DNA from: Escallonia rubra
Lineage: Eukaryota; Streptophyta; Magnoliopsida; Escalloniales; Escalloniaceae
DNA: 64,000 nucleotides
NCBI GenBank assembly: GCA_033065855.1
Contig: JAVXUO010000393.1
Coordinates: 248,001-312,000 of the forward strand
Direction of reading: 5' to 3'
Both the position numbers and the translations under genes were made by a program. Under the pieces are notes generated by a model. That model was not told the origin of the DNA, did no database searches, and saw only the letters and a program-made list of their open reading frames with translations. Each line of letters begins with the position of its first letter. Within the stretch, counting starts at the first letter, position 1. Below, in pieces: positions 1 through 64,000 of this stretch.

Positions 1-139
1 TTGGTGGCTATATTTGGGAGAAACTAAAAAATAACGAGATATTTCAGTTTTTACCTATATACGGCCAAAAGATATCAACTTTGTCAAATTGTTACTAAAA
101 ATGAATACAAATGATTTGAGAAAAATCATCCTTACATAG

Positions 140-381
140 CAATGGAGTTTTAGCTAATTATATGCATTTGGATTTGGTTGGCATCTTTTATACCTCCCAA
201 ATCTCTAATCCTATTTTCTTGAATTCTTATAATTTTAAAATAGAATCAAATACGCTTTACTTATTGAATAACCACAAAATAACCTCTAACACCATAAACT
301 CTTCCATTATCCCTCTTCTCCCAATTCATTATCAAATATCAACTACATCCCTTCTCGTGCATAACACGGAGTTTTAGCTAG
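140..381 (+). mobile_element. Helitron-like 3' termini (copy A)
   Basis: At 355-381 there is a short hairpin of CGTG...CACG type followed by a CTAG end and then T, the usual form of a plant Helitron 3' end. A related, more decayed end lies near 133-153. Copy B has the same pair. I cannot place the 5' ends, and no Rep/helicase coding is seen, so this is at most a non-autonomous remnant. Confidence 0.4.
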
Positions 382-1202
382 TTGTTTTTTATTTTGTATA
401 GACAAACTCAAACTTTTCATGTACGTAAAACTGATGTGGTCACGAGTGATATATGTGAATAGCATTTAGTCGAATTTTTTTTGAAACTATTGTACATGTC
501 TACAAATAAAAAGTCAGCTAAAGTATACTTTGTAAAAGCATAAAAATTATATAACCTCAATATAGACGTGATATTAGTACTAATGCACATATAATTCTCT
601 TTGTTAATCCATGATATTCAAAACTATTACTTACTTATTTGATCTCCCTTGCTATACCAAATGTGCTCATACTAGATCAGTTTTTTAAACAATATAGGCT
701 CAAGTTTTTTGCCCTCTCGTCGTGACATCCTTGATCCGCTTCTGTTTTAGTTAGAACGGAGTCACAAAAGTCAAAAAATGAATAAATAAACTTCCGAATG
801 AGACATGTCATGTCATGTGAAAATCACGTTTTGATTATGGCCAAGTCAACATTTATGTAAATAGCAAATCCTTTTGTCCTATGAGAATCCTGACTCACCA
901 AGATCACCTTCCAATAAGCAATTCCCATAATCAAAGGAGAGGAAGTCTTTCTCTCGTTACAAATACTCACCCAGTCCTGGTGCATGGTGAACTTACCAGG
1001 TCTATAAGTTCTTCCGATTTCTTGATTTTTTAGGCATCGGAGATTTGTTGCCCAATTCCTCATCCCCCAAGTCACCATTTCATGATGTGTGCTGTATGGA
1101 TCTATTTATGAGTTCAATGAAATTGTTCATCACTGTAGCCTGTTTAGGTGATACTTTGCATCATCTTAATCAATTATTTTAAATTTCAGGTAGAGTGGTT
1201 CC

Positions 1203-1915
1203 AGATATTGGTTGCACATGCATTGTGGTAGCTACTAAGAACTACTTAAATGACGTAAAAAAAAATTAGTCCAATGTGCAATCTTGCTTAAAATTAAAAA
1301 GCAGCGATTACAGTTCTAAAGAGTGGTAAGAGTTAACAGTTGACATTTTTACAAAGAAGTGTTGACAAACACCAGCAAGGCCCTCGCACATCATTTCAAA
1401 GGTTACTGAGTGTTTAAAAAGTAAAGGATAGTAGCTAGTGTTGCCAAAAACTCGTTCGCACAGAAAATCAAAAACGATCTTTCTCGCCCTTTTTCCTTAT
1501 GGAGTCGGTAAGAAAAGTTTCCACCTACATGCTATCTAGCATTGGATAACAACTTAAAGTCATTCTTCTTTTCCTAGATATTGGTTGCACATGCATTGTG
1601 GCAGCTACTAAGAACTACTTAAATGACGTAAAAAAAATTAAAATTAGTCCAATGTGCAATCTTGCTTAAAATTAAAAAGCAGCGATTACAATTCCAAAGA
1701 GTGGTAGGAGTTAGCAGTTGACATTTTTACAAAGAAGTGTTGACAAACATCAGCAACTAGGCCCTCGCACATCATTTTAAAGGTTATCTAGTGTTTAAAA
1801 AGTAAAGAGTAGTAGCTAGTGTTGCCGAAAACTCATTCGTATATAAAATAAAAAACGATCTTTCTCGCCCTGTTTCCTTATGGAGTCAGTAAGAAAAGTT
1901 TTCACCCACATGCTA
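1203..1915. repeat. Local tandem duplication, period 373 bp (copy A only)
   Basis: The stretch beginning at 1203 (AGATATTGGTTGCACATGC) recurs at 1576 and runs alongside it for about 340 bp with few differences. Copy B has a single copy, near 39786-40150. The second unit is interrupted at its right end by the foldback MITE at 1918. No gene is evident here. Confidence 0.85.
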
Positions 1916-1917
1916 TC

Positions 1918-2204
1918 GAATAAACTTTGGCTCCTACCCGAGTTGTAAGAATCTTCCTTCAACCCGATGTATAGTGACAATCAATTGTCGCTAACTGTTT
2001 CTAGTGACTTTTCTTTTAACACTTTCAACGACAATTATTAGTAGCACTTTTTTAGCGTCACTAAGTAAAAGTTACTAAAAATATTTGAAAACTATTGATT
2101 GTCGCTGAGTTACTAAAAATATTTGAAAACTATTGATTGTCGCTATATGGAGGGGGGGTACGAGGAAGATTCCTCCAACCTTATAGCAACCAAAATTTTT
2201 TCCT
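1918..2204. mobile_element. Foldback MITE, 287 bp, 8-bp target duplication
   Basis: The 8-bp direct repeat ATGCTATC flanks the element (1910-1917 and 2205-2212). Copy B and the first local repeat unit (near 1530) have the uninterrupted site. The two ends form an imperfect inverted repeat of about 65 bp, and the interior has further short repeats of the GACAATCAATTGTCGC type. An 8-bp duplication suggests a hAT-mobilised MITE. There is no coding capacity. Confidence 0.75.
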
Positions 2205-2730
2205 ATGCTATCTAGCATTGGATAAAAACAAAAAGTCATTATTCTCTCTTAGTACTTGATAAAACCAAAGAAAATGTTACCCAATGCACAAATAAGTTTG
2301 TAGCAGTGAAATTTGAGACTAGTTACATGTACGCAAATAACCAAGGAAATACAAACACCCATGCTCTCACACAAATCTTACCGTTAACAAAAGAAAAACA
2401 ATCCTGATTATCAAACAAAATAACAGCAGAAAAAGACTAATGAGCAATCCAATTAATCCCCGAAGGGTAAGGCTTTCCATATGTGGGAGAGAAATTTAGC
2501 TTTATATAGCTAGTCATTGTATACATTTTGCGTACATAGGACGTATGGCGTCTTTTTAATTGAAACTTAACGGTTAACGTTAATCTCAGCTCCTTTTCTT
2601 ATGTATAGTTGCCTTTAGTAATCTTTGATGAAAAACTTGTGAAGAATTCTATGGCTCGGCGCAAACTGCGTCATTTGAGGGACAATATAACTAAGGGTCA
2701 GTATTTAAACCGTTGAAATTGATGCAACCG

Positions 2731-3296
2731 TGAAAAACATGTTGAAATTTGATCGGTCCAATCCAATTAGGTGGCCTAACGGGTCATACCACGGTTGACT
2801 ATTTATTTGACTTGGACATTAATAAATTATATTGGCTAAATAACATTATGTGCCTATTTAATTTAGCATCCAATACACTAATGACTTATTGTGTATAAAA
2901 GACTTATAGACCATAATCTCTTAACTTTGATGGATGGTTGAGATTTGACAGGCTTTAGGGTTGATCCCACTACTCTCTCTATATCTCTTTTCTTCTTAGA
3001 GGCTAGGGTATTATCATAATGTTTGGCCACTCTTTTACATCATAGACTAAAGAAAAAAAAAATACACCACTATATTCCATCATCAAGAATAGAGAAGAGT
3101 AGTGAAGATCAATACCAAAGGTTACGTGTTAGCTTCCGCATCTTAGCGTTCTTTCATCATCGAAATAAAACTCTTGGTAATTTATGGTTTCCTTCGATTC
3201 CGGTGAGTTCGTAACCTTATTGTTCTTATGTTTATACTATTGTAAGATTCTAATGATCTTGATTATGGGGTCAAGATGAATTAAATAAATCTAACA
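2731..3296 (+). repeat. 5' LTR of the Ty1/copia element
   Basis: It matches 7794-8352 and ends in AATCTAACA just before the primer-binding site. The first nine bases (2731-2739) lie outside the obvious match, which begins with TGTTG at 2740, but the 5-bp target duplication places the integrated edge at 2731. It may include a slightly longer plus-strand end. Confidence 0.85.
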
Positions 3297-6200
3297 TGTG
3301 GTATCAGAGCCACGTTAATCAATTGCATGAACATAGAATTTCCCCTTCAAAATTCTCGAATATTTGAAGAATTATGTTTAACGTTAAAGTGAAGAAGGAA
3401 AAAAAAAAAAAAAAAAATGGGGGCTGCGCCGAAGGGTAAGTTCCAGATTACCTTGTTATGTAATGGGGCCTGTAGTATTGGCCCAGATTAGTAGGCTGAT
3501 TTATTTTTTTATTAGCTCAGTTAATTGGGCCAAAGTAGTCCGGTTTTTGTGGCCTCATGGTGGTGTTATGTTTTGGCCCAACAGAAATTGTATTTAGACA
3601 TGAATTGGGCTTGATTTGTGGCCTGTTGGTTGGCCATGTGGGCTGTTCGTTCGGCCTTCCAGATTGGCCTAGCAAAAGGGCACTGTGGGCTGTTAAATGG
3701 CCCAGCCGAAAGGCTTGTGGCCTGGCCTGTTGTTGTTATGTTTTGTTTGGCCCAGCAAAAGGGAATGGTGACCTGTTATTCAGCCTTGCAAAACTGGGCC
3801 AAAAGGCCAGACCTTGGTTAGGCCTGTTTTAGGCCTCTTAATCGGCCAAAGAGTTGGGCCTGTGTGGCCAGTTGGTATAGACTGTTTAGGCCTTCGAAGT
3901 GGGCTGTTTTGGCCACTTAAAAGTGGGCCTGTAGCTTACTGATTGGGCCTGTTTTGGCCATTTTAAAAATGGATTTTTAGCAGTTGGACTGGTGTATTTT
4001 AATTGGACCTTACAAAATAAAATCTATAACGCCGCTTATGTTTTAATATTGGTTTATTTAGGGATACTGATGAATATAACGTTCCAATATTATTATAATT
4101 TCAAGAATTAGTCTAAAATTACGAGATTATGCTAAAACCTTATGTTCGTTTGGCATGTCTCGACTATGATAATGAACTTGAAATAATTAGTGGTTCTTAC
4201 TTATTTTGGCCGGCCCAACGGAAGTTTATATTTTAATTTTTAAGTAATGATTGCAAAATTATTTTATGCCCAACGGTGATATAATTTGTTCATATTGCTT
4301 TTAATGATTTCCTTGTTAAGGAGGAAAAATACTTGGTTTTGTGTATTTATCTTTTTCATACAAATAAATTGTTTATCTCTCAATTTATTTTATTATGTTA
4401 AATGATGAACTAATTGTCTTCATCATGTGGATTTTCGGTACTAACGTGCATGATTATTGTTATTGTTTAGCGTATAGTCCTGCTGCAATTACTGACTATC
4501 TTTCCTCTATTGAATCATTGAGCGGCACCAATTTTAGAAAATGGAAAGAGCAGATTAGCATAATCCTTGGAGTTATGGATTTGGATTATGCTTTACGGGT
4601 TGACTCGCCTGCTGCCCTTACAGCTGAAAGCTCTACTGAGCAAAAGGCGGCTTATGAAAAGTGGGAGCGTTTCAACCGCATATCCCTAATGATTATGAAA
4701 GGCTCCATTATGACTGCTATTCGAGGAGCCATTCCTGACTCGGATAATGCTAAGCTGTACCTTGCTCATATTGAAGAACAATTTCAGGGTTCTTCCAAGG
4801 CACATGCTACTACTCTCATCACTAAAATGGTTACGCTCAAGTACAGTGGATCCAACGGTGTTCATGAGCATATTTTACGGATGAATGATATGGCTTCTCA
4901 ACTAAAAGGTTTGGACATGGAAATCTCTGAAGGTTTTCTCGTGCACTTTATTATGACTTCCCTTCCTGCGCAGTTTGGTCTTTTTAAGATCAACTATAAC
5001 ACGCAGAAAGAGAAGTGGAAGATGAGCGAGTTGATTTCCATGTGTGTCCAAGAAGAAGAGAGGCTAAAGTTTGAACAGCCTGATAATGCTCACGTTGCCA
5101 TAACTGGTCCATCTAAAGGAAAATGAAAAGGAAAGAAATTTGGCAAAGGTAATGTGCAAGGGAATAAGAGTGCTTCTGTAACCAAGACTGACAAGGCAAG
5201 CTCTTCTGGTACCAAGGGTTCTTCTGGTTCTATGTGTCACTTTTGTAAGGGTAAAGGACATATGAGGAAAAAATGTCATAAATTCAGAGAATGGTTGGAA
5301 AAGAAAGGTAATTTATCTATTTGCGTTTGTTATGAGTCTTATACAATTGATGCTCCTTTAAATACATGGTGGGTTGACACAGGTGCAACTGTGCACATAA
5401 CTAATTCATTGCAGGGATTCCTTTCCGTGAAGAAGTTAAACAAATGAGACCGTAACGCTCTAGTAGGAAATGGAGAGAAAGCTCAAGTTGAAGTTGTAGA
5501 AACTCTCCGTTTAGTTTTGGAAAGTGGCTTCAATTTGGATTTAGTTAATACTGTTTATGTTCCCAGTATGACTAGAAATCTTATTTCTGTTTCTAAACTT
5601 GACGGTTGTGGATATTCATTTAAGTTTGAGAATAAAGGCTTCTCTTTTTTTCTTTATTCTAGAGTTATTGGTTCTGGTTTGTTGGAGGTAAAACCTCTAT
5701 AAATTACTTTTGAATGCTTCTTTTACTGAATCCTTGAAAACAATGAACGTGAATGATGTAGTTGCTAAAACTTGTGGTAAGAGAAAAAGAGAGAATGAAA
5801 ATTCTGCTAAATTGTGGCATGAACGTCTAGGTCACATATCACGAGGCAGAATGGGACGCCTCATTGAGGATGGAATTCTTCATTCTTTAGATTTCTCAGA
5901 TTTTGACACATGTATTGAATGTATTAAAGGAAAATTTGTAAAAGGCAATAAACGTGGTGCCATTCGAAGTACGGGACTTTTAAAGCTTATCCACACTGAC
6001 ATTTTTGGACCTTTTCCTACACCGGGTATTGGTGGTCATATTTACTTTATCACCTTTTATTGATGACTATTCTCGTTATGGATATGTTTACCTCATCCAT
6101 GAAAAATCTGACTCACTTGCCATGTTTAAGACTTACTAAGCCGAAGTTGAAAATCAACTCGACCTAAAGATTAAAGTTGTAAGATCTGACAGAGGCGGAG

Positions 6201-7793
6201 AATATTATGAAAAATTCTCTGAAACGGGTCGTAACCCTAGTCCTTTTGCCTTGTATTTGGAAGAATGTGGCATCGTTGCTCAGTATACAATGCCAGGTAC
6301 ACCTCAGCAGAATGGTGTAGCTGAACGGCGAAGTCGTACCCTCATGGATATGGTACGAAGTATGACATGCCAAAGCACTCTACCAGAGTTTTGTGGGTTG
6401 AAGCACTTAAAACAGCTGTGCATATTCTTAACAGGTTCCCAGTAAGTCTGTGCCTAAAACACCTTTTGAATTGTGGACACATAGGAAACCAAGTTTAGAA
6501 TATTTTCATGTGTGGGGTTGTTTAGCTGAAGCAAAAGTCTACAATCCGCATACTAAGAAAGTCGATCCCAAGACCATAAGTTGTCATTTTATAGGTTACT
6601 CTGAAAGGTCTAAGGGTTTCAGGTTTTACTATCCATCACATACCACTAGAATTGTTAAAACTAGGCATGCAGTATTTTTTGAAGCTGCTGAGTATAGTGG
6701 GAGTTGTACACCAAGAATAATAAACCTTGAGGAAATTCAAGATCATGTTTATATTCCTTTATCCAAAAGGTTGGTGCACCATTACCTCATAGAGAGGATA
6801 ACGATGCACTCGAGGTAGTACCTAATGATGTGCCCCCTATTACGGATCCTGCTCCAATTCCTGCTAATGAGCAACCTCTTCGAAAGTCAGGAAGAGAGAG
6901 ACGGACAACCATCTCTGATGACTATATTGTGTACCTAGATGAGGCTGACTATAATCTAGGCATATGAAATGATCCCACATCCTTTAAAGAAGCTATTATG
7001 AGCGATCACTCAACTCGCCCAGATATAACGTATGTTTTTGGCATGCTTGAACGTTACCAAATAAACCCAAAAATTGGTCATTGGAAAGCAGCCAAGAAAG
7101 TCATGCGCTACTTACAAGGTACCAAAGATTTCATGCATACCTATAAGAAGTCAGATAACCTTGAGGTTATTGGTTATTCTGATTCTGATTCTGATTATGC
7201 AGGGTGTGTAGACACCTTTAAGATTATTGATTAAGTACCTCGTTGTGAGAGATATAATTCAGAACCACATATTGTCTATTCTGCATATCAATACGACCGC
7301 TATGTTAGCGGATTCCAAGACGAAAGGCTAACCACCCAGTCTCTTTAGAGAACATGTTGCTAGCATGGGTTTCGTTGATAGCTTTTCCTTTTGATGATGA
7401 GATTTTGATTTGAGACATTTATTTCGTGATCACCTTATGTTATGGATTCTGGATATTATGATTATGGTTTGTTACTTCTCGTTAAAAGTGTACATTTAAA
7501 GTATTCTGAAACAAACACTCATGTAAGGATCACATGAACTCGTTCATATGGTTATTTATTATGGAACGGTATAGTTCATGCCTATTAAGCTGTTTGACTG
7601 TCATATTTAGCAAAATATCTAAGATTGTAACCGGAGAATGGTTCTGTGGCATTGAGAGACACGGATACTATCTTCGATTCGGTTTTAGTATTTTTTGTTA
7701 AATTTGGCCTAACTTACGGGATGCTTTGTTCAATTTCGTTACGTCAAAACTTATGATGTTAACCTTAGTATAACCCTTGGCCAAGTGGGAGAA

Positions 7794-8352
7794 TGTTGGA
7801 TTTGATCGGTCCAATCCAGTTAGGTGGCCTAACGGGTCATACCATGGTTGACTATTTATTTGACTTGAACATTAGTTAATTATATTGGCTAAATAACATT
7901 ATGAGCCTATTTAATTTAGCATCCAATACACTAATGACTTATTGTGTATAAAAGGCTTATAGACCATAATCTCTTAACTTTGATGAACGATTGAGATTTG
8001 ACAAGCTTTAGGGTTGATCTCATTACTCTCTCTATTTAAATATATTTTCTTCTTGGAGGCGAGGGTATTATCATAATGTTTGGCCACTCTTTTGCCTCCT
8101 AGACTAAAGAAAAAAAAATACACCACTATATTCCATCATCAAGAATAGAGAAGAGTAGTGAAGATCAATACCAAAGGTTACGTGTTCGCTTCCGCATCTT
8201 GGCGTTCTTTCATTATTGGAATAAAACTCTTGATAATCTATGGTTTCCTTCGATTCCGGTGAGTTCGTAACCTTATTGTTCTTATGTTTATACTATTGTA
8301 AGATTCTAATGATGTTGATTATGAGGTCAAGATGAATGAAATAAATCTAACA
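7794..8352 (+). repeat. 3' LTR of the Ty1/copia element
   Basis: It starts with TGTTGG directly after a purine-rich tract (AAGTGGGAGAA) and ends with TCTAACA before the target duplication AACCG. It pairs with the 5' LTR at about 95-96 percent by eye. Confidence 0.88.
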
Positions 8353-8883
8353 AACCGAACCAACTAATCCGTCTATTCCCAAACTGATCTGAAAATCAAT
8401 CGGTTGGGTTTTTTTTCTCCCAAATCGTACATTCGGTCCAGTCGGTTCGATTCGATTTTTTTTTAAACCGCATAAACTGAACTAACCGTATATAATATAA
8501 CATATCTATATTTTTATCTAATCATAGTTATTTTTTACTAACTCTAGTTATCTAACCACTCATATAAAATGGGATAAACCCTAAATCCCTTGACGTAACA
8601 CACATTTTTCTCGCCGCCTACATCTAGCTAAGTGTTATTAATTATGATAAAAAAAATTTAAAATTTTTTTTAGCTTATTAGCATGCATAAGTTATTAATT
8701 TTTTGGCCTAAACTTGCCCAAAATTAAGTTTGACCCAAACCAATCAAACCTTCCAAACCGATTTGTTCAATCCGTTCAACCCGCAGAAACCAAACCGTTC
8801 AACCATGGTTTTTTTTTTTCCAAACCGAGGTTGGTCGGTTCGGTTTGGTATTCAGCCTCCAAACCGAACCGTGCTCACTCCTA

Positions 8884-9587
8884 AATATAACAGTCAGTTG
8901 AAATTTGAAACTTTAACTTATAAACTAGAACATACATTTCCCTCGTGTGAAATGCTTGTCTGCATCCCAAATTGTTGTTAAAAGTGTTTCTGCACTAAAG
9001 TACTAATGTGTAGCAATAAATCTCCAAACGAAGATTCATTTCAAATGTGAAAAATAGACTTTTTAGATCAAAGAAGGTTTTACCAAAGAAATGTGTCACA
9101 GGTGATGGGACCAGTGGGGGGGGGGGGGGGGGGGGGTGCATGGGCAAACTGTGATGGTAGCGTAAGATTTTTAGAAAATCAAGGGGTTTAGATAACACCA
9201 CAATCTCATTTTTTTTGGCCATTACGTGTCACCGATGATCTTTGACGCAAAATAGATTGCAAACCATGAAAAATGTCATGAAACAGTTTCTCTTTATCAA
9301 TTACTATTACTAGCACATGCAAAGTTACACAGTCCGATTAATTTTTAAAGTACAATAAATTTTTTGAGCATAAATGATACGGAGTACATTACTTCTTCCT
9401 AGTTAGTTAGGGCCTCTCTCTCTCTCTCACGCGCGCGCGAATCACTCCTTTTTTCCTCTCTCTCCCCCCTAATCACTCCTTTTTCCCTCTCTATTTCCAC
9501 CTCTCACATGTTCTTTCTCCTTCATTCACAATCACATTATATGTCACTCGTTATTTGTTTTCATACGAACATTATTCATATTACTAA
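8884..9587. other. Duplicated intergenic DNA, no gene seen
   Basis: It is shared with copy B (40613-41277). It contains a run of about 18 G near 9115-9136 and a CT-rich stretch near 9415-9480, which in copy B is an expanded (CT)n. No supportable coding region was found. Confidence 0.7.
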
Positions 9588-10325
9588 ATTTATACTACAT
9601 ATAAAAGTGTGGACCATTGAAAAGTATTTTTTAGACCACAATACCCTTCTTATATTTAAAAACCACTTCCTTGTCATTAAAATATAATTACCATGCTTTG
9701 AATCTAAATTCTTCTAAAAAACTCATTTTTCACTATTCATAAAATAAACAGATGTCTGTTTCATTTTTCATAAACCTAATTTGTAATAAAATACATGTAT
9801 ATTCATTGTCATCCACAACCTGATGCTTTATATTGATAAGGACATGCAAGACCTTAATGATAACATCTTACGACATAAGTAAAGCAATTAAGTTTTCTCA
9901 AATGACCATTAGATTGTAACCGTTTTCTCTAAAGATTGATGAATTTTACCTTATGTTGTTTTATTAATAAAGTAATTAGTTTTACTTCAAAAGAAGGGTA
10001 AGACCATGATATAGATATGGACCATCATTTGCATCAACTCGCTTACAATGTTTTACGGTTATGTAGAAGTTGTGCAAGATGTAAATAGTTGGGAGACTAT
10101 TAACGTTCTTTAAATGGATTCATAACTTTTATAGAACAATCCTTATGCATATACATCTCAATTTCAACTTGCACTTTCAATTTTAATCGAATTAACGTGT
10201 ATATTTGAACAAATAAAAATTAATTGTCATAATTTAAAGAATATATGTGGTTATGACTTTTCTATACTATAACCTTATTTTGTCACATGCTAATGTTCAC
10301 GTGCATTGCACGTATATCCTAATAG
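9588..10325 (+). mobile_element. Helitron-like non-autonomous element (copy A)
   Basis: The left end, ATACTACATATAAAAGTGTG, has the ACTA-TATAAAAG form common at plant Helitron 5' ends. The right end has a GC-richer hairpin ACGTGCATTGCACGT (10298-10312) shortly before CTAATAGT. No coding capacity. The interior differs from the element in the same place in copy B. The exact ends are uncertain. Confidence 0.45.
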
Positions 10326-10329
10326 TATA

Positions 10330-10696
10330 CTCCCTCAATTCCACGTAATTTGATCAACTTTCTTTTTTGACTGTCCCACAAAAATTGCTCATTTTCAAAT
10401 TATATAATATTGTGTAGGTATTTTACATGTCTACCCTTTTTTTACTTTTTTATTCTATTTATCTGTCCACATTAAGTCTCCATCAATTCATTTTTTCTCT
10501 CCTTACCTACTTTCTTATACTTTTTAAAATATTTCTCTCTTTATATTTAACTTTTCACTAACCCATTTTATCTCCTCTGATCCACTTTCTTTTCTTACTC
10601 TCTCTAAAGAGTAAAATGATAAATACACAATATATCACTTAAATATTTAATCTGCATGTAAAAAAAAGTTGATCAAATTATGTAAAATAGAGAGAG
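10330..10696. mobile_element. Stowaway-like MITE (Tc1/mariner type), 367 bp
   Basis: The termini CTCCCTCAATTCC... and its near-complement ending in AGAGAGAG are flanked by TA at 10328-10329 and 10697-10698. The CTCCCTC end and TA duplication are typical of Stowaway MITEs. The inverted repeat continues inward (GTAATTTGATCAACTT against AGTTGATCAAATTATG). Copy B lacks it (near 42150), so it inserted after the duplication. It is AT-rich and non-coding. Confidence 0.85.
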
Positions 10697-11029
10697 TATT
10701 AAAATGTATCGCGTACTTATAAAAAAATTACGGATTCTAATCTCCCTCGTAGTTGCTTTCTTTGGATGTAATCGGGTGGTTTGGTATGTAAGTCTGTACT
10801 CTGTACCTAGTCACATGATTTTTTTTTTTTGGATTGAATTCCACATTTTTTTTGATTGAAATCTAGTCACATGAATGGGACGCAGGTTTTGTCATCTGTA
10901 TACTCCATTTTTGACATTCATTGACTGAGGATGGGTATCTTTGTAGATGCTTCGAATCTGCTGTCACTTATGTAACCTTAAAATTTGGGTTTTGGCTTTT
11001 GTGGCCGGCTACCTACTGTGCTGTGTTTA

Positions 11030-11675
11030 TATCTAAACCGCGGAACGAACCACCCAGATTGTTCATTTTCATTCGGTATGATTTTTTTTAAACGGTTTGA
11101 TTTGATCGGTTTGTTTGTGTTCGTTTTAAAAAAATATTCCTCTACAAACCTATTAATTACTATTGTATCCGAATGTTATTCAAAATTGAAGTTATAAGTT
11201 TTTCTAAATTGTACATGACCTTATTACATTCAGTATATAAGTGCTCGTATTAACATATAATTTGAGTATCATTCAAGACATACGTTATAATGAAAACTCA
11301 GTTATGCATTTGTCATTAATGTACAAAAAATAATGACTAAATATATAAGACATATTGATCACTAGGTTTTTGTGTTATAATTGCTATCATTTTTTTGTTG
11401 TTGTTGTTAACTTTCAAGGTTTTGTTTATTTAGATTTACGTAATACCATGTATGTGAAAATTATCATTGAATGTCACTAAAGATAAGTTAGTATATCATA
11501 GGCCGGTTCGGTTCGGTTTCTGAACGGTTTAAAAAAAGTGAACCGTGAACTGAACCAAATTGAGATCGGTTTGAGAAATGTAAAATCAAACTATTAAGAT
11601 CTTTGAATGATTTGGATTTGACTGGGTCGGTTTGGACGGTTCAGATCGGTTTGAACATTTTGATGCTTACCCCTA
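11030..11675. mobile_element. Old hAT-type MITE of the CGGTTCGGTTTGG family (copy A)
   Basis: The interior resembles the well-bounded element at 44167-44822, including the CGGTTCGG-rich right end running to GATGCTTACCCCTA. The left end is degraded and not precisely placed. It is present at the same site in copy B, so it predates the duplication. Non-coding. Confidence 0.65.
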
Positions 11676-14410
11676 GTTGCATGACTACTATGACCCTATT
11701 GCCCTTAGTAATAGTTTAGCAACCAAATTTCTAGAGGTAAATGGAACATAGTAAGAAAAACAAAGTTCAGATTAATGACTAGCCTTGAGAAAATCAACTA
11801 ATCCTCAACCAACAGATTACACGATTCTCTCTTCCTCCCTTTTGATATCGAATACAAATACGAAGAAGGAAAAAAGAGAACTCTTATGTTACTTCTCTCG
11901 TGGCTTTGTTTGGTAGATTACTTGAACTGTTAATTACAGATTGGTGAGAGTACGAGATTCACGGGAAAATGTTGTACATGTCTAAGGGTACATGCATACA
12001 AAACGTGTTCCACTTGCTGAGGGGACGTACCGTTATAGCATCCCAGACACACTTTGAAATCCCCGGAGTACACAATCACCACATGGGAGCGCACCAACAC
12101 CTTTAGAGCCCATGCCTCGGTTCCTACCCACAAGAATTCTGCAGTTAGTTTTGTGTTCGGGAGATAAAATAGTGGTAAGTGTCCACCATCAAGAAGGCGC
12201 ACATATACAAGATGAGCTCAATCCGTCCTAAAAGTTTAAGCCGATAGAACTTGGTCCATCCATGTATACATGTCAATTTATTTTTCACATTTTTTTGCAG
12301 CGGGACTAGCATCACTCCACAAGTGTACCTCTAACATTTTTGTCCTCAACTATTAAAGAGTCTGTAACGCTTCTTTTATGCAAATACAACACGGAGGAGA
12401 ACAGTTCTTACGTACAGTAGATATCTTCCTTCTTGTGTTGACACTGCTTCTAGTATGAGATGAGCTCAAAGAGGAGCAGGGTATAGGTCTTGTAACCACA
12501 TTTTGATGGACAATACGAAGAGCAGAGCCAAATTGGGTGTTGAAATAATAGCAATAGTGATATAAATGTACAAAATTATGGCTTAATTAAGCCATCCCAA
12601 TTCATATTCAGGTTTTTAGGCATTTGTGTATCTTCTCTGTATGGCTTGAAACTCTAGACCAAACAAGAACAACGAGCAAATGAGGCTGAGAAACGCATTG
12701 GGCTTCAATGATTAAATTTTGAGTTGTTTACATGATTGGAATGGGATTGTTGTTATGGTACCAACAGTGGTTTTTTTTTCATTGTATTAAGGTGATTCTT
12801 GGCGTTTAAAAGGTCTCCTGCCGTACAAATATTTACATTTAACGACAACACATTGTCATTTCAAAATTTAAAGACAGCAACATACTATTTCTAGTGACGA
12901 TCTTTTATCAGTAAAGCTGTAAAACATATATGCTAATGTTTTTGGCATATAAACTTGGAGGATTACTTTTTTTTTATTTTTTTGAAAAAGTTAAGTTTTG
13001 CAAGAAAAGAAAAACAGTCACAACCTGGAAAGAGAGATCCCCTCGCATCCTCCTCAACAATCATAAGGAGCTAGGTCAAAGGGGGAAAGATGTATCAAAA
13101 AATTTCCTAACCCTTATACAGCTCAAGAAGCCACACAAAAAGATGCAGCCCTATCAGTTTTGTCTGTACACAAAAGAAAAAAAGATATCAACAAAAGAGA
13201 TAGATGGAGAGACACTTTTAATTTCTGAAAAGACAATGACGATCAGTACATGAACATGCCGACGTATTCAAAAATCAAAATCAAAATACACCTAATAGTC
13301 AGTGAACAATTTTTCTAACACCCATCCACCGAGGAATCTTAAGGCCGTCTACATTTGCCTTGACTTTTCTATTCTCCCCTTGCTTAAGCTTTCCTCCAAG
13401 GAATAAAACCTGACAGTTTCTAGAGTTGACCTTGGAAATAGCCTTACACTTGCTGGAATTAAGAAGTACAACAGTGCCACGTGGAAATTCATTACGATGA
13501 AATTAACTTCTAACTAAATGGCTCAACAGACGTGGACAAGAAAAAGGCGACGAATGAATAAACGAATCAAAAATCGGCAGCGGAATATTCCTCGGATCCT
13601 CCTTGGGCAGCACTTTGACTATAATTTTCAAAGGGGTTTATGAAAGGCATAAGTCACGACATCTCCTTTTAAAGTATTGTACATTATTTTGACAAAAAAT
13701 AATGCATACTTCGTATTAAGACTAGCCCGGTAACGTTATGCTCGATAAATTAATTATTGCATCATATAATCTCTAATAATTGATTTTTCTTACTGTTGTT
13801 ATGTCACCTCATTTGGAATATCAAACCGCACGAATTTTGAATTTCTAGTAATTCGGTTGTACCCTACTTGTGACGGGAAATATGATTCTTTCCTCCCATT
13901 TTGTTTATTTGTGAGTTTTTATAAGGATAGAAAAGAAAAAGGGAAGAAAGTGTGGACTTTGTTTTTCAACAAATATTTCTTCTCCAAATTAAAAAGAAGT
14001 TGAGAGAAATGATAACTCTCGTGAGCATCACTTTCATAATATTCACATTACTTTGGAACAATGGAAGCCAATTTTGAAATAAACTTCATGTCGTAGTGTT
14101 TAATATAAAGTGTAAACAATTTAGGATAGTCAAACAACACGAGCGATAGATTGGCGTATCCATATTACCCGTGAAAGATGAAGCAATACTTTCAAAATAA
14201 CCATATCACACAAGAGTCATGCGTTCTTTTATAAGAAACATAAAAATGTGGTAGAAGGGTTTTGTCGCAACGTTGTGTCTTTACTTTTCTTTTCTTTCAA
14301 ACTTACGAATAAGACGAAAAAACGGTGCTTCCTTTTCTCTCATAACCTTACTTGCAAGAGGAAGATAATTTCTCTTCTCTTTCTTTCTCTCATCTCAAAA
14401 CTCACAAAGC
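11676..14410. other. Duplicated intergenic DNA, no gene seen
   Basis: It aligns with 43078-46500 in copy B apart from the hAT MITE there. Short open frames here do not persist between the copies and show no known domain. The stretch 12840-12920 has inverted-repeat-like fragments similar to MITE debris. I see no supportable gene. Confidence 0.65.
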
Positions 14411-14414
14411 TTTC

Positions 14415-14592
14415 CTTGTTTGAGACGCGAGGCCGGTAAGAACGTGCCTAGATGATTGATCTCATGCCAAGGGGCAGCTCATCGTCTGTGGTTCGAGTCT
14501 TTGGCTATATTACAAAGATTTTGTTCCTTCTAAATTCTCTAAGTTGAGCGTGGATGGCATGTCTTTAACCCTCCCAACCCAAAAAAAAAAGG
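14415..14592 (+). mobile_element. tRNA-derived SINE-like element (copy A)
   Basis: A pol III B-box-like motif GGTTCGAGTC (near 14491) follows an A-box-like stretch, with a downstream body ending in an A-run near 14581-14590. The same element sits in copy B, so it predates the duplication. Target duplications are not clear, so the boundaries are approximate. Confidence 0.5.
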
Positions 14593-15380
14593 AATCAATA
14601 TACACTTTGTGCAACCTTATCTCAAGATGTGGTGGTTGCCGCCATTTCTTTCAACTTCCTTGAGCATTGCAAATGGTAAAATATTTAACCTCGTGTCTTA
14701 ATGAAATGTCTATTTTCATGTTCTATCGTGCTACTTTATATCCTCATTTGTTCACGAAATATTTTGAGAGAAATGCTCTCTCAACTTTTGCACCTTAATT
14801 TTTTTACATAGGTTATAAATCTGAACGTATGGAGGAAGTTCTACAAACCCAAGAGTTTTTTTCTCCTGCCTTTTTGGTCGAGCAAACCTAAAGGATATGA
14901 AATCCATAATTTGGGTCATTTTCTTTCTTTTTGTCTTGGAGATTCTATACAAGGGCTGCACAATGAGGTCTGATCTTCCCCTCCTTTATATAACCTAAAA
15001 TAACAATGAAAGCGCGAATTAATTCCATCTGTCATAGTGCGATCCCAAGAGGCCTCACCAACTAAAACGATATTCTCGTAATTAGATCTTGAAAACATTA
15101 ATATGTAAACAAAGGAAAAAGAACTATTCCTCAAGAATTTAGAAAAAGAAGCAATAAAATAATAAATACTCCGTTTAATTACAGTAATTTCTTCATTTTC
15201 ACTTTCATGTATTGAACTTGCTTCTTTGCCAGTTTCTTGATAACAAAAATAAGGAAATCTACTTGAAAATCATTTGAGAAATGTAAAGACACGTCGAATA
15301 ATATTTTTCGGCACGTATAAACGCCAAATAACTCTGTAAAACAACATATAATCAATAGTTCTAAAAGAGAATAATTAAAA

Positions 15381-16652
15381 GGAAAAAAATTTGCTGCTGA
15401 CTTGGTAGCAGGAGAAACCTGCTACCCCCTGACGTGGCGACTTCTCATTGGTCCATCTGTCTGGCAAACATGCTCCTCGCACGTGACAATTTTCCTGCAC
15501 TTAACGGCCTTCTGCCGTCCATCGTTCTCCTGGAATTTCGGCTGATTGGAGCTGATTTATGGGAGAGACTTCCATTAAGTCTCTCTCTCTCTTCTTTTCC
15601 TATCTTCTTCCTCCCCAAACACTCTCTCTCTTCTTTTCCTATCTTCTTCCTCCCCAAACACTCCCAAATCTGCTGGTGTGGAACGAGAGAGTTCATTGGG
15701 GCAGCACTGCCTTGAACGTTGCAGTAACCAACCTTTCCATCAATGTTAACCATGCTATCCACGTAGAAGTCTCTAGCTTTTCCCAAAAGTCTCCTTGGCG
15801 CGCCTATCAAATGCTTCAACTTGCCTTGCTTGTTTTCCTGTTTCATATTTGGGAATTACACTTCTGTTTTCCTTTGGTTGAAATGATTATAGGGCTAATA
15901 TTCAAATCCAACGAGGAAAACTCAAATGAAGAGATTCTAGTCCCATTAGGACTCAAGACCTCATATTCATAAAAAAATGAGAGGAAAAGAGACAAAAATA
16001 ACATCAACTATGTAGACAATGAAGGAGAGAGAAGGTAAAAGAAGGAAGAGCAAAACTCTTTGCAAGATCTACGTAGAGTATTCTGCTTCATGGCGGATGA
16101 GCTCGCCATAAACTTTCCGAAAAGCATGCGGTTCTGCCTTTGAAATGAGGAATGTGGAATCTCTATATTAATTTAAGTAATGGTCCATGATTATTTAATG
16201 GAATGTGGAATCAATTGTGCCATATTGGCATTTGGCAGAAGCAAACCCGTTGAGACCCATGAACATTTGGCATCAATATTGCCGTGCAATATAAGGCTGC
16301 TTTGGCTTCTTGTAGAGGTGTGACGGTGCCGTAAGGCGAGGCGGAGAAGTGAAGATGATGAACAAGAGAAAAATCAGCGGCTGAAGATCGTTCCACACCA
16401 GCAGATTTGGGAGTGTTTGGGGAGGAAGAAGATAAGAAAAGAAGAGAGAGAGACTTAATGGAAGTCTCTCCCATAAATCAGCTCCAATCAGCCGAAATTT
16501 CAGGAGAACGATTGACGGCAGAAGGCCGTTAAGTGCTGGAAGATTGTCACGTGCGAGGAGCATGTTTGCCAGACAGATGGACCAATGAAAGGCCGCCATG
16601 TAAGGGGGTAGTAGGTTTCTCCTGCTACCAAGTCAGCAGCAAAAATTTGTCC
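15381..16652. mobile_element. Non-autonomous MULE with probable captured gene fragment (Pack-MULE), 1272 bp
   Basis: A perfect 9-bp target duplication TAATTAAAA (15372-15380 and 16653-16661) and terminal inverted repeats of about 300 bp (both reading TTGCTGCTGACTTGGTAGCA inward) define a Mutator-like element. Copy B has the empty site near 47470. Between the arms, 15700-15846 read on the minus strand gives GAPRRLLGKARDFYVDSM followed by IDGKVGYCNVQG, which looks like a stretch of a plant small protein of unknown function rather than transposon sequence. No transposase is present. I infer gene capture; the TIR and target duplication are seen directly. Confidence 0.85.
15700..15846 (-). pseudogene. 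Captured host gene fragment inside the Pack-MULE
   Basis: The frame (minus strand) continues into the left TIR and contains the ARDFYV motif, which I associate with a family of small uncharacterised plant proteins. The assignment is from memory of the motif and is tentative. The fragment has no start or end of its own and would only be expressed as a chimera with TIR sequence. Confidence 0.4.
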
Positions 16653-17122
16653 TAATTAAAATGGTATCCAAATAAAGCTGCTAATATTAAATTTGTCGCT
16701 GGGCCCACACGTTCAGACACCACCCACTCCGAAGCTTCGTTCTTAATTAGTGCAAAGCAGCCGGTGTTCTCATGTAACTTCCAAAGCTTCTGTTCTCGTG
16801 TAACTTAGGGGGGAGAGAGAGAGAGAGAGTATTTGTAGAGATGGAGCCCGCCATGGATGTTCTCATGTAACTTCCAAAGCTTCTGTTTTATAGACACTTA
16901 CACACAGAACAATCCAACTATATTATACAGTTGATTACATCATAATCATTGTAGCGTAGTGCAATCAATCCATACTCATCAGGACAAGCAACTCCTTTGA
17001 TCATCTTCTCCTACCCACAGCGACCCCCTCTTTTTCTTCGCCATCATCAAATCCCCATTTCATCGTTTCGCATATGCAGGTTAAGGATGTACAGGGATTG
17101 ACTAAACATTGATGTGTTTTCA
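16653..17122 (+). promoter_or_regulatory. Upstream region of the truncated kinase copy
   Basis: It is shared in part with 47470-47963. It contains a (GA)n tract near 16808-16827, as copy B does near 47619-47632, and a short repeated string (TTCTCATGTAACTTCCAAAG). No clear TATA box position can be defended. Confidence 0.35.
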
Positions 17123-20100
17123 ATGGCTTTGGTGAGCCATGTACCTGCAGTTCCCCAAAGGATGAACCCAATAAGGTACCCAAATGTTGAAATAGCGGGT
17201 ATGATGGGAAGTATGAGTGGAATTGTGGAGGAATCACCTGCTGTGAGAGTGGTAGAGGATAAGATTTACGTTGCGGTTGGGAAAGAGGTGAAGGAGAGCG
17301 AGTTGACTCTGGCATGGGCGTTACATAATTCGGGAGGGAGGAAGATATGTATCCTTCATGTTCATCAACCAGCTGACAGGATACCCTTCAGTAATTTCTT
17401 TCCACCCTTTCTGCTGTTTTAGTTTTCGTGTTTATTCTTTGTTTTGAAAATTTTGCTGATTGTTTATTTATGAGTCAGGATGCATATTCATGAGGTATTC
17501 AATTCGAAAGTCCCAATATCTGATGAGTATTGAATTAGTTGTTTAATTTTGTTCAAACTACCACATAGTGCATTCATTTCATAGTCAAGTTGCCATAAAA
17601 AACTTACATGCTTGGAAGCTGATAGCAAAGAATCGAGGGTTTACAAGATACAATATTTGTGCATTGGAAAACATCAAACAAGATGTTATTCATAGGACTC
17701 ATTCACCAAAACTGAAAAGTTATAGGGTGGAATCAATACGAGTGATGTTACCAAACCCTTTTTATGGCATCTTGTTCATCACCTCCTTGTAGATTTTTGT
17801 GTGTAATTAATACTTGTTCCCCTGATCATAAAAGGTGGTTCCAACGCTTCTTTTCAGTGGTCGCTTTCCCTGCATTAATATAATTTTGCAGATTCATTCT
17901 GCTGTAATTTGTGATGAGTACTAATGCATCTGCATGTCTATTAAACTTTCTTGATTCTTGCAGTGGGTACCAAATTTAAAATAAGTCAACTCAAAGAACA
18001 TCAGGTGAGGGGATACCGTGAATGTGAGAGGCAAAATATGCTTCAGCTTCTGGATAAGTACAGTAAGATTTGTGAGCGATCAGGGGTAATTATTTTCTTT
18101 TGTTCTTCCTGTACAAGATTTGATTGCTACTTTTGCTTTTCACTTTCATCAAATACTAGATGAAAAAACAGATAATCAATTCTTTTTCCGATGCTAGAGA
18201 ACATACTGTTATCTCGCAAGGTTATGGAACTTTCATGTTTTTTTGTTTAAAGTGCCTCTAAACAACAAAACTTAGAAGTTTATATATTAACTGAAGAGAG
18301 AAGCAGCTTGTCTTATCATTCCCGACTTGTTTTTTAGGTGCGAGCAGAAATACTGCACATTGAAAAGGACTCTATTGAGAAGGGCATTGTGGAACTTATT
18401 TCTCAGCATGGTATCAGGAGGCTTGTAATGGGAGCAGCTGCGAACAAACTCTTTTCAACGTATAGACCTTCACATTTTGTTCTTTACTCAATTCCACTTT
18501 TTTTTTTTTCCTTCTGTTAATACTCTCTACTTTTATTTGCACCTTTCCTGCATTGAATTTAAGGTAACTGAACAATTATCTGCCGCAGACAAAGGTCTGA
18601 ATGACGCTTTTCTTGATGCCGTTTTTGTCTAAAACAGTACAAGGTCTTTCTTGCAATCTAAATGCAGACTAATTGAAAAGTGTTCTAAACACTTCACATT
18701 GGACAAAAAGTTGTTGATGGTTCAGAAGATAGTTACCAAGCAATTATTCTCCCCACGTCTTCCTCCTTATCCTTGATATAGAGTTGAGTAATAATTGCTT
18801 ATTGATCTAATTCCACTTGATGATGAGTTAATCCAATACATTTTGGCTAGATGTCCCTGCAGTTTCTATTCTTCTTGCTTCGAAATAGTGTTTGAATGAT
18901 GCCCTTATCATTGAGTTAAACATTCTATTTCCTCAGCAATTATTAGGCTAACACGAGAAGCAGTATATGCTCTTGTCTACTTAGTTGTTTTGGCATCGAT
19001 GTATATACTGTGTTAATTGGTGGCAATATATGTTCTGTATCCCAGAGAAAAAGGGGTTCTATTGTGATTGGCACTCAGATATGACTTACCCTACCGCCTT
19101 AATATCTCAGGAAAATGCTGGAGCCTAAATCCAAGAAAGCAATATATGTGTGTCTACAGGCACCTCTTTCCTGTCACATTTCATTTATATGCAAAGGGAA
19201 ACTTATCTACACAAGGTATTTCTTTGGCCTTGTCTTCCCAATTGTTCCAAATTCTTTGAGGATCTACTTGGTGGGGAATAAAAAAGTCTTTCTTCTGCAA
19301 AAAGCTTCTTTAATTTTTTTATATGATATTAGAAACTATAACTTATTGCTGCAACTTTCTTAGTCAGTTATGATACATGTATTCTACGCTTGTGTAGTTG
19401 TGACTGCTACTACTTCTCCCTTGTCATATATATCAATGTTCATACTCATGTAAGTACTACATGACACATGTATATAGGGAAGGTAGGCTATAGGGAAGGT
19501 AGGCTAAACGGAGTTAACATTGAAGTTGCATCCCCCTCGGATTTAGCAAGTCCAAACTCTGTAACTAGACCATCTAGTTCATTCGGGTCAAGTTCTGTGA
19601 GAGAATGGCAGAATGATCATAGGTCAAGTTCTGTGAGAGAATGGAAGAATGATCATCCTATGCTCAGTAGTTTATCTCTGGATTTACGTAGAATAAGGTC
19701 CGACACTCGTGCTATGAACGTCTCGGCATTGTCTTCCCCAGATGTAGCTGTAAGAGCAACTCCTCGCAGCAGATCTCATGCAGAAGGGAGCTCTGATGAA
19801 TCAGATGGTTTATCAGGGAGAAGTCCTTCACTGGGTTGACATCTTTCATCATGTTCTTCTAGTGAAGCGGTTAACGAGTCAATTCTAAACTCTCTTGCGA
19901 GGATTGTGGAGAGTGGAAGGGGGTTAGATTTTCGTGCATTGCCTCAACCCAAGGAAGATCTTCATGTTTTATCTCCTCCCAGTGTACTAGTATGTACATA
20001 ACTATTTTATAGCTTTTTCCATGTAGACCTATATAGATGAAAATTTCACAGTGATTATATTTTGACTTTAAAATGAAAATGTAGCAGGAAGGAAGTACAG

Positions 20101-20165
20101 ATGATGGGCTCTATGACCAGCTTGAACAAGCCATGGTGGAAAAAGAGAACTCTTATGTTACTTCT

Positions 20166-20187
20166 CTGTGTGTCTGTGTCTGTGTGT

Positions 20188-20220
<33 letters not shown>
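20166..20220. repeat. (TG)n microsatellite
   Basis: Nearly uninterrupted TG dinucleotides. Open frames through it (poly-CV) are artefacts. Confidence 0.95.
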
Positions 20221-20223
<3 letters not shown>

Positions 20224-20446
20224 AGGAGAGAGTGGCGGGAACAAGAACCCCTTTCCCTCCAAATGCTTTAATATTGTTGGTTACCGAAAATGCCCCTCAT
20301 GGGCGACGGCCATCCACAACTCTTGTAACGGAAAGTCAATTTTGGGTTCAATTGGATCGAAAATGCAAAGTTGGGGTGTTAGTTGTTGAAATTGGAACCT
20401 TAGGGTCCTTTGTGAGACACGGGTGTAAACCTCAGGGGGTTTAGTG

Positions 20447-21245
20447 CAATTTACCCATGAATAAATATATAAGAGATATTGGTCACTAAACTTTTGTGTT
20501 ATAACTGCTATCATTTTGTCCTTTTTTGTTAACTTTCAAGGTTTTGTTTATTTAGACTTGTTTAGTACCATGCATATGAAATTATCATTGAATGTCACTA
20601 AAAATAAGTTAGTATATCATGCCGGTTCGGTTCGGTTTGTGAATACTTTTAAAAAAGTGAACCGTGAACTGAACCGAACCGAATCGAACCGATGTTGGTT
20701 TGAGAAATGTGAAATCAGACTATTAAAATATTTGGATGATTCGGATTGGAGTGGCTCTGTTTGATCAGTTCAGATTTGTTTGAATTGTTTAGTGCGCACC
20801 CCTAATTGCATGACTGTTACTATGACCCTATTGCCCTTAGAATTAGTTTAGCAACCAGATTTCTAGAGGTAAATGGAACATAGTAAGAAAAACAAAGTTC
20901 AGATTAATGACTAGCCTTGAGAAAATCAACTAATCCTCAACCAACACATTACACGATCTCTCTTCCTCCCTTTTGATATCGAATACAAATACAAATACGA
21001 AGAAGGAAAAAGAGAACTCTTATGTTACTTCTCTCGTGGCTTTGTTTGGTAGATTACTTGAATTGTCAATTACAGATTGGTGGGACTACGAGATTCACGG
21101 AGAAATGTTGTACATGAGTAAGGGTACATGCATATAAAACGTGTTGAGCTTGCAGAGGGAACATATTGTTGTAGCAGCTACAAACCCTTCCGCCCTTTCT
21201 CTTCCTAACCATCCTCACTCTTCAACCCGTTTCACCTTATTGCTC
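20447..21245. repeat. Third copy of the hAT-MITE-plus-flank segment
   Basis: It matches 11335-11990 (copy A) and 42750-43455 (copy B), including both the CGGTTCGG-rich MITE right end and about 450 bp of its non-MITE flank. It therefore arose by segmental copying rather than transposition of the MITE alone. It is not consistently closer to either partner. Confidence 0.75.
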
Positions 21246-21863
21246 TTTTTTTTTTTTTTTTGTAATAAGAGAATTGCATTGATAGAGATAAAGATACAGG
21301 AAATGAAGTTTGCAGCCATAAGGCTTTACAGAACCATTTCTGAGCGTGAGTGACCGCCAGAATAAAAGTAGTAATAAATAGTAGAAACAGACTTTAAGCA
21401 AAGATACTACCCACAAGGGACTCTACAAAAGAACTCCATCATATCGGATGATTCTCAGCTGTGCAAGGCGTTACTTACCCAATCTTGATAGACGAGTATG
21501 CGAGCTTGACAGGCAAAACGAGCCAAGGTTCGTGCTTCTGTCCGGGCGTGTGGTCCAGCCCTATGGATACTGAACTGATGAAATTGAGTCAAAAGGTGGC
21601 AAAAGTCATAGATGATAGGTGCCACCGTATCCAATATGTCTTCAGATCCCGACATCTGATGTAAAAGGAAGGGAGATGTAGTTAGTACATGAATGTGTAA
21701 AAAATTCTGTTTCAATGCCCATTGTAATGTAAGAAGCATGCAATGTGCTAGAGCAGTATAATTATCGGATGTACTAATAGAAAAGGCTACCGTTCCACAG
21801 CGATTATTGTTGGTGTAGCATACTAAGCCAAAGCCGGCCCGTAGATTCCGCTGGTCAAAACAG
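21246..21863 (-). mobile_element. 5'-truncated LINE with RNase H domain
   Basis: Read on the minus strand, an open stretch from about 21863 to 21455 encodes an RNase H (RVT_3-like) C-terminus: RAGFGLVCY, then VAFSISTSDNYTALAH, LTLQWALKQNFLHIHVL and later ARTLARFACQ. This is followed by about 190 bp of 3' UTR and a poly-A tail (T-run on the plus strand, 21246-21261). The usual second catalytic Asp motif TDS reads TTS here, so the domain is probably inactive. It is the 3' end of a plant non-LTR retrotransposon, truncated at its 5' side. Clean target duplications are not seen. Confidence 0.75.
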
Positions 21864-21919
21864 ATAATAAGAGAATAGACTCTCTGAGGAAGGTAAAGGA
21901 AATGTTTAAGACATTGAAT

Positions 21920-21954
<35 letters not shown>

Positions 21955-22455
21955 CAAGGCAGATCTGAATGGGAAACTAGATAAAGCCAATTCAAAATCT
22001 CTCAGTACGTAGGAGGCCTGTTGTTACAAGCCTAAAACCCCTAAATTCTCAGTTCTTGAGTCATTAAAGCTTTTCTTATCTAGTTGATAATTTGTTACTT
22101 CTCTAATTACTATCTTCCTGTTCAGTTACTGGCTTGCCTTGAAAAGATAAATTTATATCAAAATGTTGAGATTACTGCTTCTATCTCTCTCTTTCCTCAA
22201 TCACCCAACCCTTGGGGTTTCTTCTCCCTGTAAGAGTCTGATCTGTGGTTTCTCCTTTTTCTACCCTTCCTCCGCTGCTTCTCCCTTCTACACGTTTTCT
22301 TCTGTAATATTACCGGTTGGCCATATCTATTACAAGTACTGGCTATTGCTGGTACTGTCATATGACTTCATGTTTTCGGATTTGGATATATTTCATTCAT
22401 ATTGGCCGCCTTCATGTGAAGCAAAACCAAAATTTGTTGTTTATGTTTCCGCTTA

Positions 22456-22833
22456 GGGTGTGTTTGGATACGAGATTTTGAAATACTGGGCATTTCTAAA
22501 TACCCTCATTTCGAAATTCCTTGATTTAGAAATTCTATCATTTTGAAATATCTTGTTTGGAAGAAAGGAAACAAAAGGTTGTTAAAAAAGGTGGGAGACA
22601 AGATTCCTAAAAAATAGGGAACTAGTTATTGTGGGTTTGTAACTGATTGGAGTGGATTTGACAAATAGTGATTTGAACTGTGGATTTGGTGACCCCAAAT
22701 CCACAGTTCAAATCACTCCAAAATTTCAAAAATTCCCTTTTAAACTATCCAAACAAGATATTTTGTCCAAAGGATTTACAAATACCCTACCAAAGTCAAA
22801 TCCCCAGTTCAAATCCTATATCCAAACACACCC
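22456..22833. mobile_element. Tourist-like MITE (PIF/Harbinger type), 378 bp
   Basis: The termini GGGTGTGTTTGGATA and its exact reverse complement are flanked by TTA at 22453-22455 and 22834-22836. Copy B has the uninterrupted GCTTAGGGTTTTAG site near 53785. The TTA duplication and GGGTGTGTTTGG end are typical of Tourist MITEs. The centre holds a near-perfect hairpin of over 20 bp (about 22667-22711). Confidence 0.9.
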
Positions 22834-24028
22834 TTAGGGTTTTAGTTTGTTAGTACTATTACGCGAGAAGCAGACACGAGAAAAAATGCTGCATCCAGAT
22901 TAATTTTCTTTTGGTAGACGGGTTATTTATGGATTTTCCTGCTGCAGTGTTTTTTGGGGCATGTTTTAATTGGCGTAGCAAGTTCTAGTACTGTATGAAA
23001 AAATATCGATTTATGCATTTTTTTTTCGTGAGGGAAAAAATTATCCGAATCTTTATGATATCTTTTCTGTTGGACGGTTGGCTGCATGATATAAGAGCGG
23101 TGGAGACTTTGGTCTTGGGCCGGTCGAGCCTCCAGCAAGTGGTGGCAACAATGACAGGCAACCGACATAGATTGGGCACAGTGATATATAATATTCTTTT
23201 TTGACCAAAAAAAAAAGATATATAATATTCTTTTTGGTTTTTAATTCACAGTCCCTTTTTGTATATATATCTATATTGGACGTTTTTCATTTGACCGAGT
23301 TGGTCCTTCGTGCGGGAAGAAGCTATGTTGATAGTTTTGATGATACTCTTTGTTAACTTATATCTCATTAATGACATATGTATCTATTTTCTTACTAATT
23401 TGTATTAGTCATGCTTTTGCAATTTAAAACGGTTGATATCGGTCTTCTTTCTCATTTGTAACATGTCTACCACCTCACCGTCGATAATTCTAAACACGTC
23501 GCCTCCAATGTGCACGTGCAAATTATCAACAAATACATGACAAATGTATATGTGGGCTCAAATGCAAGATAGAAGTATAGTAAAAAACTGCGATCTCTCA
23601 TACAATGTTTAGTTATGGATTAGCTAAAATTTCTGACACTATCACAAAAGGAGTCTAACACATATTTTGTTGCTTTAAGATACTTTGGGCGTGGGCTAGA
23701 TTATAAAGGGTAGCTCTCCGCTGCCTTGACCGTCATATTTCCTGGCATAAAAGAGAATAACCATACTCATCTTAATCCTTAGCAGGTTTGGGTTACAATG
23801 CCAATGAACTTCAACTAAAATGATGACACTGAACAAGATTATTAAGACTATCTTCAATATTATACATGCCAAAGTTTGAAGGCAAATATATGGATTCGGT
23901 ACATAGTTGGTGGCTATATTTGGGAGAAACTAAAAAATAACGAGATAATTTAGTTTTTACCTATATACGGCCAAAAGATATCAACTTTGTCAAATTGTTA
24001 CTTATAATGAATACAAAAAATTTGAGGA

Positions 24029-24278
24029 AAATCATCCTTGCGTAGCACGGAGTTTTAGCTAGTTATATGTATTTGGATTTGGTTGGCATCTTCTATGCCT
24101 TCTAAATCTCTAATCCTATTTTTTTAATTCTTATAATTTTAAAATAGAATCAAATACGTGTTACTTATTGAATAACCACAAAATAACCTCTAACCCCATA
24201 AACTCTTCCACTATCCCTCTTCTCCCACTTCATTATCAACTAAATCACTTCCCGTGCATAACACGGAGTTTTAGCTAG
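24029..24278 (+). mobile_element. Helitron-like 3' termini (copy B)
   Basis: Two nested ends are visible: a hairpin ending in CTAG at 24059-24062, and a better one (CCGTG-cataa-CACGG, 24252-24266) ending in CTAG at 24275-24278 followed by T. They match the pair in copy A, so they predate the duplication. The 5' ends are not identified. Confidence 0.42.
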
Positions 24279-24339
24279 TTATTTTTTATTTTGTATAGAC
24301 AAACTCAAACTTTTACTAAGTATATATATATATATATAT

Positions 24340-24605
24340 TTGCTACTCAATCACAACTATACATTTTTCATGTACGTAAAACTGATGTGCTCACGAGTGA
24401 TATATGCGAATAGCATTTAGCCGAATTTTTTTGAAACTATTATACATGTCTACAAATAAAAAGTCAGTTAGAGTATACTTTCTAAAAGCATAATAATTAT
24501 ATAACCTCAATATAGACGTGATATTAGTACTAATGCACATATAATTCTCTTTGTTAATCCATGATATTCAAAACTAAAACTATTACTTACTTTTTTGATC
24601 TCCCT
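24340..24605. repeat. Host flank, left copy of a 266-bp direct repeat
   Basis: The stretch TTTGCTACTCAATCAC... to ...TTTGATCTCCCT appears immediately left of the caulimovirid fragment and again at 38978-39243, right of the MULE. It is preceded in both places by a (TA)n tract. Copy A has a single, partial equivalent, so the repeat was made when or after the viral fragment inserted. Confidence 0.9.
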
Positions 24606-27503
24606 GGAGGAATATAAAGGTCTACAAACAAATTAGAATATTTAAATCTTCAAACAGATACTAAGAGTTTAAAAACAATTAGAGAAAATTTAGATTATAT
24701 AAATGAAGTTTTTAAACAATCTATAGGTAAATTGCCGTAAGCATATTGTGATCTTGCTGTTGGTTGCGTTGTATAGAATTTACTTCAATCATTGTTTCTA
24801 TTATTAGTAGTTCCTGAACCCTCACATTCTTCCATGAGAACGTAAGGTACTTCATTCATTAAATTAAATTTTACGTTGTTTGTAGTAATTTGTGTATCTG
24901 TAGATTCTGTTTCAAATGTTAAAGAATATGTTTCGCTATTTAAACATTCTTGTTCTAAGTTTATGCTTTCTACTAATTCAATGTCATTTATTTCTAGTGA
25001 CTCTGTTTTGTCTAGGTGATTTATATTTTCCAATATGTCATCCATTTCTTTTATTAATAACTTATCTTGTCTTATCTTTTCTATTTCTTTTAAAGCTTTG
25101 TTAATTTTGTTATCTAATTCTATTTTATATAATAAAACTCGTAAAAATGGACAGAGACAGTTTAATATAAAAGACATCAGACTCATTAAAACCATCAAAG
25201 AAAAAGTTAAACATTTAGCAGATTTATATCTACCCTTAGACACAGATTATTTAATAGTACAAACCGATGGATGCAAAGAAGGATGGGGAGCAGTCTTATA
25301 CTGCAAACCTAATAAGTATAGTAATAAGAAAGAGGAAATAATATGTAGATATGCTAGCGGTAAGTATAAAGAAAGTAATCAATATTTAACTAGTTTAGAT
25401 TATGAATTACTTGCAATAGTTTACGCCTTAGAACATTTTAAAGCACTTTTAATATCTAAGCATGGATTCTGCATTAGAACAGACTGTGAAGCCATAGTCA
25501 GATACAACAAAAATAAAGACTCTAGATATACCAATAGATGGTTAAAATTCCTGACTTCTTTAAGCAATTATAAAGTAGACAAAATAGAATGGCAACATAT
25601 TAAAGGTATAGACAATTCTATAGCCGATTTACTATCTAGAAAGATTTTATCTTAAGATAACCTTAGACCAATAGCAGTAGAATAAAGATAGTTTTTTCTT
25701 TTCAGATGGCATCATCTTCTTCCGTTCAGACCAGACAAGCTCAGGTAAATCAAGCTAATCCAGTTTTTCCTACACAGTTTACTAGTTACATAGACAATCT
25801 AAGAAAAAATAGAATAAATTACAACGGTAATAATCTAGAGGTTATACATGCTGGATCGAGATTCCAAGTTAGAGATCACAAACTTGGACCTTTTCCCGTT
25901 GACCAGCGAACCCTTTTAGATAACTTATGGCAATCATTTATAAAAAGAGACAACGGATGGTTTGTAAATACCGTCAACGCATTAGCCAATTATTTCAATA
26001 AAATAAGAGACACGAAAAAGTACAATTTTTATTGCGTTTTTAAAGGCATTATGCCAGGCATATTTAAAAGTTATCCTGAAACCATGGTCGGAGGTGTAGG
26101 TAATGTCCATCAACCTTGGTATAAAAGTACTATTACTTTTAATGAAGCAACTACGCTTATGCAGACCCATTATGGGCCTAACTACTACATTACCCCAGAT
26201 TGTCAAGATAGTTCCAATACAGACACCATTGCAAACTGTGAAAACTGCAATACCTTAATTAAACACTTTAATATATTAAAAACAAGACATGATCATGTCC
26301 TTTTAGAAAAATCACATTTTGACATACAGATAGCCCAGCGTAAGGCCCAAAATCAAGTATTAGAATTAGAAGCCAATGACTGGAAAAACATGTATACCAC
26401 TGTTCTTTCTAAACACCAGTCATCAAAACCAACTACTTCCGGGGTTAAAGGAGTAGCTAATCCGGATTCACAGGCTTCCGGTAAAGATAAATCAAGTCCT
26501 GTTATAGTTGGTAATTTACTCAAAATTATTGAAAAACCTTCGAGTTCAGGAAAAAGAACTCCTAATCCAGTTCAACATGTAGCTGGTAAAGACTCATCAA
26601 ACCTCGTTAAAGTTGGAGGTTTACTTAAAATCTCTGAAAATCCTTTAAATTCAGGAGAAAGAACTCCTAGCCCAGAAAAACAGGTATATGGTAAAGGTAA
26701 GTTAATTCCTGAAACTCCTGCCCGTTTGGGTAAAACGGAACAGATAAAAAGAAACAAAAAGAAGGCAAAAAGGCAGGCCTATTCAGTCCAAAAACAAGTG
26801 GCTGAAGCATTTGCTGAAATAATCAGGAAAACTTTTAGCAATATCCACACTATGGGACCCGACAAGACAATAGAAGATTTCAAGAAATCAGCTACATCAA
26901 ATAGCCTTTTCTATGAAGACCCGTTATTTCAGGATGCACAAAGACCCAATAATTTCCAGTGAATCTTCAGAAGATGGAAAAACTAAAGAGACGGAACAAA
27001 AGGCTGAAGACTAGTAGACTCAAGACTCATCTCGCAAAGAAGGATCTTCCAGAAGCAACAACAAGACAAACAGCAGTACAAGCATCTAGACAGCTGTTAA
27101 AGCATTCAGACTACTTTCGGCTATCAGACAAGGACAAAAGAAGACAAGACTTCAGTTTTGTTAGATCAAGAAAACAATAGCAGATATATTATTAGGTATG
27201 TAGAACAAATTTTAGGAAGACCTTTAAACCCCCTTAATAATAATAATGGACAATAATAATTCTAGAAATAGGGCAAACACTTATATTAGCAATACTGAAG
27301 ATCGTTTTGAAGATAATTATGTAGAATTTCGTAAATTTTATGTAGCGTTAGAAATTATTGATGATACAAATGACACTATTAGATTCAATATTTCTGAAGA
27401 CACCTTATCTTTAAAAATATAATCCTTTAAGAAGTTATATTAGTACTTTCATAAATATTGAAGCAATAACAACAGGTATAAATACGTATTTAAAACATTT
27501 AGT

Positions 27504-27505
<2 letters not shown>
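24606..27505. mobile_element. Endogenous caulimovirid (pararetrovirus) fragment, broken (fossil)
   Basis: Recognisable parts are an RNase H domain of the replication polyprotein (end of the frame closing at 25655; motifs QTDGCKEGWGAVLYC and SLDYELLAIVYALEHFK), an adjacent viroplasmin/transactivator-like protein (25706-26962, 418 residues, with the FYCVFKGIMPGIFKSY motif of the caulimovirid viroplasmin domain), and flanking viral pieces including the start of another frame near 27247. The arrangement is rearranged and partial, with several breaks and no full genome. It is absent from copy A, so it arrived after the duplication. A (TA)n tract adjoins its right end; TA-rich sites beside plant pararetroviral insertions are known. 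Confidence 0.82.

Positions 27506-27564
<59 letters not shown>
27506..27564. repeat. (TA)n tract, left of the MULE
   Basis: An uninterrupted TA run that continues on the far side of the MULE (38924-38977). The MULE target duplication (9 bp, ATATATATA) is hidden in it. Confidence 0.95.
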
Positions 27565-27567
<3 letters not shown>

Positions 27568-27855
27568 AGCTGATCCGTTGAGAGCGTGGGCAAAATAGGA
27601 GAAGTTGCAAACGCGATCTGACCGTCCATCCCGAAAGATGGACGGTCCAGATCGCGTCTTTTTCAAAACCTGTCAGACGTCCGCCATACAGTATGGCGGA
27701 CGGGTTTTTTTTACCAAATTGCCCCTCCCGCGCCTGTCCGCTACACAGTAGCGCGGAGGGCATTAATGTCCTGATGGGAGACAGCAAAAAGTCGTCCGCG
27801 ATACTGTATGGCGGACGGCCCCTAGTCTGACACCTGTCAGGGCCTGTCCCGTCAG
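27565..27855 (+). repeat. MULE left terminal inverted repeat
   Basis: It pairs with 38635-38923 in inverted orientation. It contains a hairpin (GACCGTCCATC...GATGGACGGTC) near 27619-27647 and three of the GTCCGC palindromes (27679, 27736, 27794). Confidence 0.95.
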
Positions 27856-27903
27856 TTTTTTTGGCAATGACGGTTATCAGGTCCTTTCTGTCACGTCAAC
27901 AGT

Positions 27904-27957
27904 GTCCGCTATATAGTTTAGCGGACGTATCGCCATCCGCGGTACTGTATTGCGGAC
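27904..27957. repeat. Two GTCCGC palindromes in the left subterminal region
   Basis: GTCCGC-N11-GCGGAC copies at 27904-27926 and 27935-27957 lie just inside the left TIR, upstream of the PMD-Ulp1 gene. They fit the consensus of the other copies with small changes in the spacer. Confidence 0.85.
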
Positions 27958-28409
27958 GTTCAGTATACTTGCAAACGGCAGTAACTACGGCAGTAACTAC
28001 GGCACCACTCTTCTCCACTCACAAAATATACACTTTCTACGCAATATCCAGTCTTTACCACCGGCGTTGGCAAGCATATCGGCGACATTCCGGTGTTCAA
28101 TATACCCTAAATCGATCACGTAAGTTCACAAAATCTACGATTTTTTGTCTGTAATATTCGGTTAAGATGAATATTGCGTTTTATATATGTATGTTCTTGT
28201 TCTTTGCAAGCGTTTGCAAAATCCGATTCCGTAATAGTATATATATTTATACATATGAGTACATATGCTAACATTGTACGTATCATTCATGTGCTAACTC
28301 GTTATATGTATTATGCATGTGCTAGCGTCGTAGTTTCGCTTCTTATTATCAAAATCCAAAACGTAAAATCCAAACTGAGAAGGTTTTTCCATAATTTCAG
28401 TTGCAAAAA

Positions 28410-31400
28410 ATGGAATTTAACCCTGGACCTGAAGACCCATCCGTGTTATACGACCAAGCTAACCATATCAGTACGCTCATATGGGATGGTGGAGTAAGAT
28501 ACATTATTTATAAACTTTTCTTATTCTTACGAACGTTGTATATACCGTTGAGAGCGCTTAAATTGTATTTATTAATTCGTAGGAAAGAGAACTTGTCAAC
28601 ACCGTAGAAGTATCTCGCGATATAGTATCGTGGAAACTGAACACCGCCCAGAAGAGGATACTGCGTGGAATTGGGTTTGGGATTTTCACGCATGGGCAGA
28701 TATTTCAACAGCTTGACCGGGCCTTGATAGGTGCCCTTGTTGAGAGGTGGAGAAGTGAAACGAATACGTTTCACTTCCCGCTCGGAGAGCTGGCAATTAC
28801 CCTAGAAGATGTAGGGTTCATCTTAGGGTTGCCGGTGACGGGGCTGCCGGTAATTGCTCCTCCGTCAGAAGCAACGAAGACGAGAACCGCTAGGGACTTC
28901 CTCCATTCGATACCCCAGGATAAATTTAGCAGTGGTGGTATAAAGTTGAAATGGTTGGTAGATACGTACGGGGTATTGCCGGAAAACTATACGGGCCATG
29001 AGCTTGTGCTTTACACAAAAGCCTTCCTCTGGTGGGTGATGGGGGCAATTTTATTCCCAACGACGTCGAAGAACACGGCCAGCGTGAAATATTTACCGTT
29101 GTTGAGTAACCTGGCTGAGGTTGGAGATTATGCATGGGGTGCAGCGGTTCTTTCGTATCTGTACCGAGCATTGCACAAGGCAACGAGGCCCGACTCCAAA
29201 GCCATATGTGCATGTCTCTCGCTATTGCAGGTATATCATATAAATCCTGTCTTCGTTATTGTTTTTTTTTGTTTTCGCTTTTGTTGAATCGACGATATAA
29301 ATATAATTTGTCCATTTTTTCAGGTGTGGTCTTATGAACACCTTGCTCCCGGTTCACCGACGCGTAGGGATGGAACCGATAGAGTGTGGCCTCGGTTGCG
29401 TGCTTGGGAGTACAGCCGGAATAATAGCCACTACCGCAGGAGAGTCGATCCCCATCACAACATCACGTTCTATCGAGGGGAGTTCGACCGCCTATCTCCG
29501 GGCCAATTGCGTTGGGCACCGTACATAGGTTTGGCGCGACGGGTTGAAGAGTCGTTCGTCTTCACGCTATCCGGGTTGCAGCGCACACCCCTCATCCACT
29601 TCGAGGTCGCAGAGTGGCAGCTGCCAGACCGAGCAATGCGCCATTTTGAGTTGGAGCAGGGTTTGCCCGCCGGTGCCCCAGATATGAGGGTTAACAGGGA
29701 CCCACCGGATGTCGGGCGGTTTGGCAAGGCCAATGCGCAAGAATTGTGCGCGGCCGAACTAGAGCTCTGGACTTCTTGGCAGGACACACTGGCGGCCATC
29801 GTCTCGGAGCCGGACCCCGTTATCAGCATCGCGGAGTATGATGAGTGGTACTCCCGCATCACGCGGAGGAGAGTAGCCCCAGTCAACTTTGAACGCGGGG
29901 CGAGGTATGCGCCTAGGGGTCAGATCGACGAGCAGATGGCATACAATCTCGTAAGTTGCCCAACTTGTCTTCAATATATCAGAACTGATTAAAGTTACTT
30001 ATTTGTTATCTCTTTGGATGTAGGTTAATGCCTCGCTTGCATTCTTCCAGAAGTTGAGTGAGCGGAAGGATCTGATGAGCGCAATGGGCGAGGATCTTCG
30101 CCAACAGGCTGCTGCACTGGCTATAGGCTGCGGGAATTTTGTGCGGCAAGCATCGGGACAGTCTTCGGTCGACAGCCCGGGAATGGGTTATACGGGCGCC
30201 AGCCCGTATAACGTTGATCCCTCCGGGCAAGCTTCAGGGGTGAGCCAGGGAGTTGGTGGTCCATCTGTACCGGGGATGGGACATGCTCAAGCGTCGTGGG
30301 CCGATTACAGCGGCCCGACCTTCGATTTGTTCCCGGAACCCCAACCCCTCTCTCAGAGTCAAGTCACGCAAGAGTGGCAATACGGTTTTAACGAGGCACT
30401 GCCCATTGTCCCGTGGGCGGGACCGATTGGCGGCACCGAAGGGCAATATCAGCGGGAGGAAGAAATGGCCGGCGAGCAATATCAGCCGGCAGACGCCCCC
30501 GAAGGCGATTATCAGCCAGCCGGGGCCCCCGAAGGCGACTATCAGCCGGCCGATCCGTTGGTTGGAGGCCAATTTCTTCCGTTGCTCTTGCCCCCCGGCG
30601 GAGGGCAAGAGCAACCGGTCGACCCCCGAGGGCAATATCCGAAAGGGCATCCAGCCAGGCCCCTGAAGCCGCATAAACACCACCTAATCCATCACCGTTA
30701 TTTTAGTGGGCCCCCCCCAGACGAAGAGTCGTATGCCGTGAAAAACCCGCAGGGCTTGGATTACAGTGTCTCGTGGAAAGAACTGTCCACGCTGGCGCCG
30801 GGGATGTGGTTAGACAACTTCGTCATCTCGCACTACGTGCAAATTCTGCGGCAAAGGAGTCGGGAGCAGCCTAACTACGGTCCGCGCATTTTTATTCTCG
30901 ACGCTTACTTTCACAATATGCTAGTACAAGACTTTAACGAGTGGGACAAGGCGAGGAAGCAGGCGAGAAAGGCGAAGGCCGAGATGAAGTGGAGACCGTC
31001 TGCTAACCTACTCGCATATCTTGGTCGGCCGAGTCCAGAGCGCGCAAGTGTGGCGGATGTGTTTCTACTCCCTGCTATAATTAATGCCCACTGGTTCTTG
31101 ATTTGCTATGAACCGGTAACGAATACCGTATCAGTCCTTGACAGTCTCTACGATGATACGGACGCGATTGGTGTGATTGAAATGTACGTAGGCTTAGGGA
31201 TGTTGAATCCAATGGTAAGAGCCGGTTTACTTCTTATTGTAACTTGCATACTGTAGAACTGATTAATCGTATTATGTTTGCTATGTCTAATGTTTAATGC
31301 TTATCCTCTTACTCGCAGAATCTATTTGCTGCCATGGTCAATAGAGAGCGTTCTCGAGAGAGCCGAGGGAGGGCAGCGGGCGATAGGGAGGTTGTTTTCC

Positions 31401-31609
31401 GATTGAAGAGGACTAGGCCCAAGCAACTTAATACCTCGGACTGCGGCGTCTACCTCTGCATGTACATGGATTACATCTGTCGGTCGGAGAGCCTCAAGAA
31501 GACCGTCTGGACCCAAGACTGCATAGACTGCTTTAGGTATAGGATGGCTTGGCAAATTATCAATGGCCGGCCTAGACCTATTAGATATATTGTAAATCCG
31601 TGTAATTGA
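28410..31609 (+). CDS. Plant mobile domain / Ulp1-like C48 protease fusion protein (MULE cargo)
   Basis: Five exons with GT/AG introns and an uninterrupted frame: 28410-28493, 28583-29230, 29324-29950, 30024-31214, 31319-31609, giving 946 residues. Residues about 60-440 form a plant mobile domain (aminotransferase-like PMD), with LDRALIGALVERW, LGELAITLEDVGFILGLPV and a Trp-rich middle. Residues about 480-690 are a low-complexity linker with repeats of the GDYQPA/APEG type. The C-terminus is a Ulp1/SENP-type cysteine protease with His809 (NAHW), Asp826 (VLDSL), Gln886 and Cys892 (TSDCG), so the catalytic set is complete. Ulp1 proteases act on SUMO-like modifiers; PMD proteins of the MAIN/MAIL group act in silencing and development. 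A fused role in protecting the transposon is inference. The start is the ATG just after an AG-rich acceptor-like tract. Confidence 0.88.
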
Positions 31610-31653
31610 CAATGTTTGCGTATAATAACGTCCGCTATATATTTTCATGGCTA

Positions 31654-31848
31654 CCACCAAGCGCGTAGGTCAGCTGGTAAGGGGTTGTCCTAGCTTAACC
31701 AGAGGTCTCGTGTTCGAGCCCTGGGAATGCAGCTGCGTTAAAACTTGGTAGGGAGAGCTTTGCCGCCCATGTGGTCCTGCCCGGCTCGAACCCGGATTAG
31801 TCGGCTCCCAATGTGGTGTCCGGAAATCGGGTGGTCTAACCAAAAAAA
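31654..31848 (+). mobile_element. tRNA-derived SINE inserted in the MULE
   Basis: About 195 bp with A-box-like TAGGTCAGCTGGT and B-box GTTCGAGCCC near the 5' end, a second GGCTCGAACCC further on, and an A-run at 31842-31849. A 17-bp target duplication beginning ATATATTTTCATGG flanks it (31637-31653 and 31849-31865). It landed in the 3' region of the PMD-Ulp1 gene and interrupts one GTCCGC half-site, so it arrived after that repeat. It is not a tRNA gene: no cloverleaf continues past the B box. Confidence 0.92.
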
Positions 31849-31865
31849 ATATATTTTCATGGCTA

Positions 31866-32564
31866 TTTGTCCTTAAACTTCTTGAATCTTATCGTTTGAA
31901 TGCGATTGACGATTTCATCTGTGTTGACTGAGATGTGATCGTTGTTGAATGCGATTGATTTGATTCAGTGATATGGTTGTGTTGTTCAGCTGAGTGTTTT
32001 ATTTGTTCTGTGTGATTTGCTTTCAGCAGGGGAGACTAGATATGGCCGAAAAAAAACTAAGTGTTGTGGAAAGTATATTCTGCTTCGCTGTCCGCGATAT
32101 AGTTTAGCGGACGTAAATAGGGCCCCAAAAAAACTAAGTGCTGGGGAGGGAGGGTACATTCTGCTTGGCTGTCCGCGATATAGTTTAGCGGACGTAAATA
32201 GGGCCCCAAAAAAAACTAAGTGCTGGGGAGGGAGGGTACATTCTGCTTCGCTGTCCGCGATATAGTTTAGCGGACGTAAATAGACTAAGTGCTGGGGAGG
32301 GAGGGTACATTCTGCTTGGCTGTCCGCGATATAGTTTAGCGGACGTAAATAGGGCCCCAAAAAAAACTAAGTGCTGGGGAGGGAGGGTACATTCTGCTTC
32401 GCTGTCCGCGATATAGTTTAGCGGACGTAAATAGGGCCCCAAAAAAAACATATATTCCCAACATTTTACATGCTTCAAAAGACGGGATACACCAATTAGA
32501 ATGACATGTGGATGAGTGCCGGTTGGAATGAAATCCTAGCATGCAGTAGAAAGAGATATATATA
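31866..32564. repeat. Tandem array of an about 82-bp unit carrying the palindrome
   Basis: At 32060-32445 five units each contain GGGCCCCAAAAAAAACTAAG, GGGAGGGAGGGTACATTCTG and a palindrome (starts 32090, 32171, 32253, 32322, 32404; spacing 81, 82, 69, 82). The rest of this stretch (31866-32060, 32446-32564) shows no gene. Frames read through the array repeat themselves and are artefacts. Confidence 0.9.
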
Positions 32565-32999
32565 TCACTCTTCATTTGACATATACTCATCAGATAAGTA
32601 CTGATCATTGGTTAAAATATTGTTTCTCTCGTTTGATGTGAGCTGCCTCCCACTAGCCTCGGCCATTTCTTCCGCAAGTTGAAGCATATAAAATCGTTTT
32701 CTACGCAGCAACATCCGGTTATTCTCCATACGAATTTGGCGCACAGCTTTCTTACACTGCGTAACATTACGCCGCGACATAGTAAGTGAACGACGTTGCG
32801 GCACAGGTGCACTCAGCGTGGTGAGATCCTGGTGTAGCGCTTCTGATTCCTTAACTCGATATGCCCATTCTCTCCGTAAACCGCAATAATACTCTCTGGG
32901 ATCCGTGTACTTCACTTCTTTGTAGTCGTCGTTCCTTTCACACAACAACCACACAGTCTCACGTCCCCGCAGACTAGAACTCCCAGGAACTCCTGCCAT
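32565..32999 (-). CDS. Small basic protein of unknown family, paralogue 1 (MULE cargo)
   Basis: A single open frame of 144 residues, starting at 32999. I do not recognise a known domain. The middle and C-terminal half are Arg/Lys-rich and predicted helical by eye, with LRREWAYRVKE, then a PVPQRR motif, then IRMENNRMLLRRKRF, and an acidic C-terminus (SDEYMSNEE). The same order (LR.EW.YR, P.PR/QR, IR.ENNRM, acidic tail) occurs in the divergent neighbour at 33387-33818, so the two are paralogues. That supports both as real genes. A basic helical core suggests nucleic-acid binding or a leucine-zipper-like dimer, which is inference. It is read away from its twin. Confidence 0.75.
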   Translation of the reverse strand: MAGVPGSSSLRGRETVWLLCERNDDYKEVKYTDPREYYCGLRREWAYRVKESEALHQDLTTLSAPVPQRRSLTMSRRNVTQCKKAVRQIRMENNRMLLRRKRFYMLQLAEEMAEASGRQLTSNERNNILTNDQYLSDEYMSNEE

Positions 33000-33386
33000 T
33001 TAACTTTGTTTTGGTTCTAAAGCGATGAGCATGGCTAACATATATAAATAAGCCCACATACCCATACACAATATATTTGTGTGATAGCTACACAATAGTC
33101 TGTCTATCTCTTGTGACAAGACAAGTCGCTGGACATTGAAGATGACAATAGTTGGAGACAACAGCATGCCCGTGTCATAAAGTTGACAAGTCTTTGGTGA
33201 CAAGACAATTCTCTTTGGTGACAAGACAAGTCTCTAGTCTATTGCCAACGTTGGGTCACATCTCATAAAGTAGAAACCGTAGCTCTTTCATAAAGTGGTC
33301 CCGTTTCAAAGTATATATAAGTACATGCATTGCTCATTGCAATGGGCATAGAGTGATATACTCCCAATTTCATAACAACTCTGGAA
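33000..33386. promoter_or_regulatory. Bidirectional promoter region between the twin genes
   Basis: 387 bp separate the two divergent start codons. A TATATATAA box lies at 33312-33320, about 70 bp before the plus-strand ATG, and a weaker TATTTATATA on the minus strand (33050-33041) sits about 45 bp before the other ATG. Between them the string GTGACAAGACAA recurs at least three times (near 33111, 33199, 33219), a candidate shared element. Confidence 0.5.
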
Positions 33387-33818
33387 ATGTCATATACTCC
33401 ACGAGATATTTTTGAAGCAATGGGTCGTTACTGGGCGGGCGAAGATGAATTTTACTATTCTTTGCGTCCAAGTTTGCGTTACTCATCAAGCTATGTGAAT
33501 ACATTACGTGCAGAATGGTCTTATCGGATGAATGAACACGAGGTCCTAGTAGCTGATTCACGGAGCATGAATATACCCATACCTCGACAAAAGGCAATCA
33601 ACATGCCTCGAATTACGCACATGGAGCTTGAAAGGGCACTTCATCGAATACGCGAGGAAAATAATAGAATGCGAGTTCGTCAAAGTAGGCATAACTTACG
33701 TCGTATGGCACGTGATGCACATGAAGATGGCAACAACAATGAAGCACAAGTATACTGGAACATGAGCTTCGAAGAAGGAAATGTTTCCGATGCTCCAGTT
33801 TCAGATGAAGATGCCTGA
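33387..33818 (+). CDS. Small basic protein of unknown family, paralogue 2 (MULE cargo)
   Basis: A single open frame of 143 residues from ATG 33387. No domain known to me. The N-terminus (YTPRDIFEAMGRYW) differs from its twin. The core LRAEWSYRMNE, PIPRQK and IREENNRMRVRQSRH aligns with the minus-strand gene at 32565-32999, and the C-terminus is again acidic (DAPVSDEDA). Roughly a third of core residues match by eye, so the pair is old. It has a good TATA box upstream. Basic-core, acidic-tail proteins of this size could bind DNA or the transposase, but the sequence does not show it. Confidence 0.78.
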   Translation: MSYTPRDIFEAMGRYWAGEDEFYYSLRPSLRYSSSYVNTLRAEWSYRMNEHEVLVADSRSMNIPIPRQKAINMPRITHMELERALHRIREENNRMRVRQSRHNLRRMARDAHEDGNNNEAQVYWNMSFEEGNVSDAPVSDEDA

Positions 33819-33828
33819 AGATCGAGTT

Positions 33829-34204
33829 CTATAGCGGACATAAGGGCCTCCGCTTAGGCCGGGGTTCGGGAAGGTCGGAACTAAGTGTCTGGTCCGTGCC
33901 AACCATTTTCTGGTCCAAGTTGCAGACAACCATTTTTCTCTCCTAGGTCCGCTATATAGTATAGCGGACATCCCCGCATAGGCAAAGTCTCGGACATTTG
34001 ATTGTCCCTACGAGATGTCCGCTATATAGTATAGCGGACAGCTCCGCAGCGGTGGTTCTACGCCCGCACAATACAGTACGAAGCTTACGTCATAGTGGTG
34101 CAGCAGATCGTTGTCTGCAACTTGGATCAGAAAATGGTTGGCACGAACCAGACACTTAGTTCCGACCTTCCTAAGCGGAGGCCCTTATGTCCGCTATGTA
34201 GTAG
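33829..34204. repeat. Inverted repeat, arms of about 100 bp, with two palindromes in the loop
   Basis: The arms 33829-33931 and 34109-34204 are reverse complements with few changes (GGACATAAGGGCCTCCGCTT against its complement, continuing through AACTAAGTGTCTGG and TTGCAGACAA). Each outer end is a half GTCCGC palindrome, and the loop holds full copies at 33947-33969 and 34017-34039. No target duplication is evident. It could be a nested MITE or a structural element; 34205-34537 shows no gene. Confidence 0.85.
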
Positions 34205-34537
34205 AGCTAGAAGTTGTAGCGTTCTGTCTGCAGTTTTAATAAATTGGCTTGTTTTAGTCGCATTGTAGCATAATGCTGTTTTAATAAATTGGCGCCCCGA
34301 AGGCTTGTTTTGGCGTCAGAATCAACAACCTCAATATCGATAAACAATAAAGAACGTAGGATTCACAATCAACGATCTCAATATACCGACGGAATCTCAA
34401 ACGACACAATTAACGTACGATTCACAATCAACGATCTTAATATATCGAGGGAATCTCAAACGACACAATTGAGCACAATTAAGCGAGGAAAAATTTCGAG
34501 GTGATTCAACAACATAAATAATTTTATTAATAATAAA

Positions 34538-35006
34538 TTAGGGTTCACATTGGGGGAAAGAAATTTTTTCACAAGTGCTCCGATCAAAGATTACAACTTG
34601 AAAATCCCACCACCCAAGGTGTTCAAACACTACAAAGTCCCCGAGTTCGAGGCCATGCTGGCGCACGAAGACGTTCCAACCCTCTGCAAATTGCTTTTTT
34701 TGGGGTCGGCCGGGCTTCAGCTTGATTTCAACCTGCCATGCCCCCTTGCGGCTATATAATCTTGCACTGTCATGAATTGTTGTAAATTGATTGGTCAAGG
34801 CTTCCGGTATGTCCTAACAAACACAACACAAAAAATACGTTAGTTTTTAACCAAAACATCAAACCTTTAACACACGACAATACAGAGAAATAGGGATGGC
34901 CTACAAGTTCATTCTCAAACCCCGGCATCATGACTTTGAAAAAGTGTTTGCCTGCCAGGTGCAAGTTGCCAATAAAATCGTTGGTGGTCTCCGATCCAGA
35001 AGCCAT
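34538..35006 (-). CDS. Compact B3-domain DNA-binding protein (MULE cargo)
   Basis: Two exons, 35006-34905 and 34813-34538, joined at GT/AG sites with the frame kept, giving 125 residues. The joined protein reads as a B3 domain: HFFKVMMPGF and ENEL at the end of exon 1, then DIPEAL at the start of exon 2, then WQVEIKL, FAEGWNVFVRQHGLELGD, FVVFEHL and FQVVIFD. The splice falls exactly between the first strand block and the IPEAL helix, which supports the model. It is nearly only a B3 domain, like single-domain REM-type proteins. B3 proteins bind DNA; the GTCCGC palindromes just upstream (35169-35467) are an obvious candidate site, but that is inference. Transposon-borne B3 genes are unfamiliar to me. 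Confidence 0.82.
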
Positions 35007-35168
35007 CGAGGTCGGCGTTGAGGGGAGGACGGATTAACGCCGGAGTTCTGGGCAACCGGAGATGTGGGTGCCGGAGACGGAGTACCGGCAGCAGATGTTC
35101 GAGACAGAGAGAGGTGCCCTCAGATAGGACTGATAGCGATATGATTAATATATATAGTAGGATAGAGT

Positions 35169-35467
35169 TATCCGCCACTTTATATGGCGGACACCAAAAG
35201 TTTTTCTTCGATGACGTTGACGTCCGCTATATTGTATAGCGGACGTAAATGAAGACCAAAAGTTTTACTGCTCATGAGGTCCGCTATATGGTATAGCGGA
35301 CGTGGAAGCCCAAAAGTTTTTCTTCGATGACGTCCGCTATATTGTATCGCGGACGTGAATGAAGACCAAAAGTTTTACTGCTCATGAGGTCCGCTCTATG
35401 GTATAGCGGACGTGAAAGCAGACCAAGAGTTTTTCTGCGATGACGTCCGCTATATTTTATAGCGGAC
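35169..35467. repeat. Palindrome array upstream of the B3 gene
   Basis: Six palindromes at 35169, 35222, 35279, 35332, 35389 and 35445, spaced 53-57 bp, with spacers alternating between two types (AAAAGTTTTTCTTCGATGACG and GACCAAAAGTTTTACTGCTC), so the true unit is a dimer of about 110 bp. The array separates the B3 gene's 5' end from the transposase 3' end. Confidence 0.92.
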
Positions 35468-35614
35468 AAGGCTTAAAAAAAAAAAATTTAAAAAGAGACT
35501 ATACATTTAATTCGATGGCCTCTCATTCTCTCCATTTTTTAATATTTCCAGGCATTCGGAGGAAAAATTATCCCTCCGAAAATTATTACAAATGTCATAA
35601 TGTTGTACAAAAAA

Positions 35615-37912
35615 TTAAAGGTCCACTGCAGCTTGTTCGTCCTCGTCTTCGGCGTCACCTTCTTCCCCGTCTTGCAAACCCCCCGAACTTATCCCCAGTG
35701 CCTTGTAATGGTTCCGCTTGTCGTGGTCGGTCATTTTGTTGCACAATGCACACCTTCGCAGCTTTTTAGGTTGAGTTGCCGTTTCAATAGAGCTTTTCAT
35801 CCGCGTAGATCTCTTGCGGCCTTTCGTTTGCGATATAATTGGGTCCAACAAACAAATATCATTGTCGTCTTCCTCCCCCGGCTCGTCATCTTCTGATACC
35901 CCCGTCGTAGGCTCGGTGTCAATCGCACTGGTGACAGCGGCTGCTTCCAACTGGTCGATGATGGGCTCTTGCTGCTGAGCTACCTCGAGGAGATGTTTAT
36001 AACCGACCATTGAAGCAGCAGCCTTTACGGACAAACGGGTGAAACTCGTCACCAGATGATTATACCGCAACGTCTCCGATTCTTCAAAGTCAGTATACGG
36101 GTGCTCCGGAAAAGCAATGGTACCGTGCAACCTGTTTGCACCTTTCGTCCACCGTGGCAAGACGTATTTATCGGGGATTGTCCTGATATTCTTCTGGGTG
36201 AAAAAGCGCAGAATGTGTCTACACAGGATGCCATGGAACTCAAACTTCTTGCAAACACATGTCACCGAGTCCGTCAATGTGTCGTGGCTCACCGTATACA
36301 TTCTGCGCAGCTTCTCAGGAACGAGGTCATTCACGAGCGAATAAACCTTGTACTCACGCGTAGACTTCTCCGCCACCTTGTTTATACAGTACCGTCCCGA
36401 TTTCTGCAGCTCTACTTGGTATAGCAAGAAGATCTCCTTCGTATAGACTTTGGCACCGTTCAGCTCCAGCGGGGTCTCAAGCAACCTTCTCCTCTGTTTG
36501 TACGTGGTTGCAAAGTCTGCAGCCCTTTCTTTCACGAACAACGACGCAACCGCTTTCTGTGCGGATGTGACGAAACTCTTCAAATTGGTAGTTGTACCCA
36601 CGTAACTATCGAACGTGGCATTCATAGATTCACTCCTGCCCGTCGTTCTCATGCCCGCAGAAAAATGCCTCCTCGTGTAAACGCCAATCCATTGCTCTTT
36701 GAGCTCGTACAAGTGCTGGAGCCACCCGTTGTCTTGCAATGAGTAATCCTGAACAAGCTTTTCCCACCTCTCCTCAAATTCCTCAATAGTTAACGACTTG
36801 CTAACGCACGTGTCAAAATCCTGTTTAAATTCTAGAAACTTTGCGTACACGTGATGCAAACGTTCGGGGTATTTGTTGCTTATGTGCCAAGTGCACAAGT
36901 TGTGTCGAGTATCTGGGAAGACGGTGGCAATAGCCTTCTTCATTGCCAAATCTTGATCGGTGATGATAACGTTGGGTGCTTTGAAGTTCATGGCTTCCAG
37001 CCACACACTAAACAACCATTCAAAAGAACTCTCGCTCTCGTCCCTTAACAAAGCGAACCCGAACAGGATGGAGTGATAATGATGATTGACCCCCGTGAAA
37101 GGGGCAAACGGCATCGAGTACTTGTTGGTACGGTATGTGGTGTCGAAAGTCACGACATCTCCAAAATGCTTATAAGCAAGCCTGGAACGACCGTCGACCC
37201 AAAAAATTGTGCTAACTCGATGCTCGTCGTCAAGTTTATAATCGAAGGTAAACTGCGGGTCCTCCATCTGCATCCGCTTCAATAGGCTCATTGTGGCTTG
37301 AGCATCATTGAGGTCATACGCGGCTCGTCTATGGGTTCGGACCGCGTTGCGAACGTCTGTCGTGTTAAAGTTTAAATTCTGAATTCCCCCGGCCTGTTCA
37401 GCAAGAACATTAATCATGTCGGTAGGTCCTAGACGCGCATCGCTCATTGTGTGAATGAGGCTCCTCGCGACCTTTCCCATCTTCTTGTGTTGATGCATCT
37501 GACTCACCTTAGAAGGGGTTACTAACGGGTGATTGTGTGCCAGTTCCAGGCTGCTAATAAGCCAATGATCTTGCTTGGGTTTATAGCTTACGAACATCTT
37601 GACCTGGCAATTCGTTCGCGCAAAGAAGTCCCGTCTTCTGCGCGAATAGCCTATTTCGTCATCACTGTCCTCGTTGCCTACGCGTGTCTCATTTTGCACT
37701 GGGTTTCTGCCCCTATGGCACTCGTACATACGAGAGCATATCTTTCTCGTTATGTTGCTCGTTCTTGAAGTCTTTATTCTAATGCCAAATCCAACCCTCA
37801 ATGAATACGCTCGGAAACATTCTCCAGCTTCCTCCAATGTTTGAAAGGTTCGTCCTAAATACGGATCACTAGCATCTACGGGGGTGTTGGAGCTCGACAC
37901 GAAATCAGACAT
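35615..37912 (-). CDS. FAR1-type MULE transposase
   Basis: An uninterrupted 765-residue frame. Residues about 20-135 form a FAR1-like (WRKY-GCM1 fold) DNA-binding region ending in LAHNHPL. Residues about 235-440 are the MULE transposase core: Asp257 (TFDTTY), Asp319 (ITDQD) and Glu428 (GRSESMN) fit the DDE triad, with CTWHISNKYPERL between. A SWIM zinc finger follows (Cys552, Cys554, Cys564, His566). The C-terminus has a CALC...H knuckle and an acidic tail. All key residues are present, so it is likely active; it would cut at the TIRs of this element. A 5' UTR intron is plausible (donor at 38357, acceptor at 37927, minus strand). It is read towards the B3 gene, and the promoter lies near 38400. 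Confidence 0.94.
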   Translation of the reverse strand: MSDFVSSSNTPVDASDPYLGRTFQTLEEAGECFRAYSLRVGFGIRIKTSRTSNITRKICSRMYECHRGRNPVQNETRVGNEDSDDEIGYSRRRRDFFARTNCQVKMFVSYKPKQDHWLISSLELAHNHPLVTPSKVSQMHQHKKMGKVARSLIHTMSDARLGPTDMINVLAEQAGGIQNLNFNTTDVRNAVRTHRRAAYDLNDAQATMSLLKRMQMEDPQFTFDYKLDDEHRVSTIFWVDGRSRLAYKHFGDVVTFDTTYRTNKYSMPFAPFTGVNHHYHSILFGFALLRDESESSFEWLFSVWLEAMNFKAPNVIITDQDLAMKKAIATVFPDTRHNLCTWHISNKYPERLHHVYAKFLEFKQDFDTCVSKSLTIEEFEERWEKLVQDYSLQDNGWLQHLYELKEQWIGVYTRRHFSAGMRTTGRSESMNATFDSYVGTTTNLKSFVTSAQKAVASLFVKERAADFATTYKQRRRLLETPLELNGAKVYTKEIFLLYQVELQKSGRYCINKVAEKSTREYKVYSLVNDLVPEKLRRMYTVSHDTLTDSVTCVCKKFEFHGILCRHILRFFTQKNIRTIPDKYVLPRWTKGANRLHGTIAFPEHPYTDFEESETLRYNHLVTSFTRLSVKAAASMVGYKHLLEVAQQQEPIIDQLEAAAVTSAIDTEPTTGVSEDDEPGEEDDNDICLLDPIISQTKGRKRSTRMKSSIETATQPKKLRRCALCNKMTDHDKRNHYKALGISSGGLQDGEEGDAEDEDEQAAVDL

Positions 37913-38634
37913 TGTGAAACAGCTCCCTATATGTAGAAATATAGACTACGCTGAACAATCAAATGACATTTTCAACTGAAAATATTACCTTAAAATTATC
38001 GTGACAAATAGACAAATTTAAGATGACAAATATACCATATACATAATCTCAAAAGTTTCTCATTTTGCTAATTATAGATTTATTGAACATAACAAATTAC
38101 AATTACTAAGAGCGTTAGACAAATTCATCATGCCAAAATACAACAATAGATCTAATAAAAAAATTCGAATTTAAATAGGATAGATGTGCCGAAGTTAGCG
38201 CCCCTCAAAAAAATCCAAAATTAACTACAATAAACTTCTTTAAAGTTAACAAATTAATTTCTAGAACATCATCAGAAATTTATATTTTTTTGCCCAAAAT
38301 AAAAAATATACTTTATCAGTCAATCCACCCAGAAAATATCTGAGATGAGAAACTTACCTTGCTTGAGTGAAGAAGATTGAAGCAAGTTTTACTCGAAGAA
38401 GCTTGAGGGGAGCCAGAAATGGAAGCCAGGTGAACCCGAAGGAGAAGAAAATTTTGCGGGAAGAGCTTGAGAATTTTGCGGGATGAGCTGAGAATTCAGG
38501 AAAGAGAGCTGAGAATCAGGAACCTCGGGGGTATACGGGAAGCACCTGTCCGCGTGCGTGAGGAAATTATTCCGCTCTACTGTATAGCGGATACCTTTTT
38601 TGCTGTCTCGTGTCAGGCAGGGGTCAGTGTCAGG
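37913..38634 (-). promoter_or_regulatory. Transposase upstream region
   Basis: It holds the candidate 5' UTR intron (38357 to 37927) and, near 38390-38530, a purine-rich stretch with repeats of GAGCTGAGAA/GAAGCTTGAG type. One palindrome (38570-38593) lies between it and the right TIR. No other gene is seen. Confidence 0.45.
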
Positions 38635-38921
38635 CTGACGGGACAGGCCCTGACAGGTGTCAGACTAGGGGCCGTCCGCCATACAGTATCGCGGACGACT
38701 TTTTGCTGTCTCCCATCAGGACATTAATGCCCTCCGCGATACTGTGTAGCTGACAGGCGCGGAGGGGCAATTTGGTAAAAAAATCCGTCCGCCATACTGT
38801 ATGGCGGACGTCTGACAGGTTTTGAAAAAGACGCGATCTGGACCGTCCATCTTTCGGGATGGACGGTCAGATCGCATTTGCAACTTCTCCTATTTTGCCC
38901 ACGCTCTCAACGGATCAGCTC

Positions 38922-38923
<2 letters not shown>
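38635..38923 (-). repeat. MULE right terminal inverted repeat
   Basis: The inverted partner of 27565-27855, with the same inner hairpin and three palindromes (38674, 38733, 38787). Differences from the left arm are few. Confidence 0.95.

Positions 38924-38977
<54 letters not shown>
38924..38977. repeat. (TA)n tract, right of the MULE
   Basis: The other half of the TA run split by the MULE. Confidence 0.95.
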
Positions 38978-38980
<3 letters not shown>

Positions 38981-39243
38981 CTACTCAATCACAATTATAC
39001 ATTTTTCATGTACGTAAAACTGATGTGCTCACGAGTGATATATGCGAATAGCATTTTGTCGAATTATTTTGAAACTATTATACATGTCTACAAATAAAAA
39101 GTCAGTTAGAGTATACTTTCTAAAAGTACAAAAATTATATAACCTCAATATAGACGTGATATTTGTACTAATGCACATATAATTCTCTTTGTTAATCCAT
39201 GATATTCAAAACTAAAACTATTACTTACTTATTTGATCTCCCT
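38978..39243. repeat. Host flank, right copy of a 266-bp direct repeat
   Basis: It pairs with 24340-24605. From its right end host sequence continues without a break (CTTGCTATACC, matching copy A near 650). Confidence 0.9.
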
Positions 39244-41154
39244 TGCTATACCAAATGTGCTCATACTAGATCAGTTTTTTAAACAATATAGGCTCATGTT
39301 TTTTGCCATCTCGACGTGACATCCTTAATCCGCTTCTGTTTTAGTTAGAGCGTAGTCACAAAAGTCAAAAAATAAATAAATAAACTTCCAAATGAGACAT
39401 GTCATGTCATGTGAAAATCACGTTTTGATTATGGCCAAGTCAACATTTATGTAAATAGCAAATCCTTTTGTCCTATGAGAATCCTGACTCGTCAAGATCA
39501 CCTTCCAATACGCAATTCCCATAATCAAAGGAGAGGAAGTCTTTCTCTCATTACAATTACGCACCCAGTCCTGGTGCATGGTGAACTTCTTGACCAGGTC
39601 TATAAGTTCTTTCCCTTTCTTGATTTTTTAGGCATCGGAGATTTTTTGCCCAAGTCACCATTTCATGATGTGTGCTGTATGGATCTATTTATGAGTTCAA
39701 TGAAATTGTTCATCACTGTAGCCTATTTAGGTGATACTTTGCATCATCTTAATCAATTATTTTAAATTTGCAGGTAGAGTGGACGCAGATATTGGTTGCA
39801 CATGCATTGTGGCAACTACTAAGAACTATGACGTAAAAAAAATTTAGTCCAATGTGCAATCTCGCTTAAAATTAAAAAGCAACGATTACAATTCCAAACA
39901 GTGGTAAGAGTTAGCAGTTGACATTTTTACAAAGAAGTGTTGACAAACACCAACAACTAGGCCCTCGCACATCATTTCAAAGGTTATTGAGTTTTTAAAA
40001 AGTAAAGGATAGTAGCTAGTGTTGCCGAAAACTCGTTCGCACAGAAAATAAAAAACGATCTTTCTCGCCCTTTTTCCTTATGGAGTCGGTAAGAAAAGTT
40101 TCCACCTACATGCTATCTAGCATTGGATAACAACTTAAAGTCATTCTTCTTTTCCTAGTATTGGATAAAATCAAAGAAAATGTTACCCAATACACAAAAA
40201 AGTTTCAAAGTAGCAGTGAAATTTGAGACCAGTCACGTACGCAAATAACCAAAGAAATACAAACACCCATGTTCCCACACAAATCTTATTGATAACAGAA
40301 GAAAAACAATCCCAGTTATCAAACAAAATAACAGCAGAAAAAGACTAATGAGGAATCCAATTAATTCCCGAAGGGTAAGGATTTCCATCCGTGGGCAGAG
40401 AAATTTAGCTTTATATAGCTAGTTATTGTTTATATTTTGTGTACATAAGTAGTATGGCGTCTTTTTAATTGAAACTTAAAAGGTTAACGTTAATCTCAGT
40501 TCCTTTTCTTATGTATAGTTGCGTTTAGTAATCTTGGACGAAGAAGACCTCTAAAAACTTGTGAAGAATTCTATGGCTCGACTTGAATTGCATCATTTGA
40601 GGGACAATGCAATATAACAGTCAGTTGAAGTTTGAAACTTTAACTTACAAACTAAAACGTACATTTCGCTCATGTCAAATGCTTGTCCGCATCCCAAATT
40701 GTTGTTAGAAGTGTTTCTGTACTAAAGTAATAATGTGTAGCAATAAATCTTCGAGCGAAGATTCATTTCAAACATGAAAATAGACTTTTTAGATCAAAGA
40801 GGGTTTTACTGTCACAAGTGATGGAACCCATTAACGGCGGCGGGGGGGGGGGGGGCGGGGAGGGCATGGTCAAACCGTGATGGTAGCGTAAAACTTTTAG
40901 AAAATCAAGGGAGTTAGGACAACACCACAATCTTAATTCGGCCATTACGTGTCACTGATGATCTTTTAAGGCTAAATAGAGTTCAAACCATGAAAAGTGT
41001 CATGAAACAATTTCTCTTTATCAACTACTCCTACTAGGTTTATGAGCATGCAATGCATACGCAAAGTTACACACTCCGATTAATTTTTTAAGTACAATAA
41101 ATTTTTTGAGCGTAAATAATATTGAGTAAATTACTTCTTCCTAGTTAGTTAGGG

Positions 41155-41199
<45 letters not shown>

Positions 41200-41277
41200 C
41201 TTCCTCTGTATTCTTTCTCTTTCATTCAGAGTCACATTATACGTTACTCATTATTTGTTTTCATACGAACATTATTC
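39244..41277. other. Duplicated intergenic DNA of copy B, no gene seen
   Basis: It pairs with 650-2690 and 8884-9587 of copy A and has the uninterrupted sites for the foldback MITE and the hAT element. It contains a G-run near 40843-40856 and a (CT)n tract at 41155-41193. Confidence 0.7.
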
Positions 41278-42115
41278 ATTTATACTTACTACCTATAAAA
41301 GTATGAATGTTGTAAATTATTTTTGGACGATTATGTCCTCCGTTAATTGCGTCAATTACATTATTACCCTTCTATTATTACTCTCTTTTAAATTTTGATG
41401 AACTTAAAAGAATATTGAGTAATGAATCTATTCTATACATTGAAAAATGAAAAGTGTAATGAGAAAGAAAAACATAACAAATAAATTTGGTTAAAATAAA
41501 ATAAACATTAGATATTGAACTGATTAATGAGAACTGTGAATTTTTTCCCTTACATTTTTAAGTTAGCAAACAATTAACTAATTGAAAAACCTGAAAAACA
41601 AAAACAAAATAAAGACACTGGAATACGTGAAAAATCAATAAAGAAACATAAAATTGTTGGAAAAACAAAAACAGAAAAAAAACCCGAAAAGGGCTAAATA
41701 TCCATCAAAACACTAGACTTAAATATGGTGCCAATTTGAACCGAAAAAATATGTTCGGTTATTGCAGTTGAAGACAGGGTGTTTTGCATTTCTCATTGAT
41801 AAAATATAAAGCACTTGCTCTTGAAAATTATAAATCTTAAATATAAACCAATATAACAGATTACAAAACAAGACGTATGTTCATTCTTTTAATTTCTCCA
41901 TTTGCTTTTATTTTCAACAGTATCACCAAATATTTCTTCAATCCAGAAGCGTACAAAGAATATTTTTAAATATTGAACTGATTACAATTGTGAACATCAA
42001 ATATACATTTCTTGTAAAACAAGTCCTAAAAAAATAAGAACGTAATTAAATTATATTATGTCGATCCCAAAAATAATAATAATATCACCCAAAATATTAC
42101 TCTCGATTATTTTCA
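41278..42115 (+). mobile_element. Helitron-like non-autonomous element (copy B)
   Basis: It begins with ACTACCTATAAAAGTATG and ends near a hairpin-like ACGTACAACGCAC. The interior matches the dispersed repeat at 62640-63450 better than it matches the element at the same place in copy A. No coding capacity; the ends are approximate. Confidence 0.45.
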
Positions 42116-42469
42116 CGTACAACGCACAAGTATTACTAAATTTATTAAAACGTATCACACGAACTTGCAAAGAAATTACGGATTCTAATCTTCATCGTAG
42201 TCGTAGATGCTTTCTTTGGATGCAATCGGGTCTTTTGATATGTATGTCTGTACTCTGTACCTAGTCACATGAACGGGAGGCAGGTTTTGTCATCTGTTTA
42301 ATTGACCTTATAAATCAGCTTTATCAATCTCTATCCTCCATTCGTGACATTCATTGACTGAGGCTGGGTATCTTTGTTTAATGCTTCGAATCTGCTGTCA
42401 CGTCTGTAACCTTAAAATAAAATTTGGGTTTTGGGTTTTGTGGCCGGCTACGTATTGTGATCCGCGCAA

Positions 42470-43077
42470 CGACAAACCGTCCTGAATGTCCATTTTTATT
42501 CGGTTTGGTTGATTTATCGGTTCAATTTGATCGGTTTGTTTTCATTCAAAAAAAATGTTCCTCTACAAACATACGCTACTGTTGTATCCGAATGTTAGTC
42601 GAAATTGAAATTATAATTTTTTTTTGTCTAAATTGCACATAACCCATTACATTTAGTATCTAAGTGCTCCTAATAACATATACTTTACGTATTGTTTAAG
42701 ACATACGTTGCAATAAAAACTCAGCTATGCATTTGTCACTGATGTACGAGAAAGAATGAATAAATATATAAGACATATTGATCACTAGACTTTTATGTTA
42801 TAACTGTTATCATTTTTTTTCTTTTTTGTTAACTTTCAAGGTTTTGTTTATTTAAATTTACTTAGTATCATGCATTTAAAAATTGTCATCGAATGTCACT
42901 AAAAATAAGTTAGTGTATCATAAGCCAATTCGGTTCGGTTTGTGAACGGTTTAAAAAAAGTGAATCGTGGACCGAACCGAGGTCGGTTTGAAAAATGTGA
43001 AATCAAACTATTAAGATCTTTGGACGGTTCGGTTTGATCAGTTCGGATCGGTTCGAACAGTTTGATACTCACCCCTA
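42470..43077. mobile_element. Old hAT-type MITE of the CGGTTCGGTTTGG family (copy B)
   Basis: The counterpart of 11030-11675. The right end runs to GATACTCACCCCTA; the left end is decayed. Confidence 0.65.
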
Positions 43078-44166
43078 ATTGTATGACTGTTACTATGACC
43101 CTATTGCCCTTAGTATTAGTTTAGCAACCAAATTTCTGGAGGTAAATGGAACAGAGTAAGAAAAACAAAGTTCGGATTAATGACCAGCCTTAAGAAAATC
43201 AACTAACCCTCAACCAACAAACAGATTACACAATTCTCTCTTCCTCCCTTTTGATATAGAATACAAAAAGGAAAAAAAAGAGAACTCTTATGTTACTTCT
43301 TTGGTGGCTTTGTTTGGTAGATTACTTGAATTGTTAATTACATTTGTACATGTGTAAGGGTACACGCATATAAAACATGTTCCGCTTGCAGAAGGGACGT
43401 ACCGCTGTAGCAGCTACCAACCCTCCGGAGTCCGGCCGTTTCATGTCATTGCTCTTTCAACATCCCAAACACATTCCAACATCCTTGGAGTACACAAACA
43501 CCACAGGGAGCACATCAACACCCTTAGAGGAGCCCATGCCCTGGTTCTTACCCACGGGAAGTTTGCAGTTAGTTTTTGTGTTGGGGAGAAAACATGGTGG
43601 TAAGTAAGTGTCCACCGTCAAGAGGGCGCACATATACAAGATGAGTTCAATCCGTCTTAAAAGTTTAAGTCGATAGAACTTGGTCCATCCATGTATACAT
43701 GTCAACTTATTTTTCACACTTATTTGCAGTGGGACTAGCATAACTCCAAGTGTACCTCTGACATTTTGGTCCTCAACTATTAAGAAGTCTGTAACGCTTC
43801 TTTTATGCAAATACAACACCGAGGAGAACATTTCTCATGTACAGTGCATATCTTTCTTGTGTTGACACTACTTCCTGAATGAGATGAGCTTGAAGAGGAG
43901 CAGGGTATAGGTCTTGTAACCACATTTTGATGGACAAAACGAAGAGCAGAGCCAATTTGGTCATTAATTTATAGTAATAATGATATAAATATACAAAATT
44001 TATGGCTTAATTAAGCCATCCCAATTCATATTCAGGTTTTTACGGCTTGAAACTCTAGACCAAACAAGAACAACTAGCAAATGAGGCTGAGAAACGCATT
44101 GGGCTTCAATGATTAAATTTTGAGTTGTTTACATGATTGGAATGGGATTGTTCCTATGGTACCAAC
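43078..44166. other. Duplicated intergenic DNA, no gene seen
   Basis: It pairs with 11676-12763. A minus-strand open frame at 43457-43831 is not kept in copy A and shows no known domain. Confidence 0.6.
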
Positions 44167-44822
44167 TAGGGGTGAGCACGGTTCGGTTTGGTTCGGTTTG
44201 AGGGTCAAACCGCAAACCAAACCGTTACCCCTCGGTTTGGAAAATTGTAAACCGAACCAAACCAAACACCATCGGTTTGGACGGTTCGGTTTGGTCGGTT
44301 TAAACGGTTCGGTTTGATCGGTTTGAATCGGTTTGCGTCCATTTAAAGACGTTGTTCACTTGCAAACTACTATTGGATCTAACAGTGATTAAAAATTCAA
44401 GTTATATGTTTTTTAAATTGCATATAATCTTGTTAAATTCAATATATAAGTGATCCTCGATGTATGAGAAAGAATGAGAAAATATTAAACATTTATTGGT
44501 CACAAATTTTTTGTGTTATAAGTGTTCTCATTATTATTTTTTTCTTATAACTTTCAAGATTTGTATATACGGATTTCCTTACTACCGTATATGTGAAATT
44601 GTCAATGAATGTTACTAAAAGTAGAATAACATATCATAGGTCGGTTCGGTTCGGTTTAGAATCGGTTTAGAAAATGTGAACCGTGAACCGAACCGAACCA
44701 AGGTCGGTTTGAAAAATGTGAAACGAAACCATTAAAATCTTTGGATGGTTCGGATTGGATTGGTTCGGTTTGGTCGGTTTGAGCGGTTCGGATCGATTTG
44801 AACGGTTTGATGCTCACCCCTA
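44167..44822. mobile_element. hAT-type MITE, 656 bp, 8-bp target duplication
   Basis: The termini TAGGGGTGAGCA and TGCTCACCCCTA are exact complements, flanked by GTACCAAC at 44159-44166 and 44823-44830. Copy A shows the empty site GGTACCAACAGTGG near 12758. The ends are rich in CGGTTCGGTTTGG repeats. It is the best-bounded member of the family and allows the older members to be classified. Non-coding; 8-bp duplication and TAGGGGTG end fit hAT. Confidence 0.94.
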
Positions 44823-44830
44823 GTACCAAC

Positions 44831-46500
44831 AGTGGTTTTTTTTTTCTTCATTGAATTTAGGTGATTCTTGGCGTTTAAAATCACTACTAGGTCTCCTGTC
44901 TCGTACAAACATTTACATTTTAACGACAACATATTGTCATTTCAAATTTAAAGACAGCGACATACTATTTCTAGTGACAATCTTTTATCAGTAAAGATGT
45001 AAAGTATATGTGTTGATGTTTTTTTTGCAAATACACTAAGAGGATTATGTTTTTTTTCTTCCTTTGAAAAAGTAAACTTTGCAACAAAAGAAAATCAATT
45101 ATAACTTGGAAAGAGAGACTCCGCTCGCATCCTCCCCAACAATCTTAATGAGCAAGGTCACAAGGGATAGTTCTGTCAAAAAAAAATTCCCTAACCGCCA
45201 CTATACAGCTCAAGAAGCCACACATAAGCGGCAACCCTATTTCTCTAACTATACACGAGAAAAAAAAATCAACAATAGAGATGGAACGACTCCTAAACTC
45301 TGAAAAGATAACGACGAACAATACATGACGTATTCAAAAATCAAAATCAAAATCAAAATACACCTAATAGTCGGTGAACAATTTTTCTAACACCCATCCA
45401 CCGAACAATCTTAAGGCCGTCTACATTTGCCTTGACTTTTCTGTTCTCCCCTTACTTAAGCTTTCCTCCAAGGAATAAAACCGGACAGTTTCTAGAGTTG
45501 ACCTTGGAAATAGCCTTACGCTTGCTGGAATTAAGAAGTACGACAGTGCCACGTGGAAATTCATTACGATGAAATTAACTTCTAACTAAATGGCTCAACC
45601 GACGTGGACAAGAAAAAGGCGACGAATGAATAAACGAATCAAAAATCGGCAGCGGAATATTCCTCGGATCCTCCTTAGGGCAGCACTTTGACTATAATTT
45701 TCAAAGGGGTTTATGAAAGGCATAAGTCACCACATCTCCTTTTAAAGTATTGTACATTATTTTGACCAAAATTAACGCACGCTTCGTATTAAGACTAGCC
45801 CGGTAATGTCACGCTCGATGAATTAATTATTGCATAATATAATCTCTAAAAATTGATTTTTCCTACTGTTATGATGTCACCTCATTTGGAATATCAAACC
45901 GCACGAATTTTGAATTTCTAGTAATTCGGTTGTACCCTAGTTGTGACGGGAAATATGATGCTTTCTCCTAATTTTTTTTTTCTATTTGTGAGTTTCTATG
46001 AGGAGAGAAAAGAAAAGGGAAAAAAGTGTGGACTTTGTTTTTCAACACATATTTCTTCTCGAAATTATAAAGAAATTGAGAGAAATGATAACTCTCGTGA
46101 GCATCACTTTCATAATATTCACATTACTTTGGAATAATGGAAGCCAATTTTGAAATAAACTTCATGTCGTAGTGTTTAATATAAAAATTTAACAAATTAC
46201 GATACTCAAACAACACAAGCGACAGATTGGTGTATCCATATTACCCATGAAAGATGAAGCAATACTTTCAAAGTAACCATATCATACAAGAGTCATACGT
46301 TCTTTTATAAGAAACATGAAAATGTGGTAGAAGGGTTTTGTAGCAACGTTGTGTATTTACTTTTCTTCTAAACTTATGAATAAGAGGAAAAAATGGTTCT
46401 TCCTTTTCTCTCCTAAACTCACTTGCAAGAGGAAGATTATTTGCCTTCTCTTTCTTTCTTTCGTCTCAAAACTCACAAAACTTTTCTTGTTTGAGAAGCG
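44831..46500. other. Duplicated intergenic DNA, no gene seen
   Basis: It pairs with 12764-14410 in copy A. No coding region was supported in either copy. Confidence 0.6.
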
Positions 46501-46504
46501 AGGC

Positions 46505-46684
46505 CCCAAACGTTCGGTAAGAACATGCCTAGATGATTGATCTCACGCCAAGGGGCAGCTCATCGTATGTGGTTCGAGTCCTTGGCTACGTTACAAAAAA
46601 ATTTTATTCCTTTTAAATTCTTTAGGTTGAGCGTGAATGGTATGCCTTTAACCCTTCACAAAAACAAAAACAAAAACAAAAAAA
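46505..46684 (+). mobile_element. tRNA-derived SINE-like element (copy B)
   Basis: The counterpart of 14415-14592. The B-box-like GGTTCGAGTCC lies near 46572, and the tail is an A-rich (CAAAAA)n run at 46657-46684. Confidence 0.5.
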
Positions 46685-47963
46685 ATGGATTCAATACACA
46701 CTTTGTGCAAGTACGCATGTACTACCACCTTATCACAAGATGTGGCGGTTGCTGCCATTTCTGGCCAACTTCCTCGAGCAAAATATTTAACCTCATGTCT
46801 TATTGAAATGTCTATTTTCATGTTCTATCGTGCTACTTTATATCCTCATTTGTTCACGAAATATTTTGAGAGAAACGCTTTCTCACCTTTTGCACCTTAT
46901 TTTTTTTTCCCGCATAGGTTAGAAATCTGAACGTATGGAGGAAGTTCCACAAACCTGAGAGTTTTTTTTTTCTTGCCTTTTTGGTCGAGCAAACTGAAAG
47001 GATATGAAATCCATAATTTGGGTCATTTTCTTTCTTTTTTTTTGGCTTGGAGATTCTATACAAGGACTACACAATGAGGTCTGATTTTCTCCTCCTTTAT
47101 AACCTAAAATAACGATGAAAGCGCGAATTAATTCCATCTATCTTAGTGCGACCCCAAGAGACCTCACCAACTAAAGCGATTTTCTCGTAATTAGATCTTG
47201 AAAACATTAACATGTAAACAAAGGAAAAAGAATTATTCCTCAAGAATTTAGAAAAAGAAGCAATAAAATAATAAATACTCCGTTTAATTACACTAATTTC
47301 TTCATTTTCACTTTCATGTAATGAACTTGCTTCTTTGCCGGTTCCTTAATAACAAAAATAAGGAAATCTACTTGAAAATCATTTGAGAAATGTAAAGATA
47401 CATCGAATAATAATTTTCGGCACATAAAATAACTTTGTAAAACAACATATAATCAATAATTCTACAGACAATAATTAAAATGGTATCCAAATAGAGCGCT
47501 AATATTAAATTTGTCGCTGGGCCCACATTTTAAGACACCACCCACTCCGAAGCTTCGCTCTTAAGGAAGATTAATTAGTGCAAAGCAGACTTGTTTAACA
47601 ACATAGTTCGTACTTAGGAGAGAGAGAGAGAGAGGCGACTTGGCAGAAGGAGCTAGGTGGACCAAGAGGAGAGATGGAGCCCGCCATGGATGTTCTCATG
47701 TAACTTCCAAAGCTTCTGTTTTATACACATTTGCACACAGAAAAATCCAACCATATTATACAGTTGATTACATCAAAATCATTGTAGCGTAGTGCAATCA
47801 ATCCATACTCATCAGGACAAGCAACTCCTTTTCACCCCTTTAATCATCTTCTCCTACCCACAGCGACCCCCTCTTTTTCTTCGCCATCATCAAATCCCCA
47901 TGTCATCGTTTCGCATATTCAGGTTAAGGATGTAGAGGGATTGACGAAACATTGATGTTTTCA

Positions 47964-50900
47964 ATGGCTTTGGTGAGCCATGTACCTGCAGTTCCCCAAA
48001 GGATGAACCCAATAAGGTACCCAAATGTTGAAATAACTGGTATGATGGGAAGTAGGAGTGAAATTGTGGAGGAATCACCTGGTGTGAGAGTGGCGGAGGA
48101 TAAGATTCACGTTGCGGTTGGGAAAGAGGTGAAGGAGAGCGAGTTGACTCTGGCATGGGCGTTACATAACTCGGGAGGGAGGAAGATATGCATCCTTCAC
48201 GTTCATCAACCAGCTGACAGGATGCCCTTCAGTAATTTCTTTCTACCCTTTCTGTTGTTTTAGTTTTCGTGTTTATTCTTTGTTTTGAAAATTCTGCCGA
48301 TTGTTTTTCTTTATGCTCCAAAATTTGCAAATTTTTGACTTGCTAGCCCATTTTATTTATGAGGCAGGATGCATATTCATGTGGTATTCAATTCGAAAGT
48401 CCCAATATCTGATGAGTATTGAATTAGTTGTTTAATTTTGTTCAAACTACCATATAGTGCATTCATAATTCATTTCATAGTCAAGTTGCCATAAAAAACT
48501 TACATGCTTGGAAGCTGATAGCAAAGAATCGAGGGTTTACAAGATACAATGTTTGTGCATTGGAAAACATCAAACGAGATGTTATTCATAGGACTCATTC
48601 ACCAAAACTGAAAAGTTATAGGGTGGAATCAATACGAGTGATGTTACCAAACCCTTTTTATGGCATCTTGTTCATCACCTCCTTGTAGATTTTTGTGTGT
48701 AATTAATACTTGTTCCCCTGATCATAAAAGGTGGTTCCAACGCTTCTTTTCAGTGGTCGCTTTCCCTGCATTAATATTATTTTGCAGATTCATTCGACTG
48801 TAATTTGTGATGAGTACTAATGCATATGCATGTCTATTAAACTTTCTTGATTCTTGCAGTGGGTACCAAATTTAAAATAAGTCAACTCGAAGAACATCAG
48901 GTGACGACATACCATGAATGTGAGAGGCAAAATATGCTTCAGCTTCTGGATAAGTACAGTAAGATTTGTGAGCGAGCAGGGGTAATTATTTTCTTTTGTT
49001 CTTCCTGTACAAGATTTGATTGCTACTTTTGCTTTTCACTTTCATCAAATACTAGATGAAAAAACAGATAATCAATTCTTTTTCCGATGCTAGAGAACAT
49101 ACTGTTATCTCGCAAGGTTATGGAACTTTCATGTTTTTTTGTTTAAAGTGCCTCTAAACAACAAAACTTAGAAGTTTTTATATTAACTGAAGAGAGAAGC
49201 AGCTTGTCTTATCATTCCCGACTTGTTTTTTAGGTGCGAGCAGAGATACTGCACATTGAAAAGGACTCTATTGAGAAGGGCATTGTGGAACTTATTTCTC
49301 AGCATGGTATCAGGAGGTTTGTAATGGGAGCAGCTGCGAACAAACACTTTTCAACGTATAGACCTTCACATTTTGTTCTTTACTCAATTCCACTTTTTTT
49401 TTTCCTTCTGTTAATACTCTCTACTTTTATTTGCACCTTTCCTGCATTGAATTTAAGGTAACTGAACAATTATCTGCTGCAGACAAAGGTCTGAATGATG
49501 CTTTTCTTGATGCCGTTTTTGTCTAAAACAGTACAATGTCTTTCTTGCAATCTAAATGCAGACTAATTGAAAAGTGTTCTAAACACTTCACATTGGACAA
49601 AAAGTTGTTGGTGGTTCAGAAGATAGTTACCAAGCAATTATTCTCCCCACGTCTTCCTCCTTATGCTTGACATAGAGTTGAGTAATAATTGCTTATTGAT
49701 CTAATTCCACTTGATGATGAGTTAATCCAATATATTTTGGCTAGATGTCCCTGCAGTTTCTATTCTTCTTGCTTCGAAATAGTGTTTGAATGATGCCCTT
49801 ATCTTGGAGTTAAACATTCTATCTCCTCAGCAATTATTAGGCTAACACGAGAAGCAGTATATGCTCTTGTCTACTTAGTTGTTTTGGCATCGATGTATAT
49901 ACTGTGTTAATTGGTGGCAATATATGTTCTGTATCCCAGAGAAAAAGGGGTTCTATTGTGATTTGCACTCAGATATGACTTACCCTACTGCTTAATATCT
50001 CAGGAGAATGCTGGTGCCTAAATCCAAGAAAGCAATATATGTGCGTCTACAGGCACCTCTTTCCTGTCACATTTCATTTATATGCAAAGGGAAACTTATC
50101 TACACAAGGTATTTCTTTGGCCTTGTCTTCCCAATTGTTCCAACTCTTTGAGGATCTACTTGGTGGGGAATAAAAAAGTCTTTCTTCTGCAAAAAGCTTC
50201 TTTAATTTTTTTATATGATATTAGAAACTATAACTTATTGCTTCAACTTTCTTAGTCAGTTATGATACATGTATTCTACGCTTGTGTAGTTGTGACTGCT
50301 ACTACTTCTCCCTTGTCATATATATCAATGTTCATACTCATGTAACTACTACATGTATATAGGGAAGGTAGGCTAAACGGAGTTAACATTGAAGTTGCAT
50401 CTCCCTCGGATTTAGCAAGTCCAAACTCTGTAACTAGACCATCTAGTTCATTCGGGTCAAGTTCTGTGAGAGAATGGAAGAATGATCATCCTATGCTCAG
50501 TAGTTTATCTCTGGATTTACGTAGAATAAGGTCCGACACTCATGCTATGAACGTCTCGGCATTGTCTTCCCCAGATGGAGCTGTAAGAGCAACTCCTCGC
50601 AGCAGATCTCATGCAGAAGGGAGCTCTGATGAATCAGATGGTTTATCAGGGAGAAGTCCTTCACTGGGTTCACATCCGTCATCATGTTCTTCTAGTGAAG
50701 CGGTTGACGAGTCAATTCTAAACTCTCTTGCGAGGATTGTGCAGAGTGGAAGGGGGTTAGATTTTCGTGCATTGCCTCAAACCAAGGAAGATCTTCATGC
50801 TTTATCTCCTCCCAGTGTACTAGTACGTACAGAACTATGTTATAGCTTTTTCCATGTAGACCTATATAGATGAAAAATTCAGAGTGATTAGGTTTTGACT

Positions 50901-53223
50901 ATAAAATGAAAATGTAGCAGGAAGGAAGTACAGATGATGGGCTCTATGACCAGCTTGAACAAGCCATGGTGGAGGCAGAAAATTCCAAGCGCGAAGCATT
51001 TGAAGAGTCAATCAGGCGAAGGAAAGCTGAAAAAGATGCCATTGAGGCTATTCGCAGAGTAAAACTCTAGTCATAGATCCTCTTTTCTTTTCTTTCTGCT
51101 GGTTATTTTTTGGTATACTTTTAGTTATAAAAAAGACAGTTAACAAATGAAACATGTTCCTACCTCTCTCACATCAGGGTTTGCCATATGACCTTTATTG
51201 TTTTATGTTGCTGTATAGGTTCTGTTTTCTTTTTCCGTTTGCTTTGGGTGTGGAGGGCGGTGGGTCTAGGATAAACTCTAGTGACAAGAATTTTCTAATG
51301 TCTGTAGATTGCACGAAGCAACAAATAGAGTAATAATTTCATATTTTCTCGGAGGTGAAAAGAAAAATTGGAAAAAGAACATCTATGGCCGTTCGATATC
51401 CTTAAGGAAACCCATAACAATTAGGAAACGAGGAAAAGCAAAGAAATTACTTCAATTGCATTTCTCCATTCTTGCGCGCTTCTTCTATCGCTATAAGTTC
51501 ATTCTAATTATTACCTAAAATGCAAAACATTGCATTTGTTCTAGTTTGTTATAAGACCATACTTTAAGACGGCAATTACTGCATGTAGCTGCATTAGAAT
51601 TGAACAAACAGAAGATGGCAGTATGACAGCTAGGTTAAGAACTAATTGCTGGCTAAGGTTGTAATCATCATCTTCTAATAAGCAAAGCCTCTCCTTGATT
51701 GCTTTTTGGTTTCTTTCTTCTTCTTCTTTTTCTTAGAACTATTATTAAGTTTTAAAGAAGATACCATTCTATCTTTATGCTGGTTTGCCATGCTATAAAA
51801 TTAAAACATAGACCGTATCGAACTTCACAATCCCTGGGTATTTTCCTAATAGGATATTCTTTCATTTCACCCTTGGTTTTGGACGAGATCAAGGATCTAG
51901 AGATCTCAAAGGGATGAAGTCTGGGTCATATGTGCATATCTGGTCTCAACAAACAAGTCTGTAATGTCTATGGGTTTATGATGAAGAACCAAAAAACCTT
52001 AATGCCATTCTGAAGTTACATAAATGGCTACAATATACACAGGCTAAAGCATCAGAAAACTTGTATACCGAGGAATTTAGACAACGGAAAGAAGTTGAGG
52101 ATGCACTAGCGACAGGGAAAGAAGAATTTGGAAAAATGAAGCAGCAGCTAGAGGAAGTCATGAAAGAACTCCAAGTTGGCCTGGAACAAAAGTCATCTCT
52201 GGAGAACCAAATTGCAAATTCTGATCAGATGGTACAAGAATTGGAAGAGAAGATTTTCTCTGCTGTTGAACTGTTGCAAAATTACAAAAATGAACGCGAT
52301 GAGTTGCAGGTAGAGCGCGATGACGCTCTCAGAGAAGCTGAGGATCTGCGTCAAAAACAAGCAGAGGAGTCTTCAAGCACGCAATCGCCTCAGTTCTGCT
52401 CTGAGTTCTCTTTCTTTGAGATTGAAGAAGCAACTAAGAAATTTGATCCTTCCTTAAAGATTGGAGAGGGGGGCTATGGAAGTATTTATAAAGGCCTTCT
52501 TCGTCACACTCTAGTGGCTATAAAGAAGCTACACTCTCATAGCTTGCAAGGACCCTTGGAATATCAACAGGAGGTAAGTTGCGTTGAGAATTATCTTAAT
52601 TTCATATTAGTCCAGTCACAAATTAGAGATGCATAAACAGAGTTTGCAGATGAACTTTTGTCTTCTGGGCAGAACTTGAAATTTTAGTTTTTGGCCTTTT
52701 GATTTCTCAGACGTAATTTGCTCTTTTATTTCACCAAGTATTTTTTCTTTGTGGTGGTTGTGCATTTATTGGTTGACCTTCTCTCTCTGTAACCATTCTT
52801 TTTATTATCCATGTCTAATTTTAACTGGCTAACGTGCCAATGTTCCAGGTGTTCTATGATATGGTAGGTGCCCAATCTTGTGGTGTTACTTATGCCTTGG
52901 AAATTTAAGTTGGGCGTCTGTTTTAAGGAGCTTGTTTCTTTTTAGTCATCACAGGGTATGCCCACCTTATTTCTTGTCAACACCATACCATGTTCCAGGT
53001 GATACCCAATGCTACCCCCTTATGAGGCCAATACCAACTCTCTGGCCTCTGGTCTGGTTTAACGCCAGAGCCTCGTACCAAACTATCTTGTGCTGTGGAT
53101 TGAGAGAGAGGGTAGAGAGAAGAGAAGGAGATAACAAATAATAAGAGAATAGACCTCTGAGGAAGGTAAAGGAAACGGTTAAGACATTGAATAACCAAAA
53201 ACCTAATGAGCAGGGAATCGAGG

Positions 53224-53269
<46 letters not shown>

Positions 53270-56020
53270 CGTGACATCAAGTATAGGCAAGGCAGATCTG
53301 AATGGGAAACTAGATAAAGCCAATTCAAAATCTCTCAGTATGTAGGAGGCCTGTTGTTATAAGCCTAAAACCCCTAAATTCTCAGTTCTTGAGTCATTAA
53401 AGCTTTTCTTATCTAGTTGATAATTTGTTACTTCTCTAATTACTATCTTCCTGTTCAGTTACTGGCTTGCCTTGAAAAGATAAATTTATATCAAAATGTT
53501 GAGATTACTGTTTCTATCTCTCTCTTTCCTCAATCACCCAACCCTTGGGGTTTCTTCTCCCTGTAAGAGTCTGATCTGTGGTTTCTCCTTTTTCTACCCT
53601 TCCTCCGCTGCTTCTCCCTTCTACACGTTTTCTTCTGTAATATTACCGGTTGGCCATATCTATTACAAGTACTGGCTATTGCTGGTACTGTCATATGACT
53701 TCATGTTTTCGGATTTGGATATATTTCATTCATATTGGCCGCCTTCATGTGAAGCAAAACCAAAATTTGTTGTTTATGTTTCCGCTTAGGGTTTTAGTTT
53801 GTTAGTACTATTACGCGAGAAGCAGACACGAGAAAAAATGCTGCATCCAGATTAATTTTCTTTTGGTAGATTTATGGATTTTCCTGCTGCAGTGTTTTTT
53901 GGGGCATGTTTTAATTGGCGTAGCAAGTTCTAGTACTGTATGAAAAAATATCAATTTATGCATTTTTTTTCGTGAGGGAAAAAAGTATCTGAATCTTTAT
54001 GATATCTTTGTAATTTCAGGTCAATATCTTGAGTAAGTTAAGGCATCCGAACCTCGTCACTCTGATAGGAGCGTGCCCAGAAGCTTGGATCCTGGTCTAC
54101 GAGTATCTTCCTAATGGAAGCCTTGAAGATCGCCTCAACTGCAGGGACAACAGTCCCCCACTATCTTGGCAAACTCGAATACGTATCGCCGCAGAGCTTT
54201 GTTCTGCTCTTATTTTTCTTCATTCTTGCAGTCCTCACAGCGTAATACATGGTGATTTGAAACCTGCTAATGTTCTCCTTGATGCCCACTATGTGTGTAA
54301 ACTCAGTGACTTTGGAATTTGTCGTGTTCTTTCTCAAGACTTTTCAAGCAACAACACGACACTGTGTTGCAGAACTGACCCAAAGGGCACTTTTGCATAT
54401 ATCGACCCAGAGTTCCTTTCAACGGGAGAGCTTACTTCAAAGTCAGATGTATACTCTTTTGGAGTTATATTACTAAGATTGTTGACTGGAAGGCCAGTCT
54501 TGGGAATAGTGAAGGAAGTTCAAAGTGCATTAGATAATGGAAACTTAAAAAACCTGCTGGATGCTACAGCGGGGGACTGGCCATTTGTGCAGGCCAAACA
54601 GTTGGCTCACTTAGCCATGAGTTGCTGTGAGGTGAACCGTAGGATCAGGCCGGACCTTGTGGCGGAGGTCTGGAGGGTGCTTGAACCAATGAGAGTTTCA
54701 TGTGGGGCCTCGTCATTTCGGTTGGGTTCAGATGAGCGTTGCCAGATTCCTCCCTATTTTGTTTGCCCCATTTTCCAGGTTGGTTTGCATATGCATTTTT
54801 GGTTCTATAATATCTTATGTACATAGCGTGAATCCATCCCCCAAATTTTTTTGAATAAACCAGCTATAAGATGATTGTTTAAAGCAAAACGTCCCACTGT
54901 GCGAGCATCTGGTAAATTTTGGGCTTTTACTAGGCAATGTCACCAAAGTTATTTCGTTAACATATTTGAACCGTCACCTAGTTCAGCTTAGGTACGTGGT
55001 GCATCAATGTGTAGGTATGCAGTACGTGGGGGTAGGCTTATTCGTTTGCTATTTGGGATTGCGGTTTGCTATGGATCAGTTCTTTGGTTCATTATGGCAG
55101 GAATGCAACATTGTTGTGTAAAATTGCATAGAAAGATGTTTGAATATCATTTTTCTTGACAAGAAACGTGATAGGAATAATAGAGAACATACAACAATAG
55201 ACTTATTTTACTTGATGCTAGGTGGAGGGGGTATTAGTATACTCAGGTTTGAACCATTGTTACTGTAAGCCTTGGCTAGGCACTTGGTATAGTAAAAATG
55301 CCCCCCAAAAAGACAACTTTCAGCAGATACCATTATTTCTGGGCAGCTGCCTAGACGGTCGAGTGCCTGCCTAGTTGGTTGCCAGGTCATCCTTGGCCGG
55401 ACATTTGTATTTGACTTTACAATATCTTGATTGTCCTGGGCAATTAGCTGACGCTTACCCTGGGAATGCTGAACACCCATTCACACCTAGAGAATCACTG
55501 GGAGCTTGGTGACACATGCGGGGGCAGGCTAAAGTGTTGCATGCAGTCCAGATTTTCCAACCCTTCAGTACTCAAATTGGCTTTTGGTTTGGATATTGTA
55601 GCACCACACGAGATGTGCTGCCAGTATCTTAAAAAACTCGCTAAAGCATACAAGAGAAACATGACTTACCCACAGTGCATCATTTTGCCTTGATTTTGTT
55701 TATTTCATTTGACCCCTACTTTCCTGAGACTGGTTTTGGTTTCCGATGTAAGGTTTATTTTGTTCCGAGCAAACTTCGTGTCAAATATATGGTTTCAAGG
55801 CTGATAACATTTGTTTACTTCGTTATACTAACTGCAGGAAGTTATGCAAGATCCTGTAGTTGCAGCTGATGGATTTACCTACGAAGCGGAGGCTTTAAAA
55901 GGATGGCTTGACAGCGGCCATGATACTTCGCCCATGACAAACCTCAAGCTTGCAAACTCCAATCTTCTGCCCAATCACGCTCTACGATCCGCAATCCAGG
56001 AGTGGCTGCAGCAGCCGTGA
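47964..56020 (+). CDS. USP / protein kinase / U-box E3 ligase protein (PUB33-like), complete gene
   Basis: Nine exons with GT/AG introns and a continuous frame: 47964-48231, 48860-48981, 49234-49355, 50004-50108, 50363-50822, 50921-51058, 52043-52573, 54020-54778, 55838-56020; 895 residues. Residues about 40-205 are a universal-stress-protein domain (ELTLAWALHNSGG, DSIEKGIVELI, VMGAAAN). A Ser-rich stretch and a coiled coil (about 360-515) follow. The kinase (about 540-820) has GEGGYG at 546-551, VAIKKL, VIHGDLKPANVLLD, DFG and GTFAYIDPEF; the HGD makes it non-RD. The C-terminal U-box (CPIFQEVMQDPVVAADGFTYE) should recruit an E2. This architecture is that of RLCK-IX/plant U-box proteins, thought to act in stress signalling through ubiquitination. 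A (GA)n tract lies upstream. The intron 7 duplication breakpoint is at about 54013. The start ATG is the one conserved in copy A. Confidence 0.94.
53229..53266. repeat. (GA)n microsatellite in intron 7
   Basis: An AG-dinucleotide run, shorter in copy A (about 21925-21952). Confidence 0.9.
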
Positions 56021-57730
56021 GACACTTTTTAATTTTCTTGTTGATTCGAGCTGTCTGTACTTTCCTCCCCTCGCTTACTCGTTATATGTTATTATGCACT
56101 GTATGGATGACGACACACCGTATTAGTGAGTTGATCTACAGTAGTTTTTCACTTTGTTTTGTTGGCCATGAGGCACTCTGACATCTGATAATCGCCCATA
56201 TTGGGATATTATCCTTGTCAAAGGCTCGAGAAACCAAGTCAAGCAAAGCTGGGAGCTTTTCGTTCGAACTTGCAACGAGGTAAGCACTAACTTTGCTTGC
56301 CGGAACAGTTGTGTGTTTGGGGGTGGGGGGTTGGGGTGGTTGTTAATGCGGAGCCATGAAGTGCTATTTGAAGGAAGGTTTATGTACATTTGTTAATAGT
56401 CGAGACAGTTTTGTGGTTTTGTAGATTTGAAAGTGGTCATGGAAATTCTCTATTGAACCTTGACATTCCTAGTGAGATCTGATAACCTGGTTGTCCATTG
56501 GCATCTTCGTCTGCAGTGTAAACTTGGTCAAACATTTGATATTGTCTACTAGTCCAGTGTTTTATCAGATATATGAAAGAATTGACTAATGTATGTACCT
56601 TGTTTCCACTCTCCAGTCTTTTCTATTTGTTGTCAACCGGTGTATAAAATCTAAAACACCAAAAGAGGAGAAAAGAACACTGCAAAATCCAGCTTTAACC
56701 AACACAATCATTAGCATTAACAGGAGAAAATATCTCGGACTAATAAGAGAAGAAGACTGCCAGAGTAGTAGATACTGTTCTATCTACCAATATGGGGAGG
56801 AACTAAAAAATGCGTTTTGGTTGACAATGCCCTTAAGACGTCATCTTTGAGGTCAATCAGTGGCCGGGGTTGGCTGTTCAAGCAACAAGCATGAATGCAA
56901 CACTCGGACCTAGCTTTCGAGAATGACATATTAGGGCCTCTCCACACTTTAGCTATTTGCTAATTTTGCCGATATGCTTTTGGTAGAAGGCAGCTTTTAA
57001 TGCCGCTTCTGTTCAGGAAGAAACGAATGTGATATTTGAGTTCTAACTTTTTTATTTGAGTTCCACATCAGTCGCCAAAGGTATTTAAGTCTCTATAGGC
57101 CTTTTAATTTTTTTTGCTGAAAACATAAGTAAAGCCCAATTGGTTTTATTTTTATTCTTTTTTTGCAATTTTTCCTTAAAAATACTCTCTGATAAACAAC
57201 ATAAATCCATATATCTTGTAGACAAAAATAACATACGAGATTAAAAAGAACATGACATCACAATCAATATTATATACTTGGAAACCTCATTATATTTGAA
57301 TAGTATGTACATATATAGAGGAAGTCTTGTAATCATTATGGTAAACCAAATATGCTCCATCTTCTTTATGGATGGGCCTCACTTTCAAAAATGGCTTCTA
57401 TTTTTGTACTTGCAATGGTAAAAAGGCTAATTAGTAAGTCTTATTAGTATAATTTAATTAGAGACTAATTTTAAGCATTAGGGCTTAATTTAAAAGCTTC
57501 ATGTCTTGTATCTCTAGTCCTGCAGCCTCAATTATTCCATAAACTTGGTGTTGCTAGTCTATCCTAGCTATACACCTTTGACCGCTCTTGGTTCCTGTTG
57601 CGATACGTCAACAAATATTCAACAGGCTAAAGTTCAACGCTATAATTCGGTCAACTCAGAAGACATGCTCCAAGTCATGTACCGTGCCTTCATCACGGAA
57701 ATACTAGTGTCTACCTTGGTGCGCTGCTCA
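56021..57730. other. Intergenic, no gene seen
   Basis: Follows the U-box stop. It holds the probable 3' UTR and then AT-rich sequence. Short open frames have no domain and no duplicate to test them. Confidence 0.6.
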
Positions 57731-59230
57731 CCAAAGAGAGGTGGACCGGAGCCTTCCCATTGTATGGGGAGGTCGGCCACAGCCCTTCCTTGAAGGCTTC
57801 CTGTCCTTGCTCCTTAGTATCTCCTCTTCACGGGGGCTTGTTGCTCCCCCCTCTCTTTGGGGGCTCCTTGCTCCCCCTTGGTCTTTTCTCTCCTTGGGGG
57901 ATCCTCTCTTAGGAGGCTTCTTAGCCTCTTTCCTTAGCCTATTTTCTCTCTGGGGGCTCCTTGCCTCCCTCCATGGACTCTTATCTCCTTGGGGGCTCTT
58001 ATTCCATGACCTCTGTCGCCGTGCTCGAGCGTCATCTCTACATTACTTGCCAGCGACAGAACTCCCTAATGCTATGTGCCCCCGGTATTGCGATCGTTGC
58101 CGTACTCAAGCACCGAAACACCGGACTGTGCCCGAATGCCAACTCCTACTATATGCACCCATGTCACTGCTTCCCTCGATCGCGCCCATGAGTTGTCGTC
58201 GTGCCCCTCGCCATTTCCGTTGAGCATGCCCTTAGCACCGCACATACACCATCGCACCCATGCGTCATGCCAGTTAGCAATAGCATTCTCAGCATATGTT
58301 ACACTGCCACATCCCCAGTGTTGGTCCATCTCTTCACCATGACATCTGCACCTCGCCTTAGGACGGAACATGCTTTGACCCGCTCTTCAGAGTGTTCAGG
58401 CATATTTTTTTAGGCCAGGCGACTCTATCGGGACACTGACGCTAGGTGAGCAACCAATCCAAAGCCCTTACTGAGTCGCACAAGGGGGTCGAAAGATGTA
58501 GAGAATCTTACAGTAGAGCAAAAAACCCGATGCCCAACTACCAAGCGAACTACAATGTGAGCTCTCCAAGGACATTCTCCCTTCTCGGAACGACCCCATG
58601 GTCCTTAGGGTGCTGATAAAGAGCCCTCGATGCTAGAGCACGTGTGCTAGTCACATAGACACCCTGACGAAGATAGTATCCTGGAGGAGTCGCCTATCAT
58701 GCGGTGAGTCTTTGTGCCGAAGCACTTGGATTGCGCCAATATAGTGTCCTAGATAAGTCAGCCACCCAGTAGGTAGAGTTAGTGTGTCGAAGGAGTTGCC
58801 TACCCGACATGTCGAGGTAGTGTCTCAAAGGAGTCGCCGGGCCGAGGTTGTGTTCTAGAGAACTCCCCTACTCGGCGAGAAGGAATCCTCATACTTGGTG
58901 TGCTCTGACCACATTGGTGCTAGTGAGCCAATCTCCCTAGACAGACAGAGTGAAGCTATGCAGGGTAGGCCGAGAAAATATGCAATTCGATAGTCTGTGG
59001 AGCACCGGCATTTGTGACACCTTTAGACAAGGTGTCACTCACAGGAAGCGCCACGTGCTTTTCCAACTCCTATAAGTATTGGACTAGAGAGTTCATTTTC
59101 GAGAGAATAGAATTCATTTGCATATGTAACTATATCACTTAAAACCCTAGAACTAGAGAAATCTAGAGAGAGAGAAACTCTGGACTTTAGACCTTGATTT
59201 TGGACCCCGACTTGATCCTCATTCTCGGCA
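57731..59230. repeat. GC-richer degenerate minisatellite-like region, unidentified
   Basis: At 57820-58000 the phrase CTCCTTGGGGGCTC recurs about six times. At 58670-58880 a degenerate unit of about 40-50 bp (AGTGTCCTAGAGGAGTCGCC-like) recurs about four times. The stretch 59040-59200 resembles a promoter/leader of a retroelement (TATAAGTATTGG, then AAACCCTAGAAC), so this may be a remnant of one, but no paired repeat or coding part is visible. The open frame 57741-58223 is low-complexity and not believed. Confidence 0.4.
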
Positions 59231-59239
59231 ACATATCAA

Positions 59240-59400
59240 ACCCATCCATGGCGGCATCGAGCAGGCCCTGCGCTCGCAAGATGCTCAATCATCACCAAGT
59301 GGGTCGCGTGATGGAAACAGCCCCCTCTTTGACCATCTTGTGGAAAATGTCAACAGCCTCAGCATGATTGGCAACCTGACTGTGGAGGTTGGTGACTGAC
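59240..59400 (-). pseudogene. Decayed PPR gene fragment
   Basis: Read on the minus strand, pieces such as HAEAVDIFHKMVKEG and MIEHLASAG resemble the neighbouring PPR gene's SEAVKIFHALVREK and MIEHLASAG (about residues 230-270 there). The fragment is short and interrupted by stops. It is a partial local copy of that gene or of a close relative. Confidence 0.6.
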
Positions 59401-60343
59401 TATGTTGTAAGCCTGACAAATGGTTGTGTCCATCTCAAAGAGGTTTCCTTTTTGCACTTTTACAATTTCATACAGGCAATTTATAGGATGTAATACCTTG
59501 TTCTACGATATTTATAGCGCATTTGAGCAGAGAAGTCTTAAAAGGTTTAGTCCATTAAGCTACAACGGTTTTCAACATCGAATTATTGGAATTTTAGGAT
59601 TATCTATGTTTATCTATAGTGTATATTAATTGGATACAGTTGAGATGGCTTAGATTTGTTTACCTAATCGTATGCTTCTTCTTTTTTTTAAAGGTACGCT
59701 CTGGAAAAGATGAGGTAGCCTTTTAGAATGACTATGCAAAATACTGAGTTACACGAAACCTAGGTAAGTCCTATTGCCAAAGAGAGAGATGATCATGTTA
59801 GGGTTGACGGATCAAGCTGTAAAGAGATTGGCATCTTGGCATGATGCAACCTATCTGCCAACCTGGAATAACAGATATTCTACAAGAATTTTAAGAATCT
59901 TTCTCCATGATAAATATAATTTTGAAAGAGGGAGAAACCTAAAAGCGTAAGAAGGTCACTGCTCCTTACTGTATCCCTCGAAACTCGAATAAAACCAACA
60001 TGGCACTTAATTACTAGAGTCTCTCCGCAGAAAGTAGACAATACACATGCGTGAACAGTTTTCTATCTGTGCTCATTGCTCCAAAGCAGATTTTCAGCTC
60101 CTAAGCTTGTGGGAAAAAAAAATGCTTCAACATCTTAGCTTTGTGTGAAACATTTCACACACTCAAGAATAAAGATGTCAAAACCATGTTTTATGTCCAT
60201 TCTCACCTTAATATCTAGTGTGCACATCCCTGTATAGTGGACCAGAAAACTAAACGTAGCAATGGGTATGTTCTTACAAGATGACATAAATTTTTTTGGT
60301 ACAAAAAAATTGTCACAGCATACTACCCCTTCCCAACCTCCAT

Positions 60344-62493
60344 TTAAGCTTGGGAATCCCTTACAGGCTGCTGATTGGCTAAAAAGCTACTGGAATAAAT
60401 ATTATAAACTCTTGAGAGATATGCAAAGGATACCTTAAATATGTAACCGTGCCATGTAAGTGGAAGGACAGCATCATGATCTAATGTAGACTTAATGGCA
60501 GCAATCTCATTCAACTTGTTTTCCATCTTGAGACCCTTGCAGAGCACATTTCTTGTGGCGAAATCGGGCATCATATTCGACTTTCTCATTTCTTCAAAAA
60601 CCCTGTAAGCATCACCAGGCTTGTGACACCAAACATAAGCTCGGATCAGAATCTGAAAGAAATAAACATCCCGCTCCAAATCGCATTGCCCAACCATCGC
60701 AGACAGATACTTGACTGCCTTCAGATCCTTATACTTACGCCCAAAATAGTATATTAGCCCCGTAAATGTCTGAATATCTGGTTGAATTCCGTGCTGAAAA
60801 ATCATTTCATTTAGCATAGCTACCACATCAGAGCCACTGTGGCGTTTCCAGGACAATGTCCGGAAGAGAGAACAGTACAAGATCTTCATATTGAACTCTG
60901 GTAAAGGGTCACAAAATTGTTCAATTTCACGGAGGATCTTGAAGGTAGGATCTACTGTATATATATTATTTTTGTGGAAGTCTATTATTAGTTTGATTGT
61001 AAAGAATGGTAACTTAATACCTTCCCTTTTTATTTTGGACAAGAGTTCATCCATTCGTTCATCATCTGGACCTGATGCTGCTAAAATGTTGATCATTGTC
61101 GAGACTGTGTAAACATTATGCCTGAACCGTCCCCCGGCTTGCTTTTCTCAAGCCACTGGAAAAAATTCCATGCCCTATCAATTCGACGGAGATTCCTAAT
61201 AACTTTGCACACCAATGGAGTTGTCCACTCAAAATCCAGACCCTCAATTGCAAATTCCATATCAGGGTTCAAATTCCAGAATGCATCTTGGAAAAAGCGA
61301 GGCTCCACTTCCATCCGCGGCTGCGTTGGTTTCAACTCAAAGCTTTTGTCTTCATCGTCATCCTTTTCGCTCTCGCTGCGGCTGCTAGTGAAACCAAAAT
61401 CTATGTCCTCAAGACTTCCACTTGTTCCATCCGGCAAGAGTTGTCTGACAAGTGCATCCACATCCTCCACCAAACCCGAGTCCATCATGGACTGCAACGC
61501 CAACCTTGTCGATTGCCCCGGCAATATCCCGTCAAGTCGCATCTCGCAAATCAAACTTCCGACAACATCGAAACTTTCCATTTCGGCAAAGCCCCTCAAG
61601 AGAACGGAATACTGCCTGGCAGTGCGCTTGATTCTCATCCTTGGCAATATATCGAACACCTGCTTAGCAGATTCAAATTTTCCCGCGCTCGCCAAGTGCT
61701 CGATCATGATCGAGTAGGTTCGCGTGTTCGGGATCCGCTTCTCCCTAACCAAGGCATGGAAGATCTTAACCGCCTCCGAGTGGTTCCCGTCGCGTCCATA
61801 GAGGTCCATGACCATGTTAAAGGACTCGGTGCACGGAAGCTTGCCGTGGAAGCCCCGCACGAGCTGGCGCCAAAAATCCAAAAGTGAGCCGAGGTCCCCG
61901 AGGGCGTAATAGTGCCGAGCCAACTCCATCAGGTCCGTAGAATACCAATCACCAGATATTAGCCGCAACCCGGGGATTACGCCGGCTATCGTCGCCTCGA
62001 TTAGGTTATGGAGATCTATAGCGCGGCCAGACTCGGCGAGGACTCGGGCGAATGCGTGCAGGGAATACCTGCTGAGCGAGAATTGCGGGACATGCTGGTC
62101 GAGGGTTTCGATGAGGGAAATGGCAGAATCGGCGGAGGGAGAGGAGCGGAGGGCCTGGGCCAGTACGGTCGGGTCGTCCTTGAGGAGCGGGTCGCTTAGG
62201 AGAGTTATCAAGGGGGCGGTGTTGTTGTCGTCGTTGGTGGAGTGAGGGTGGTGAAGAGCCTGTTTGAGTGATTGGAGGAGCCTAGATTTGCGGACGTAAG
62301 TGTCGACGGTGGTGGCAGGAGCTTCGTCAATGTAGGCGGCGTCTATGTAAGTCTTCAGGTAAGCCCGGCCAACCAGAAGTAATGGGGGCTTCTTCTTGCT
62401 GCTGCGTTTCTGCAACGTTGTTGCCCTCCATACACTGCCGTTCATTTTTCCTTGGGCTCGGCTGCTAAAACCTAAAAGGGGATGACAAAACAT
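60344..62493 (-). CDS. Pentatricopeptide-repeat protein, one apparent frame change
   Basis: Two abutting minus-strand frames: 62493 to about 61130, then about 61130 to 60344. The first holds an N-terminal extension (Ser/Arg/Lys-containing, possibly organellar targeting) and helical PPR motifs such as CTESFNMVMDLYGRDGNHSEA and RTYSIMIEHLASAGKFESA. The second continues with NVYTVSTMINILAASG, DIQTFTGLIYYFGRKYKDL and DVYFFQILIRAYVWC. The joint lies in a run of five G (plus-strand C5, 61131-61135); one extra base there would keep the frame open, so it is either an allele defect or a sequencing error. Total is about 700 residues. A donor at 60433 suggests a short last exon; one candidate (GTT GGC AGA TAG at 59862-59851) is speculative. 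PPR proteins bind organellar RNA. Start could also be Met at 62445. Confidence 0.82.
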
Positions 62494-62639
62494 AAAACCC
62501 AGTACTAATCATCAAACTAGTCGTGCGCACCCGACAGTGACATTGACAGGTGCCGGATCCTAAACATTAATTTTACGCTACTAATACGCTTTTAAATTAG
62601 TCAAGTATTAATTTAAATTTGGTGATGCAACACAAAAAT

Positions 62640-63450
62640 TTATATATGCGTTACTTATAAAAGTATGAATACTGTAAATCATTTCTGAACGATTTTGTCC
62701 TTCGTTAATAATATTTTTACCTACCCTTTATGATTCCCTTTTAAATTTTGTTGAAATTAAATGAACATTGGATACAATGAATCTATTCTAAATATTAGGA
62801 AATGAAAAGTATGGTAAAAAAGAAATATATAAATTCATTTATTATTCCCTTTTTAATTTGGTTGAAATATAAAAATGAATTGGGTAATAAGAATTGTGAT
62901 TTTTTCCCTTACATTTTTAGGTTAGCAAACAATTAATCTATTTAAAATAAACACAAAAAAAGAGTAACTGAAATACGTTAAAAATCACTTCACAAACAAA
63001 AAATTGTTGGAAAAAAAATGTAAAAACAAAAAAATTAGGTAAATTTGCATCAAAAAATTGAGGAGGGGGGGGGGGGGGGAACAAAGCTTGAGTATGACGT
63101 CAATTTGAACTGAAAATCTGTTCAATTATTACAATTGAAGATAATGACAGGTGCTTTGCATGATGTACAACATTCATACTTTGAAATGCAAAACACCAGC
63201 TGGTCTTGAAAATTTCAAATCTTAAGTGTATACCATGAACAAATTTAACATATTACAAAAAAAAAAAAGAGATGCAGATTCATTCTTTTTATTTCTCCAT
63301 TTGCTCTTCTTTTCAGGAGCACCATCAAACATGTCTTTACTTCAGAAGCCTAGAGAGAAGATTTTCAAACACTAAACTAATTACAATTGCGAACATCAAA
63401 TATACATTTATTCTAAAACAAGTTAAAAAAGAAATAATCTTAAGTAGGTG
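62640..63450 (+). mobile_element. Helitron-like dispersed repeat
   Basis: It matches 41290-42060 over most of its length (for instance TATAAAAGTATGAAT at the start and TTAGCAAACAATTAA in the middle). Similar ends were judged Helitron-like. A G-run lies at 63063-63079. No coding capacity. The remaining sequence to 64000 is AT-rich with no gene seen. Confidence 0.5.
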
Positions 63451-64000
63451 AAGTTATCTTTACTCTCCATTTTTCTCTACGACAATCGGAAATAATTTTA
63501 ACATGTCTGAAAAGGTCAAAACATTCTAAAATGTTTTTTGCTTTTTGTACAACCAACCTATCATAAAGCCTTCACCATCCATGTTTTAGTAGAATTAATT
63601 GCCACTAAAAAAGTAAAAATGATTAGTGTTTGCGGCTTAGCAGATATTGCAAGATTACAGTTTTATCAATGAGATTTAGTGACAATTGTCTTCACTGCTA
63701 GGGGAGTTAATGAGAATTAAATATGTCATATTCTAATGTCTAAACTAACTTTCGGAAAATAATAATTTGCTAGCTCGGTGTATCCAATGAATCAAAATAA
63801 TATTGTCTTCATGTTCCTAACTGAAGTTATTAGCTTTTACCTATAACGGAAAATAGAGATACATTAATTATAAATTCTAGATAGTGTCAATATTGGAGAA
63901 TTTAACCCAAAAAAATACAAACTTAAATAAACTACAAAATTAGTAAAACTGTGTTCATTTGTATTTTAGTAAATTTCGATCTCTTTTCTTTTTGGTAAAT

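Follow-up and report, generated by a model that had tools for sequence, protein, structure and literature searches.

We propose that the window, the whole 64,000-nucleotide stretch of Escallonia rubra DNA analysed here, contains at positions 27565-38923 an element of 11,359 bp that is an autonomous, recently active, high-copy Jittery-type MULE, which inserts into TA microsatellites and carries conserved accessory genes that may serve site-directed anti-silencing, a reading to which we assign a probability of about 0.5. The element, its gene set and copy number, the constraint on most of its genes, the distribution of a palindromic site and the variation of the arrays that hold this site are direct observations, and the palindrome arrays are the best evidence for a putative DNA-binding, self-regulating system.

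Structure and gene content

The features of the element and its flanks, in window coordinates, are as follows.

27506-27564, left target flank, pure (AT)n
27565-27855, plus strand, left TIR, 291 bp, two full palindrome sites and one imperfect
27904-27957, no strand, two palindrome sites ahead of the PMD gene, one full and the other imperfect
28410-31609, plus strand, PMD-Ulp1 gene, exons 28410-28493, 28583-29230, 29324-29950, 30024-31214 and 31319-31609
30707-30720, plus strand, junction tract TGGGCCCCCCCCAG between the PMD and Ulp1 frames
about 31653-31850, plus strand, SINE-like insert behind the Ulp1 stop, with a 15-16-bp repeat on either side
32073-32447, no strand, tandem array 1, period 82, five palindrome sites
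32565-32999, minus strand, small protein A, 144 aa
33387-33818, plus strand, small protein B, 143 aa, divergent homologue of A
33947-34039, no strand, two palindrome sites inside the foldback 33869-33933 / 34107-34171, between B and B3
34538-35006, minus strand, B3 gene, exons 35006-34905 and 34813-34538, 125 aa spliced
35218-35467, no strand, tandem array 2, period 57/110, five palindrome sites
35615-37912, minus strand, FAR1-MULE-SWIM transposase, 765 aa, single open frame
38635-38923, minus strand, right TIR, 289 bp, two full palindrome sites and one imperfect
38924-38977, right target flank, pure (AT)n

The original prediction of a MULE bounded by TIRs of about 290 bp is borne out, as the two TIRs, long ones as in the MULE superfamily, are 98% identical with four mismatches and two one-base gaps. 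Because both flanks are pure (AT)n, the target duplication, which is 8-11 bp as a rule in MULEs, is unreadable at the window copy; the phase of the left flank relative to the right is compatible only with an odd duplication length, for example 9 bp. In 12 copies, counting the one in the window, 21 ends were reached, and TA repeats of at least seven bases adjoin every one of them; insertion into (TA)n is thus of the MuTAnT-like kind. None of the 10 other fetched copies covering its place has the SINE-like insert.

The complete FAR1-type transposase that had been predicted is present, with matches to the MULE (PF10551, 2.7e-32), FAR1 (2.1e-13) and SWIM (3.7e-5) domains and with the DDE residues D257, D319 and E428 and the C2H residues C340 and H343 in place. 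In a tree built without a Jittery sequence it falls within a 19-row group supported at 100/100, together with Daucus and Apium rows, and protein-level relatives of the element's proteins in other species likewise include Daucus and Apium.

The proposed PMD-Ulp1 fusion stands in part. In the window copy 946 aa are read in one frame across five exons with GT-AG introns, exon joints 1-3 agree with the annotated Escallonia rubra proteins P0133 and P0134, and both PMD (4.8e-70) and Peptidase_C48 (2.4e-14) are matched. However, the junction tract, 12 nt long in the window copy, has 11 nt in 13 of the 18 sister copies and leaves these 13 out of frame, and a stop-free frame from PMD through the tract into Ulp1 was found in only 2 of 19 copies. 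The Ulp1 active-site residues H809, D826, Q886 and C892 are present in the window copy, and the H/D/Q/C set is retained in 18 of the 19 copies that have the region; by these residues the domain is an Ulp1/SENP peptidase of putative activity.

The B3 protein was also as predicted, its consistent splicing giving a 125-aa product with a B3 domain match of 1.9e-9. The "twin small basic proteins" need a correction: A and B are indeed homologous (34.6% over 78 aa, E 7e-15), but the whole proteins have net charges of +4 and -3 and only their helical core is basic, with K/R to D/E at 18 to 10 and 17 to 11. Structure prediction for protein A gives two long helices (pLDDT 82.5).

The palindromic site and its arrays

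The 23-bp inverted repeat GTCCGC-N11-GCGGAC, newly recognised here and absent from the original prediction, has 17 full sites in the element, none in the remaining 52.6 kb of the window and no match in 100 shuffles. Across 20 copies of the family 274 sites were counted, none of them in coding sequence, in a total of 90,521 bp of coding and 86,642 bp of other sequence. One of the 42 half-sites is coding, and the promoter shared by A and B has no palindrome site. Array 1 ranges from 1 to 17 units per copy among 19 copies, and of the 60 frames compared within it the one with the half-sites varies least (1.9%), with flank variability at 8.3% by substitutions alone and 12.0% with gaps.

A possible, if rather unlikely, alternative is that the transposase or a regulator encoded by the element (B3 or A/B) binds the palindrome, whose role would then lie in transposition or in ordinary control of expression and not in anti-silencing. 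Each TIR does contain two full sites and one imperfect site, B3 and the DNA-binding FAR1 are both among the domains that the element encodes, and an inverted repeat would be compatible with a dimeric binder. Of the 17 full sites, however, 12 belong to internal blocks separated from both element ends by over 3 kb, and a transposase is not known to need sites in such places. The variation in array length also speaks against it, in that it agrees with targets of the VANC type; these too are short motifs, set in non-coding tandem repeats that diverge rapidly among copies (PMC5735166).

The same layout, a short motif in non-coding, tandem and variable arrays, is found here, and by this analogy the palindrome arrays resemble the targets of VANC anti-silencing proteins.

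Slippage makes tandem arrays grow, and the arrays could in principle be neutral satellites or small-RNA sources that expand in this manner, the genes being used and the site a functionless passenger, which we consider improbable. In its favour, array 1 has columns outside the site that equal the half-sites in conservation, a second frame there being nearly as conserved as the site (2.1%), and array 2 has no clear contrast between half-sites (1.6%) and flanks (2.7%). A passenger site is nevertheless difficult to reconcile with two arrays that have no detectable similarity outside the site (the score after masking is 14, against a shuffle mean of 14.0), and with the further sites in both TIRs and in the interval that separates B from B3.

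Family copies and constraint on the genes

The element family is abundant in the Escallonia rubra genome. Among the best-scored matches the transposase is full length in 59 of 59 and stop-free in 51 of 59, protein A is open in 145 of 150, and protein A lies on the expected side, 2.5-3.2 kb off, for 51 of the 59 transposase matches. Both TIRs and all five genes are present in 7 of 11 other copies fetched from this genome, and C794, a copy cut by a contig end, has all five genes. In the Escallonia rubra genome, the one to which the check proposed with the original prediction was applied, the gene set thus recurs within matching TIRs.

Constraint was assessed by dN/dS with a one-sided Fisher test on distinct changes, which gave 0.22 for the transposase (p 1e-4), 0.36 for protein A (p 0.007), 0.29 for protein B (p 0.007), 0.37 for B3 (p 0.03) and 0.71 for Ulp1 (p 0.004). 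Among close copies alone the value for protein B is 1.89, a figure that rests on seven changes. Cargo dN/dS thus lies below one for A, B, B3 and Ulp1, whereas for PMD, with 25 nonsynonymous to 10 synonymous changes among the young copies, constraint is not significant (p 0.29). From the recurrence of the set within matching TIRs, together with these values for A, B, B3 and Ulp1, it follows that the cargo is part of the element and was not randomly captured, as the original prediction had it. Capture of host genes by chance in the manner of Pack-MULEs, with frames open only through the youth of the insertion, would suit the first 12 copies, whose pooled synonymous difference is 0.3-1.6% by gene part, but it is contradicted already by the copy data and is very improbable, given the identical gene set in many copies, the dN/dS below one once more diverged copies are included (where synonymous sites differ by 3-8%, pooled, in A, B, B3, the linker and Ulp1), and the fact that the two named relatives of A outside this genome in a protein-level search are both from Daucus carota. 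Assignment to the Pack-MULEs themselves, which hold random host gene fragments and no conserved set, is rejected on the conserved linked set and dN/dS below one.

Proposed model and its significance

In the anti-silencing model that we prefer, the accessory proteins would recognise GTCCGC-N11-GCGGAC in the non-coding DNA of element copies, the TIRs included, most probably with the help of a single DNA-binding partner, for which PMD, B3 and the A/B pair are candidates. Once bound they would keep the family expressed, and Ulp1 may strip SUMO from silencing proteins. The version in the original prediction, with DNA binding by B3 and the small proteins, alteration of SUMO-type marks by Ulp1 and evasion of silencing through PMD, is a hypothetical form of such a module. 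We infer present-day activity of the family, binding at the site, the identity of the binder and the anti-silencing effect, and likewise that this TA-targeting Jittery-type MULE carries a module for anti-silencing or self-regulation that was assembled independently. Still more tentatively, plant transposons may have here a second sequence-specific anti-silencing system of independent assembly, situated on a FAR1/Jittery-type MULE, in which a PMD protein with a SUMO protease module, the two linked through splicing or C-tract slippage, a B3 factor and a helical pair without known family act via a palindrome multiplied in intergenic tandem arrays.

Sequence-specific anti-silencing has been demonstrated experimentally for Arabidopsis VANDAL elements. 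If our model is true, a different type of MULE equipped with accessory genes and target-like arrays of its own would indicate that such systems arise repeatedly, and another palindrome-protein pair would be usable for epigenome editing. Furthermore, what PMD and Ulp1 do when carried by transposons, which is a proposal in the sources cited here, would become testable on a defined site.

Comparison with known systems

Jittery-clade MULEs (group 36) are described by Dupeyron et al. 2019 as having an N-terminal FAR1, a C-terminal SWIM and TIRs of 39-292 bp (PMC6446971), and the present element has this domain order with TIRs inside that range. AutoMuTAnT is described as a Jittery-like element of 4,873 bp with one ORF listed, inserting into TA microsatellites, and related MuTAnT copies outside perfect repeats have 9-bp duplications (PMC4486113). 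The present element shares with these the FAR1 and SWIM layout, long TIRs and TA targeting, but differs from them, for which one ORF is listed, in its 11.4 kb, its further conserved genes and its palindrome arrays. The single-ORF trait of group 36 does not apply to it, as it has five gene units.

Jittery-like MULEs carrying Ulp1 are described in grapevine and melon (PMC2528002), and the present element is like them in this respect but, relative to that description, additionally has PMD, B3, the small-protein pair and the site arrays. PMD is described as captured by MULEs, with anti-silencing proposed by the authors (PMC5418596, PMC6446971); the 2019 table places it in groups 42 and 45-50 and not in the FAR1/Jittery group 36 (PMC6446971), so that the present element resembles the tabulated PMD-carrying MULEs in its PMD and differs in being of the FAR1/Jittery type.

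VANDAL elements are described as carrying VANC or KIU anti-silencing genes (PMC5735166, PMC10398659, PMC13317346), and VANC genes with Ulp1 (KIU, Kaonashi) are reported in a review (PMC13317346). The likeness lies in a MULE with accessory genes, in short motifs within fast-changing non-coding tandem repeats, and in Ulp1 as in KIU; unlike VANDAL, the present element has PMD instead of DUF1985, a different palindromic motif, a FAR1-type transposase, long TIRs and the extra B3 and A/B proteins. The VANC domain DUF1985 (PF09331) gave no match above the cut-off, the best being E 0.023 in one exon ORF, and was not listed for the spliced protein. The VANC21 motif YAGTATTAY has no occurrence in the window, and the VANC6 motif occurs there three times, once within the element.

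Organisation of the element and its genes

The complete element spans 27565-38923 of the window, with TIRs at both ends (291 and 289 bp, separated by 4 mismatches and 2 one-base gaps in pairwise comparison), and is inserted in a (TA)n microsatellite. GC content is 44-52% inside and 29-46% outside (2-kb windows), and nucleotide comparison with the remainder of the window gave no match. The element is a MULE, with these features:

28410-31609 (+), PMD-Ulp1 gene, five exons, 946 aa
32073-32447, array 1 of palindrome sites
32565-32999 (-), small protein A, 144 aa
33387-33818 (+), small protein B, 143 aa
34538-35006 (-), B3 gene, two exons
35218-35467, array 2 of palindrome sites
35615-37912 (-), transposase, 765 aa

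As originally predicted, a TIR pair of about 290 bp encloses a complete FAR1-type transposase, with FAR1, MULE and SWIM domains and the DDE/C2H residues in place. The D-D and D-E distances, 62 and 109, nearly match those that the residues reported for Jittery imply, 62 and 110 (PMC9569675). On the opposite strand a single gene encodes a plant mobile domain (PMD) and, behind it, an Ulp1 peptidase; the H, D, Q and C residues of the peptidase align with those of SENP2. Between these two genes lie B3, whose top PDB match is a weak one to VRN1 (E 0.029), and the divergently transcribed, mutually homologous A and B. Neither small protein had a significant Pfam match, and overall they are not basic, contrary to what had been described. 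A is predicted with fair confidence to form two long helices (pLDDT 82.5), and B, less surely, the same layout (71.1).

A family of copies with most genes under constraint

Searching the Escallonia rubra genome with the TIR gave 62 matches (40 of 2,634 candidate places scored) and, counting only pairs with both members on one contig 5-12.4 kb apart, nine inverted pairs, the window's included; eight of them are spaced by 11.2-12.4 kb and the ninth by 5.2 kb. Of 4,782 transposase candidates the best 59 were all full length (98-100% identity), and 51 of them lacked stops; the best 150 of 1,355 candidates for A were likewise all full length (94-100%), 145 of them stop-free. A lay at 2.5-3.2 kb on the expected side and strand for 51 of those 59 transposase matches, but not for the remaining 8. 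Eleven sister copies were fetched from the TIR matches, and 7 of them hold both TIRs and all five genes, so that the cargo does recur within matching TIRs in the same genome, a point on which the original prediction depended. An eighth, C794, has all five genes and is terminated by the contig end. Three of these eight sets (C1890, C2355, C103) carry no stop or frameshift, the junction tract described below disregarded; stops or small deletions affect PMD-Ulp1 or the transposase in the remaining five. A is free of indels and stops in 10/10 fetched copies holding it; B has an in-frame 15-base deletion in 2/10. C1475 is without the transposase and most of B3 within the stretch fetched, and only part of the C898 copy was compared. 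C2160 (G000:C2160:721960-727118) is a 5.2-kb internal deletion derivative keeping both TIRs, and the family thus includes non-autonomous members.

Parts of 8 more diverged copies, taken from low-ranked A matches, were added for the estimation of selection. In these A is open in 8/8, while 4 are disrupted in B by a stop or frameshift and 2 have a stop in B3.

Pooled dN/dS by region. Changes were counted by our own script, excluding gapped and stop codons; p values (one-sided Fisher on distinct changes) are rough, as copies share ancestry.
Region; dN/dS; copies; p
Transposase; 0.22; 11; 1e-4
A; 0.36; 19; 0.007
B; 0.29; 19; 0.007
B3; 0.37; 17; 0.03
Linker; 0.49; 16; 0.006
Ulp1; 0.71; 19; 0.004
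PMD; 0.64; 12; 0.29

The anticipated cargo dN/dS below one was thus found for A, B, B3 and Ulp1, PMD standing at 0.64 with a p of 0.29. Among the first copies taken alone B gives 1.89 from seven changes, so that the constraint on B comes from the diverged copies. The Ulp1 active-site residues are retained in 18 of the 19 copies having the region.

The PMD-Ulp1 junction

The fusion of PMD and Ulp1 in one open frame stands for the window, where the C tract ahead of the Ulp1 module (30707-30720) is 12 nt, and fails in 13 of 18 sister copies, where the tract is one base shorter at 11 nt; it is 12 nt in two others, both with a 23-base deletion further upstream, and 10, 13 and 15 nt in one each. Three 11-nt copies (C889, C137, C1985) have a T interrupting the C run, and run-length error alone is therefore insufficient to explain the length difference. 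In 2/19 copies, the window and C173, the reading frame crosses the tract and enters that of Ulp1 with no stop at this place; C173 has a stop further along. In many copies the PMD frame is open as far as the tract, and the Ulp1 frame starts directly after TTTTAG. The frames may be joined through an unrecognised intron or slippage, or two products may be made.

Palindrome sites and a model for their use

The 23-bp palindrome GTCCGC-N11-GCGGAC occurs 17 times in the window, always inside the element, which also holds 42 of 44 half-sites (single arms), one of them in coding sequence. Allowing up to 3 mismatches gives 43 strand matches, all in the element, and none in 100 shuffles; 20 copies (8 partial) contain 274 full sites in total, all of them outside coding sequence. 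Each TIR contains sites, as do the region upstream of PMD, the interval separating B from B3 and two tandem arrays; the shared promoter of A and B contains none. The arrays have periods of 82 bp (array 1) and 57 bp (array 2) and no detectable likeness beyond the site, the alignment score with the site masked being 14, the shuffle mean. Array 1 ranges from 1 to 17 units per copy over 19 copies, with 1.9% variable cells in half-sites against 8.3% in flanks (substitutions alone), and the half-site frame ranks first among 60 sliding frames, the second being at 2.1%. Array 2 shows no clear contrast of this kind.

B and B3 converge, and a foldback of about 360 bp (33834-34195) separates their 3' ends. 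Its arms (33869-33933 and 34107-34171) are 95% complementary, and it has half-sites at the outer edges and two full sites within.

We favour a model, drawn by analogy, in which element-encoded proteins would act at the palindrome sites in anti-silencing or self-activation. In VANDAL elements, VANC proteins bind short motifs located in non-coding tandem repeats that diverge rapidly among copies, and strip DNA methylation across the entire element (PMC5735166, PMC10398659). VANC genes that include an Ulp1 domain are described in a review (PMC13317346), and PMD is suggested to counter silencing in MULEs that bear it (PMC5418596). The layout of our element repeats the VANC logic with different parts, and it is for this reason that the anti-silencing or self-activation system is preferred over the main rival, in which the palindrome, present in the TIRs as well as the arrays, is used as a transposase site or a regulator site.

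By the tests run, the element is not a member of VANDAL/VANC. Apart from the single ORF it shows every mark listed for the Jittery group, and TA targeting is common to the element and MuTAnT. Ulp1 in Jittery-like MULEs (PMC2528002) and PMD in MULEs (PMC6446971, Table 1) are known separately; searches of open papers found no description of the full gene set with palindrome arrays.

Relatives and genomic setting

A has 11 matches among 5.8 billion proteins, none closer to B than to A, and the two with an organism label are both Daucus carota. The closest transposases among 120 listed are two at 46-47%, then Daucus/Apium proteins; a tree built from the window and 48 of these matches places the window in a 100/100 group of 19 rows, and all organism-labelled members of that group are Daucus or Apium. 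To judge from the organism names sampled, the transposase and A therefore share a lineage.

The PMD part shares 92% and 84% identity with two annotated Escallonia rubra proteins, one stopping ahead of the Ulp1 part and the other continuing into a PPR protein, and the host annotation seems contaminated by element genes. The annotated protein P0134 (RJ640_023953) looks like a chimera, joining a C-terminal piece weakly similar to FAR1 (E 1e-6) to an element-like PMD and a PPR portion 49% like the window's own PPR gene (61195-62460).

A SINE-like insert at 31653-31850, with a 15-16-bp repeat on either side, contains A- and B-box-like stretches; ARAGORN found no tRNA genes in the window. The insert is missing in all 10 other fetched copies covering the place, and so probably postdates the window copy. 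Close to the element are retroelement remains: an ORF for a Copia-type gag (4395-5126) and, at 25035-26962, an ORF for reverse-transcriptase RNase H with a 418-aa ORF behind it that matches Cauli_VI weakly.
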